This document shows, in pieces, positions 1 through 40,410 of a stretch of DNA of 40,410 bases. Numbering within the stretch: position 1 is the stretch's first letter; each line of letters opens with the position of its first letter. The notes under the pieces are model-generated. The model searched no databases. It saw only the letters and a list, made by a program, of their open reading frames with translations, and had not been told where the DNA came from. Origin of the DNA: a virus; IMG/VR virus record IMGVR_UViG_3300035183_001251, positions 1-40,410 of that record, one strand, 5' to 3'. The position numbers and the translations under genes were made by a program.

Positions 1-57
1 ATTACCTGAATTAATATTGCTAGTGGTTGGTTGTGTTTCGAGTTTATTTACAAGCAT
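1..57 (-). CDS. Unknown gene, 5' end only (runs off the left edge)
   Basis: An ATG at 55-57 on the minus strand opens 19 codons that run off the window: MLVNKLETQPTTSNINSGN. The start is supported by an AGGAG ribosome site five bases upstream (minus strand, around 63-67). It is the next gene after the DNA polymerase part, beyond a terminator hairpin, so it probably has its own promoter in 58-131. Too little is visible to suggest a function. Confidence 0.6.
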   Translation of the reverse strand, partial: MLVNKLETQPTTSNINSGN

Positions 58-131
58 AGCAACTCCTATTTACATTTAAGTTAAAAAGGACATTCAATAG
101 ATTAAAACAAATTACCACTATGGATCACTAT

Positions 132-166
132 ACAGTCCTCTGTGGGATAATCCCACAGAGGACTGT
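132..166. terminator. Perfect 16-bp hairpin after the DNA polymerase gene
   Basis: The arms at 132-147 and 151-166 are perfectly complementary with a 3-base loop (TAA). The hairpin lies right after the stop codon of the minus-strand polymerase gene at 170. A run of five T follows on the plus strand; the minus-strand side has no U-run. It probably ends transcription of the polymerase gene, as similar hairpins do after other genes here. Confidence 0.7.
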
Positions 167-169
167 TTT

Positions 170-2305
170 TCAGATCTTGAAATGATCCATAATAAGCTTA
201 TCTTTATCTAATAAAAAGCCAAGCACTTCAAGATATAACCTATATGGATAAGTTAATTCCAATATAATTTTCTCTATATCAATAATAGATCTAATCTCTT
301 CTGGTATAGAGTTAGCCTTAGCAAAATCTGCATTAATGTAAAATGTCTCAAGCTTATACTTACCTGTTTCTTTAGCGTATTGCATTAACTTATTCTTAAT
401 TTGTTCATCTTGTATATTATTTACCCAATTAATGAAATCTGTCTTTGTCTTAATCTTAGTAGGAATTTTAATAACGTCATAAGGTGGTTCTGCTAGTGTT
501 CCATACTTATGAGAAAATATCATGTTCCAAAACTTATGCCTTTGGTATGGCGACTTATCCTCATCTAGTGCATAAGCTTCTTTTTCTAATATCCTACTTT
601 TCTTAAAGTAAGATGTTTCTCTACGTAGTAAAATAGAATCCTTAATGCTATTTTCTAGCTCTATGCATTTTCTTATTATATCTGTAGCATTAAGGTAACC
701 TTTTTCTATAAACTCTAAAAAGTTATTTTTAGCAAAGTCTTTAAAATTACTTATGATTTCTGGATTAATAGCGCTATTAATAAAATGTACTCCTTTAATC
801 TCTAATTCAGGTTCATGGAAAATATTACCTTCCTGCATAACTGTAAGAGCACAGTAATGTTTACTTACTTGAGCAGGAGCATGTAGAAACCACAAAAACT
901 CATTTTTCATTGAGATTAAAAATAGATCCTCTTTAGCTACATTCATGTTAGCTGAAAACATAGCTAACCAATGAGGTATGAGTTGTGTGCATAAGTAAGC
1001 AACAGAAGCTGCTATACTAATTGACTTTTGATCAAACTTAACTTCACCATTATTATACCACTTTACCCAATTATCAACACTAAAGCAAGTTGAATCAGTG
1101 TCACTTAACACAACTGCTCTTCTTCTCATTAATTTAATCTTATTATTGTTATTAGGGATACACTCATTAATTAAAAAAGCATCAATAAAGTCTTGGTAGT
1201 GCTTTAATCTCTCTACTACTCTTACACTAGTTAAATATAAGGAACTCAATAGCTTTTTGTCTTTAATCTCTTCATATTTCTTACCTAAGCCTTTAAATTC
1301 ATAGTAAAACAACTGTGTTGTATAGTTTAGTAGATTCTCATCAAGCTCATATAACTTATTAGCTATATCAGGGATAATTTCAGTAGCTTCTACCCTATAG
1401 CTAATATCTTCTAAAAAGCTAAGTATAAATTCTGGATTATATTGCCTTAAATGATAAAAATCGCCAGAATAACAGATACTAGCTCTTTGAGCATCAGACA
1501 AAGTTTTCAAAAATGGTATAATTTTATTCTCATAGCTGCTATCATCTCTCCAATATAAGTTAGAGCTATATTTTAATACATTAACGCAATCTTCTACACT
1601 AGGTCTATGTAGGTTATATTTAGTTAGTACTTGTTCTACTAGCTCTTCATTAGTATATCTAGCTAAAAATATACAGTTATTTAAAACTGTTATAGCACTA
1701 TCGTAATATCTATTACCAGCTATGAAGCGCTCATTACTAGCATTAGCTAATGATGATGTAGTTCTAGTAATGGTAGTTAAGGTGCTATGAGCTGTTTTAT
1801 TGTATAGCATACAAGTCTCTTGGGTAAATGATCCAGATAGAGAGTTATTATATATCTTCATGTTGTTTTGTTCATTGTTTTTATTGATATAAGTAACTTC
1901 ATCTTTCCTCATTTTAGCTTCTTGAGCTAGTTTTTTAGATTTAGCTCTTTTAATAACATTATTTTCTGTATATTTAGAGATAAGGGATACTTTTTCCTCT
2001 TTACTTAAGTAGGATGTAAAGGAGGGAACTAGTATCTTATTACTTGTAATGATGCTATTAATATAGTTTAGTAGTGAATCCTTTTGGATGTATTTATCTA
2101 GATTCTCTTTTCTTTCAAAGTAGATGGTGGATTTTCCTTTGTAGTTCTTTTTAACTACTTCTATTATATGTTGTTTAGCTTCCTCATATGAGCAATTTTT
2201 CATCTTTGAGTAGTAAAAGCTCATTAAATCCACATAGTTTTTAATAGGATGTATATTACGCTTATACCATTCTATAGGCTTTAAGAAGACACCTACCTTT
2301 GACAT
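170..2305 (-). CDS. Family B DNA polymerase, C-terminal palm/thumb part (split polymerase)
   Basis: This 711-residue protein carries the C-terminal half of a family B replicative DNA polymerase. Visible signs: a motif B-like KIYNNSLSG at residues 150-158 (family form Kx3NSxYG), motif C as SDTDST at 401-406 with the two catalytic aspartates, a KxY-like SKHYCAL at 481-487, and ELEIKG at 500-505, which resembles the conserved Lys-Gly segment after motif C. No motif A (DxxSLYPS) and no 3'-5' exonuclease motifs are seen, so the first catalytic aspartate and proofreading domain must be on another polypeptide. The Tyr-Gly of motif B is replaced by Ser-Gly. The start has an AAAGGA ribosome site about eight bases upstream. 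The gene is divergent from the RNase H gene and ends at a strong hairpin. It should act with the helicases of this window in genome replication. Confidence 0.82.
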   Translation of the reverse strand: MSKVGVFLKPIEWYKRNIHPIKNYVDLMSFYYSKMKNCSYEEAKQHIIEVVKKNYKGKSTIYFERKENLDKYIQKDSLLNYINSIITSNKILVPSFTSYLSKEEKVSLISKYTENNVIKRAKSKKLAQEAKMRKDEVTYINKNNEQNNMKIYNNSLSGSFTQETCMLYNKTAHSTLTTITRTTSSLANASNERFIAGNRYYDSAITVLNNCIFLARYTNEELVEQVLTKYNLHRPSVEDCVNVLKYSSNLYWRDDSSYENKIIPFLKTLSDAQRASICYSGDFYHLRQYNPEFILSFLEDISYRVEATEIIPDIANKLYELDENLLNYTTQLFYYEFKGLGKKYEEIKDKKLLSSLYLTSVRVVERLKHYQDFIDAFLINECIPNNNNKIKLMRRRAVVLSDTDSTCFSVDNWVKWYNNGEVKFDQKSISIAASVAYLCTQLIPHWLAMFSANMNVAKEDLFLISMKNEFLWFLHAPAQVSKHYCALTVMQEGNIFHEPELEIKGVHFINSAINPEIISNFKDFAKNNFLEFIEKGYLNATDIIRKCIELENSIKDSILLRRETSYFKKSRILEKEAYALDEDKSPYQRHKFWNMIFSHKYGTLAEPPYDVIKIPTKIKTKTDFINWVNNIQDEQIKNKLMQYAKETGKYKLETFYINADFAKANSIPEEIRSIIDIEKIILELTYPYRLYLEVLGFLLDKDKLIMDHFKI

Positions 2306-2407
2306 GTTTTTGTATCCTTTAATTGCCAGTTGATTTTTCTGTTGATTTTATTTAAAATTTCCACCTCATGGTGTGAACATTGGTAAACACTAACTAATGG
2401 ACTAACT

Positions 2408-3871
2408 ATGTCTTCAGAAAAGTTATCAATGGTGGCTTACTGCGATGGTTCATGTAAGCCTAATCCTGGATATAGTGGTTATGGTGTATATGCTTATACT
2501 TACGATGATAAAAGTGTAAAGAATCCCATTAAACACCCAGTTCATGAGAAGTTTAAATATACAAATATAGGCTTTGAAGAAGAAAAAGGTAAAATAGTCA
2601 ATGTCGTAGATGTATATGAAGTAATAGATGCTATCATAGGTGAAAATTTCACTAATAACCATGCTGAACTACTAGCATATAAAAGAGTACTTAAGATAGC
2701 AAATAGCGATGATAGAATCAATAACCTACTTATCTACACTGATAGCACATATGTATGTAATTCCATTAATACAGATATCAATAACTGGATTTTAAATGGT
2801 TGGAAAAGAGTAGATGGTAAAGAGATCATACATAAAGAAATTTGGCTATCTATTATAGATGAGGTAAATAAATTTAGAGCTAAAGGTGGTACTTTACAGA
2901 CTAAATGGATAAAGGGTCATGATAACAATATAGGTAATGCATATTCAGATCTATTTTCAAATATCGCTTCTAACGCATCTTATTTATTAAGAAATGACAA
3001 TCATGAAAGAGGTAGCATTGTAACCATTTATGATAAAAAATCACCATTTAGTGCATATAAAAATAGCTATAAGTTTAAGGATATCATATATAACTTTAAA
3101 GACGTATTTTTCTCTAGTGACAATATAGATGATAAGACCTATTGCTTCTTATATAACGCTAGTAAAAAAGAAGAAGATATAGGCGTTAGAACAACAGAGA
3201 GCATATTTGCTATTAATATCGGCTATGTTCCAGAGATTATTAATAAGATTAAGGCATATCATCGCTCTATACCTAGATTTAACCATCAGCCTTGTAATAT
3301 TAAGATTAGTAAGTTTAAAAATCCATTATACTTAAAGTTATTCCATGAGGTAGATATTAGGTATTTATTAGTACAAGACGGAAATAAACCATCTTTTACT
3401 CTAGTTAGAGACCATACTCCATTTGTCTATGATGTAGCTAGATATGCTCCATTAATCATGAATGTATCTGAGATGTTTAATGATATATTCTACATTAGTA
3501 GTTCTGATATTGAAAATAAGATCATTATAGATGTTACAGATAAGTTTTATAATAAAAATAAGCTTATATTAACTAATAAGGATGATAGCATAGAGTTTGA
3601 TGAAGAGGTAAATAGCATTATAAAGAAACTATACCCTAATGATAATGTACTACTACAAAAACTAAAGCTTATCATTGGTGTAGATATGCCTGACTATTTA
3701 ACCCTTAAGAGCATGGAGCGTGAGGTTAAAAAAGTTAATCTCATATGCTACCTAGATATACCATCTAGTACAATGACTATACTTTTTAATTTTGAACTTA
3801 GTAACAGAAATCTTCTGATAACCAATATCGCAAATAAATTTGTTATCAAAACTCTCTTGAAAGGAAAATAA
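2408..3871 (+). CDS. Ribonuclease H (type 1 fold) with long C-terminal extension
   Basis: Residues 8-190 form an RNase HI domain, which cuts the RNA strand of RNA-DNA hybrids. The active-site set is complete: D13 in YCDGSCKPNPG, E86 in NNHAELLAY, D112 in IYTDSTYV, H171 in WIKGHDNN and D181 in NAYSDLFSN. The domain is near normal length but has an insertion at about residues 35-75 between the first strands. The remaining 290 residues match nothing I recognise; phage and bacterial RNase HI are usually about 150-200 residues in all. The likely role is primer or R-loop removal. It heads a plus-strand group whose next gene starts immediately after its stop. The ribosome site before 2408 is weak, and an in-frame ATG at 2429 with AGAAAAG upstream is an alternative start. 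Confidence 0.88.
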   Translation: MSSEKLSMVAYCDGSCKPNPGYSGYGVYAYTYDDKSVKNPIKHPVHEKFKYTNIGFEEEKGKIVNVVDVYEVIDAIIGENFTNNHAELLAYKRVLKIANSDDRINNLLIYTDSTYVCNSINTDINNWILNGWKRVDGKEIIHKEIWLSIIDEVNKFRAKGGTLQTKWIKGHDNNIGNAYSDLFSNIASNASYLLRNDNHERGSIVTIYDKKSPFSAYKNSYKFKDIIYNFKDVFFSSDNIDDKTYCFLYNASKKEEDIGVRTTESIFAINIGYVPEIINKIKAYHRSIPRFNHQPCNIKISKFKNPLYLKLFHEVDIRYLLVQDGNKPSFTLVRDHTPFVYDVARYAPLIMNVSEMFNDIFYISSSDIENKIIIDVTDKFYNKNKLILTNKDDSIEFDEEVNSIIKKLYPNDNVLLQKLKLIIGVDMPDYLTLKSMEREVKKVNLICYLDIPSSTMTILFNFELSNRNLLITNIANKFVIKTLLKGK

Positions 3872-4534
3872 ATGGCAATCAACACCGTTTCAGCAAAAAT
3901 GAATGTAGCTGCTAATAGCTACGTTACACTATATACTTGTGCTTCTGATAAATCACACGCTCTTGTTGATCTAGACTTAATTAACGTAGATACCTCTGAT
4001 GTTACTGTAAAGATAGCAGTAACTAATAAAGCTTATAACCAACTAACAGTAGATGATTATATTTTACATAATCTTGTATTATCTACTAGCGATAACCAAG
4101 CTAATATTTCTGGTATCTTTGTAGGTAAGAATGAAAATATCTACGTTGAATCACAAGGAGCTAGCGTTAACGTTAGACTAAGTGGTATAGAAGAAACTAA
4201 TCCTCATGTAGCAGCAGCTGGTCAATTAGCTAGTGCTACATATGTACCTAATACAAACCCATATCAGCTATATCAGACTAATATTGCAACAGCAACATCA
4301 ACTTCTGCTTATTTAAATATTTATAATCCAAATTCAAGTGCTTCTGATATTGAGGTTTATATTTCATCTAATGCAACTCCTGCTACTGCTGATTTAGTAT
4401 ATAAAGGTTCTGTTGCATCAGGACAAACCATCTGTATGGATAAACTATTAATTAACCAATCTGAAAAGCTATTTATTAAGGTTAGTAACGCTTCTATTAG
4501 GGTTTATCTTAATGGAGTTGTCATTTCCTCTTAA
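3872..4534 (+). CDS. Beta-rich protein with two similar halves, possibly structural
   Basis: The ATG follows the RNase H stop codon with no gap; the ribosome site AAGGAAA lies inside the end of that gene. The 220 residues are rich in Ser, Thr, Asn and Val, have no signal peptide, and fall into two comparable halves. Residues about 15-107 contain SYVTLYTC, VDLDLINV and VNVRLSGIEE; residues about 140-220 contain SAYLNIYNPN, DIEVYISS and IRVYLNG. Both read as beta-sandwich domains that end in a VRL/RVYL strand. Such small all-beta repeats are common in virion decoration, head-fibre or baseplate proteins, but no family could be named. The structural role is inferred from composition only. Confidence 0.6.
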   Translation: MAINTVSAKMNVAANSYVTLYTCASDKSHALVDLDLINVDTSDVTVKIAVTNKAYNQLTVDDYILHNLVLSTSDNQANISGIFVGKNENIYVESQGASVNVRLSGIEETNPHVAAAGQLASATYVPNTNPYQLYQTNIATATSTSAYLNIYNPNSSASDIEVYISSNATPATADLVYKGSVASGQTICMDKLLINQSEKLFIKVSNASIRVYLNGVVISS

Positions 4535-4546
4535 TTGAGAACCAAC

Positions 4547-5179
4547 ATGCTCTACGAATTTGAAGATGAAGATATAGTTGAAGTAATAACTCCTCAAAAG
4601 GAAACTAATAATCCTAATAAGCCTAATAAGTTCATTAAAAATACCATTAGACAAACACCATATCTACCTGTTGCTGTTTACATAGATAAAGATTTTCCAG
4701 TAGAAGTAAAGAATAAGCTTATTGAGTATATCCATCAGTTACTAGCAAGAGGATACACTATTAGAGTTAATGCTGATGATAAAAGCTTATATGAACAATT
4801 AAAGAATCTTGGTCCTAATGTAGAGTTTTATATCCCATGGAAGAACTTCAATGACATAGATTCTAAGCACTACTTTAACCATGAGGTGCATAAGAAAATA
4901 GCTCAAGAACATTTTCCAGCATGGGATAAAGTGCCTGACATTATAAAGTCTTTACTAGCTAGAAATGTTAGAATGATTCTAGGAGATAGGTTAAATAGTA
5001 GCATGTTCTTTTTACTAACATGGTCTGAAGATGGTGCTGTAACATCTTTAGATTGTAGTAATAAAACAGGTAAAGCAGCATTTCTCATTAAAGTAGCTTC
5101 TAGATATAAGTTACCAGTATTTAACATAGGTAATGAAAAGAGCTTAAAGGTTTTTGAGAGAAATTTCATCCTAAATTGA
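4547..5179 (+). CDS. SLOG/DprA-like Rossmann-fold protein
   Basis: The start is set at ATG 4547; an in-frame TTG at 4535 sits directly after the previous stop and has no ribosome site. After an acidic, Asn/Pro-rich leader of about 38 residues, the 210-residue protein shows the pattern of the phage SLOG (DprA/YpsA-related) nucleotide-binding superfamily. There is a strand VAVYID at 42-47, a helix then RGYTIRVN at 68-75, FYIPW at 94-98, a helix beginning HFPAWDKVP at 122-130, ARNVRMILG at 138-146, FFLLTWSEDG at 154-163 and a closing KLPVFNIG at 188-195. In the family this fold binds nucleotides or nucleotide-derived ligands. The glycine-rich loop is weak (TSLDCSNKTGKAA), so binding may be lost or changed. 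The assignment rests on the order of strands and motifs. Confidence 0.55.
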   Translation: MLYEFEDEDIVEVITPQKETNNPNKPNKFIKNTIRQTPYLPVAVYIDKDFPVEVKNKLIEYIHQLLARGYTIRVNADDKSLYEQLKNLGPNVEFYIPWKNFNDIDSKHYFNHEVHKKIAQEHFPAWDKVPDIIKSLLARNVRMILGDRLNSSMFFLLTWSEDGAVTSLDCSNKTGKAAFLIKVASRYKLPVFNIGNEKSLKVFERNFILN

Positions 5180-5201
5180 TTTTTTTGCAAAGGAAAAGCT
5201 T

Positions 5202-5843
5202 ATGGAGAAAATTAACGCTTTTGAAAACTTTTCTACTGATGAAGACAATAAGCCTTTAGAGGATACTCAAGAACTTACTTCTAAAGATACTAATTTAGAA
5301 GAAAAAGTTCAAGAGACTACTTCTAAGGAAGAAAAAAATACTACTAAGTCTAAAAAGACAACACAACCTAAAGAGGATAAAAGGGTTTCAACATCAACTA
5401 TTCCATCTATGGTGGTGAAAATGGCTGAACTTTCAGTTGAAGAACTGTTACAACCTTACCTTGAAGTAATGAGACCTAATCGTCCCATTACGATGCAAGA
5501 AGCAGCTGAACAAACTCAATCTCTATATAGGATTATTGAATCTATCTTTAAGAATAATAAGTCACAAGAAGCATTTAATGCTGCTTGGGGTAAGTTCTTA
5601 GGTATCGTTAAGCAATATAGAGACGAACACTTCCATGAATCAAGAGTATATCGTGGAGTACCTCAATGGTCTCTTGGTAATACTGCTTATGTTAAATTTA
5701 CACGATTAGTACAATTAGCACTAGAGACTTGCGAAGAAGGTGCTAACTCTAAGTTCCTAAGAACCATTAACTTAAATAGATTCTTCACCGAAGGTTTTAG
5801 CGAAGAGGACAAACAGAAGATCATGAATTTCTATCATTTATAA
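5202..5843 (+). CDS. Unknown protein with charged disordered N-terminus and helical C-terminus
   Basis: I do not recognise this 213-residue protein. Residues 1-70 are low in complexity and rich in Glu, Lys, Thr and Asp, so probably disordered. Residues about 75-213 are predicted helical by pattern, with Trp, Tyr and Phe clusters (AAWGKFLGI, RVYRGVPQWSLGN, NLNRFFTEGF). The ribosome site AAAGGAAAAG lies 5-6 bases before the ATG. It closes the plus-strand group 2408-5843 and is followed by a two-way hairpin terminator. A disordered tail plus a compact helical domain would suit a scaffold, adaptor or DNA-associated protein, but nothing decides this. Confidence 0.55.
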   Translation: MEKINAFENFSTDEDNKPLEDTQELTSKDTNLEEKVQETTSKEEKNTTKSKKTTQPKEDKRVSTSTIPSMVVKMAELSVEELLQPYLEVMRPNRPITMQEAAEQTQSLYRIIESIFKNNKSQEAFNAAWGKFLGIVKQYRDEHFHESRVYRGVPQWSLGNTAYVKFTRLVQLALETCEEGANSKFLRTINLNRFFTEGFSEEDKQKIMNFYHL

Positions 5844-5847
5844 TGCA

Positions 5848-5881
5848 TCACCCTCTCTACCCTAGTTGGTAGAGAGGGTGA
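5848..5881. terminator. Bidirectional hairpin terminator between convergent genes
   Basis: Perfect 14-bp arms lie at 5848-5861 and 5868-5881 with a 6-base loop. The hairpin fills nearly all of the gap between the plus-strand stop at 5843 and the minus-strand stop at 5885, so it can serve both. No long U-run follows on either strand. Confidence 0.75.
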
Positions 5882-5884
5882 ACT

Positions 5885-7225
5885 TTAAGTCAACAAATCT
5901 TCTAATTCAATATTAGTTGTATCCAATGCTACACCATGCATGAGCTTCATGAACATGTATAAAATAGTGTTACTAATCTCAAGAGCAAGAGTTGTTATAC
6001 CATTGACGTCTTCTTTATATCTACCACCAAGACAAGCATAACAGATAGAGTTATTCTCTGCTTTACACCACATTGGGGAACGTACTTCTACTTCTTTACC
6101 TATGTATGCTTTAGCTTCGTCTTGGTTTTCAATGTGTTTCCATTCATTATTAACCTTAATGTATCTATCTACAAGCTTAGTGTAATCTTTTTCATTATAA
6201 ACTCTAATTAATCCCTTCTTTGTATCACATGGTGTAGTTTGGATAGTTAATCCACCTATACTTCTAAGTAGTACTTTAGCTGCAACTCCACCTTTAACTG
6301 TTTCAGCGCCACGAGCATAAGAACCTGATCTAAGTGAGTTAATGTAGTTTTTATAGACATCTTCAGAAGTATCCCAACCTTCTTCTAGAGATGTTAATAC
6401 AGGTTGAGCTTCCTTTTTATTTTCAAAGGTTCGTTCATCCCCAAAGCTTAAAAACATCTTTTTACTAGCTACATTTAACACTTTACCTGATAGCATTTTA
6501 CCATAAGTAGGATCGTCTTTTAGATATTCCTTATGTAGCTCTAGTAGTTCTTTTTCATATTTAACTACTTCAACTGGATCTTTAAGCTTATCTTTATATT
6601 TTTCTAGTAGTTCTGCTTTTTTCTTTTTGAAATCTTTAGAGACAGTGATAGACTTTTCTGTTGCTGGTAGAACTGTTGTTTTAGAGATATTAACAAAAAA
6701 CGATATACGATCTACAAACTCTAAAAAAGACTTAAGGCTTACTTCACCTGGTCGCTCTACATCATATTCACCATGTCGTTTATTGATTTTAGGGACAATG
6801 ATATTTTCTAATCTGCTTGTTACTATAGGACCATTAATAAACTCTATTTTATCACCGAATGAAGGAACTATAGCAGCTGCGTTGATAATAACATTACCTA
6901 TAAGTGTCTGAGTATCTTCTTTAACATTTTTAAGAAAATTTGCTTTTATCTCTATAGGTTCTGTGAAACTAAGTAGTGGTTTATTAGGTTCTGCATCTTC
7001 TATTTTTACTAGTGTATATTCTGCTTTACCGTTATTGTCTTGTATTACATCAACAAAATAGATACCATCTGGCTTTTTAACGATATCAAACCTTATTGGA
7101 TTTTTCTTCCAATCATCATTAAGGTCATCTCTAAGTAAAATATTAAAACACTTGATATACCAATCCTTATACTCATATAGGTTAGAATAAGCTATAACTT
7201 GTTTAAAGTAATCAAGTCTTTTCAT
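5885..7225 (-). CDS. DNA-directed RNA polymerase beta-prime subunit, C-terminal part (first copy)
   Basis: The 446 residues align by eye with the middle and C-terminal part of bacterial beta-prime. TLIGNVIIN at 107-115 matches the VGRVIFN segment. The stretch 165-235 (FVDRISFFVN, then KKKAELLEKYKDKL) matches the region around the F-loop start and its long charged helix. EEGWDTSEDVYKNYINSLRSGSYARGAETVKGG at about 281-313 and the following LLRSIGGLTI cover the bridge-helix/trigger-loop region. VRSPMWCKAENN with C395 and C398 matches the second zinc site (C387, C395, C398 visible). The DFDGD catalytic loop lies in the N-terminal half and is absent here, as expected for split phiKZ-type subunits. 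The ATG overlaps the upstream stop (ATGA), so the two genes are translationally coupled. It differs strongly from the other beta-prime part at 23250, which suggests a second polymerase. Which one is packaged in the virion cannot be read from this sequence. Confidence 0.83.
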   Translation of the reverse strand: MKRLDYFKQVIAYSNLYEYKDWYIKCFNILLRDDLNDDWKKNPIRFDIVKKPDGIYFVDVIQDNNGKAEYTLVKIEDAEPNKPLLSFTEPIEIKANFLKNVKEDTQTLIGNVIINAAAIVPSFGDKIEFINGPIVTSRLENIIVPKINKRHGEYDVERPGEVSLKSFLEFVDRISFFVNISKTTVLPATEKSITVSKDFKKKKAELLEKYKDKLKDPVEVVKYEKELLELHKEYLKDDPTYGKMLSGKVLNVASKKMFLSFGDERTFENKKEAQPVLTSLEEGWDTSEDVYKNYINSLRSGSYARGAETVKGGVAAKVLLRSIGGLTIQTTPCDTKKGLIRVYNEKDYTKLVDRYIKVNNEWKHIENQDEAKAYIGKEVEVRSPMWCKAENNSICYACLGGRYKEDVNGITTLALEISNTILYMFMKLMHGVALDTTNIELEDLLT

Positions 7226-8091
7226 CTGTTAATTCCTTTTTTCTCTTTAAATACAAGAAAGTCTTTATACATATTAGATAATTTAAGGAAGATACTTGGA
7301 TAGTCTTTTTCATCTATAAACATAGATGAGTTTTTGGTAAAATAAACTAATGGGTCTTTATATGAATCATAACCAATCATTAATATAGTTAGAAGCTCTT
7401 GTGCTATTTTAATATGATCATCTTTAGGACACTCTCTAATCCAGTTTTCATAGTCAGAGGGTAGTAGCTTTTTAATTTCAGATATTAACATATATTCAGC
7501 TATATAACTATTTTTGTAAAATGTCATAGCTACCGTTTTGTGTTCCCCATAGAACTCATGTAGTTTTTTAAGTAATAGGATATGTTCAAGATCTATGGGT
7601 CTTACTTCTTCAGTTTCGGTATATTTTAGGTAGTTTTTAAGACCATTTACAAACTCTTCATCAACGCTATCTATAGCAGCATAGAAAAAATCTGGTGATT
7701 CACCGCTATATAAATTAAGAATATTACAGCATATATCTATAGGTTCTAATGTAGAATAAAGAAGAGATTCAATATCCTCTACATTTTCAATACGGTTAAA
7801 CGTATTAAGAGCACTAATAGTTTCAACTTTGCTATATAGATCAGCTACAAGGCTAAAATAGATATAGTGAAAATTAGCTATCTCTTCTAGATCATCTTGG
7901 ACCATATCATCAATGATACCCATTTTACTGAAATTGTCGATATTGTCATTAGTAATGATATTGACAAATTTGGTGTAATCGTATTGTAGTCTAAATTCCT
8001 CAATAAGCTCAAAAGCCTTCATGTATAGTAGATATAGTTGTTCGCTAGTAGAGTTTAATATATATTCATGCACTAATGGGTCTATTTGCAT
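7222..8091 (-). CDS. Unknown acidic helical protein coupled to the RNA polymerase gene
   Basis: The open frame reaches up to a GTG at 8151, but that codon sits inside the terminator hairpin of the upstream gene. ATG 8091 has a strong AAGGGGA site eight bases before it, giving 289 residues. The protein starts MQIDPLVHEYILN and is acidic, probably all-helical, with no recognised motif. Its stop overlaps the start of the beta-prime gene (ATGA), so the two products are made together. An accessory or assembly role for that polymerase is possible but only inferred from position. It might instead be a virion protein. Confidence 0.65.
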   Translation of the reverse strand: MQIDPLVHEYILNSTSEQLYLLYMKAFELIEEFRLQYDYTKFVNIITNDNIDNFSKMGIIDDMVQDDLEEIANFHYIYFSLVADLYSKVETISALNTFNRIENVEDIESLLYSTLEPIDICCNILNLYSGESPDFFYAAIDSVDEEFVNGLKNYLKYTETEEVRPIDLEHILLLKKLHEFYGEHKTVAMTFYKNSYIAEYMLISEIKKLLPSDYENWIRECPKDDHIKIAQELLTILMIGYDSYKDPLVYFTKNSSMFIDEKDYPSIFLKLSNMYKDFLVFKEKKGINR

Positions 8092-8142
8092 AGTAAGATT
8101 CCCCTTAAATTGACCAAAAAATTCTTTAATTAACTGAAAGTT

Positions 8143-8179
8143 TAACTCCACCTGGCTTATTAATAGCCAGGTGGAGTTA
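8143..8179 (-). terminator. 15-bp hairpin after the 505-residue gene
   Basis: Perfect arms lie at 8143-8157 and 8165-8179 with a 7-base loop. The hairpin is directly downstream of the minus-strand gene ending at 8185 and upstream of the ATG at 8091. It overlaps the apparent GTG extension of the next open frame, which argues against that extension being translated. Confidence 0.75.
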
Positions 8180-8184
8180 TTAAA

Positions 8185-9702
8185 TCATTTCACTTCAAAT
8201 TGTAATCTGAAATACGAAACAAGATACTCAATAGCAGCAAACATAGCTGCTTCTTGAGGAGTAAGTTTGGGATTTAACTGCATGTTATTAAACATACTCA
8301 TTAGAATCTGGTAAGCTGATGTATCTTTAAACATGATACCAGCTATAAGTTTAATAGCTTTTTCTTCTAGTTTAACTTGATCATTAAAGTCATCTAGATG
8401 CATTTCATTATTAATAAAATTAGTAGCTTCTTTAATAATAGCAGCTAGATGCCATTCAATATTTTTATTAGATCTATCTGAATGTAGAATAACATCAGCT
8501 ACTACATCTTTATAAGATTGTAAAGTATCAACAAATAGCTGTTGAGCATATAACCTATAGTCCTTAAGAATCATCTCTTGCTTTCTATAAGCAAAGATAG
8601 ATCTAACAGACATCCATTGCTTAATGTAGTAGTCTTTATTGGCTTTTAGGTTATCTACATTAAGGTCTTCTCTATTTAATTTATTAGTCAATGAAACTAT
8701 ACACCCAAAGATAGTTTCAAGCTTAGAATCACCTACATCTAATCTATCAAAGACTTCATCATGAATAATAATATTTACCTGATTCTCATTATAAACGCTA
8801 AATAGACCCTCAATATAAGCTACTACAATTCCTCTACTAATTTCAGATAGAATCTCTTTATAAATAAACTTAAACAAAGGAACAAAAGCTAAACAGATAA
8901 GGTTAGTTTTCTCCTTAATATTAGCTAATGAACCAGGTAGTGGGATATCTAAACGTTCATTAACTATATAGGCATAAAGGATATTAATAGCATAGAAGTT
9001 TAAGCAATCGTAGTTGTTTAACTTATATAGGTTAAAGAAGATTTGATCATTACCGATATAGGAGATTAGCTTTTCTTCACCAACTCTTCCTACCCATTCG
9101 TTAAATAGAGCTAAATCAGAATCTGGTAAAGCATTTCTAATGTAATCTAGATAAGTTGTTTGTTCTGGTTTATAGGAAGAGAGGTAATTAATTTCACTAG
9201 CTGTTAGTTTAATGTTGTTGCTATCTGGGTAATTATCTAAAATGGAAGCAAATATACCAGTTTTGAAAAACTCTGGTATATTTAGGTATTGGATATTAAA
9301 TAGATTTTCAGCTGCACTATCTGGATTATATTGCTGAATATGGTTATTTATACCTTCTATGTATTCACCTATGATTTTATTGACTGTTGATTTGGTGAAA
9401 TTAAAGTGGTTCTTAACTAATTGGGAAATAGTTTTAATATAAGAATCCATCATGGTATCATGGTGGCTTTCTATATATTTATCACCTTTCACTACACCCA
9501 TTGTTTTATATTCAATGTCTTGTATAATTAGATTATTAATGACTTCACGAGTTGCCTTTTTTAAAGAACTAATTTCAAGGTAGCTTAAAGGAGCATTAAG
9601 TTCAGATAGAAGTGTATTAGGTTTAACTACGATACTTTTATTCATAGATAAAACAATATTAGCAATATCAACAGCTTTTTTAGCTCTTTCTGTATGAATC
9701 AT
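8185..9702 (-). CDS. Unknown 505-residue helical protein
   Basis: I do not recognise this protein. It is long, mostly helical by pattern and has no signal peptide, clear membrane segment or nucleotide-binding motif. The segment around residues 255-310 is hydrophobic (INILYAYIV, LAFVPLFKFIYKEIL) but broken by charges. The ATG has an AAGGAG site eight bases upstream. It follows the small gene at 9714-9932 by 11 bases, so the two are one transcription unit, and a hairpin follows its stop. It precedes the RNA polymerase pair. Candidates are a virion or inner-head protein, or a polymerase-associated factor. Confidence 0.65.
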   Translation of the reverse strand: MIHTERAKKAVDIANIVLSMNKSIVVKPNTLLSELNAPLSYLEISSLKKATREVINNLIIQDIEYKTMGVVKGDKYIESHHDTMMDSYIKTISQLVKNHFNFTKSTVNKIIGEYIEGINNHIQQYNPDSAAENLFNIQYLNIPEFFKTGIFASILDNYPDSNNIKLTASEINYLSSYKPEQTTYLDYIRNALPDSDLALFNEWVGRVGEEKLISYIGNDQIFFNLYKLNNYDCLNFYAINILYAYIVNERLDIPLPGSLANIKEKTNLICLAFVPLFKFIYKEILSEISRGIVVAYIEGLFSVYNENQVNIIIHDEVFDRLDVGDSKLETIFGCIVSLTNKLNREDLNVDNLKANKDYYIKQWMSVRSIFAYRKQEMILKDYRLYAQQLFVDTLQSYKDVVADVILHSDRSNKNIEWHLAAIIKEATNFINNEMHLDDFNDQVKLEEKAIKLIAGIMFKDTSAYQILMSMFNNMQLNPKLTPQEAAMFAAIEYLVSYFRLQFEVK

Positions 9703-9713
9703 TATTGTTCTCC

Positions 9714-9932
9714 TTAATTTTTGATAGATTCAAGAAACTTTTGCCCAATGATATTCATAAGTACTGAAGGAGTAAGTACTGTGTTATTAATTACATTGTG
9801 GATATCTTCATTAGCTATTTCAGATAAAACATTAATAGATAGTTCTAGGATATTTGCAACACTTATAGCAATTTGGTAAGTTTTTACAAATTGGTTTTGA
9901 GCTTCAATGTCTGATAGAGTTAAATTTTCCAT
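9714..9932 (-). CDS. Small unknown protein (72 residues)
   Basis: The start is placed at ATG 9932, which has AAGGA seven bases upstream; a longer frame begins at 9968 but has no such site. The protein begins MENLTLSDIEAQNQFVKTY and is probably a short helical protein with a hydrophobic face (AISVANILELSINVL). It opens the minus-strand unit that continues with the 505-residue gene. The gene is divergent from the first tail-fibre gene; the 83 bases between the two starts must hold both promoters. No function can be given. Confidence 0.55.
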   Translation of the reverse strand: MENLTLSDIEAQNQFVKTYQIAISVANILELSINVLSEIANEDIHNVINNTVLTPSVLMNIIGQKFLESIKN

Positions 9933-10015
9933 ATTAAGTTCCTTCTTGTAAGTGAAAATAGCGCTCAAACCATTAATACATTGATAGTTTAACTACTTTC
10001 ATGAGGTATATAGAT

Positions 10016-11701
10016 ATGAGAATTATTAGACTTAATAGAAGTGCTTCAGGCGGTCAATACACTAACGTTACAGTTAATCAACCAGTTACAACAACTGTAA
10101 CACAAGCTACTGGTAATTTAGAAGTTATCCCTTATGGACAAGCTGTTAATATAGCTAACCTATATGCTAATAAAACTGGCGAGACATTTAACACACCTAT
10201 AACTGTACCTGCTCCAGTAAACAATAATAATGCTGCAACTAGAAAGTTTTTAAATGATACAATTACCCCTCTTACAAGTATAGATGTTACTCCTATCCTA
10301 AACCAGTATGCCAATAAAAGTGGTGATGTATTTACAGGTCCTATTTCTAGAATCCCTGATCCTTATGATTTAAATAATGCTCCAACTAATCCTAATACAG
10401 CTATTACAAATAAATTTGCTAATGATAAACTCACTCAAGCAGCGTCATCAGCATCTGTTAGTAATTCGGTAGAAACTGGTCAGATATATGAGATATTTGC
10501 TACATCAACGCCACCTGGATACTTAAAGTGTAATGGTGCTAATGTATCTAAAACAACTTATAGTGACTTGTATAATGCTATTGGTGATCAATTTGCACCA
10601 CTTACTACAGGCGGTGGTATCCCATGGCAATCTCAATGTGGTTTTAACTCATCTACACAAAATATTATAACAGATTGGTCGACTACTAACAGTTTAGCAT
10701 TTGGTGTTAGTAACTCAGTTTCCCTTGTGACTAAGAACTATGTTTACGTACTAGGTGGATATAATGGAAGTGGTGCTATAAATACCATCCAAAGAGCTTC
10801 TTTTAATAGCAATGGTGATTTAACATCTGGTTGGAGTAACGTAGGAGCTATACCAGTAGTTATGTACAGTATGGGTTATGCGGCAACTAAAGGTAGATAT
10901 TATTTAATAGGTGGATATAGTGGTTCTAACTCTCTATCATCTGTATATTCTTCTCCTATAAATAGCGATGGAACATTAGGAACATTTAGAACAGAGACAT
11001 CATTGCCAGCTGAAAGAGCTGATGCTGTATGTTTTGTTATTAAGAATAAACTATATGTAGCAGGCGGGGGTGATACTAACACTGTCTATCAAGCTATTAT
11101 AAATAATGATGGTACACTAACAAACTGGGCTACTTTACCTAATTTTCCTATTAATTTTAGCAGCGGGACACCTTTACTTATTAAAGATAGAATATATATT
11201 TTTGGTATTCGTATTCCTTCTTCCTCCAATAGTACTTCAAAAATCTATTATGCTACATATGACTCTAATGGAAATATAGATTCATGGACTTATGTCTCAG
11301 ATATGCCAAATAACATATATGGATCAGCAATAGTATGCACTGATAATTATGTATTTAGTATTGGAGGTAAAGATGCACAAGCTAGTCAATTTACAAATGC
11401 AACATATCGTGCACCTATTTTAGCTGATGGCAGTATAGGTACTTGGACACAAATAAGCAATGGTCCTGTAATAGCAAGTTATGCTCAAGTAGCTATAGCT
11501 GGTGATAAGATCTATTTTATAGGTGGATATTATTATTCTAATAATAGCGCTAATATTTTTAATACTGTCTACTCAGCCTCTTTCACCTCTGGTATCACTG
11601 ATTATACCCCATACTACACAGATCAATCAAATACATCTTCTACATTTAACTTACCAAATTTACCTTCAACACCCTATAGCGCGTATTATATTAAAACTTA
11701 A
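10016..11701 (+). CDS. Tail fibre: collar domain interrupted by a six-bladed kelch-like propeller (copy 1)
   Basis: The start is taken as ATG 10016, with GAGGT eight bases upstream; ATG 10001 is in frame but has no site. The 561-residue protein begins MRIIRLNRS, like the neighbour's MRVTKYSPN. Residues about 50-140 hold two fibre-shaft repeats of the GDTMTGPL type (KTGETFNTPI, KSGDVFTGPI). Residues about 155-195 hold the first half of a phage tail-collar domain (PPGYLKCNG, SKTTYSDLYNAIGD). Six kelch-like blades follow, marked by YVYVLGGY, RYYLIGGY, KLYVAGGG, RIYIFGI, YVFSIGG and KIYFIGGY. The last 25 residues return to collar sequence (TFNLPNLP, YYIKT). Collar-type fibres form trimers at the virion tip, and the propeller is the probable receptor-binding head. 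A hairpin follows, then a close paralogue. Confidence 0.82.
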   Translation: MRIIRLNRSASGGQYTNVTVNQPVTTTVTQATGNLEVIPYGQAVNIANLYANKTGETFNTPITVPAPVNNNNAATRKFLNDTITPLTSIDVTPILNQYANKSGDVFTGPISRIPDPYDLNNAPTNPNTAITNKFANDKLTQAASSASVSNSVETGQIYEIFATSTPPGYLKCNGANVSKTTYSDLYNAIGDQFAPLTTGGGIPWQSQCGFNSSTQNIITDWSTTNSLAFGVSNSVSLVTKNYVYVLGGYNGSGAINTIQRASFNSNGDLTSGWSNVGAIPVVMYSMGYAATKGRYYLIGGYSGSNSLSSVYSSPINSDGTLGTFRTETSLPAERADAVCFVIKNKLYVAGGGDTNTVYQAIINNDGTLTNWATLPNFPINFSSGTPLLIKDRIYIFGIRIPSSSNSTSKIYYATYDSNGNIDSWTYVSDMPNNIYGSAIVCTDNYVFSIGGKDAQASQFTNATYRAPILADGSIGTWTQISNGPVIASYAQVAIAGDKIYFIGGYYYSNNSANIFNTVYSASFTSGITDYTPYYTDQSNTSSTFNLPNLPSTPYSAYYIKT

Positions 11702-11713
11702 ATCTTCATAACC

Positions 11714-11740
11714 CACCATAGCCTACAGAAGGCTATGGTG
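11714..11740 (+). terminator. Hairpin after tail-fibre copy 1
   Basis: Perfect 11-bp arms lie at 11714-11724 and 11730-11740 with a 5-base loop, twelve bases after the stop. There is no U-run. The hairpin separates the two tandem fibre genes, so the second may have its own promoter in 11741-11823. Confidence 0.65.
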
Positions 11741-11823
11741 ACTTAATCCAACCCCTAACACAACTTAATACTCTAAACTGAATTTTTTGATCAACATAAC
11801 CTATCTCTTAAGGAGTATTACTC

Positions 11824-13530
11824 ATGCGTGTAACTAAATATTCACCAAATAGTAGCAATAATAATAACCAAATAACTGTAACTGGTAGCCTTATCCTTAA
11901 TGTTGATCCAACACAAAATAATCAACTTGCTAATAAAATCTCTGTTGATAATTTATTTACAAATAAGATTTTAAAAGCAGGTGATACATTAACATCACCT
12001 TCTACTCAAACTACAGCTCCTACACAAGATAATCATAGCATCAGAAAAATAGATGTATCAAATAGAATCACACAAGCTGATAGTGATCCTAATAATCTAA
12101 CAACAACACAGATTGATAATTTATTAAGTGCTAAGATATTAAAGTCTGGTGATACAGCACAAGGGATATTGTCGTATAATGCTAATTATACTGCTAACGA
12201 TAACTTAGCTACTAAGAAAACGATAGATGATTTTCCTGCTCCTACAGGTGGAACTGGTACACCTGTTATAACAGGTACTGTAATCGAATATGGATCTAAT
12301 ATTACCCCAGATGGATATTTAAGGCTTAATGGCGCTGCTGTATCTAAAACAACTTATAGTGATTTATATAACGCTATTGGAGATAATTTTACTCCACAGT
12401 TTAATGAAAGTGCTGGTATCCCATGGCAATCTCAGTGGGGGTTCAACCCATCTACACAGAGTGATATAACTGGGTGGACAAGTAATAATAATTTAACTAC
12501 TGCCACAACTTATGCATCTTCTCTTGTAACTAAAAACTATATCTATATATTAGGAGGATATGGTGTAAATGGTGTTTTAAATACTATCCAAAGAGCCTCT
12601 TTTGATGCTGATGGTAATTTAACTTCATCTTGGAGTAATGTTGGTACTTTACCAGCAGCTATTTATGGCATGGGTTATATAGCAACCAAAGGTAGATTTT
12701 ATTTAATAAGTGGATATAATGATACTTTTTATGTTCCTTCAACCGTTTATTCTGCTCCTATTAATTCAGATGGAACATTAGGTGCATTTAGAACAGAAAC
12801 ATCGTTACCTGATGGAAGATATTTTCATGTATGTTTTGTTATTAAAGATAAGTTATATGCAGTAGGTGGAAATAATTTTAGTAATTCTACTAATACTGTT
12901 TATAGAACCACTATTAACAACGATGGAACATTAAATAATTGGGAAATTCTTCCTAATTTTCCTACTAATTTTATTTTCGGCACTCCTCTAATTATTAAAA
13001 ATAAAATATATATCTTCGGTGTTTATAATAATTATGCTGGTGCTTCAGAAATCTATTATGCTACATATGATTCTAATGGTGATATAGGCTCATGGACTTA
13101 CGTTGGAAATATGCCAAATAACATATATGGTTCAGCAATAGTATGTACTAATAATTATGTATTTAGTATAGGTGGTTATATTGTTAATACTAGTCTTACA
13201 AATGCCGCATATCGCGCACCTATTTTAGCTGATGGTAGTATAGGAGCTTGGACTCAGATAAGTAATGGTCCTTTAACAGCAATTACTGCTCAAACAGTTA
13301 TAGTTGGTAATAAAATATATTATATAGGTGGATGGGGTGGAAATAATATTATTTATATAATTTTTGGCGATATTTTAAATACTGTCTACTCAGCCACTTT
13401 CACCTCTGGTATCACTGATTACACTAACTACTATACAGATCAACCAAATACATCTTCTACGTTTTATTTACCAGATTACTCTTCTAAAAAGGCAGCTAAT
13501 CCAGGTTTATACTACTACATCAAAACTTAA
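11824..13530 (+). CDS. Tail fibre: collar domain interrupted by a six-bladed kelch-like propeller (copy 2)
   Basis: This is a 568-residue paralogue of the preceding fibre. The ribosome site AAGGAG lies about nine bases upstream. Residues 1-140 differ from copy 1 but keep two shaft-type repeats (KAGDTLTSP, KSGDTAQGI). The first collar half is at about 150-195 (GYLRLNGAAVSKTTYSDLYNAIGD). The Cys of KCNG is changed to Leu here. Six kelch-like blades follow (YIYILGGY, RFYLISGY, KLYAVGGN, KIYIFGVY, YVFSIGGY, KIYYIGGW), then the second collar half STFYLPDYSSKK and YYYIKT at the end. The differences from the other copies cluster in loops after each GG strand, where a propeller would contact its receptor. 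It is probably co-displayed with, or an alternative to, the other fibres. Confidence 0.82.
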   Translation: MRVTKYSPNSSNNNNQITVTGSLILNVDPTQNNQLANKISVDNLFTNKILKAGDTLTSPSTQTTAPTQDNHSIRKIDVSNRITQADSDPNNLTTTQIDNLLSAKILKSGDTAQGILSYNANYTANDNLATKKTIDDFPAPTGGTGTPVITGTVIEYGSNITPDGYLRLNGAAVSKTTYSDLYNAIGDNFTPQFNESAGIPWQSQWGFNPSTQSDITGWTSNNNLTTATTYASSLVTKNYIYILGGYGVNGVLNTIQRASFDADGNLTSSWSNVGTLPAAIYGMGYIATKGRFYLISGYNDTFYVPSTVYSAPINSDGTLGAFRTETSLPDGRYFHVCFVIKDKLYAVGGNNFSNSTNTVYRTTINNDGTLNNWEILPNFPTNFIFGTPLIIKNKIYIFGVYNNYAGASEIYYATYDSNGDIGSWTYVGNMPNNIYGSAIVCTNNYVFSIGGYIVNTSLTNAAYRAPILADGSIGAWTQISNGPLTAITAQTVIVGNKIYYIGGWGGNNIIYIIFGDILNTVYSATFTSGITDYTNYYTDQPNTSSTFYLPDYSSKKAANPGLYYYIKT

Positions 13531-13536
13531 TTAAAT

Positions 13537-13572
13537 TAAGCACTATGGGTCTAATATGACCCATAGTGCTTA
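13537..13572. terminator. Bidirectional hairpin terminator between convergent genes
   Basis: Perfect 14-bp arms lie at 13537-13550 and 13559-13572 with an 8-base loop, between the fibre stop at 13530 and the minus-strand stop at 13583. Confidence 0.75.
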
Positions 13573-13582
13573 TACTTACCCA

Positions 13583-14419
13583 TCACAACTTCAACAAATC
13601 ATCGATATTATTCTTAAATACGCTATAGAAGTTATAGCATGTACCATAAAAGTAATAATACATTTCAACAATCTTAGCACAAATATTAGTAATTACCATT
13701 AAGTCTTGTTTAGCTTTTGTATTTGTACTAGGATTATTAATATAATTTCCTATAATAGTATTTAATAACCCCTTAATAGAATCAACCTCACGTTCAATTT
13801 CTTTTAGTTTATCAGGATAAATAATTGAATCTAACCTAATTACTCCTTCAATGACATATTTAACGTCATTGTAAGATCTAAAGATATCCCTAAATCTTGC
13901 TTTTGTATCTCCATATTTAGAGGAAAAGTATTTAGAGATATCTTTTTCTATTTGCTCTCTTTTACTATCAGCTAACTTAAACTGATTAACATTAAGCATA
14001 CTTGCATCTACTAGCTCAAAATTATTGTTAATATATAAAGATAAAGCAATCTTAAATTTAGATAAAGTATTCTTAGTTAATTCATTAATCTCTTTAGCGT
14101 TATTATATAAATCATCTACAAAATTAGTATAATATCCCTTAAAGTTAATAGGCTTACTAGTTACATTAAAGGAAGTAGCTGTAAAGTCTAAATGTTTAAC
14201 CTTCTCAATTACTTCATGTTTATGCCTTAGTATATCAGCTACTGCTTTATCGTTATAAGGTGTATAGATTAATCCTACAACAGCATTTAATGTGTCTTTA
14301 ATTTTAGCAAAGTAATCAGAGATACCTTCGCTAGAGATAACTGTTGATTCTGTTAGATATTTATAGAGGTTTTCTTGGCTATAATTAATCTTTGTATCTT
14401 CAAATTCCATAAGTTTCAT
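13583..14419 (-). CDS. Unknown helical protein with a possible prohead-protease site
   Basis: I do not recognise this 278-residue protein by family. It has an AGGGG site eight bases before ATG 14419. The N-terminus (about residues 1-31) is charged and ends in ESTVISSE, followed by GISDYFAKIKDTLNAVVGLIY. An S-x-E site followed by a small residue is the kind of sequence that the phiKZ-type prohead protease cuts, so residues 1-31 could be a propeptide removed during head maturation. The rest is Lys/Asn-rich and helical, with a hydrophobic, Tyr-rich C-terminus (EMYYYFYGTCYNFYSVF). The helicase gene lies upstream but a terminator hairpin separates the two. An inner-head protein is a plausible guess; nothing here proves it. 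Confidence 0.55.
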   Translation of the reverse strand: MKLMEFEDTKINYSQENLYKYLTESTVISSEGISDYFAKIKDTLNAVVGLIYTPYNDKAVADILRHKHEVIEKVKHLDFTATSFNVTSKPINFKGYYTNFVDDLYNNAKEINELTKNTLSKFKIALSLYINNNFELVDASMLNVNQFKLADSKREQIEKDISKYFSSKYGDTKARFRDIFRSYNDVKYVIEGVIRLDSIIYPDKLKEIEREVDSIKGLLNTIIGNYINNPSTNTKAKQDLMVITNICAKIVEMYYYFYGTCYNFYSVFKNNIDDLLKL

Positions 14420-14486
14420 AAAAATAACCCCTTCTAGAGATTACAAGGTATCTTGGATCACAACATTTCTCTACAAATGGTCATTA

Positions 14487-14519
14487 TAAGCATAGGTGGC
14501 TTAATACCACCTATGCTTA
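14487..14519 (-). terminator. Hairpin after the DnaB-like helicase gene
   Basis: Perfect 13-bp arms lie at 14487-14499 and 14507-14519 with a 7-base loop, directly after the helicase stop at 14530 (minus strand). Confidence 0.72.
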
Positions 14520-14529
14520 ATTAACTACA

Positions 14530-16080
14530 TCACAGCAACAATTCATTCAAAGTAGATGATTCATTTTTCTTAGGTAATGACTTCAAAGATATATCTTCAC
14601 TATTTATATCTTCCAATATGGGAATATTCTTACCAGGAAATGGTAAAATAAAATACTTATCCTCATCATCTATAACAGTAGGTAATCTATGCTTACCTCT
14701 TTGTACTGATAGATATGTTTTTTTCATATGGCTAAATAGGTGAATATATAACTCTAAATCTATTTCTTGATCTAATTGTTTACTACCTTCATAATAACCT
14801 TTTTCTGCTACTTCTTTAACAAATTGGTGTTCTGGTACACCATTTCTAATTAACTGTTTAGCTTCAGTTGATAATTGATGAGGTGTAATAACAGTTGTTT
14901 TTCTAGCTTGGAAAAAATTCCTAATCCTTCTAAACTGATCTCGTCTATCAGTACCCATAGGACCAATGATACATCCAGTTGTTGGAACAAGTGCTAAATA
15001 GTCCAACATACATAAATGTATTTCATAGCCTTTTGCTTCTAACTCTATAGCTTTATTACATATATCCCTATATGTCCACATAGTAGGATCTACTCTTAGC
15101 ATTTTAATATGAAAGCCATTAACGCTTAATTTATCTCTAATATAATTAGATAACTCTTGAGCTGATATTTCTTTAATATGCTCTTCAGTAACTGGTTCTC
15201 CATCATTAGCCTTTAAGTACTGATATAGAAACTGTAGATTATAAATAATATCATCCTCAAATGAGATCCTTAACAATAATGGCTTTTTAGATGGATCAAT
15301 CATGATAGGAGTATTATATCTTGCAATTTGAGCAAATAGAGATAATGTAAATCCTGTTTTATACTTATGTTGCAATGCTCCAATAGTAACAAACTCTCCT
15401 CTTCTAAATCCACCTTGTGTCATTCTGTTTAATGCTTGCCAACCAGTTTTAAAGACAATATTACCAGAGATATTGGATTTCATCTGGTCAAATGCTTCAG
15501 TTAGTCCATTTTGATCGCCAATATCTATATCACTAATTAATGCTGGATCTTTTAATGTATTAGATATCTGTAGTGGTTCTAATTGAGCTATTAAGTTAGC
15601 TATATAGTCATTTAAATTACCAATATTATCCCTATTAAACTTTAATTCCATACTGGCTTTATTAATAATTTCAATAATAGTGTGTTCTTTATAAAAGTTA
15701 TTTAAATATTTAACGATAGAGACAATAACTCTCTTATTAGTTGCTTCATCGTAGTCTGGCATTATACCTTGTTCAAGAGCTTTAAAGAGTTTTTCATCAT
15801 TATCTACAATGATTCTTAGTTTTTGTAGTAGAATATCTTTCTCTATAGGTTCATGAGATTCAAGTAGTTCTAATGCTAATAGTTTTAAATCTTTAATCTT
15901 ATTTCTACCATTAAGGGTAATGATTTCATTGCCATCTGTCTTAATGATATTAAGGATATTTTTAATAAGCTCAGTGCTTTTACTGATGCTACTAACTAAT
16001 GATTCCCTATAGATAAGAGTGATGATTTTAGCTAAAATTACTCGTTGATCCATGATGTCATTATACCCTATGAAAATCAT
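14530..16080 (-). CDS. DnaB-family replicative helicase with unusual Walker A
   Basis: The 516-residue protein has the RecA-like C-terminal domain of hexameric replicative helicases, which unwind DNA at the fork using NTP. TGWQALNRMTQGGFRRGEFVTIGA at about 212-235 matches the start of the DnaB C-terminal domain. The P-loop is GALQHKYKT at 234-242, where the usual Gly before Lys-Thr is Tyr. RISFEDD at 271-277 supplies the usual catalytic Glu, LCMLDYLALV at 356-365 is Walker B, and PHQLSTEAKQ at 400-409 matches motif H3 with the sensor Gln. Residues 1-200 are a helical N-terminal region not obviously like the DnaB primase-binding domain. GGAG six bases upstream fixes the start at 16080. It is divergent from the Rad50-like gene; both probably act in replication and recombination. 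Confidence 0.83.
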   Translation of the reverse strand: MIFIGYNDIMDQRVILAKIITLIYRESLVSSISKSTELIKNILNIIKTDGNEIITLNGRNKIKDLKLLALELLESHEPIEKDILLQKLRIIVDNDEKLFKALEQGIMPDYDEATNKRVIVSIVKYLNNFYKEHTIIEIINKASMELKFNRDNIGNLNDYIANLIAQLEPLQISNTLKDPALISDIDIGDQNGLTEAFDQMKSNISGNIVFKTGWQALNRMTQGGFRRGEFVTIGALQHKYKTGFTLSLFAQIARYNTPIMIDPSKKPLLLRISFEDDIIYNLQFLYQYLKANDGEPVTEEHIKEISAQELSNYIRDKLSVNGFHIKMLRVDPTMWTYRDICNKAIELEAKGYEIHLCMLDYLALVPTTGCIIGPMGTDRRDQFRRIRNFFQARKTTVITPHQLSTEAKQLIRNGVPEHQFVKEVAEKGYYEGSKQLDQEIDLELYIHLFSHMKKTYLSVQRGKHRLPTVIDDEDKYFILPFPGKNIPILEDINSEDISLKSLPKKNESSTLNELLL

Positions 16081-16156
16081 AAAATCTCCAATATCTTTTT
16101 ATTTTAAACACATAAAAGGATTTTGTGGTTACCTTATAACTATAAAGGCTTAACTG

Positions 16157-18625
16157 ATGTTTATAAAGAAAATTATCTTCAGAAACTATAAGCGTTTTCC
16201 CCTATTACAAGCAACTGAAGTAGAGTTTAATTTTGACAAAAAGTTTAATCTCATCATTGGTACTAATGGCTGTGGTAAATCATCACTAATAAAAGAATTA
16301 TCTCCATTTCCAGCTCAAAAGGAAGATTTTTACCCTAATGGCTATAAAGAAATCCATATAGAACATAATAATAAAGACTATATCCTCATTAGCGACTTCA
16401 CTAATAATGAAGCTTCTTACTCATTTATTGTAGACAACACCGAATTAAATAGTAGCCATAATGTAACTACACAAAAAATACTAGTACAAAAGCACTTTAA
16501 TCTAACACAAGACATTTACGATATCCTAATAGGAGTACAGACATTTACCTCTATGTCTGTAACACAGAGGAAAAAACTCTTTAACCAAATATCAGGTACT
16601 AATATTACAGATTTAATTAGTATATACGAAGATACACTTACTCAACAAAAATCCCTACAATCTATGCTTAAAAATACTTCTAACCTTATTCTATCAGAGA
16701 AACAAAAGGTACTTAATGAAAAAGACAAAGAAGAACTAGAAACCCAATATAAGAAAAACGCTTTCTTCATAGAAAAGCTACTATCTATCTACGAGAACTT
16801 AAAATCTATAACAACAGAAAATATCTCACTAAAAGAAGTACAAGAGACTTACCTAAATAAACTTAACCAATATCTAACTTACCTTAAAAAGAACTACATC
16901 ATATCTACCAATAACTACGATATAGATGAAGTCTATGCTTATAATACCTACAAAGAAACCATTAACCAAATATCAGAACTCATAGAAGCTTCTAAAGCTA
17001 AACTACTTCAATATAACTCAAAGATAGAAGCTATAGAAAAAGTATCTAAAGCCAATAAAGAAGAATTATACATAAAACAAGATACCCTTAAAAAGCAACT
17101 AGAATCCTATAAAAACGCTATTAAAACCCTTTATGATAAGTCTATAGTACATGAACTAAAGACATACCTTACAAACACCTTACAGAGCTTTATAGACATT
17201 TTTAATAGCATTAAAGAGCCTTATTATACTAAACAGAACTATGAAGCTACAAGAACTTTAATTGAAGCTATAGACAAAAAAATTAAAGCTATAGATTATG
17301 AAACCAATCAACTACAAGGTAAGAAGAAACACTTATTAGAGCACATTAATGACCCATTAATTACTTGTCCTAAATGTAATTACAAATGGAATATCATTTA
17401 TGATCAATCTAAGGTAGATAAAATAGATAAAGACATTAAACTCCTTAATGAACAAAAACTTAAACTCATAGAGGAACTAAATAAACACAAAAAAGATGAA
17501 GAGCAACTAATAGAGAACTATAACCTTATTAAAAACTACCTTCAGCTTAAAAAACCATTAGAGCCATATTTTAACATACACTTAATAGAACTACAAGAAA
17601 AACTAAAAACTAACCCAATAGAGGCTATATACGTTATTGAACGTATAAACCAAGAACTACTACTACTAGAGAAATACTACAAACTAGAAGAAGAACTACA
17701 AGAGGTAACAACTGCTATTAAACTACTAGAATCTTCTACTGAAAATACACTACTAGAGCTTAAAACTCAATACAACGAAGAACTTAATCGCTATAAGGAA
17801 TATATACATAAAAAGCAACAAGAGCAACTTAACTACAAACAACTACAAGAATCTAGAGCTATATGGTTAAAGCTAAAAAGATACCAAGAAGACATGTCAA
17901 ATAGCCTATCATTATTAAAAGAAAACATCTCTTCTTACTTCTTTAATGAAATTAAAAAATACATAGAATCTGAGCTTACAAGGCTTAATCTAACTAACAT
18001 AGAAATTAAGAATAAACTCAATGTCAATGATTCAGTTATATCAGTTATAGCCCAATATGAAAAAAATATTAAAGAGCTACAAGATAAACTTAAAGTCTAT
18101 GATGCTATACTAGAAGTCATTAACCCAAAATCAGGTCTTATAGGTAAGTTTATAGCTACATTTATTAATAACTTCATAGAGGCTATTAATTCTTCTATAG
18201 AGGAGATATGGAGTTATTCATTTAAAGTAGTACCTTATGACATAGAGGTAGATGAAAAATTTGACTATCGCTTTAAAGTAATGGTACAAGATAGAGTTAT
18301 CTCTAATGATATCACTAAGACTAGTTCTGGTATGAGAGAGATTATAGACTTATCGTTTAAGATAGGGTTAATGAAGTATTTAGGGTTGTATGATTATCCT
18401 TTATATCTAGATGAGTTTGGGATAAGGTTAGATGAGCAACATCGCTCTAAGATGTATAGTGTTGTGTTTAACTTTATCTCTAGTGATGAGTATAGTCAGA
18501 TATTTATGATTACACATACTGATACATCTTTTTCTAATATTAAAAATGCTGAACTATATGTATTAGATGACTTAAATATTAGGTTTAAAGAGAAGACAGA
18601 GAAAATGAGGATTAAGTATGATTAA
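16157..18625 (+). CDS. SMC-type ATPase of the Rad50/SbcC/T4 gp46 family
   Basis: The 822-residue protein shows the complete plan of a recombination exonuclease ATPase. The N-terminal Walker A is GTNGCGKSS at 35-43, within FNLIIGTNGCGKSSL. Long Lys/Glu-rich coiled coils run from about 150 to 400 and 410 to 640, interrupted at the hinge by the zinc-hook motif CPKC at 404-407. The ABC signature is SSGMREI at about 722-728, and Walker B with the D-loop is YLDEFGIRLDEQHR near 748-761. In the family it pairs with an Mre11/SbcD/gp47 nuclease to process DNA ends; no such nuclease gene is in this window. The C-terminus overlaps the next gene by eight bases, so the kelch protein is translationally coupled to it. 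Size is between T4 gp46 (about 560) and bacterial SbcC (about 1050). Confidence 0.88.
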   Translation: MFIKKIIFRNYKRFPLLQATEVEFNFDKKFNLIIGTNGCGKSSLIKELSPFPAQKEDFYPNGYKEIHIEHNNKDYILISDFTNNEASYSFIVDNTELNSSHNVTTQKILVQKHFNLTQDIYDILIGVQTFTSMSVTQRKKLFNQISGTNITDLISIYEDTLTQQKSLQSMLKNTSNLILSEKQKVLNEKDKEELETQYKKNAFFIEKLLSIYENLKSITTENISLKEVQETYLNKLNQYLTYLKKNYIISTNNYDIDEVYAYNTYKETINQISELIEASKAKLLQYNSKIEAIEKVSKANKEELYIKQDTLKKQLESYKNAIKTLYDKSIVHELKTYLTNTLQSFIDIFNSIKEPYYTKQNYEATRTLIEAIDKKIKAIDYETNQLQGKKKHLLEHINDPLITCPKCNYKWNIIYDQSKVDKIDKDIKLLNEQKLKLIEELNKHKKDEEQLIENYNLIKNYLQLKKPLEPYFNIHLIELQEKLKTNPIEAIYVIERINQELLLLEKYYKLEEELQEVTTAIKLLESSTENTLLELKTQYNEELNRYKEYIHKKQQEQLNYKQLQESRAIWLKLKRYQEDMSNSLSLLKENISSYFFNEIKKYIESELTRLNLTNIEIKNKLNVNDSVISVIAQYEKNIKELQDKLKVYDAILEVINPKSGLIGKFIATFINNFIEAINSSIEEIWSYSFKVVPYDIEVDEKFDYRFKVMVQDRVISNDITKTSSGMREIIDLSFKIGLMKYLGLYDYPLYLDEFGIRLDEQHRSKMYSVVFNFISSDEYSQIFMITHTDTSFSNIKNAELYVLDDLNIRFKEKTEKMRIKYD

Positions 18626-19517
18626 GCATGGAAGTATATTAGATAGCTCTATAGTAGAGAATAATGGATATGTTTACTTCATTGGTGGAAATAAGGGTAA
18701 TTACATTACAAGAGTAGCTACTAGTGATTTTATTTCTTACTTTAACGATTATAATGAACTAGAGGATGAAATAGTAGCAGAATTTAAAAAAAATATTACT
18801 TTAACCTCTAGTGTAGCTCATGGTAAGTATATATACATTATAGGTGGTGCGTATATTGATAAAGCTTCAGATAGCGATTATATCTATGATATAGAGAATA
18901 AAACATTAAGAAAACTTAATCATAAGCATCCAGGTGAACCATGTCGTATGAACCTATATAAGGTAAGACATGGTAATGATTACTTTTTATATTCCTTTAC
19001 TGGATTTAACTATTACCATAATTATAAGGTTTATTACACTAAGATTTTAGATGGAGAATTAGATAAATGGCGTAAAGGGATAATGGAGATTAAGTATATT
19101 AGAGGAAGTATAGTACATTATAACTACGTAACTAATGTCTTTGAGCTATATGGTGGTAAAGATTCCCTTAATAATGCTGTAGCTTTATATAGAGAGACCA
19201 ATGAACCATTTGTTGAAGTTTTTCATGCTAGTGATTTAGAGATAGGTCCTATAGCTGATAGTTTTTATTCTGTTTATAGGGATGGATTTATTATAGCTGG
19301 TGGAGTATTTGGAAAAAATAAAAGAACCAGTATCATATACTACATAAAAAGGAATGAATATACAGGAGAGAGTGAATACATCCATATAGGTAATTTAAAA
19401 GAGCCACTATCAGACTTAAATGCTCTTTTAATAGATGACACGTTATATGTTTTATCTGGATATAACGATGATGGTTTAGCTGTAGAGAATTTAGAGAGTA
19501 TCAGGATTAATGTTTAG
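18618..19517 (+). CDS. Free-standing kelch-type beta-propeller protein
   Basis: The 299 residues read as one six-bladed propeller with no shaft or collar part. Blade strands are YVYFIGGN, YIYIIGGA, YFLYSFTG, FELYGGKD, GFIIAGGV and LYVLSGYN. It lacks a signal peptide and the C-terminal LPD...YIKT ending of the fibre paralogues, so it is probably an intracellular or separately assembled protein. The start codon lies inside the last codons of the Rad50-like gene (ATG 18618, upstream stop ends at 18625), and GAGGA precedes it. Kelch propellers usually bind other proteins. Here it could bind the ATPase, be an adaptor or chaperone for the fibre propellers, or be a decoy. None of these is shown by the sequence. 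Confidence 0.75.
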   Translation: MIKHGSILDSSIVENNGYVYFIGGNKGNYITRVATSDFISYFNDYNELEDEIVAEFKKNITLTSSVAHGKYIYIIGGAYIDKASDSDYIYDIENKTLRKLNHKHPGEPCRMNLYKVRHGNDYFLYSFTGFNYYHNYKVYYTKILDGELDKWRKGIMEIKYIRGSIVHYNYVTNVFELYGGKDSLNNAVALYRETNEPFVEVFHASDLEIGPIADSFYSVYRDGFIIAGGVFGKNKRTSIIYYIKRNEYTGESEYIHIGNLKEPLSDLNALLIDDTLYVLSGYNDDGLAVENLESIRINV

Positions 19518-19540
19518 ATGGTTAAACGAAAAAAATAAAC

Positions 19541-19572
19541 TACACCCTATGGCTTAATTACCATAGGGTGTA
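19541..19572. terminator. Bidirectional hairpin terminator between convergent genes
   Basis: Perfect 12-bp arms lie at 19541-19552 and 19561-19572 with an 8-base loop, between the kelch gene stop (19517) and the minus-strand stop at 19582. Confidence 0.75.
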
Positions 19573-19581
19573 ATGCTTTAG

Positions 19582-19896
19582 TTAAAATCTTGGTTTACCA
19601 TTACGTTTTGTTATCCAGAGAGCTGGGTCTGGATTTGAGAAATCAATCTTACGCCCTGTTGTTTGTAACCATTGAACTGCTTGTTTTATTATAGTTTGAA
19701 GACAAGGAGACAATATATCTAATTGAATACTTCTTCTTAGCGTGCCTAATAAGTTACATAACTGTGATTCATAATTACGATCTCCAATTTTTGCAAGTTG
19801 GAGATAATGCTTTAATTTAATCATATAGTCTATTTCTCTTATAGGGTATTTTAATAATATTTTGTCAACATAGTAAAAATCATCTATCTTTTTCAT
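19582..19896 (-). CDS. Small unknown protein, paralogue of the one at 20687-20968
   Basis: This 104-residue protein has an AAGGAG site six bases before ATG 19896. Its middle and end resemble the 93-residue protein at 20687. Both share a helical L-x3-L-x2-A-x2-G segment, then a leucine-serine turn followed by LQ..IK.A..WL...G..I (here LSPCLQTIIKQAVQWLQTTGRKI). Each is small and lies in a run of minus-strand units with the same promoter-like element. They look like early accessory genes of a small family, with no known function. Confidence 0.6.
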   Translation of the reverse strand: MKKIDDFYYVDKILLKYPIREIDYMIKLKHYLQLAKIGDRNYESQLCNLLGTLRRSIQLDILSPCLQTIIKQAVQWLQTTGRKIDFSNPDPALWITKRNGKPRF

Positions 19897-19926
19897 CTTA
19901 ATCTCCTTTTTAAAAACTTAGGGTTG

Positions 19927-19959
19927 AAGTTGGTCTAGCTATTACAGCTAGACCAACTT
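19927..19959 (-). promoter_or_regulatory. Leader stem-loop (14 bp) between promoter element and gene 19582
   Basis: Perfect arms lie at 19927-19940 and 19946-19959 with a 5-base loop. On the minus strand the hairpin follows the promoter-like element at 19963 and precedes the gene start at 19896, so it would lie near the 5' end of the mRNA. It may protect the mRNA or attenuate transcription. A T-run on its plus-strand side would also let it end rightward transcripts. Confidence 0.55.
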
Positions 19960-19962
19960 TTT

Positions 19963-19995
19963 TATATGCAACTGAAAAAAATTCAAATGCAGCAT
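19963..19995 (-). promoter_or_regulatory. Promoter-like repeat element, copy 1 (minus strand)
   Basis: The minus strand reads TTTTTCAGTTGCATATAA, preceded by TGCATTTGAA. It matches four other elements in the window, all upstream of minus-strand genes. It sits between the terminator at 20022-20050 and the gene starting at 19896. This copy is the least conserved at its 3' end. Confidence 0.5.
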
Positions 19996-20021
19996 ATTAG
20001 CTTATATGCTATATAACAAAA

Positions 20022-20050
20022 AAAGAAAAGGGCATATAGCCCTTCTCTTT
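20022..20050 (-). terminator. Intrinsic terminator of gene 20061
   Basis: On the minus strand the stem AAGGGC/GCCCTT (20028-20033 with 20039-20044) is extended by six more pairs after one mismatch. It is followed by a run of T broken by one C (complement of 20016-20029), the classic form. The same core hairpin recurs at 22720-22746 after the paralogous gene. Confidence 0.75.
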
Positions 20051-20060
20051 AATTTAATTA

Positions 20061-20534
20061 TTAGAAGTGATTATGGTGATGAAGGTGATAATGCAGCATG
20101 TGATGCTGCATATACTGATGCATGTTATGCTGGTGGTGTTCAATAGCGTGTCTCATAGAAGCACGCTGTTGCTGTTGAAAGAGTTCCTGTTGACGCAGTA
20201 CTTCTTTCTGAACAGTGTTGTACTCTTTAGTGCCATGACTAGCTTTCATCCCATTGCAATACTCAGTAGTTGATGACACTGAGTATTTCTTGCTGCCATG
20301 ACAAACTTGAGTAAGGGTAACATTGATTTTAGCAATGTCACCGACATAGATGGAGAACTTGCTTTGAAATACTCCATTTTTACACCTGATAGGTGTAGCA
20401 CCACTTGTGTCGTCAATGCGTACATCTTTAATAGTACGCAAGACTGAGAACCATTCCACGATTTGATCAGCAGTCATCATATCGGGATGAGCTTGGATAA
20501 CAGCGACCTTCTTGAGAAGCTTTTGCAGTTCCAT
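20061..20534 (-). CDS. Small unknown protein with a His/Gln/Met-rich tail; paralogue of 22820-23104
   Basis: The 157-residue protein has AAGGAG seven bases before its ATG. Residues 1-100 match the 94-residue protein at 22820 in order: KxLKKxxVxxxHPDxM, then a WxSxL helix, a short loop to VxIDD, then a DxAxxxxTxTQxxxGSxxYxVxSxTxY strand pair. Residues about 105-157 are an added tail: Gln-rich, then strongly His-rich (HHQHNMHQYMQHHML, HYHLHHHNHF). Such a tail could bind divalent metals or form a sticky surface. The gene looks less AT-rich in third positions than its neighbours. It has its own promoter-like element, leader hairpin and terminator, the same three parts as its paralogue. It is probably early; function unknown. 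Confidence 0.65.
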   Translation of the reverse strand: MELQKLLKKVAVIQAHPDMMTADQIVEWFSVLRTIKDVRIDDTSGATPIRCKNGVFQSKFSIYVGDIAKINVTLTQVCHGSKKYSVSSTTEYCNGMKASHGTKEYNTVQKEVLRQQELFQQQQRASMRHAIEHHQHNMHQYMQHHMLHYHLHHHNHF

Positions 20535-20562
20535 TTCTACACTCCTTTTCAGATTGATAAAA

Positions 20563-20583
20563 ACCTAACCACCATGGTTAGGT
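20563..20583 (-). promoter_or_regulatory. Leader stem-loop before gene 20061
   Basis: Arms ACCTAACC (20563-20570) and GGTTAGGT (20576-20583) flank a 5-base loop. On the minus strand the hairpin starts directly after the CATATATAGCAATT part of the promoter-like element, so it would form at the very 5' end of the mRNA. A near-identical hairpin is at 23149-23169. Confidence 0.6.
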
Positions 20584-20617
20584 CAATTGCTATATATGTA
20601 ACTAAAAAAAATCAAAT
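20584..20617 (-). promoter_or_regulatory. Promoter-like repeat element, copy 2 (minus strand)
   Basis: The minus strand reads TTTTTAGTTACATATATAGC followed by AATT, preceded by TGTATTTGAT. It is nearly identical to copy 4 at 23170-23202 and lies between the terminator at 20636-20667 and the leader hairpin of gene 20061. Confidence 0.6.
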
Positions 20618-20635
20618 ACAGCATTTTGTTTATTA

Positions 20636-20667
20636 ACCCTCTATAGCCTTTTTTGGCTATAGAGGGT
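20636..20667 (-). terminator. Hairpin terminator after gene 20687
   Basis: Perfect 13-bp arms lie at 20636-20648 and 20655-20667 with a T6 loop. It ends the minus-strand unit made of the SF2 helicase and the 93-residue gene, and is followed at once by promoter-like element copy 2. Confidence 0.75.
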
Positions 20668-20686
20668 GCTTAATTACATTTTAATG

Positions 20687-20968
20687 CTATTTTTTAATAT
20701 TTAGCACAGGATATATATTAATACCTTCAATTAACAACCAATCGGCTGCTACTTTAATTGCTTCTTGTAGTTCAATACTTAAACGCGACAAATCATTAAT
20801 CCCACATATTGCTTTTAAAATAATATCAACTATTTTTTCCTTAACTTGTTTATTACCATTCGCTGCTTTTAATATTAGAGCTTTTAATTCATTAATCATT
20901 AATTCCTCTCTTACACAATGTGTTTTAAAATTTAAGTCACCTACTTTATACTCAAGAAGTTTCCTCAT
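20687..20968 (-). CDS. Small unknown protein, paralogue of the one at 19582-19896
   Basis: The 93-residue protein starts at ATG 20968 with AAGGGGG six bases upstream. A second in-frame ATG at 20899 also has a good GAGGA site, so a 70-residue form is possible. The helical core ends LSIELQEAIKVAADWLLIEGINI, matching the related 104-residue protein. It begins 46 bases after the stop of the SF2 helicase gene and has no promoter element of its own, so it is probably transcribed with the helicase. Function unknown. Confidence 0.58.
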   Translation of the reverse strand: MRKLLEYKVGDLNFKTHCVREELMINELKALILKAANGNKQVKEKIVDIILKAICGINDLSRLSIELQEAIKVAADWLLIEGINIYPVLNIKK

Positions 20969-21014
20969 GTTTACCCCCTTACAGCGATTGGACGAAAATG
21001 CCTTGATTAAAACG

Positions 21015-22592
21015 TTATAAACAAGTTCTTGCTCTTCTATATATGATATTTTTAGCTCTTGGCTTAAAGATTTCTAATCTCTTATTATGATGATATCTGT
21101 GTTGAGGAACATTAGCACTATATAGATAACAATACTTCACATCTCTATCCTTAAGCTTCCTTAATCTTCCTAGATTCTGTAGATTAGGAGTAGGAGATAC
21201 TATACTTACTGTTTGAATCACAACTCTTAAATTAGGTATATCTATAGCAGTACCAGCTGATTGGTGAGTTGTAACTCTTATATCTGGTTCAATAACATTT
21301 TCATATGGATCTTCTTCACAATACCTCTCTATGCTATAAGCTGATACATATACACTCTTTAAATATTTCACAAGCTCTGTTGCCATCTCAATCGTAGCAA
21401 CGAAGATCATTAACTTATCACCAGGCATATATTCAGCTATGTAATAATCTTCAATAATTTCCTGTATAAGCTCAAAATAACTTTTCTTAATGTTCTTATT
21501 CTTAATTATAGATTGCTCAAAAGCAGCATGTGAATATGCATTTCTACCTCTATAAGCGAATCTTAATTGTCTTAATGTATTTTCACTGATATTATAGCTT
21601 ATAGGATAAATATCGCAATATCTGTCATACTCTTCTTCCTCATATCTACAGTTAGATGGATATACAACATTATGCGCTCTTTTAGTTACTTCTTCTTCAC
21701 TCATAAGTGTAGCTGATAGTCCTATATGCTTTTGTACATTAGTATGTAGTAAAATCTTATATAATCCATGAAAATGCTGATGTGTCTCATCTATGATTAA
21801 TGTTCCTATATTAAGAGTAGGAAATAGATCTATGGGTTTTATCCCAAAGAAGCTTAATGCATAATCTGTATCTGTTTCATATAGGTTTATCCATTGTTTA
21901 AATGTGGTTAGAGAAATAATAGTTATTGGTTGATTATATTGCCCTTCTTGACCAAGTTCTATTAATGCAGCTAGATTTTTACTTCCTTGTACTACCATAA
22001 TCTCTTCTGGCTTAATATGGTAGATTTTATTTATATCTTCTACCCATTTGTCTATATAGGTAGGTAGAATGATTATAGCTAACCTTTTATTTATAGTAGC
22101 TGCTGTAAATAGTGAAGTTACTGTTTTACCTTTACCTGTTTGTATAGGTATTAGGTTAGATTTACATTTAGATTCTATAATGTAGTCATGGATTCTTTGT
22201 TGATAGTCGTATAGTGTCCATTCTTTTTTAGTAGTTAAGTTAAGGGGAGCTACTATATAGTCTGTGTAGATACTTACATTGTCGTTTATATTACCTTCTT
22301 TAAGAGCATTAAACTTATTAAGGTGTATAGGGTAATATTTAGATACAAAATCAACTAGATGGACATATTGCCTTCTATGTAGGTAGAATTCATTGTTTTC
22401 TTTGATTATGCTAGCATATGCTATATATTGTTCTAGATTAGAATCAGTGGTGTTTTTGATGTAGAAAGGCTTTTTGGTAAATTCATTAGGTTTAATTTCA
22501 TAAAACATGTTTAAGAAGTGGTAAATGATGTCTTGGTATAGCTTATCAGCTGTCTTTATAACCACAGATAGATTGTAAAGAGAAAATTGCAT
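21015..22592 (-). CDS. Superfamily 2 DNA/RNA helicase (DETH box, UvsW/RecG-like class)
   Basis: The 525-residue protein carries the SF2 helicase motifs in order. The Q-like segment YDYQQRIHDY is at 128-137, motif I QTGKGKT at 151-157, and ILPTYIDKWVEDI (Ia) near 175-187. Motif II is DETH at 268-271 and motif III is LSATLM at 292-297. Motif V is HQSAGTAIDIPNL and motif VI is QNLGRLRKL, both in the C-terminal domain. It hydrolyses ATP to remodel nucleic acid. The layout with an N-terminal extension of about 120 residues resembles T4 UvsW and other phage recombination or branch-migration helicases. A GGAAGGA site precedes ATG 22592. It has its own promoter-like element and runs on into the small gene at 20687. 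The exact substrate cannot be told. Confidence 0.85.
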   Translation of the reverse strand: MQFSLYNLSVVIKTADKLYQDIIYHFLNMFYEIKPNEFTKKPFYIKNTTDSNLEQYIAYASIIKENNEFYLHRRQYVHLVDFVSKYYPIHLNKFNALKEGNINDNVSIYTDYIVAPLNLTTKKEWTLYDYQQRIHDYIIESKCKSNLIPIQTGKGKTVTSLFTAATINKRLAIIILPTYIDKWVEDINKIYHIKPEEIMVVQGSKNLAALIELGQEGQYNQPITIISLTTFKQWINLYETDTDYALSFFGIKPIDLFPTLNIGTLIIDETHQHFHGLYKILLHTNVQKHIGLSATLMSEEEVTKRAHNVVYPSNCRYEEEEYDRYCDIYPISYNISENTLRQLRFAYRGRNAYSHAAFEQSIIKNKNIKKSYFELIQEIIEDYYIAEYMPGDKLMIFVATIEMATELVKYLKSVYVSAYSIERYCEEDPYENVIEPDIRVTTHQSAGTAIDIPNLRVVIQTVSIVSPTPNLQNLGRLRKLKDRDVKYCYLYSANVPQHRYHHNKRLEIFKPRAKNIIYRRARTCL

Positions 22593-22618
22593 GATGAATC
22601 CTTCCAGTATTTAAAGAA

Positions 22619-22650
22619 CCAATTATTATATATGTTGCTGAAAATTTAAC
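22619..22650 (-). promoter_or_regulatory. Promoter-like repeat element, copy 3 (minus strand)
   Basis: The minus strand reads TTTTCAGCAACATATATAAT followed by AATTGG. It lies 27 bases before the SF2 helicase start codon and after the terminator at 22720. No leader hairpin follows this copy. Confidence 0.58.
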
Positions 22651-22719
22651 TAAATAATGGAACAAAAAACATATAAGGTGATTAGTAGGAATATTTGTCT
22701 TTTAAAGAAATGAAAAAAA

Positions 22720-22746
22720 AAGAAAAGAGCATATAGCCCTTTTCTT
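22720..22746 (-). terminator. Intrinsic terminator of gene 22820
   Basis: On the minus strand an 11-bp stem with one mismatch (22720-22730 with 22736-22746, loop ATATA) is followed by a T-rich run. Its core matches the terminator at 20022-20050. The bases 22747-22819 between it and the gene end hold nothing I recognise. Confidence 0.7.
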
Positions 22747-22819
22747 ATTCAACAATGACAGCAATTGGTAATGTTTTTATTACTTATTTGGTTCTGTCAC
22801 CTCATGTTGAGATTTGTGG

Positions 22820-23104
22820 TCATTTAAAATATTTAGTAACACTAGTTACTAGATATTCCCTAGATCCAGGATAAGTTTGAGTAATAGTAAAGGTCATTAC
22901 GGCAACATCATCAATATAGAGTAAAAACTCGCCATTTTCTTCGTCATCTGGTGATAATAAATATGTCATGACGTTTATATCATCTATACTTACACCTTCA
23001 AGTTTATGAAGCATAGACAACCAATCGAACAATTGGTTAAATGACATTTTATCAGGATGTTGTTCCAAAACAGAAATTTTCTTGAGAGTTTTTTCCATGT
23101 CCAT
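22820..23104 (-). CDS. Small unknown protein, paralogue of gene 20061 without the His-rich tail
   Basis: The 94-residue protein begins MDMEKTLKKISVLEQHPDKM and has AGGAG seven bases upstream. It shares with the 157-residue protein the KKxxVxxxHPDxM start, the WLSMLHKLEGVSIDD segment and the TFTITQTYPGSREYLVTSVTKY end, where it stops. The His-rich tail is missing. The promoter-like element, leader hairpin and terminator are also shared, so the whole unit was duplicated. Function unknown; likely early. Confidence 0.62.
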   Translation of the reverse strand: MDMEKTLKKISVLEQHPDKMSFNQLFDWLSMLHKLEGVSIDDINVMTYLLSPDDEENGEFLLYIDDVAVMTFTITQTYPGSREYLVTSVTKYFK

Positions 23105-23122
23105 TTCAGTTCTCCTAAAAAA

Positions 23123-23169
23123 CCTCTATAGGTTAGAGGACAACACCAACCTAATCACCATGATTAGGT
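23123..23169 (-). promoter_or_regulatory. Leader region with two stem-loops before gene 22820
   Basis: The main hairpin has arms ACCTAATC (23149-23156) and GATTAGGT (23162-23169) with a 5-base loop, matching that at 20563-20583 including its loop. A second, shorter stem CCTCTA/TAGAGG lies at 23123-23139, close to the ribosome site. Both would be in the 5' leader of the minus-strand mRNA. Confidence 0.55.
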
Positions 23170-23202
23170 CAATTACTATATATGTAGCTAAAAAAATTTC
23201 AA
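23170..23202 (-). promoter_or_regulatory. Promoter-like repeat element, copy 4 (minus strand)
   Basis: The minus strand reads TTTTTAGCTACATATATAGT followed by AATT, preceded by TGTATTTGAA. It is almost the same as copy 2. It follows the terminator of the beta-prime gene (23211-23240) directly. Confidence 0.6.
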
Positions 23203-23210
23203 ATACATAA

Positions 23211-23240
23211 GGCAACCAGAAGCTTGGTCTTCTGGTTGCC
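23211..23240 (-). terminator. Hairpin terminator after the RNA polymerase beta/beta-prime unit
   Basis: Perfect 12-bp arms lie at 23211-23222 and 23229-23240 with a 6-base loop, ten bases beyond the stop of the beta-prime gene (minus strand). Confidence 0.75.
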
Positions 23241-23249
23241 ATCGATATA

Positions 23250-25211
23250 CTAACGAAATTTTTTATATTCTTCTATCACACCCTGTGGGTCGAAGAAGAT
23301 ATCCATAGGGTGATCCTCTCTGTTAGTAGGATCGAAGATATCTCCATTACCACAGAAGATGGGTTCTATTTGTTCTTGTAATGAAAATAGGTGAGATAAT
23401 GATCTTCCATAGCTGATAGTCTTAGCCTTTTCTGTTGTCATATGTACTGATCCTCTTGGTAGTCTATAGTCTCCTATAGCTCTATTATAAACAGTGGTTG
23501 CATAGGTGATAATTTCAACTATACTGAAATTAACGTCTAGCTTCTTATTAAGTACTGTAAATAGTGTATCTGCTTTTTCATATGGGTTTTTAATCCTTTT
23601 TACTTCTGATTCAACTATAGATGCTATATTAGTTACAAAGTTAATGATATTATCTTCCTTCATTGGCATATGAAACATTGGTTTACTCTTATCCCAATGG
23701 TCTAGATTAATTACAAAGTTACCTCTTACATCAGATAGAACAATATTGTTCTTAATGTAACTTAAGAACTCTTGTGTAATGACACAATATCTGTCATTAT
23801 ACATTATGATAACTTTGTCCTTAACAACCTTATTCTTAGTTTCATTTACAAAGAACACTTGAGATAAGCAACCAATTTTTTCAACTGAGATTCTGTTATG
23901 AGCTAAGTTAATTACGTCTATTAGCTTAGGTACATCTCTACTTGGTAGAACTATACTTAAGCCTTTAGTATCTACATCTTTTTGTAGATAGAGGTTATTT
24001 TCTTTATTGATATAGAAGTATTTAGCTGTTAGTGGTTCAAAGTGAACTTCTCCTGCTTTAACGCTATAGGTTAGATGCTTAGTACTAAGAACAGCTTGAG
24101 ATAGTTTTTCCATTACATACATTACAACAAGGTTACCTAAATTACTATTATTTTCAAATGTTGTTGATATATCCCCTAAGCATGTAGAACACACTTGATG
24201 TGGGTTTTCTAATCTACAACCAAATATAGATCTAATCCTTACTACTTTATCCTCTAAGTGTTTTTCATCTCCTTTAATTACTCTTAATACATTATGTTCA
24301 TCTAGGTAATATTTACCTGCAAAATTCTTAATTGTACCTTTTGTAATTAATACATCCATATAGTCTTGACTACCACAATCTCCATATACTACTTTAGTTA
24401 CATACATGGTAAGTAGTTGTAGTCTTCTTGAGATATATTCAGATTTAGCAATCTGTGTATCATTAGCCCTATGAGCTTTAGCTGCTGTTCTGGATTCAGC
24501 CGCTACCTCATAGATAGTGTTAAGTCCTTTAATAAAGCCAGACATGATAGGTTGCTTATATACAGTTCTGTCTACGTCTGTCACAAAACCTCTAGGACCT
24601 ATACACTGATTAGCTTGATTCTGATTAACTGTTTTAGACTTATATGCATGAATGAACATATTTTCTGTATCATCTATAGATTTAAGAACATTAGCTATTT
24701 TAGCATAAGCTTCCTCTATACTTGCTGGTGTTGGTTTTAATTCTGCATGTATTTTCTTAATCTCATCTAGTTCTACAACCTCAATGAAGTCTATAGCATC
24801 AATAGTTGTCATGTACTGAGATACATTAAATACGATATCATTATAAATCATATTTACAATATCATAGCACATCTTTAATAATGGTTCCTTTTCATTATAG
24901 GTCTTAATGTTAAGTGTTTGCACTATATGTCTAAAGTTACTTTCAAGTAGCGTAATATGAGTATCAGCGTTATAGTGAGTATCTTCTAAATACTTACTAA
25001 CAGTATGTTCATACAAAATAGGAACACTAGGAGCTAATTTATATAGTTGCCAAATGTAGAAGTTATAGATAATATCTTTATAAAACATATTGTGTATATA
25101 CCCATCACAAAAGCGTATGGGTGTATATTTTCTCTCAATAGTAAATGTATTCCATACTTGATCCCTTGTGTAATATAATGCTATATCTTTAGCATTGATT
25201 GTTTCGTTCAT
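23250..25211 (-). CDS. DNA-directed RNA polymerase beta-prime subunit, C-terminal part (second copy)
   Basis: Residues about 197-270 of this 653-residue protein align well with bacterial beta-prime around the F-loop, bridge helix and trigger helix. [13 protein letters not shown] (198-210) matches [27 protein letters not shown] (218-235) matches TPITANFREGLNVLQYF; and [22 protein letters not shown] (243-264) matches [31 protein letters not shown] at 274-284 is the usual DCG segment, and [21 protein letters not shown] at 327-347 is the zinc-site segment (C332, C341, C344). The DFDGD Mg-binding loop is absent, so the N-terminal half is encoded elsewhere. The start overlaps the beta gene stop (ATGA), coupling the two. 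This copy is longer than, and clearly different from, the one at 5885-7225. The pair is one half of a multisubunit phage polymerase of phiKZ type. Confidence 0.87.
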   Translation of the reverse strand: [653 protein letters not shown]

Positions 25212-27361
25212 TTTTCATCCCTTGGATTTTTGGATTCTGATTCTGGAATGTATTTAAAGTTCATTCCAGCGCAATTAAAGAGATGCTTAAGGATAGCTAA
25301 TGGCCTTGTATTACCATATTTAATGTCATTTCTATCTACAATGTTCTCTATCCTAGTTAGCTTATCTGATTGTAGGATTTTACTTACTGCAAGCTTATGA
25401 GATGTTGGGTTAGTGTTTAAATCAAACATTTCAGCTATAGCTACAGGATCAGAATAAGACGCTAGAATCCTAGTTTCAGTTTCACCTAGAGATCTAACTG
25501 GTGTTAGAGAATGTGGAAACTTATTTTTTTCAGTAGGACTTAACTTAATAGGAAATCCGAAGTTATTTACCCTAGAGCTTGATACAGCCATATAGCTATC
25601 CGCAATCTTATCTAGGAACATTATATAAAAATTCCCAATTTGTGTCTTAGATCTTACTAAACACTCTCTTCCATAAAAGTCCTTATATTTAATATAACTA
25701 CGAACTGGTCTATATGGACTATTTTCAATAGCTTTAATAGCATCAACTACTGTAATTTCATTGTCAGTTGGAATATAGAATGATAGTTGATTCTTAATAA
25801 TATCGGCTAGATATAGCTTCATTTTTTCTATACCAAGCTCTTCAATAAACTTACTCATCCTGATACTAAATAGCCTATATAACCCATGTAGATAATTTTG
25901 TACACTTTTAGCTACTTCGTCAGTGATAAAGACTTCAGGATTAGACTTTAATACTTCAGGATCAACATTTAGAGCTTTAGCGCACATGTCTATGATTCTA
26001 TTTCTTGTATCTCTAGCTAAACCACCAAAATAGGCTTCGTATGTTCTTGAGATATTCATCCTAGAGATAGTGGAACCTTGATCTACAATGACATCTGCTC
26101 TATTACCAGCTTCATCAACTGGCATATGGTCATCTGGTAATATACTACATATTACTCCTTTACCACCATGACAACAAGTTAATTTAAACCCAATAGTTGG
26201 AATAATCTCACATAGCGTTGTAATAACAAGCCTATATTGAGTTACTGGCATTTTCTTATATAACAATTTAATTCTATTAGCTGGATTAGCAGCATGTAGT
26301 ATCTGTTTAGCATTAGTTACAAGTACATGTAATCTAGGAGACAATTCAACCATATCTGTAGATCTAAATAAAGCAGCTTTTTGCCTATACAATGTTTCTA
26401 CTTTTTCTACTAGTGTTTTATAGCATTGGATATATTCGTTATAATAATCTTCAAGTTGTCTAGTGATTTTATCTCCTAATGTGTTTTTACGGTTAGCACT
26501 AGCTACAACTTCTATATTAACAACTTTAGATCCTGGTGTTACATAGATAGCAGTATCAAATATAGGATCTATCCTACTTAAGTTCTCATCTGCTAGATCA
26601 GATATACTAAAGTAGTCATTTCTCTTTCTATATGCAAATACAATACCATCATCTCTTACATATTCATTAATATCTGGAAACATCTTGTAATTATTACTAT
26701 CCCCATAGATGTTAAGTCCAATGATATCAGGTGTAATATTAATTACACGTTTCTCAACTAGAGATATTTTAGCTCTATTAATGAAACTTTCAGATACCAC
26801 AAATCCATCCTCAGCTGTTCCAGGATGAGACATAAAGACTACATTTGCATTAAGACCAAAACCATATGACCCATCTTCCAAATAGGAAGATGAGGTCGCT
26901 ATAATCGTATCTTTTAAAATGGTTTCATTGAAAAGGTTACCTCTATTAAATTCATCTCTTACCTTTAATTCATATCCAAATTTAGTGTGAGTTGATTGAA
27001 CAACTGGTATCTCTATGCAGTCAATAACAATTTTCTTAGTATCTCCATACTCTTTTTCATATTCTACCAGCATATACTTAATTGGAGATAAACCATATTT
27101 ATACTCAGGGATATATGAGATAATATCCCTAATGATACAGTTTTCCTCTGCTTTTATGTCGTTAATATATTTAGCTAATTCATATTCAGCACCACTTTTA
27201 ACTAGTCTGCTATCTGGTTTAACTAATGTTGGTCTTTGAGAAAAATGGTTAAAGAACATTACAGATCTAGGAGCTGAGATATTAGCGATAAATGAGTTTA
27301 ATGAGTTAATTCCTACAAAGTTAGGTTTAAGTTCAGATTCCTGTGGAACTGGAAACTCCAT
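25208..27361 (-). CDS. DNA-directed RNA polymerase beta subunit, C-terminal part
   Basis: The start is ATG 27361, which has AAAGGAG six bases upstream; a longer frame to 27430 would run through the control region and lacks a site. The 717 residues align with the C-terminal half of bacterial beta. GTAEDGFVVSES at 181-192 matches the NFEDAIVIS segment. GFKLTCCHGGKGVICSIL at 391-408 matches KMAGRHGNKGVISKI with its active-site Lys and His. MPVDEAGNRADVIVDQ at 413-428 and SRMNISRTYEA at 433-443 match the PYDxxGxxxDIVLNP and SRMNIGQ segments. The N-terminal half of beta is not in the window. The gene is directly upstream of, and overlaps, the beta-prime C part, the same order as rpoB-rpoC. A palindromic region lies before it. 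Together they form part of a phage polymerase that transcribes phage promoters without host subunits, as known for phiKZ. Confidence 0.9.
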   Translation of the reverse strand: MEFPVPQESELKPNFVGINSLNSFIANISAPRSVMFFNHFSQRPTLVKPDSRLVKSGAEYELAKYINDIKAEENCIIRDIISYIPEYKYGLSPIKYMLVEYEKEYGDTKKIVIDCIEIPVVQSTHTKFGYELKVRDEFNRGNLFNETILKDTIIATSSSYLEDGSYGFGLNANVVFMSHPGTAEDGFVVSESFINRAKISLVEKRVINITPDIIGLNIYGDSNNYKMFPDINEYVRDDGIVFAYRKRNDYFSISDLADENLSRIDPIFDTAIYVTPGSKVVNIEVVASANRKNTLGDKITRQLEDYYNEYIQCYKTLVEKVETLYRQKAALFRSTDMVELSPRLHVLVTNAKQILHAANPANRIKLLYKKMPVTQYRLVITTLCEIIPTIGFKLTCCHGGKGVICSILPDDHMPVDEAGNRADVIVDQGSTISRMNISRTYEAYFGGLARDTRNRIIDMCAKALNVDPEVLKSNPEVFITDEVAKSVQNYLHGLYRLFSIRMSKFIEELGIEKMKLYLADIIKNQLSFYIPTDNEITVVDAIKAIENSPYRPVRSYIKYKDFYGRECLVRSKTQIGNFYIMFLDKIADSYMAVSSSRVNNFGFPIKLSPTEKNKFPHSLTPVRSLGETETRILASYSDPVAIAEMFDLNTNPTSHKLAVSKILQSDKLTRIENIVDRNDIKYGNTRPLAILKHLFNCAGMNFKYIPESESKNPRDEK

Positions 27362-27387
27362 TTTTTGCTCCTTTAGAAAATAGCAGC

Positions 27388-27438
27388 GGATACTGCCATA
27401 TACTATATATAGGTTTATGACAGTATCCAATCCATTGG
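27388..27438. promoter_or_regulatory. Palindromic divergent control region between the RNA polymerase and fibre operons
   Basis: GGATACTG (27388-27395) and CAGTATCC (27421-27428) form an 8-bp inverted repeat, extended by CATA/TATG after one mismatch, around an AT core that contains the palindrome CTATATATAG (27403-27412). A second palindrome, CCAATccATTGG, overlaps its right end (27427-27438). The region lies between divergent starts at 27361 (minus) and 27469 (plus). It is probably a two-way promoter with an operator, or a large hairpin in the leader of the polymerase mRNA. Confidence 0.5.
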
Positions 27439-27468
27439 GTTTAACCTTTATTTTTTAAAGGTAGAGCT

Positions 27469-27792
27469 ATGCTTGTTCTTTCACAATTGCCTAATTTTCG
27501 CATAAGAAGTGATCATGAGAAATTTAGTAATTACTTTAAGTTACATCTAGACTACATTAATAAAACAAAAGGTTTTAATATAGTTAATATTGAGGATATC
27601 ATAGCTTATAGATATCAAGGTAACCTATATGGTTTATTTAACGAAATCAATGTTCCAGCTTACCTATACGAATATACAGCTTATATTAATGGTTATATGA
27701 ATCCTACTGACTATGATGGAACAAAAACTATGTTTAAAATCATAGACCAAAATGACTATCAACGCTTAGAAGCTCTATTTACAACCATATAG
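27469..27792 (+). CDS. Unknown small protein at the head of the fibre operon
   Basis: This 107-residue protein (AAAGGTAGAG before the ATG) opens the plus-strand fibre cluster and ends 14 bases before the first fibre. It is rich in Tyr, Asn and Ile, with no signal peptide. I do not recognise it. Its place directly before a fibre gene suggests a fibre-attachment, baseplate or fibre-assembly protein. Confidence 0.55.
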   Translation: MLVLSQLPNFRIRSDHEKFSNYFKLHLDYINKTKGFNIVNIEDIIAYRYQGNLYGLFNEINVPAYLYEYTAYINGYMNPTDYDGTKTMFKIIDQNDYQRLEALFTTI

Positions 27793-27806
27793 GGAAAGGA
27801 TAAATT

Positions 27807-30128
27807 ATGGCAACACAATGGTTTTTGGACTACTATATCCCTAATGAAAACTTAACTACATCTTTTAATAAAGACAAATGGCAAATTATATTCTTACAGC
27901 ATAATGCCTTTTATGTAGATAATTTTACTTTAACTTACCTTAGTACTACACTAGTAGAAGATGTTGATTACATCTTTATACTACCTTATAGAGCAGCTAC
28001 AAGAATAATTGGTAAGCCTATATATGCTGGTTTATTAGTAGATAAGAAGTATGAATATACAAACCTAAAAGCAACCTATAAACCAGTTAATCCAGATTTA
28101 GAAATAGATAGAAATATTCTAATTAATAAAATTAGTAGTGATATAGATAATATCAACCTTAGAGCATTAGATGAACTTATTGAAGGTATACAAGACTTTC
28201 CTTATCAACATGGTTACCCTGATTACGTTAATTACGATAGTAGCGTTGTTTATATTAATAAGCTCAATGAACTATATACTAATATATCAGCTACTTCAGC
28301 TACAGATGATAATAAAATCATTAATAAATTATCTACACTAATCTCACAACAAGCAACAATAGCTAATACTAATAACTATGTTAAAAAAGCAGGAGACACT
28401 ATGCTTGGTCCCCTGCTTCTTAACTACACACCACAAAACCCAAATGACGCAGTTAATAAATCTTGGATAGATAATCTAACAAATACTTACCAAGCTAATA
28501 TTAGTACACAAAATCTTGTTAATAGAACAAATGATACCCTTAATACGCCACTTACTTTATCAAGACAACCTGTAGCTAATACAGAAATAGCAACAAAAAA
28601 GTACATAGATGATGCTATTAGCAGCATAACAGCATATGACCAATATCCAACTGGTACATTACTTAGAGTTAATGAAAATACAAACATACCTGGATATTTA
28701 ACTTGTAATGGAGCTAAAGTCTCTAAAACAACATATGCTAATTTATATAGCGTTATAGGTGATAAGTTTGATCCAACGCAAGCACTAGGTGATGGTCAAC
28801 CTTGGGTATTTCAATCTGACTTTAATTCTTACTATATACCAGGTAACGTATATAACTTTTTTGCTAATAACTACAACATATCAGTGAAAAATACATTATT
28901 CCCAAATGCAGCTAATAATATCATTAGTAGTTCAATAGTCTATTACTTACACTCATACCACCTTATGGCTGTTACCAAAAATAAGATTTATCTCTATTTT
29001 GAATATCGTAATACAGTAAATAACAATAAGCTAGTATCTTCTCCATATGTTGTTACAATTGATAATAATGGTGCAATTTTATCCTCTAATTTTATTTCAC
29101 CAACATTTAACAATAACAAAATTGTCTACTTTGATCTATTTTATTGGAATAATAATGCTTATATAACAAACATTAAAACATGTGCTACCCCTATATCCGG
29201 ACAAACTAATTATTTCGATGCTTCTACTATTGATTCCACAGCAGCTAATAACGTATATAAAACCACTATACTTACAAATGGCGATATAAGCTTTAATAAC
29301 TTAACACCTGTTACAATCAACACTACAACTAAGTTTAATATCTATAATTCCACACAACTTTTAAATAAATACATATTCCATTCTAATAGCGATAGTAATG
29401 GTGTATATACAACTATTTTTAAGTATATTAATGATACTACCTTTAATTTAGTTGAAGGTAATGGTCTAGCAACTAGTCCTTTTGATAGCATTAATAATGA
29501 ATACTCATATTTCTTTAGAATGAAAGATAAAATCTATGCTATAGGAAAAAAAACTAAAAATATATATATGTCGACTATACTTAGTAATGGATATATATCT
29601 ACACCTGTTTATACTAATATGTCTCTTAGTTATCTTTTAAGTATTGGTGATATTAACTATTTTAACATGATTACATTTGAAAACAAAGCTTATTGTTTTA
29701 CATTCGATTTTTATTATTTTACTGAACTTTTTATAATTGAATTAAGTTTTGATATACAAGGATCTATTACAAATATAAAATTAAAAGAAATATTATATTT
29801 AGATTCAATTATTAATAATTTTATAACAAATTATTCTGATGGCATTTATTATTTAGATAGTGCATTTATTAGTAATATTTTAATAATTAAAAATAAATTG
29901 TATTTGTTTTTCTATTCTAATATAATAAATTCTGATTATAATTCATTAGCTGAGTATATACCATTTGTATTAACATATGATATAGAAGGTGGGTTAGTTG
30001 ATTATGTTGATTTTTCTGATTTAGGTACAAGTGTTTACCATATACAACAGAATCTAGATGAAAAAGACAAATTTTACTTACCTAATTATCCTGTAGTTAA
30101 TGGTGTAAAAACTATAATTAAAATTTAA
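27807..30128 (+). CDS. Large tail fibre with collar domain interrupted by a diverged insert
   Basis: The 773-residue protein has AGGGAAAGGA upstream. Residues 1-100 form an N-terminal domain that resembles that of the fibre at 30220 (here VEDVDYIFILPYRAATR; there PNVDYVFKCIHLAATR), probably for docking to the baseplate. Residues about 190-290 carry two shaft-type repeats (KKAGDTMLGPLLL, RTNDTLNTPLTL, each ending in a K-x-(Y/W)-I-D step). The first collar half is at about 294-325 (PGYLTCNGAKVSKTTYANLYSVIGD). The last 30 residues return to collar sequence (KFYLPNYP, TIIKI). The 400 residues between are beta-rich with repeated K-x-K-I-Y and T-I-L-S/T-N-G segments. This looks like a heavily diverged propeller in which the GG doublets are lost. 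The DNA of the second half is very AT-rich. Likely role: receptor binding. Confidence 0.78.
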   Translation: MATQWFLDYYIPNENLTTSFNKDKWQIIFLQHNAFYVDNFTLTYLSTTLVEDVDYIFILPYRAATRIIGKPIYAGLLVDKKYEYTNLKATYKPVNPDLEIDRNILINKISSDIDNINLRALDELIEGIQDFPYQHGYPDYVNYDSSVVYINKLNELYTNISATSATDDNKIINKLSTLISQQATIANTNNYVKKAGDTMLGPLLLNYTPQNPNDAVNKSWIDNLTNTYQANISTQNLVNRTNDTLNTPLTLSRQPVANTEIATKKYIDDAISSITAYDQYPTGTLLRVNENTNIPGYLTCNGAKVSKTTYANLYSVIGDKFDPTQALGDGQPWVFQSDFNSYYIPGNVYNFFANNYNISVKNTLFPNAANNIISSSIVYYLHSYHLMAVTKNKIYLYFEYRNTVNNNKLVSSPYVVTIDNNGAILSSNFISPTFNNNKIVYFDLFYWNNNAYITNIKTCATPISGQTNYFDASTIDSTAANNVYKTTILTNGDISFNNLTPVTINTTTKFNIYNSTQLLNKYIFHSNSDSNGVYTTIFKYINDTTFNLVEGNGLATSPFDSINNEYSYFFRMKDKIYAIGKKTKNIYMSTILSNGYISTPVYTNMSLSYLLSIGDINYFNMITFENKAYCFTFDFYYFTELFIIELSFDIQGSITNIKLKEILYLDSIINNFITNYSDGIYYLDSAFISNILIIKNKLYLFFYSNIINSDYNSLAEYIPFVLTYDIEGGLVDYVDFSDLGTSVYHIQQNLDEKDKFYLPNYPVVNGVKTIIKI

Positions 30129-30136
30129 TTTACCAA

Positions 30137-30172
30137 CATCTTGCTCCAGGTGTAATATCCTGGAGCAAGATG
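30137..30172 (+). terminator. Hairpin after the 773-residue fibre gene
   Basis: Perfect 14-bp arms lie at 30137-30150 and 30159-30172 with an 8-base loop, just after the stop at 30128. No strong U-run follows. Confidence 0.72.
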
Positions 30173-30219
30173 CTATAAATTTTGATCCTTTGAATTTATA
30201 AGCTAAATAGGAGTAATAT

Positions 30220-32349
30220 ATGCCTTACCCATTAGATCTAGTAGGTAATGCACCTACTAATCTTATTACTAATGAACTACATGTCTCTACAGAACAAAAT
30301 ATTAATAACCACTACTATATCTTCCCAGAATACATAAGTTTTTACAAAGATTCACTTGTAGTTAGTGTTTATAATGGTTCTACATGGACTACATTAACTC
30401 CTAATGTAGATTATGTCTTTAAATGCATACATCTTGCTGCTACTAGAAAAACTAGTAGAGAACTATATGGCTTTATTGAACTTATTAACCCTACACCTAA
30501 TCAGACTATATCATTAACTTACCAAACTCTTGGTGGTAGTATTCAGCCTAATGTTAATGACTTAATTAACATTATTATAGATAAGTATAAAGATATACCT
30601 ATCTATATACTAGATGTTCTAACTACTGATTTTGATCCAAATGTACTAGTATCTATCCCTGATTATAATGATTACCCTAATACAAAAGGTGAATTAGAGG
30701 TAACTGAAAAACTCCATGATATAGCTAATAAATTAGCTACTGGATACACTAATATCTCTAACTTATTTAGAAGCTATATAAAACCTACAATAACACAAAA
30801 TATAACTAATGTTGACTTTTCAGGTTATGTCAATAGAGGTGGTGATCAATTAAATAACCCTTTTAATGTTACTGTATTTCCAGCTAACCAAAACAATATT
30901 GTCAATAAAAGCTATGTAGAAAATGCTTTTAATGTAATTACTACAGCATATAATAACCTACTTAATACATATAACAATAAGCTTAGTAAGCTTAATCCAG
31001 TAGCTAATAATCCCTTATATCTATCTATAGTTGATACTGCTAATACAAATACAGCTTTAACTAAAGACTATGTTGATACTACAGTCTCTCCTTCATTAAT
31101 AACTAACCTAAATATACCAGTTGGAACAATTATTCAATCAGTGGCAGATAATACACCACCTGGATACTTAAGGTGTAATGGTGCAGCTGTATCTAAAACG
31201 ACTTATAGTGATTTATATAATGTTATTGGAGATGCATATGCACCACTTATTACAGGTGGTGGTATTCCATGGCAGTCTCAATATTGGTTTAACCAATCAA
31301 TACAAAACGATATAACTGGATGGACGAACACTAATAGTTTAATAACTGCTACAATTTTTACAGCTTCTCTTGTGACTAAGAACTATATTTATATTTTAGG
31401 TGGATATAATGGAAGTACTGCTATAAATACTATTCAAAGAGCTTCTTTTGATAGTAATGGGAATTTAACTTCCACTTGGAGTAATGTAGGAACTCTACCA
31501 GTAGCTATGCGTGGTATGGGTTATGTAACAAATAAAGGTAGATTTTATGTAATAGGTGGGTATTATGGTTCTTTATATGATGTATCTATTGTATATTCTG
31601 CTCCTATAAATAACGACGGAACATTAGGTATATTTAGAGCAGAAACAACGTTACCTGATGATTTATTTTATCCTGTATGTTTTGTTATTAAAGATAAGTT
31701 ATATGTAGTAGGTGGATATGGTAACAGCGGTGATTCAAACATTGTTTATCAAACCACCATAAACAATGATGGTGGATTAAATAATTGGGTTACTTTACCT
31801 AATTTTCCTATAAGTTTTAGTTATGGGAAATCTTTGATAATTAAGGATAGAGTATACATTTTTGGACCCAAAGATGATAATGGACCAGGAATTTATTATA
31901 CTAAATATAATTCTAACGGTAATATAAGTACATGGAATTATTACATGAAAATGCCAAATAACATATTTAATTCAGCAATAATATGCACCAATAATTATGT
32001 ATTTAGTATAGGTGGTTTTAACACATATGATAGAAATTATACAGATTCTTCATACTGCGCACCTATTTTATCTGATGGTAATATAGGACCTTGGACTCAA
32101 ATAAACAATGGTCCTATTATAGCAGGTGATGCTCAACTAGTTATAGTAGGTAATAAAATTTACTTTATAGGTGGATATAATTATCAAAATGGTCATTTAA
32201 ATACTGTTTACTCAGCTACCTTTACTTCTGGTATCACTGATTACACTCCTTATTATACTGATCAGCAATATATTGATCCTAACAACTTTTACTTACCTGA
32301 CTATTATCCTGATTATAAATCAGTTGAAAATTACTACATTAAATACTAG
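30220..32349 (+). CDS. Tail fibre: collar domain interrupted by a six-bladed kelch-like propeller (copy 3)
   Basis: The 709-residue protein has TAGGAG seven bases upstream. Residues 1-110 form the same kind of N-terminal domain as the 773-residue fibre. Residues 110-290 are an Asn/Thr-rich stem with shaft-type repeats (RGGDQLNNPFNV; KSYVEN; KDYVDT). The first collar half lies at about 312-345 (PPGYLRCNGAAVSKTTYSDLYNVIGD). Six blades follow (YIYILGGY, RFYVIGGY, KLYVVGGY, RVYIFGPK, YVFSIGGF, KIYFIGGY) and the collar resumes with NFYLPDYYPD and YYIKY. The propeller closely matches those at 10016, 11824 and 32376, while the N-terminal part matches a different fibre. The gene is therefore a hybrid of two module families. 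Confidence 0.82.
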   Translation: MPYPLDLVGNAPTNLITNELHVSTEQNINNHYYIFPEYISFYKDSLVVSVYNGSTWTTLTPNVDYVFKCIHLAATRKTSRELYGFIELINPTPNQTISLTYQTLGGSIQPNVNDLINIIIDKYKDIPIYILDVLTTDFDPNVLVSIPDYNDYPNTKGELEVTEKLHDIANKLATGYTNISNLFRSYIKPTITQNITNVDFSGYVNRGGDQLNNPFNVTVFPANQNNIVNKSYVENAFNVITTAYNNLLNTYNNKLSKLNPVANNPLYLSIVDTANTNTALTKDYVDTTVSPSLITNLNIPVGTIIQSVADNTPPGYLRCNGAAVSKTTYSDLYNVIGDAYAPLITGGGIPWQSQYWFNQSIQNDITGWTNTNSLITATIFTASLVTKNYIYILGGYNGSTAINTIQRASFDSNGNLTSTWSNVGTLPVAMRGMGYVTNKGRFYVIGGYYGSLYDVSIVYSAPINNDGTLGIFRAETTLPDDLFYPVCFVIKDKLYVVGGYGNSGDSNIVYQTTINNDGGLNNWVTLPNFPISFSYGKSLIIKDRVYIFGPKDDNGPGIYYTKYNSNGNISTWNYYMKMPNNIFNSAIICTNNYVFSIGGFNTYDRNYTDSSYCAPILSDGNIGPWTQINNGPIIAGDAQLVIVGNKIYFIGGYNYQNGHLNTVYSATFTSGITDYTPYYTDQQYIDPNNFYLPDYYPDYKSVENYYIKY

Positions 32350-32375
32350 GTTTCATTTTTTCAAGGAGAATTTAA

Positions 32376-33809
32376 ATGCCGGTTTTAGATGTTCAAAAGC
32401 TAACCTCTGATCCTGGTGTATACGCACCTAATACCCTTTATTTAATAGGACCTACAAATTCACCTAATGAACTACAAATTGCATTATCTTCTAATGACGG
32501 TAGTATAGTTAGACGCACTATTACAAGAGACGAAGTACAAAATTTAATTAGTACAAATACGTCTTTTGTTGGTAATGCACCTATAGGAACAGTTATTAAA
32601 TCATTATCTCCTATTACACCGTCTGGATATTTAAAATGTAATGGTACTGTTGTATCTAAAACAATTTATAGCGATTTATATAACATTATTGGAGATATAT
32701 ATGCACCACTTACTACAAGTGGTGGTGCACCATGGCAATCTCAATATGGATTTAACCCATCTACGCAGAGTGATATAACAGATTGGACAAGCAGTAATAG
32801 TTTAATAACTAATACTTTCTATATGATTCCTTTTGTGACTAAGAATTATATTTATGTATTAGGAGGATATACTGGAGGTGGTGCTATAGACACCATCCAA
32901 AGAGCTTCTTTTGATGCTAATGGTAATTTAATATCTACTTGGAGCAATGTAGGGACTCTACCAGTAGCTATGTATGGTATGGGATATGTTGCAGCTAAAG
33001 GAAGAATTTATTTAATAGGTGGAGCTGACGGTATTTATGCTCTTTCATCTGTATATTCTGCTCCTATAAATAGTGATGGTACATTAGGTGTATTTAGAAC
33101 AGAAACACCATTACCTGGTGTAAGACAATCACCCGTATGTTTTGTCATTAAAAATAAGTTATATGCAGTAGGTGGTTGGACAGGTGGTGCTTCTACTAGT
33201 ACAATTTATAGAACTACTATTAATAATGATGGTGTATTGAGTGACTGGGAAACTCTTCCTAACTTTCCTACTAATTTTTATAATGGTAGTCTTTTACTTA
33301 TTAGAGACAGAATATATATTTTTGGGGTTTATAATGGTGCTAATTCAAAAATTTATTACACTACATTTGACTCTAATGGTAATATAGGATCATGGATTTC
33401 TATTGTAAATATGCCAAATAACATATATGGTTCAGCAATAGTATGTACTGATAATTATGTGTTTAGTATAGGTGGTTATGATTTATCTAATGCTCAATAT
33501 ACAAATACCACATATCGAGCAGCTATATTAGCTGATGGTAGTATAGGATCTTGGACTCAAATAAGTAATGCTCCTATTGCAGCTATGATTTATAATCAAT
33601 CAGTTATAGCAGGTAATAGGATATATTTTATCGGTGGATTTAATGGTAGTAGTTTTTTGAATAGTATTTATTCAGCAACTTTTACTTCTGGTATCACTGA
33701 TTATACCCCTTATTATAACGATCAACAAAATATCGATTCTAATAAGTTCTATTTACCTGATTATCAGTCTAGCGCTTTACTTGGTGAGAACTTTTACATT
33801 AAATACTAA
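32376..33809 (+). CDS. Tail fibre: short N-terminus, collar domain interrupted by a kelch-like propeller (copy 4)
   Basis: The 477-residue protein has AAGGAG seven bases upstream. Residues 1-60 (MPVLDVQKLTSDPGVYAPNT onward) are over half identical to the start of the protein at 34140, a different fibre type. There are no shaft repeats; the first collar half begins at about residue 80 (PSGYLKCNGTVVSKTIYSDLYNIIGD). Six blades follow (YIYVLGGY, RIYLIGGA, KLYAVGGW, RIYIFGVY, YVFSIGGY, RIYFIGGF), then the closing collar piece KFYLPDY and FYIKY. It probably attaches at the same site as the product of 34140 but with a propeller head. Confidence 0.82.
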   Translation: MPVLDVQKLTSDPGVYAPNTLYLIGPTNSPNELQIALSSNDGSIVRRTITRDEVQNLISTNTSFVGNAPIGTVIKSLSPITPSGYLKCNGTVVSKTIYSDLYNIIGDIYAPLTTSGGAPWQSQYGFNPSTQSDITDWTSSNSLITNTFYMIPFVTKNYIYVLGGYTGGGAIDTIQRASFDANGNLISTWSNVGTLPVAMYGMGYVAAKGRIYLIGGADGIYALSSVYSAPINSDGTLGVFRTETPLPGVRQSPVCFVIKNKLYAVGGWTGGASTSTIYRTTINNDGVLSDWETLPNFPTNFYNGSLLLIRDRIYIFGVYNGANSKIYYTTFDSNGNIGSWISIVNMPNNIYGSAIVCTDNYVFSIGGYDLSNAQYTNTTYRAAILADGSIGSWTQISNAPIAAMIYNQSVIAGNRIYFIGGFNGSSFLNSIYSATFTSGITDYTPYYNDQQNIDSNKFYLPDYQSSALLGENFYIKY

Positions 33810-33835
33810 AACTTTTTTCTACTAGGAGGGTAAAA

Positions 33836-34114
33836 ATGGTAGACATTTATGCGTTAGCTAAAAAAATGTACAATATTCCACTATCTGAAATTTTAGATGA
33901 ATTATATAAACCACCTTCTGCTCCTCCGGCTATTGAAATAAGTGATAACTCTATAAAGTTTTATAAAGAAGTGGAGTTTAAAGCTCCACAAATATTAAGT
34001 CAAGATTCAGGTATTAAAAGAAGTCAACTAGATGCAGCGGTTAATAATAATACTAATACTAATGGCGGTAGTTGTACTTGTAATGGTTTGAATCTTTCAG
34101 TCTCTGATTGGTAG
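33836..34114 (+). CDS. Small fibre-associated protein ending in a terminal Trp
   Basis: The 92-residue protein has AGGAGGG before its ATG. It has a short helical start, a Pro-rich turn (PPSAPPAIEI), a segment FYKEVEFKAPQILSQDSGIKRSQLDAAV like a one-unit fibre shaft ending in an L-D-A step, and then a Gly/Cys loop (GGSCTCNG). It ends LSVSDW. The next protein also ends in Trp (TVVQW). It is a likely short fibre or fibre-tip subunit in the same operon; nothing more specific can be said. Confidence 0.6.
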   Translation: MVDIYALAKKMYNIPLSEILDELYKPPSAPPAIEISDNSIKFYKEVEFKAPQILSQDSGIKRSQLDAAVNNNTNTNGGSCTCNGLNLSVSDW

Positions 34115-34139
34115 GTTTTTTTCTTAAAGGAGATTCTAA

Positions 34140-34703
34140 ATGGCAGTTTTAGACATTAAAAAATTAACAGCTGATCCTGGAATATATGCACCAAACACTC
34201 TATACTTCATTGCCCCAACAGGATCTCCTAGCGAATTACAAATTATATTATCATCTAACGATGACTCAACCGCAAGACATGTAATTACAAAAGCTGAAGT
34301 GCAAGCTTTAATTACTTCAGCGATGCAAAGTTTTAATTATATCCAATATGCCGCTGATATTACGGTAAGAGATGCTTTAATATTATCATCAAACACAATG
34401 GTATATGTTGCCGATGCAACAGGTGATCCAACTGTTAATTTAGGTGCCGCGCTTTATTTCTATAAAGCAGATTCAAATCAGTTTATTAAAGTAGCTGAAT
34501 ATGAATCGATGGACCTTATGGTTACCTGGAACTCAATCCAAGGTAAACCAACTTCTTCGCCTTCTGCTATTGATACAGCTGTAGCAAATTCGCATGTCCA
34601 TGCTAATAAGACACAACTTGATAAAATTGACCAAGACGCTGATGGTAATCTTACCTATAACGGTAATTACATTAAAGCAGCATTAACAGTTGTTCAATGG
34701 TGA
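34140..34703 (+). CDS. Short tail fibre protein sharing its N-terminus with fibre copy 4
   Basis: The 187-residue protein has AAAGGAG seven bases upstream. Residues 1-60 match the start of the 477-residue fibre (MAVLDIKKLTADPGIYAPNT). Residues about 70-125 hold a beta domain (ALILSSNTMVYVADATGD, AALYFYKA). Residues about 128-187 hold a motif widely seen in phage fibres: W-N-x-I-x-G-K-P, then SPSAIDTAVANSHVHANK, LDKIDQDADGNLTYNG. The end is ALTVVQW. The His-x-His segment in such proteins often binds a metal along the trimer axis. It is probably a trimeric fibre or baseplate spike-type subunit. Confidence 0.75.
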   Translation: MAVLDIKKLTADPGIYAPNTLYFIAPTGSPSELQIILSSNDDSTARHVITKAEVQALITSAMQSFNYIQYAADITVRDALILSSNTMVYVADATGDPTVNLGAALYFYKADSNQFIKVAEYESMDLMVTWNSIQGKPTSSPSAIDTAVANSHVHANKTQLDKIDQDADGNLTYNGNYIKAALTVVQW

Positions 34704-34749
34704 CAATTAAATAAAACCTCATTTAAACTTTCTAATTAGGAAAATAAAA

Positions 34750-34968
34750 ATGGCAGATGAAGCTGATTTAGCATTTGATGAGCAAGAAGCTAATATTAAA
34801 TTAGCTATTGCTAATAGTAAAAAAGAGAGTATTAAATTAAAGCCTATAGGTGAATGCCATTATTGTGGTGAACCTTTTACAGGTAACTTAAATAGATTAT
34901 TCTGTAATCCTAGTTGTGAAAAAGCTTTTGTTAAAGAACAAGAGTTAATGAGACAAAATAGCCTTTAA
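34750..34968 (+). CDS. Small four-cysteine zinc-finger protein
   Basis: The 72-residue protein (TAGGAAAA before the ATG) has an acidic helical start (MADEADLAFDEQEANI) and then a C4 zinc-finger pattern: CHYCGEPF and, after a short loop, FCNPSCEKAF. The first pair resembles the DksA/TraR and phage zn-ribbon small proteins, and the second is like a treble-clef finger. It closes the fibre operon, but a fibre role is unlikely; small DNA- or polymerase-binding regulators have this form. Function not proven. Confidence 0.68.
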   Translation: MADEADLAFDEQEANIKLAIANSKKESIKLKPIGECHYCGEPFTGNLNRLFCNPSCEKAFVKEQELMRQNSL

Positions 34969-34979
34969 CTAAAAAAAAT

Positions 34980-35015
34980 ATCCACCAGGAGCCTAACATG
35001 AGGCTCCTGGTGGAT
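34980..35015. terminator. Bidirectional hairpin terminator between convergent genes
   Basis: Perfect 15-bp arms lie at 34980-34994 and 35001-35015 with a 6-base loop, between the stops at 34968 (plus) and 35026 (minus). An A-run on the left gives a U-run for minus-strand transcripts. Confidence 0.8.
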
Positions 35016-35025
35016 TAAATAACCT

Positions 35026-36429
35026 TTAACCAGCTGTATATCTTGGTTGCTGCATGTATGGAAACATGGGTGGTACATTAGGATTAAAATATCCCATGTT
35101 AGGCATTTGCTGATATGGTTGAAACTGACCATATCCAATAGGTTGTTGGATAGGCACTTGATTAATCATACCAGGTTGTTGTATGGGTACTTGGTTAAAC
35201 TGATTAAATTGATTAACCTGTTGCATATTTGAAGCCATTAACTCTCTTTGCATCCAATATGGAATAGGTGCTTGAGGTTGATATGTTTGCATAGGTTGTT
35301 GATATAAATATGGCTGCTGTATATTAGGTTGCTTAAGAATCTGTAACGGATCTAATGGTTGCTTAGACTGTTGATTACCAGTTTGCTGTGGTTGATTAAC
35401 CATCGGTGTTTGTGGTGTATAGATAGGCTGTTGCATTTGTTGATTAACTGTATTATTTACCTGTACATTTTTGAGATTATCTTCATTGATATTTAACCGA
35501 GATGGACCTATAGAAGTATTACTAGGTTCTTCACTAGTTTCTCTATATTCATCTTGATTAGGGATAAGTCTAATTTCAGTATCTAGATCGTATAGATCTT
35601 GCATGATATTTACCCAATCTGTATTTAGAGGTTCTATTACTTTACTGCCTTTACTATTAAGATCTGTATTAATATACTCAATATACTTATTAATAGTAGA
35701 AGCTACAAGGTAACTTGTCTTAAGTAGGATAGTTAGATATCTAAAGCGTTTATTTTCTGTTTGTTCCCAATAGTCTTCATCTAGGTTACCAGTAAAGATA
35801 TGCTCATGAATATTCTTTAAGTTCTCCATATTACGCTTACTTATTGGGTATTTATATAGCCTATACTCTTTATTTTCTAAGGCATTAACGATATCTTTAT
35901 ATAAGTTAAATTTTACAAATCCCACAGCTGAAGCATATTTAAATTTACTATTAGAGTTCTTGTTAAGAATAAAGTCTACGATAAATCCTTCTTCATGCTC
36001 TTTTATAGCTCTTTTAATGATATTAGCAAGATCTTCAGCTAGCTTAATATTAACCTCATTTAATGAGGAAAATAGCTTAATGAGATTTACATTCTTAATA
36101 AGGGTCATATCTCTAGGTTCTGAAGCTATTTCAATGATTTTGTTAAATAGCTCACTAATTTTTAAGTTTATTTCAACTGTTAGTCTTTTCTTATATGCTA
36201 AGAAGAAACTAGATTCTGGTTTAACGAAATTCTCATTTAAAGGATGCATAATCATTCTGCCATTAGGATGTTTTAGATTATGCTTATATGGCAGTGTTAC
36301 ATATTTACCATTGACTTTGAATTCACCAATCTCATTATTAGTTTCAACAATGATGTCCTTATCTGGATCATACTTTAATCCAGCATACTCTAATATGCTT
36401 TTGTAGAACTGCTCAATTTTCTCATGCAT
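35026..36429 (-). CDS. Unknown protein with long Pro/Gln-rich C-terminal tail
   Basis: The 467-residue protein starts at ATG 36429 with AAGGGGA upstream. Residues 1-290 are a helical, charged domain with no recognised motif. From about residue 325 to the end the sequence is low in complexity: Pro, Gln, Asn, Met and Tyr dominate, with a repeated (V)PIQQP unit. Such a tail is likely disordered and may mediate multivalent binding or phase separation. It is the last gene of a three-gene minus-strand unit (37938, 36444, 35026) with 14- and 18-base gaps. The long neighbours look structural, so a virion or assembly role is the first guess. Confidence 0.6.
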   Translation of the reverse strand: MHEKIEQFYKSILEYAGLKYDPDKDIIVETNNEIGEFKVNGKYVTLPYKHNLKHPNGRMIMHPLNENFVKPESSFFLAYKKRLTVEINLKISELFNKIIEIASEPRDMTLIKNVNLIKLFSSLNEVNIKLAEDLANIIKRAIKEHEEGFIVDFILNKNSNSKFKYASAVGFVKFNLYKDIVNALENKEYRLYKYPISKRNMENLKNIHEHIFTGNLDEDYWEQTENKRFRYLTILLKTSYLVASTINKYIEYINTDLNSKGSKVIEPLNTDWVNIMQDLYDLDTEIRLIPNQDEYRETSEEPSNTSIGPSRLNINEDNLKNVQVNNTVNQQMQQPIYTPQTPMVNQPQQTGNQQSKQPLDPLQILKQPNIQQPYLYQQPMQTYQPQAPIPYWMQRELMASNMQQVNQFNQFNQVPIQQPGMINQVPIQQPIGYGQFQPYQQMPNMGYFNPNVPPMFPYMQQPRYTAG

Positions 36430-36443
36430 GAGATTCCCCTTTT

Positions 36444-37919
36444 CTAGATGTTGACAAGTTCATCCACGATAAGTTGTACATCTCTAGACAAATTATCTAA
36501 TCCATTTTTATCCATTGTTACAATAGGAGCAAATAGGCTATTAGCAAAAGCTGGAATAGTATACCAAGTCTCATTGCTACCATTTATCATTAGTGAGATC
36601 TTGGTAGTACCAAATACATCTACATAGATATTTACTGTACATGGTAGCTTATTGTTATACGTAAGATCTAGGAAAGCTTTATTAATGATGCTATTTTTAA
36701 ACATATCAGCTAGCATATATAGTTGATCTTCAGGTAGCTGAATATAAGATTGGAAATATGTTACAATGGAATGAATCGTTCCTAATTGATCATACATATT
36801 ACTGATAGTACAATGAATCTTGATAAACCCATATTGTAGTGCTGTAGCTACAGCTGTTTCAATGATTGAATAAGCAATAATTGTCTCTAGATTCTGTCCA
36901 GTCCAATATTCTCCAACTTCTGGAGTTTGAGCAAGTAAATCATCAGCTTTAGTTATATTAATAAGCTTAAACCTATCAGCTATAGTTACATCTAAATTAA
37001 GTAAATCTCTAAACTCAAAGCTATATAAATGAGTTCTACCTGCTTTATACCTTAAATACTGAATGAAGATATTAGAAATCATATCAACTTCAGCAATATT
37101 TTCCTTACTATAATAAGCTTCATTATAGTCATTAATGGATAGTTGAAAACTTTGTTGAGTAGCTCCTTTAATACCAGCATTAATTACATTTCTGACATAT
37201 TCAATAGGGATATTATTAGTAACAGTTGATGGCTTAGCAATGCTATTTAAGCTATTAATCATATATCTTGTATCTAATACAGAATAGTAATCAGATCCTT
37301 GAAAAACTAGATCTTTAGTAATCATTGTTTCAATATTTGAATATACATCATAAGGTCTTTGTAGGAAGATATAGTTGTCATTAGTTGAATTTGTATTAGA
37401 TATAACGTTATACACCTTATGGATACGTTCAGTAGTATTTATACCAAATGGAGTATTTGTTGTAATTACTGTAGTTTCGATAATGTTATTAATATAGTGT
37501 TCCATATTAGGATCAGCATGTCCATGCATACTAATTCCATTATAATTAGTATATCCTTGAATATAATAGTTCATAGCTAATCCATGTATATCAGTAGCTT
37601 GTACGCTTAATACAAAGATATATCTAGGAGTAGATAACCATCCTCTATCTATAGCACAAAATCCAGGTACAGCTGATGGTTTAATTATATCACTAGTTAA
37701 ACCTCTTAGTTCATTTTCTGTTACTAATTTAGTGTTATTTTCCCTCATACGTCCAGCTAACTCACTAATAGCCATATGGTTAACTGCTGTTATATAAGGT
37801 CTAGCATATACTTCGTTATAATATCCAACTGGAATATAGATTAGATCAATTAACTTGATTCTGTTGGTTAGATAATTAATCGTTGCTAACCTTTGTGCAT
37901 CATAATGGTTTACTTCCAT
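36444..37919 (-). CDS. Unknown 491-residue protein, probably structural
   Basis: ATG 37919 has AGGAGG eight bases upstream. The protein is of mixed alpha/beta type with many Asn, Thr, Tyr and Ile, no signal peptide and no enzymatic motif. A notable segment is YYIQGYTNYNGISMHGHADPN at about residues 118-138. Beta-rich composition, size and position in a unit of long genes suggest a virion component such as a tail or baseplate protein. I cannot match it to a named family. Confidence 0.6.
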   Translation of the reverse strand: MEVNHYDAQRLATINYLTNRIKLIDLIYIPVGYYNEVYARPYITAVNHMAISELAGRMRENNTKLVTENELRGLTSDIIKPSAVPGFCAIDRGWLSTPRYIFVLSVQATDIHGLAMNYYIQGYTNYNGISMHGHADPNMEHYINNIIETTVITTNTPFGINTTERIHKVYNVISNTNSTNDNYIFLQRPYDVYSNIETMITKDLVFQGSDYYSVLDTRYMINSLNSIAKPSTVTNNIPIEYVRNVINAGIKGATQQSFQLSINDYNEAYYSKENIAEVDMISNIFIQYLRYKAGRTHLYSFEFRDLLNLDVTIADRFKLINITKADDLLAQTPEVGEYWTGQNLETIIAYSIIETAVATALQYGFIKIHCTISNMYDQLGTIHSIVTYFQSYIQLPEDQLYMLADMFKNSIINKAFLDLTYNNKLPCTVNIYVDVFGTTKISLMINGSNETWYTIPAFANSLFAPIVTMDKNGLDNLSRDVQLIVDELVNI

Positions 37920-37937
37920 CTGCCATTCCTCCTTGTT

Positions 37938-39458
37938 TCAGCAATCCAACGAGTATTTTGCTATCTCATCTGCTAAGTGTGTTGGGATATTTATAACTGA
38001 TAATCTCCTTGTCTTATTATACTCACATAGCTTTTCTATATTAGTATAAGGTACCCATTGGTGGGAGATGATATCATTACATACTGTTTCTATCGTTTTC
38101 TCAATTGGATCAATATTTCCCTCTTCATCCATTATGAATCTATATTTAGTTGATAATTTATCTCTAATAGCTTTATTAATTGTTTTTCTAATAGACATAA
38201 ATAGGTTATTGTCTTCTTCACTTATGCTGCTAACTAATAGCAAAGACACAAACTTATGACCCATATTCCATGTTATAACATGAGCTAGAGACAATAGTTC
38301 AACTAGTCTAGTTTTATCAACGTAAAATAATGCTCTTGGATCTATATATCTATTTAAAAACCATCCAAGTAGGTGAATCTGTACATTAAAGATAGGAGCA
38401 TGTATAAGATCCCTACTATAGACTAATTGCTCTTCATACTCTTTTAGATTAAAATAATTACCAGCATTTAGTGTTAAGATGATTTTATCCAATTGACCAC
38501 AAGCATATTGTATTTCAGCTACTGTCCCTATAGCTATATCAGAAGACTTACGATAATCTTCAAAGTAGCTTTTATCCTCAATATTCTTATTACTTGTTTC
38601 TTTTTTATTCTTTATCATAGAGCCTTTAGAAGCCATAGACTTAGACTTAACATTTATGGTCTGATATATGAAGGAGATAATCTTATTCTTAGGATCAGAT
38701 ACATCTAAAAATAGTAGCTTATTTAGTAATATCTCAGCTATTATAGAGGTTATGATGTCATCTTTACTTAATCCTTCATTAATGACATATTGGTCAAATT
38801 TAGAATCTGATCCAGTGTTAAATGTCTCTTGTATAGCTTTAACATATGCTAATAGCTTTAAATAAACATTAGATTCAAATAGAGAGCTTTTAGTGAATAA
38901 CAGTAGTGTTGCAAACATAAACTGTTTAGTACTTGGTGATTGTTTAGTAGTTGGTTTTAAGTTAGTGTAATAATATACAAACACAGGAACACAACACCTA
39001 AGTAATACTAATAGTCCTACTAGATCTCTATAATCCTTCTTGAGATATGTCTTATCTTCAGTTATAGTTAGATCTGGATCAGGAATAAATGTCTCAGATA
39101 TATCATCAGGATAAGCGATAAGATTAGGATACCTTTCAAGATAAGCGTTAATTCTATCAAGGTTAAGGATATTGACTAATTCATCTAACCTATCTTCAAG
39201 TAGAGTGTAATAGTCTCTGCTCATTGCACTATAGTTAGATTCAGATACTTGCGCTACTTCTTTATATATCTCAAAGATCCTTTTTTGATCTGTTAATAGT
39301 AATGTACTAAGATAGTTATTGACTATAGGTTCATATGGGTCATTACTAATTTTTTTAGGTACTAAACTTAAAATACTTACGTCAAGTGTTTCATTCCCAT
39401 AGAAGATCCTAAGAAGATAGCCAAGCACTGGATCTTCTAACATTTTGATTTGCAACAT
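37938..39458 (-). CDS. Unknown 506-residue helical protein
   Basis: The start is ATG 39458 with GGAG six bases upstream; the codon before it is an in-frame TTG that sits too close to the site. The protein is mostly helical, with a hydrophobic stretch at about residues 153-172 (LVGLLVLLRCCVPVFVYYYT) that could be a single membrane segment or a buried helix. A Lys/Ser-rich loop follows later (SKSMASKGSMIKNKKETSN). No family is recognised. It is the first gene of the three-gene unit 37938-36444-35026, driven by promoter-like element copy 5. Confidence 0.6.
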   Translation of the reverse strand: MLQIKMLEDPVLGYLLRIFYGNETLDVSILSLVPKKISNDPYEPIVNNYLSTLLLTDQKRIFEIYKEVAQVSESNYSAMSRDYYTLLEDRLDELVNILNLDRINAYLERYPNLIAYPDDISETFIPDPDLTITEDKTYLKKDYRDLVGLLVLLRCCVPVFVYYYTNLKPTTKQSPSTKQFMFATLLLFTKSSLFESNVYLKLLAYVKAIQETFNTGSDSKFDQYVINEGLSKDDIITSIIAEILLNKLLFLDVSDPKNKIISFIYQTINVKSKSMASKGSMIKNKKETSNKNIEDKSYFEDYRKSSDIAIGTVAEIQYACGQLDKIILTLNAGNYFNLKEYEEQLVYSRDLIHAPIFNVQIHLLGWFLNRYIDPRALFYVDKTRLVELLSLAHVITWNMGHKFVSLLLVSSISEEDNNLFMSIRKTINKAIRDKLSTKYRFIMDEEGNIDPIEKTIETVCNDIISHQWVPYTNIEKLCEYNKTRRLSVINIPTHLADEIAKYSLDC

Positions 39459-39477
39459 CAACTTCTCCTTTTTTCAC

Positions 39478-39512
39478 TTGGTTGCACACCAAAGACAATA
39501 TATGTTACTAAT
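39478..39512 (-). promoter_or_regulatory. Promoter-like repeat element, copy 5, with leader stem-loop
   Basis: The minus strand reads TATTAGTAACATATATTGTC, matching the core of copies 1-4. A 5-bp stem TTGGT/ACCAA (39478-39482 with 39488-39492) follows, close to the expected mRNA start. The element lies directly after the hairpin of gene 39558 and 33 bases before ATG 39458. Confidence 0.52.
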
Positions 39513-39547
39513 ATTCACCCCGAGCACATATGGCTTTCGGGGTGAAT
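39513..39547 (-). terminator. Hairpin terminator after gene 39558
   Basis: Perfect 11-bp arms lie at 39513-39523 and 39537-39547 with a 13-base loop, beginning ten bases after the minus-strand stop. Confidence 0.7.
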
Positions 39548-39557
39548 AACTTTTTTA

Positions 39558-40184
39558 TTAAAATGTAAGGTCTTCAAAGTACTCTTTATTCTCATTACCA
39601 TTCTTAGCTCTAGATTTAATTTCTGTTCTATTAGTTACATTTTCATATGCTTCCTTAGTGTGTTCAAGTAAAACTATAGCAACTAGATTAAGTAATGCAT
39701 CAGCTATCCCAATAGCCATATATCTAGATGTAATACTATCTGAGATAACATCACCGTTGCTATCTCTAAAGACATGATACTGAGATGGTTTAATTTCAAA
39801 TACGATTTTTGGTTTATCTTCAGTAATAACTGCTAAATAACAAATACCTTCATTATTCTTACCAATAACAAGCTTACTTACAAGAGCTTTTTCATTAGTT
39901 GGTTTATCATTTTCATATTTAGTTGTTAGTGAATCAATAACTTTTCTATCACCATTTGGTCCATTAGCTACATCTTTAAGGATATTTAAAATACCTACAA
40001 AATGTGGTAGATCACAAGGCCAAGAAATCACTCCTTCTTTACCATTTACTCCAGTATAAACAGTAATCCTTGGATTAACATCTCTATAGGAAATAACTAA
40101 TCTAGCTCTTTTACCTTCAACTGTACTATCGCTCCATAATACAAAGCCATTAATATCTGAGAACTTCTTTGAAAAGACAGCCAT
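39558..40184 (-). CDS. Unknown protein with acidic-aromatic C-terminus, possible ssDNA-binding protein
   Basis: The 208-residue protein has AAGGAG seven bases before ATG 40184. Its first 150 residues are beta-rich: VLWSDSTVEGKRARLVISYR, NPRITVYTGV, VISWPCDLPHFVGIL and LAVITEDKPKIVFEIK. A helix follows (MAIGIADALLNLVAIVLLEH), then a charged linker and the end KEYFEDLTF. A beta barrel-like body with a flexible linker and an acidic tip ending in Phe recalls single-stranded DNA-binding proteins, whose tip recruits replication partners. That is an analogy only, because no OB-fold signature is certain. It is a single-gene unit with its own terminator. Confidence 0.5.
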   Translation of the reverse strand: MAVFSKKFSDINGFVLWSDSTVEGKRARLVISYRDVNPRITVYTGVNGKEGVISWPCDLPHFVGILNILKDVANGPNGDRKVIDSLTTKYENDKPTNEKALVSKLVIGKNNEGICYLAVITEDKPKIVFEIKPSQYHVFRDSNGDVISDSITSRYMAIGIADALLNLVAIVLLEHTKEAYENVTNRTEIKSRAKNGNENKEYFEDLTF

Positions 40185-40201
40185 TTTTCTCTCCTTGTTG
40201 C

Positions 40202-40267
40202 AAAAGTGTTAAAAATATATAAAGCATATTTTTCATCCTATTGGAAAAAGCGTTAAAATTTAAATAG
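40202..40267. promoter_or_regulatory. Direct repeat in the divergent promoter region
   Basis: AAAAGTGTTAAAAATATATA (40202-40221) is echoed by AAAAGCGTTAAAATTTAAAT (40246-40265), 44 bases apart, between divergent starts at 40184 (minus) and 40299 (plus). The spacing is about four helical turns. Each could be a promoter or activator site for the plus-strand gene. The minus-strand repeat element seen elsewhere is not present here. Confidence 0.35.
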
Positions 40268-40298
40268 TATGGGCATTTTCCCTATAGAGGTGACTAAT

Positions 40299-40410
40299 AT
40301 GGCTAATATACAAGGTTGGAGAAATCCTTCACCAGAAGTTATCGTTCAAGAACTCTTTGATCTTGATCCAGATGGCAATCCTCTCTTACCAGATAACGGT
40401 ACAGTAGAAC
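40299..40410 (+). CDS. Unknown gene, 5' end only (runs off the right edge)
   Basis: ATG 40299 has GAGGTGA about five bases upstream and opens a frame that runs to the window edge, beginning MANIQGWRNPSPEVIVQELF and continuing with an Asp/Pro-rich stretch. An upstream in-frame ATG at 40269 has no ribosome site. Too short to assign. Confidence 0.6.
   Translation, partial: MANIQGWRNPSPEVIVQELFDLDPDGNPLLPDNGTVE

What the first reader, a model, noticed from the sequence alone, without database searches (positions are those of the whole stretch)
30220..34703. Mix-and-match N-terminal modules on the fibre family
The propeller module is joined to four different front ends: two distinct short forms with shaft repeats (10016, 11824), a baseplate-type domain shared with the 773-residue fibre (30220), and a 60-residue piece shared with the non-propeller fibre at 34140 (32376). 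The same attachment ends therefore carry different heads, and the same heads are carried on different attachment sites. This suggests several fibre positions on one virion and active reshuffling.
Basis: seen in the sequence. Interest (0 to 1): 0.6.

Follow-up and report, generated by a model that had tools for sequence, protein, structure and literature searches.

The report
Jumbo-phage fibres sharing swapped anchors
A giant-phage fragment carries the same six-bladed binding head on two well-defined attachment ends, one native to its lineage and one from a widespread small-phage cassette, plus two short ones: real but old mix-and-match, with the heads differing mainly on the face expected to touch a receptor.

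Summary
The module mosaic is real. Four fibres (10016, 11824, 30220, 32376) share a collar plus six-bladed kelch propeller (62-67% identical over the propeller). The front of 30220 is the phiKZ gp131-type anchor, also found on 27807, whose head is not demonstrably this propeller. The first 60 residues of 32376 match 34140 (67%), and the match stops there. N- and C-terminal groupings conflict, so whole-gene duplication alone is refuted. "Active" reshuffling is not supported: the heads form a star, show no recombination or conversion signal, and no reshuffling device was found.

Two additions. (1) 34140 belongs to a cassette found in Pseudomonas prophages, Microcystis phages and others: U (small, ends in Trp), A (about 188 aa, N-module, ends in Trp), B (same N-module, variable head, no terminal Trp). 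Of 21 A clusters, 16 have an adjacent B, 18 A proteins end in Trp, and 16 of 19 upstream genes end in Trp. The window has all three, ordered B-U-A; its B carries a copy of its own A's N-module. I infer, untested, a Trp-plug/N-module-socket chain. (2) Differences among heads concentrate in the b-c and d-a loops, the kelch ligand face (dN/dS 0.9-1.6 against 0.22-0.28 elsewhere).

The parts
10016..11701 (+). Short-front fibre: ~30-residue unique N-terminus, K-x-GDT-type shaft repeats, tail-collar domain (about 10478-10594), six-bladed kelch head, C-terminus ...YIKT. Preferred start 10016 (GAGG a few bases upstream); ORF opens at 10001.
11824..13530 (+). Second short-front fibre, same order of modules: shaft, collar (about 12274-12390), kelch head
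27807..30128 (+). 773-aa fibre: gp131-type N-domain (27807-28376), shaft repeat, collar (about 28668-28772), head not demonstrably the kelch propeller
30220..32349 (+). 709-aa fibre: gp131-type N-domain (30220-30789, phrog_2163), shaft (to ~31122), collar (~31123-31239), kelch propeller (~31321-32235), C-terminus ...YIKY
32376..33809 (+). 477-aa fibre (class B of the cassette): A-type N-module (32376-32555), collar (~32586-32702), kelch propeller (~32784-33695), C-terminus ...YIKY; no shaft repeats
33836..34114 (+). 92-aa protein ending ...SVSDW; positional counterpart of the small upstream gene U of the cassette (no sequence homology shown)
34140..34703 (+). 187-aa class A protein (phrog_7946): N-module (34140-34319) shared with 32376, conserved body, C-terminal Trp (...TVVQW); no propeller
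34750..34968 (+). 72-aa ORF with a CxxC...CxxxC zinc-ribbon-like motif, last gene before the hairpin at 34980-35015

Best explanation
The window is a piece of a phiKZ-like jumbo phage whose receptor-binding fibres are built by joining one head type (tail collar plus a six-bladed kelch propeller) to several attachment ends. One anchor is the lineage's own gp131-type N-domain, which in phiKZ sits at the baseplate periphery. Another is the N-module of a small-phage tail-fibre cassette (U-A-B) that looks laterally acquired; the phage copied the N-module of its A gene (34140) in front of a kelch head to make its own B gene (32376). The four heads then diverged mainly on the propeller face formed by the b-c and d-a loops, so each probably recognises a different surface structure while keeping the same scaffold. 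Shown by sequence: module sharing, conflicting groupings, foreign distribution of the cassette, face-biased divergence. Inferred: that the anchors sit at different virion sites, that the heads bind receptors, and that in the cassette the C-terminal Trp of U and A docks into the N-module of the next protein.
For: Module sharing with significance. N-module switch point sharp at residue 60, just before the collar. Propeller model (mean pLDDT mostly 80-90 over residues 140-430) matching kelch domains, VIA Z 30.6, rmsd 2.4, 284 aligned to LZTR1. b-c plus d-a loops differ 0.53 against 0.235 in a-b plus c-d loops, no permutation of 20,000 as extreme; 18 of 19 gap-containing columns lie in b-c loops and the other in a d-a loop; dN/dS 0.92-1.57 on the face against 0.22-0.28 in the rest of the propeller. 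In kelch proteins these loops shape the substrate surface (PMC6720452). gp131-type N-domain in every phiKZ-like relative examined, with several genes of differing C-termini; gp131 at the baseplate periphery (PMC5105663) with a propeller C-terminal domain (PMC4901313). Cassette: 92 of 100 loci carry two N-module genes; non-redundantly 16/21 A clusters have an adjacent B, 18/21 A end in Trp, 16/19 upstream genes end in Trp, 1/52 distinct B C-termini end in Trp. 32376 and 34140 N-modules are sisters, support 0.997, at most 38% identical to any other, whereas elsewhere 48 of 49 B N-modules are nearest to another B.
Against: No virion proteome, binding data or host. The face assignment rests on a predicted model from five sequences, and b-c loops are variable in kelch families generally, so relaxed constraint could explain part of the signal. 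Only 40 kb of a genome that is probably 200 kb or more is in hand. No close relative of the window was found, so acquisition of the cassette is judged from distribution only. In the window the gene order is B-U-A, while elsewhere B always follows A, so the cassette may not work as it does elsewhere.
Confidence: 0.72

Rival explanations
1. Whole-gene duplication followed by divergence and N-terminal truncation only: one gp131-like kelch fibre was copied several times and some copies lost the N-domain, with no joining of unrelated pieces.
For: The two short forms could be truncated copies: they keep shaft, collar and head. Heads are equidistant.
Against: Cannot explain 32376, whose first 60 residues belong to an unrelated family and are sister to those of 34140 with support 0.997.
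Confidence: 0.12
2. Active reshuffling: the fibre genes recombine today, as in invertible or cassette-switching tail-fibre loci, so the population carries many head-anchor combinations.
For: Four head copies in one genome; one 43-nt exact run between 11824 and 32376. The fibre block at 27807-34968 lies between two genes that are direct neighbours in a distant relative, as an exchangeable block would.
Against: No conversion tract (p 0.06-0.78), no clustering of quartet sites (p 0.28), synonymous differences 35-40% over the propeller, no recombinase or reverse transcriptase seen, no strong inverted repeats.
Confidence: 0.08
3. The shared 60-residue piece is an ancient property of the A/B cassette inherited vertically, not a join made in this phage.
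For: 92 of 100 loci with a class A gene carry a second N-module gene.
Against: Within-locus A-B N-modules elsewhere have median identity 0.39 and group by class; the window pair is 67% identical and A-like, with only L039 (0.68) comparable. Concerted evolution of an inherited pair cannot be excluded.
Confidence: 0.25
4. The terminal Trp of U and A caps the protein's own trimer and does not dock into the next protein.
For: No structure; U proteins are otherwise diverse (collagen-like, coiled or glycine-rich ends), so each could end in a similar cap.
Against: Only proteins followed by an N-module protein end in Trp; B, the last in the chain, almost never does (1/52).
Confidence: 0.4

Closest known systems
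phiKZ gp131 and its paralogues (201phi2-1 gp216-220, SPN3US gp168)
   Same: Same N-domain; a clustered set of virion paralogues sharing it with different C-termini; in gp131 the C-terminal domain is a propeller (PMC4901313, PMC5105663).
   Different: phiKZ gp131C is seven-bladed and was not recovered here by sequence or in the VIA list; here the propeller is six-bladed kelch, attached to a collar, and also sits on anchors that are not gp131-type.
Modular receptor-binding proteins with reused N-terminal anchors (Klebsiella phages, G7C, CBA120, phiKp24)
   Same: Conserved attachment ends joined to exchangeable heads; several fibres per virion recycling structural pieces (PMC6872550; PMC9700779).
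   Different: Those use T7-type anchors, T4gp10-like docking domains and depolymerase heads; no T4gp10-like match was listed for the fibres here.
phrog_7946 genes of MD8/F10-like Pseudomonas phages and Microcystis phages
   Same: 34140 is a full-length member; the neighbours U and B have counterparts in the window.
   Different: Order permuted to B-U-A, and B carries an A-like N-module plus a kelch head. In MD8 the U-A-B genes gp24-gp26 are annotated hypothetical.
Kelch proteins of jumbo phages (CBB_552; PhiPA3, PS119XW, Noxifer)
   Same: Kelch propeller in a jumbo-phage protein, in CBB found in the mature virion (PMC5259590).
   Different: Not described there as one head on several anchors.

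Membership tests
phiKZ gp131-type fibre (30220, 27807) | gp131-type N-terminal domain | tested here: met
   30220: phrog_2163 E 7e-19 and tblastn to 201phi2-1, PhiPA3, FLC9. 27807: HMM built without it, E 9e-15.
phiKZ gp131-type fibre (30220, 27807) | Several paralogues sharing the N-domain in a cluster | tested here: met
   27807 and 30220 are neighbours; relatives show the same.
phiKZ gp131-type fibre (30220, 27807) | Seven-bladed propeller C-terminal domain | tested here: inconclusive
   The head shared with 30220 is predicted six-bladed kelch (model of 32376); no gp131C match by sequence; absence from the VIA list is not evidence.
phiKZ gp131-type fibre (30220, 27807) | Location at the baseplate periphery | not testable with these tools
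   Needs virion imaging.
Kelch beta-propeller (heads) | Repeated kelch motifs and propeller fold | tested here: met
   PF24681 E 3e-19 and PF01344 E 6.5e-15 for 32376; VIA Z 30.6.
U-A-B tail cassette (phrog_7946) | A: full-length homologue ending in Trp | tested here: met
   34140 matches phrog_7946 1-186 of 186, E 1e-53; ends ...VVQW.
U-A-B tail cassette (phrog_7946) | U: small adjacent upstream gene ending in Trp | tested here: met
   33836-34114 ends ...VSDW; only it and 34140 end in Trp among the 32 genes listed. Sequence homology to other U genes not shown.
U-A-B tail cassette (phrog_7946) | B: N-module plus variable head, immediately downstream of A | tested here: not met
   32376 has the N-module and a head, but lies upstream of U and A, and its N-module is A-type. 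So the window holds the cassette's parts in a rearranged form, not a standard cassette.
Diversity-generating or invertible fibre locus | Reverse transcriptase or recombinase with repeat arms near the fibres | tested here: inconclusive
   None among the ORFs scanned or the repeats; the window is only a fragment of the genome.

The most novel reading that the evidence does not exclude
The U-A-B cassette is a plug-and-socket fibre-assembly system: the C-terminal Trp of each protein (U, then A) docks into the N-module of the next (A, then B), so any head fused behind an N-module can end the chain. The jumbo phage would have acquired this system and fitted its own kelch head to it by copying its A gene's N-module, giving a second fibre position beside its native gp131-type ones.
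Probability: 0.35. Interest if true: 0.62.

Novelty: new variant of a known kind. Interest (0 to 1): 0.42.

Why it matters
Modular tail fibres are well known, but here one head family sits in a single genome on two anchors of different evolutionary origin. That allows attachment site and receptor recognition to be tested separately. The cassette has a simple terminal-Trp and shared-N-module signature, so it can be recognised in prophages and viruses of several bacterial phyla where its genes are annotated hypothetical, and it suggests a general, checkable rule for how small adaptor proteins and fibres join.

Tried and rejected
Scans of viral contigs for close relatives of the window gave only a distant jumbo contig (L006) and one kelch contig (L012), so junction ages could not be dated against sister phages. 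An AlphaFold model of 27807 was unusable (mean pLDDT 33), and its head could not be tied to the kelch family. I suspected that the propeller is inserted inside the collar domain, because the C-termini end in F-x-LPD-like sequence; joining the two halves raised the Collar score (35.8 to 42.9 and 33.2 to 40.3 bits for two kelch fibres) but hardly the reach of the match, so this is not claimed. Recombination among heads: negative by quartet clustering and by longest shared run. Core-gene adjacency at the first fibre locus (10016-13530) could not be tested because its flanking genes had no usable match in the relatives. A Shine-Dalgarno cause for the terminal TGG was considered and rejected for the window, where a separate GGAG (after 33836) or GGA (after 34140) lies 3' of the stop. 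Pfam on ten long B proteins found almost nothing. A literature search for a C-terminal Trp in tail fibres returned no paper.
Full report
WHAT THE WINDOW IS. The window is a 40,410-bp IMG/VR virus record at 31% GC. It encodes fragments of a multisubunit phage RNA polymerase, a DNA polymerase and a DnaB-like helicase, all with PHROG matches typical of phiKZ-like jumbo phages (the attribution to phiKZ-like phages is my reading of those families and). The DNA polymerase is at most about 33% identical to named phages, the nearest being Burkholderia phage FLC9. No close relative was found in IMG/VR.

THE FIBRES. Four genes (10016, 11824, 30220, 32376) end in a tail-collar domain followed by a kelch-repeat head. 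The heads are 62-67% identical over the propeller. An AlphaFold model of 32376 gives a propeller with mean pLDDT mostly 80-90 over residues 140-430, in which I count six kelch repeats. It aligns with solved kelch domains at Z up to 30.6, rmsd 2.4 over 284 residues. Kelch proteins of other jumbo phages are among the best viral structural matches.

THE FRONT ENDS. The N-domain of 30220 belongs to the phiKZ gp131 family. 27807 carries the same N-domain, shown with a profile built without it (E 9e-15). The phiKZ-like relatives examined have several genes with this N-domain and differing C-termini, as already noted for 201phi2-1 in its annotation. In phiKZ, gp131 lies at the baseplate periphery (PMC5105663) and its C-terminal domain is a propeller (PMC4901313). 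32376 starts with a different 60-residue module, 67% identical to that of 34140; similarity stops at residue 60, about ten residues before the collar. 10016 and 11824 have short N-termini and shaft repeats; only the first ~30 residues are clearly unlike each other. The head of 27807 could not be tied to the propeller family.

N-groupings {27807, 30220} and {32376, 34140} cut across the head grouping {10016, 11824, 30220, 32376}. Whole-gene duplication alone is therefore excluded. The heads themselves are a near-star: 39, 33 and 28 informative sites for the three quartets, unclustered (p = 0.28); no pair has an excess shared run. Propeller synonymous differences are 35-40%. No recombinase, reverse transcriptase or strong inverted repeat was seen. 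So the mosaic is real but not recent, and 'active' reshuffling is not supported.

THE INSERTION SITE. In the distant relative L006 the counterparts of 27469 and of 35026-36429 are direct neighbours about 60 bp apart (coordinates; homology of these two small or low-complexity proteins is my reading of the sequences, while the surrounding genes align). In the window the whole fibre block 27807-34968 lies between them.

THE 34140 FAMILY IS A CASSETTE. 34140 is a full-length member of phrog_7946, found in F10/MD8-like Pseudomonas phages and Microcystis phages, in bacterial contigs from Pseudomonas, Thalassovita, Sphingomonas and Lacihabitans among others, and in many viral contigs. Six phiKZ-like records lack a confident match (one 34-residue partial). 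In 92 of 100 such loci a second gene starts with the same N-module but has a very variable remainder, 62-588 residues in all. Clustering the A proteins at 70% identity leaves 21 clusters: 16 have an adjacent B, 18 A proteins end in Trp, and 16 of 19 upstream genes end in Trp. Only 1 of 52 distinct B C-termini ends in Trp, and no N-module gene lies upstream of A. In the window, 33836 ends in DW and 34140 in QW; no other of the 32 genes listed ends in Trp. The window order is B-U-A. The searches were made with the A gene, so the B counts are not circular, but about half of the loci are F10-like relatives; the cluster counts correct for this.

AN IN-GENOME COPY. The N-modules of 32376 and 34140 are sisters (support 0.997); 32376's is at most 36% identical to any N-module outside the window. 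Elsewhere B N-modules group with B (48 of 49), and within-locus A-B identity has median 0.39, with one other high case, L039 at 0.68. The kelch fibre therefore most likely took its N-module from the neighbouring 34140 gene, or the two have evolved in concert.

HEAD DIVERSIFICATION. Using the model's secondary structure, the b-c and d-a loops differ at 0.53 of pairs against 0.235 for a-b and c-d loops (0 of 20,000 permutations), and all gap-containing columns in the propeller lie in b-c loops or one d-a loop. dN/dS is 0.92-1.57 on this face and 0.22-0.28 in the rest. In KLHL20 the b-c and d-a loops form the substrate-binding surface (PMC6720452). The caveats are the predicted model and the general variability of b-c loops.

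HOW IT MOST LIKELY WORKS. Shown: shared modules, conflicting groupings, lineage-specific anchor distribution, face-biased divergence, terminal Trp pattern. Inferred: the gp131-type anchor puts 30220 and 27807 at the baseplate periphery; the cassette N-module puts 32376 at a second site, reached through U and A; the Trp of U and A plugs into the next N-module; the four heads recognise different surface structures. Host, receptor and virion content are unknown.

RELATION TO WHAT IS KNOWN. Modular fibres with reused anchors are well documented (PMC6872550; PMC9700779), kelch proteins occur in jumbo phages (PMC5259590), and gp131 paralogues are known. New here, as far as the library consulted shows, are the same head on two anchors of different origin in one genome and the U-A-B cassette signature. 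I rate it a new variant of a known kind, interest 0.42.

Noticed in passing
window 18618-19517: A further kelch-repeat protein (299 aa, Kelch_6 E 3e-8) directly after the SbcC-like gene, with no recognised anchor or collar and no match in the phage collection.
   Followed up: partly
L021-L118, L007, L008 and window 33836-34703: Terminal Trp on the small upstream protein and on the 188-aa protein across unrelated phages, with the shared N-module on the following gene.
   Followed up: yes
L052 1763-4685: One viral contig carries two A-B pairs in tandem.
   Followed up: no
window 34750-34968: Unlisted 72-aa ORF with a zinc-ribbon-like CxxC...CxxxC motif at the end of the fibre block; only weak Pfam matches.
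   Followed up: partly
L010 7502-11371 (Pseudomonas phage Viktualia): A kelch protein gene lies just downstream of the DnaB helicase gene, as the window's first kelch fibre pair lies next to its DnaB region; may be coincidence.
   Followed up: no
window 11702-11823, 13531-13582, 30129-30219, 34980-35015: Hairpins separate the fibre genes into units; 30220 to 34968 appears to be one transcription unit (reading of sequence).
   Followed up: partly
window C-termini of 10016, 11824, 27807, 30220, 32376: All five fibres end in a short ...IK(T/Y/I) sequence even where the heads differ.
   Followed up: no
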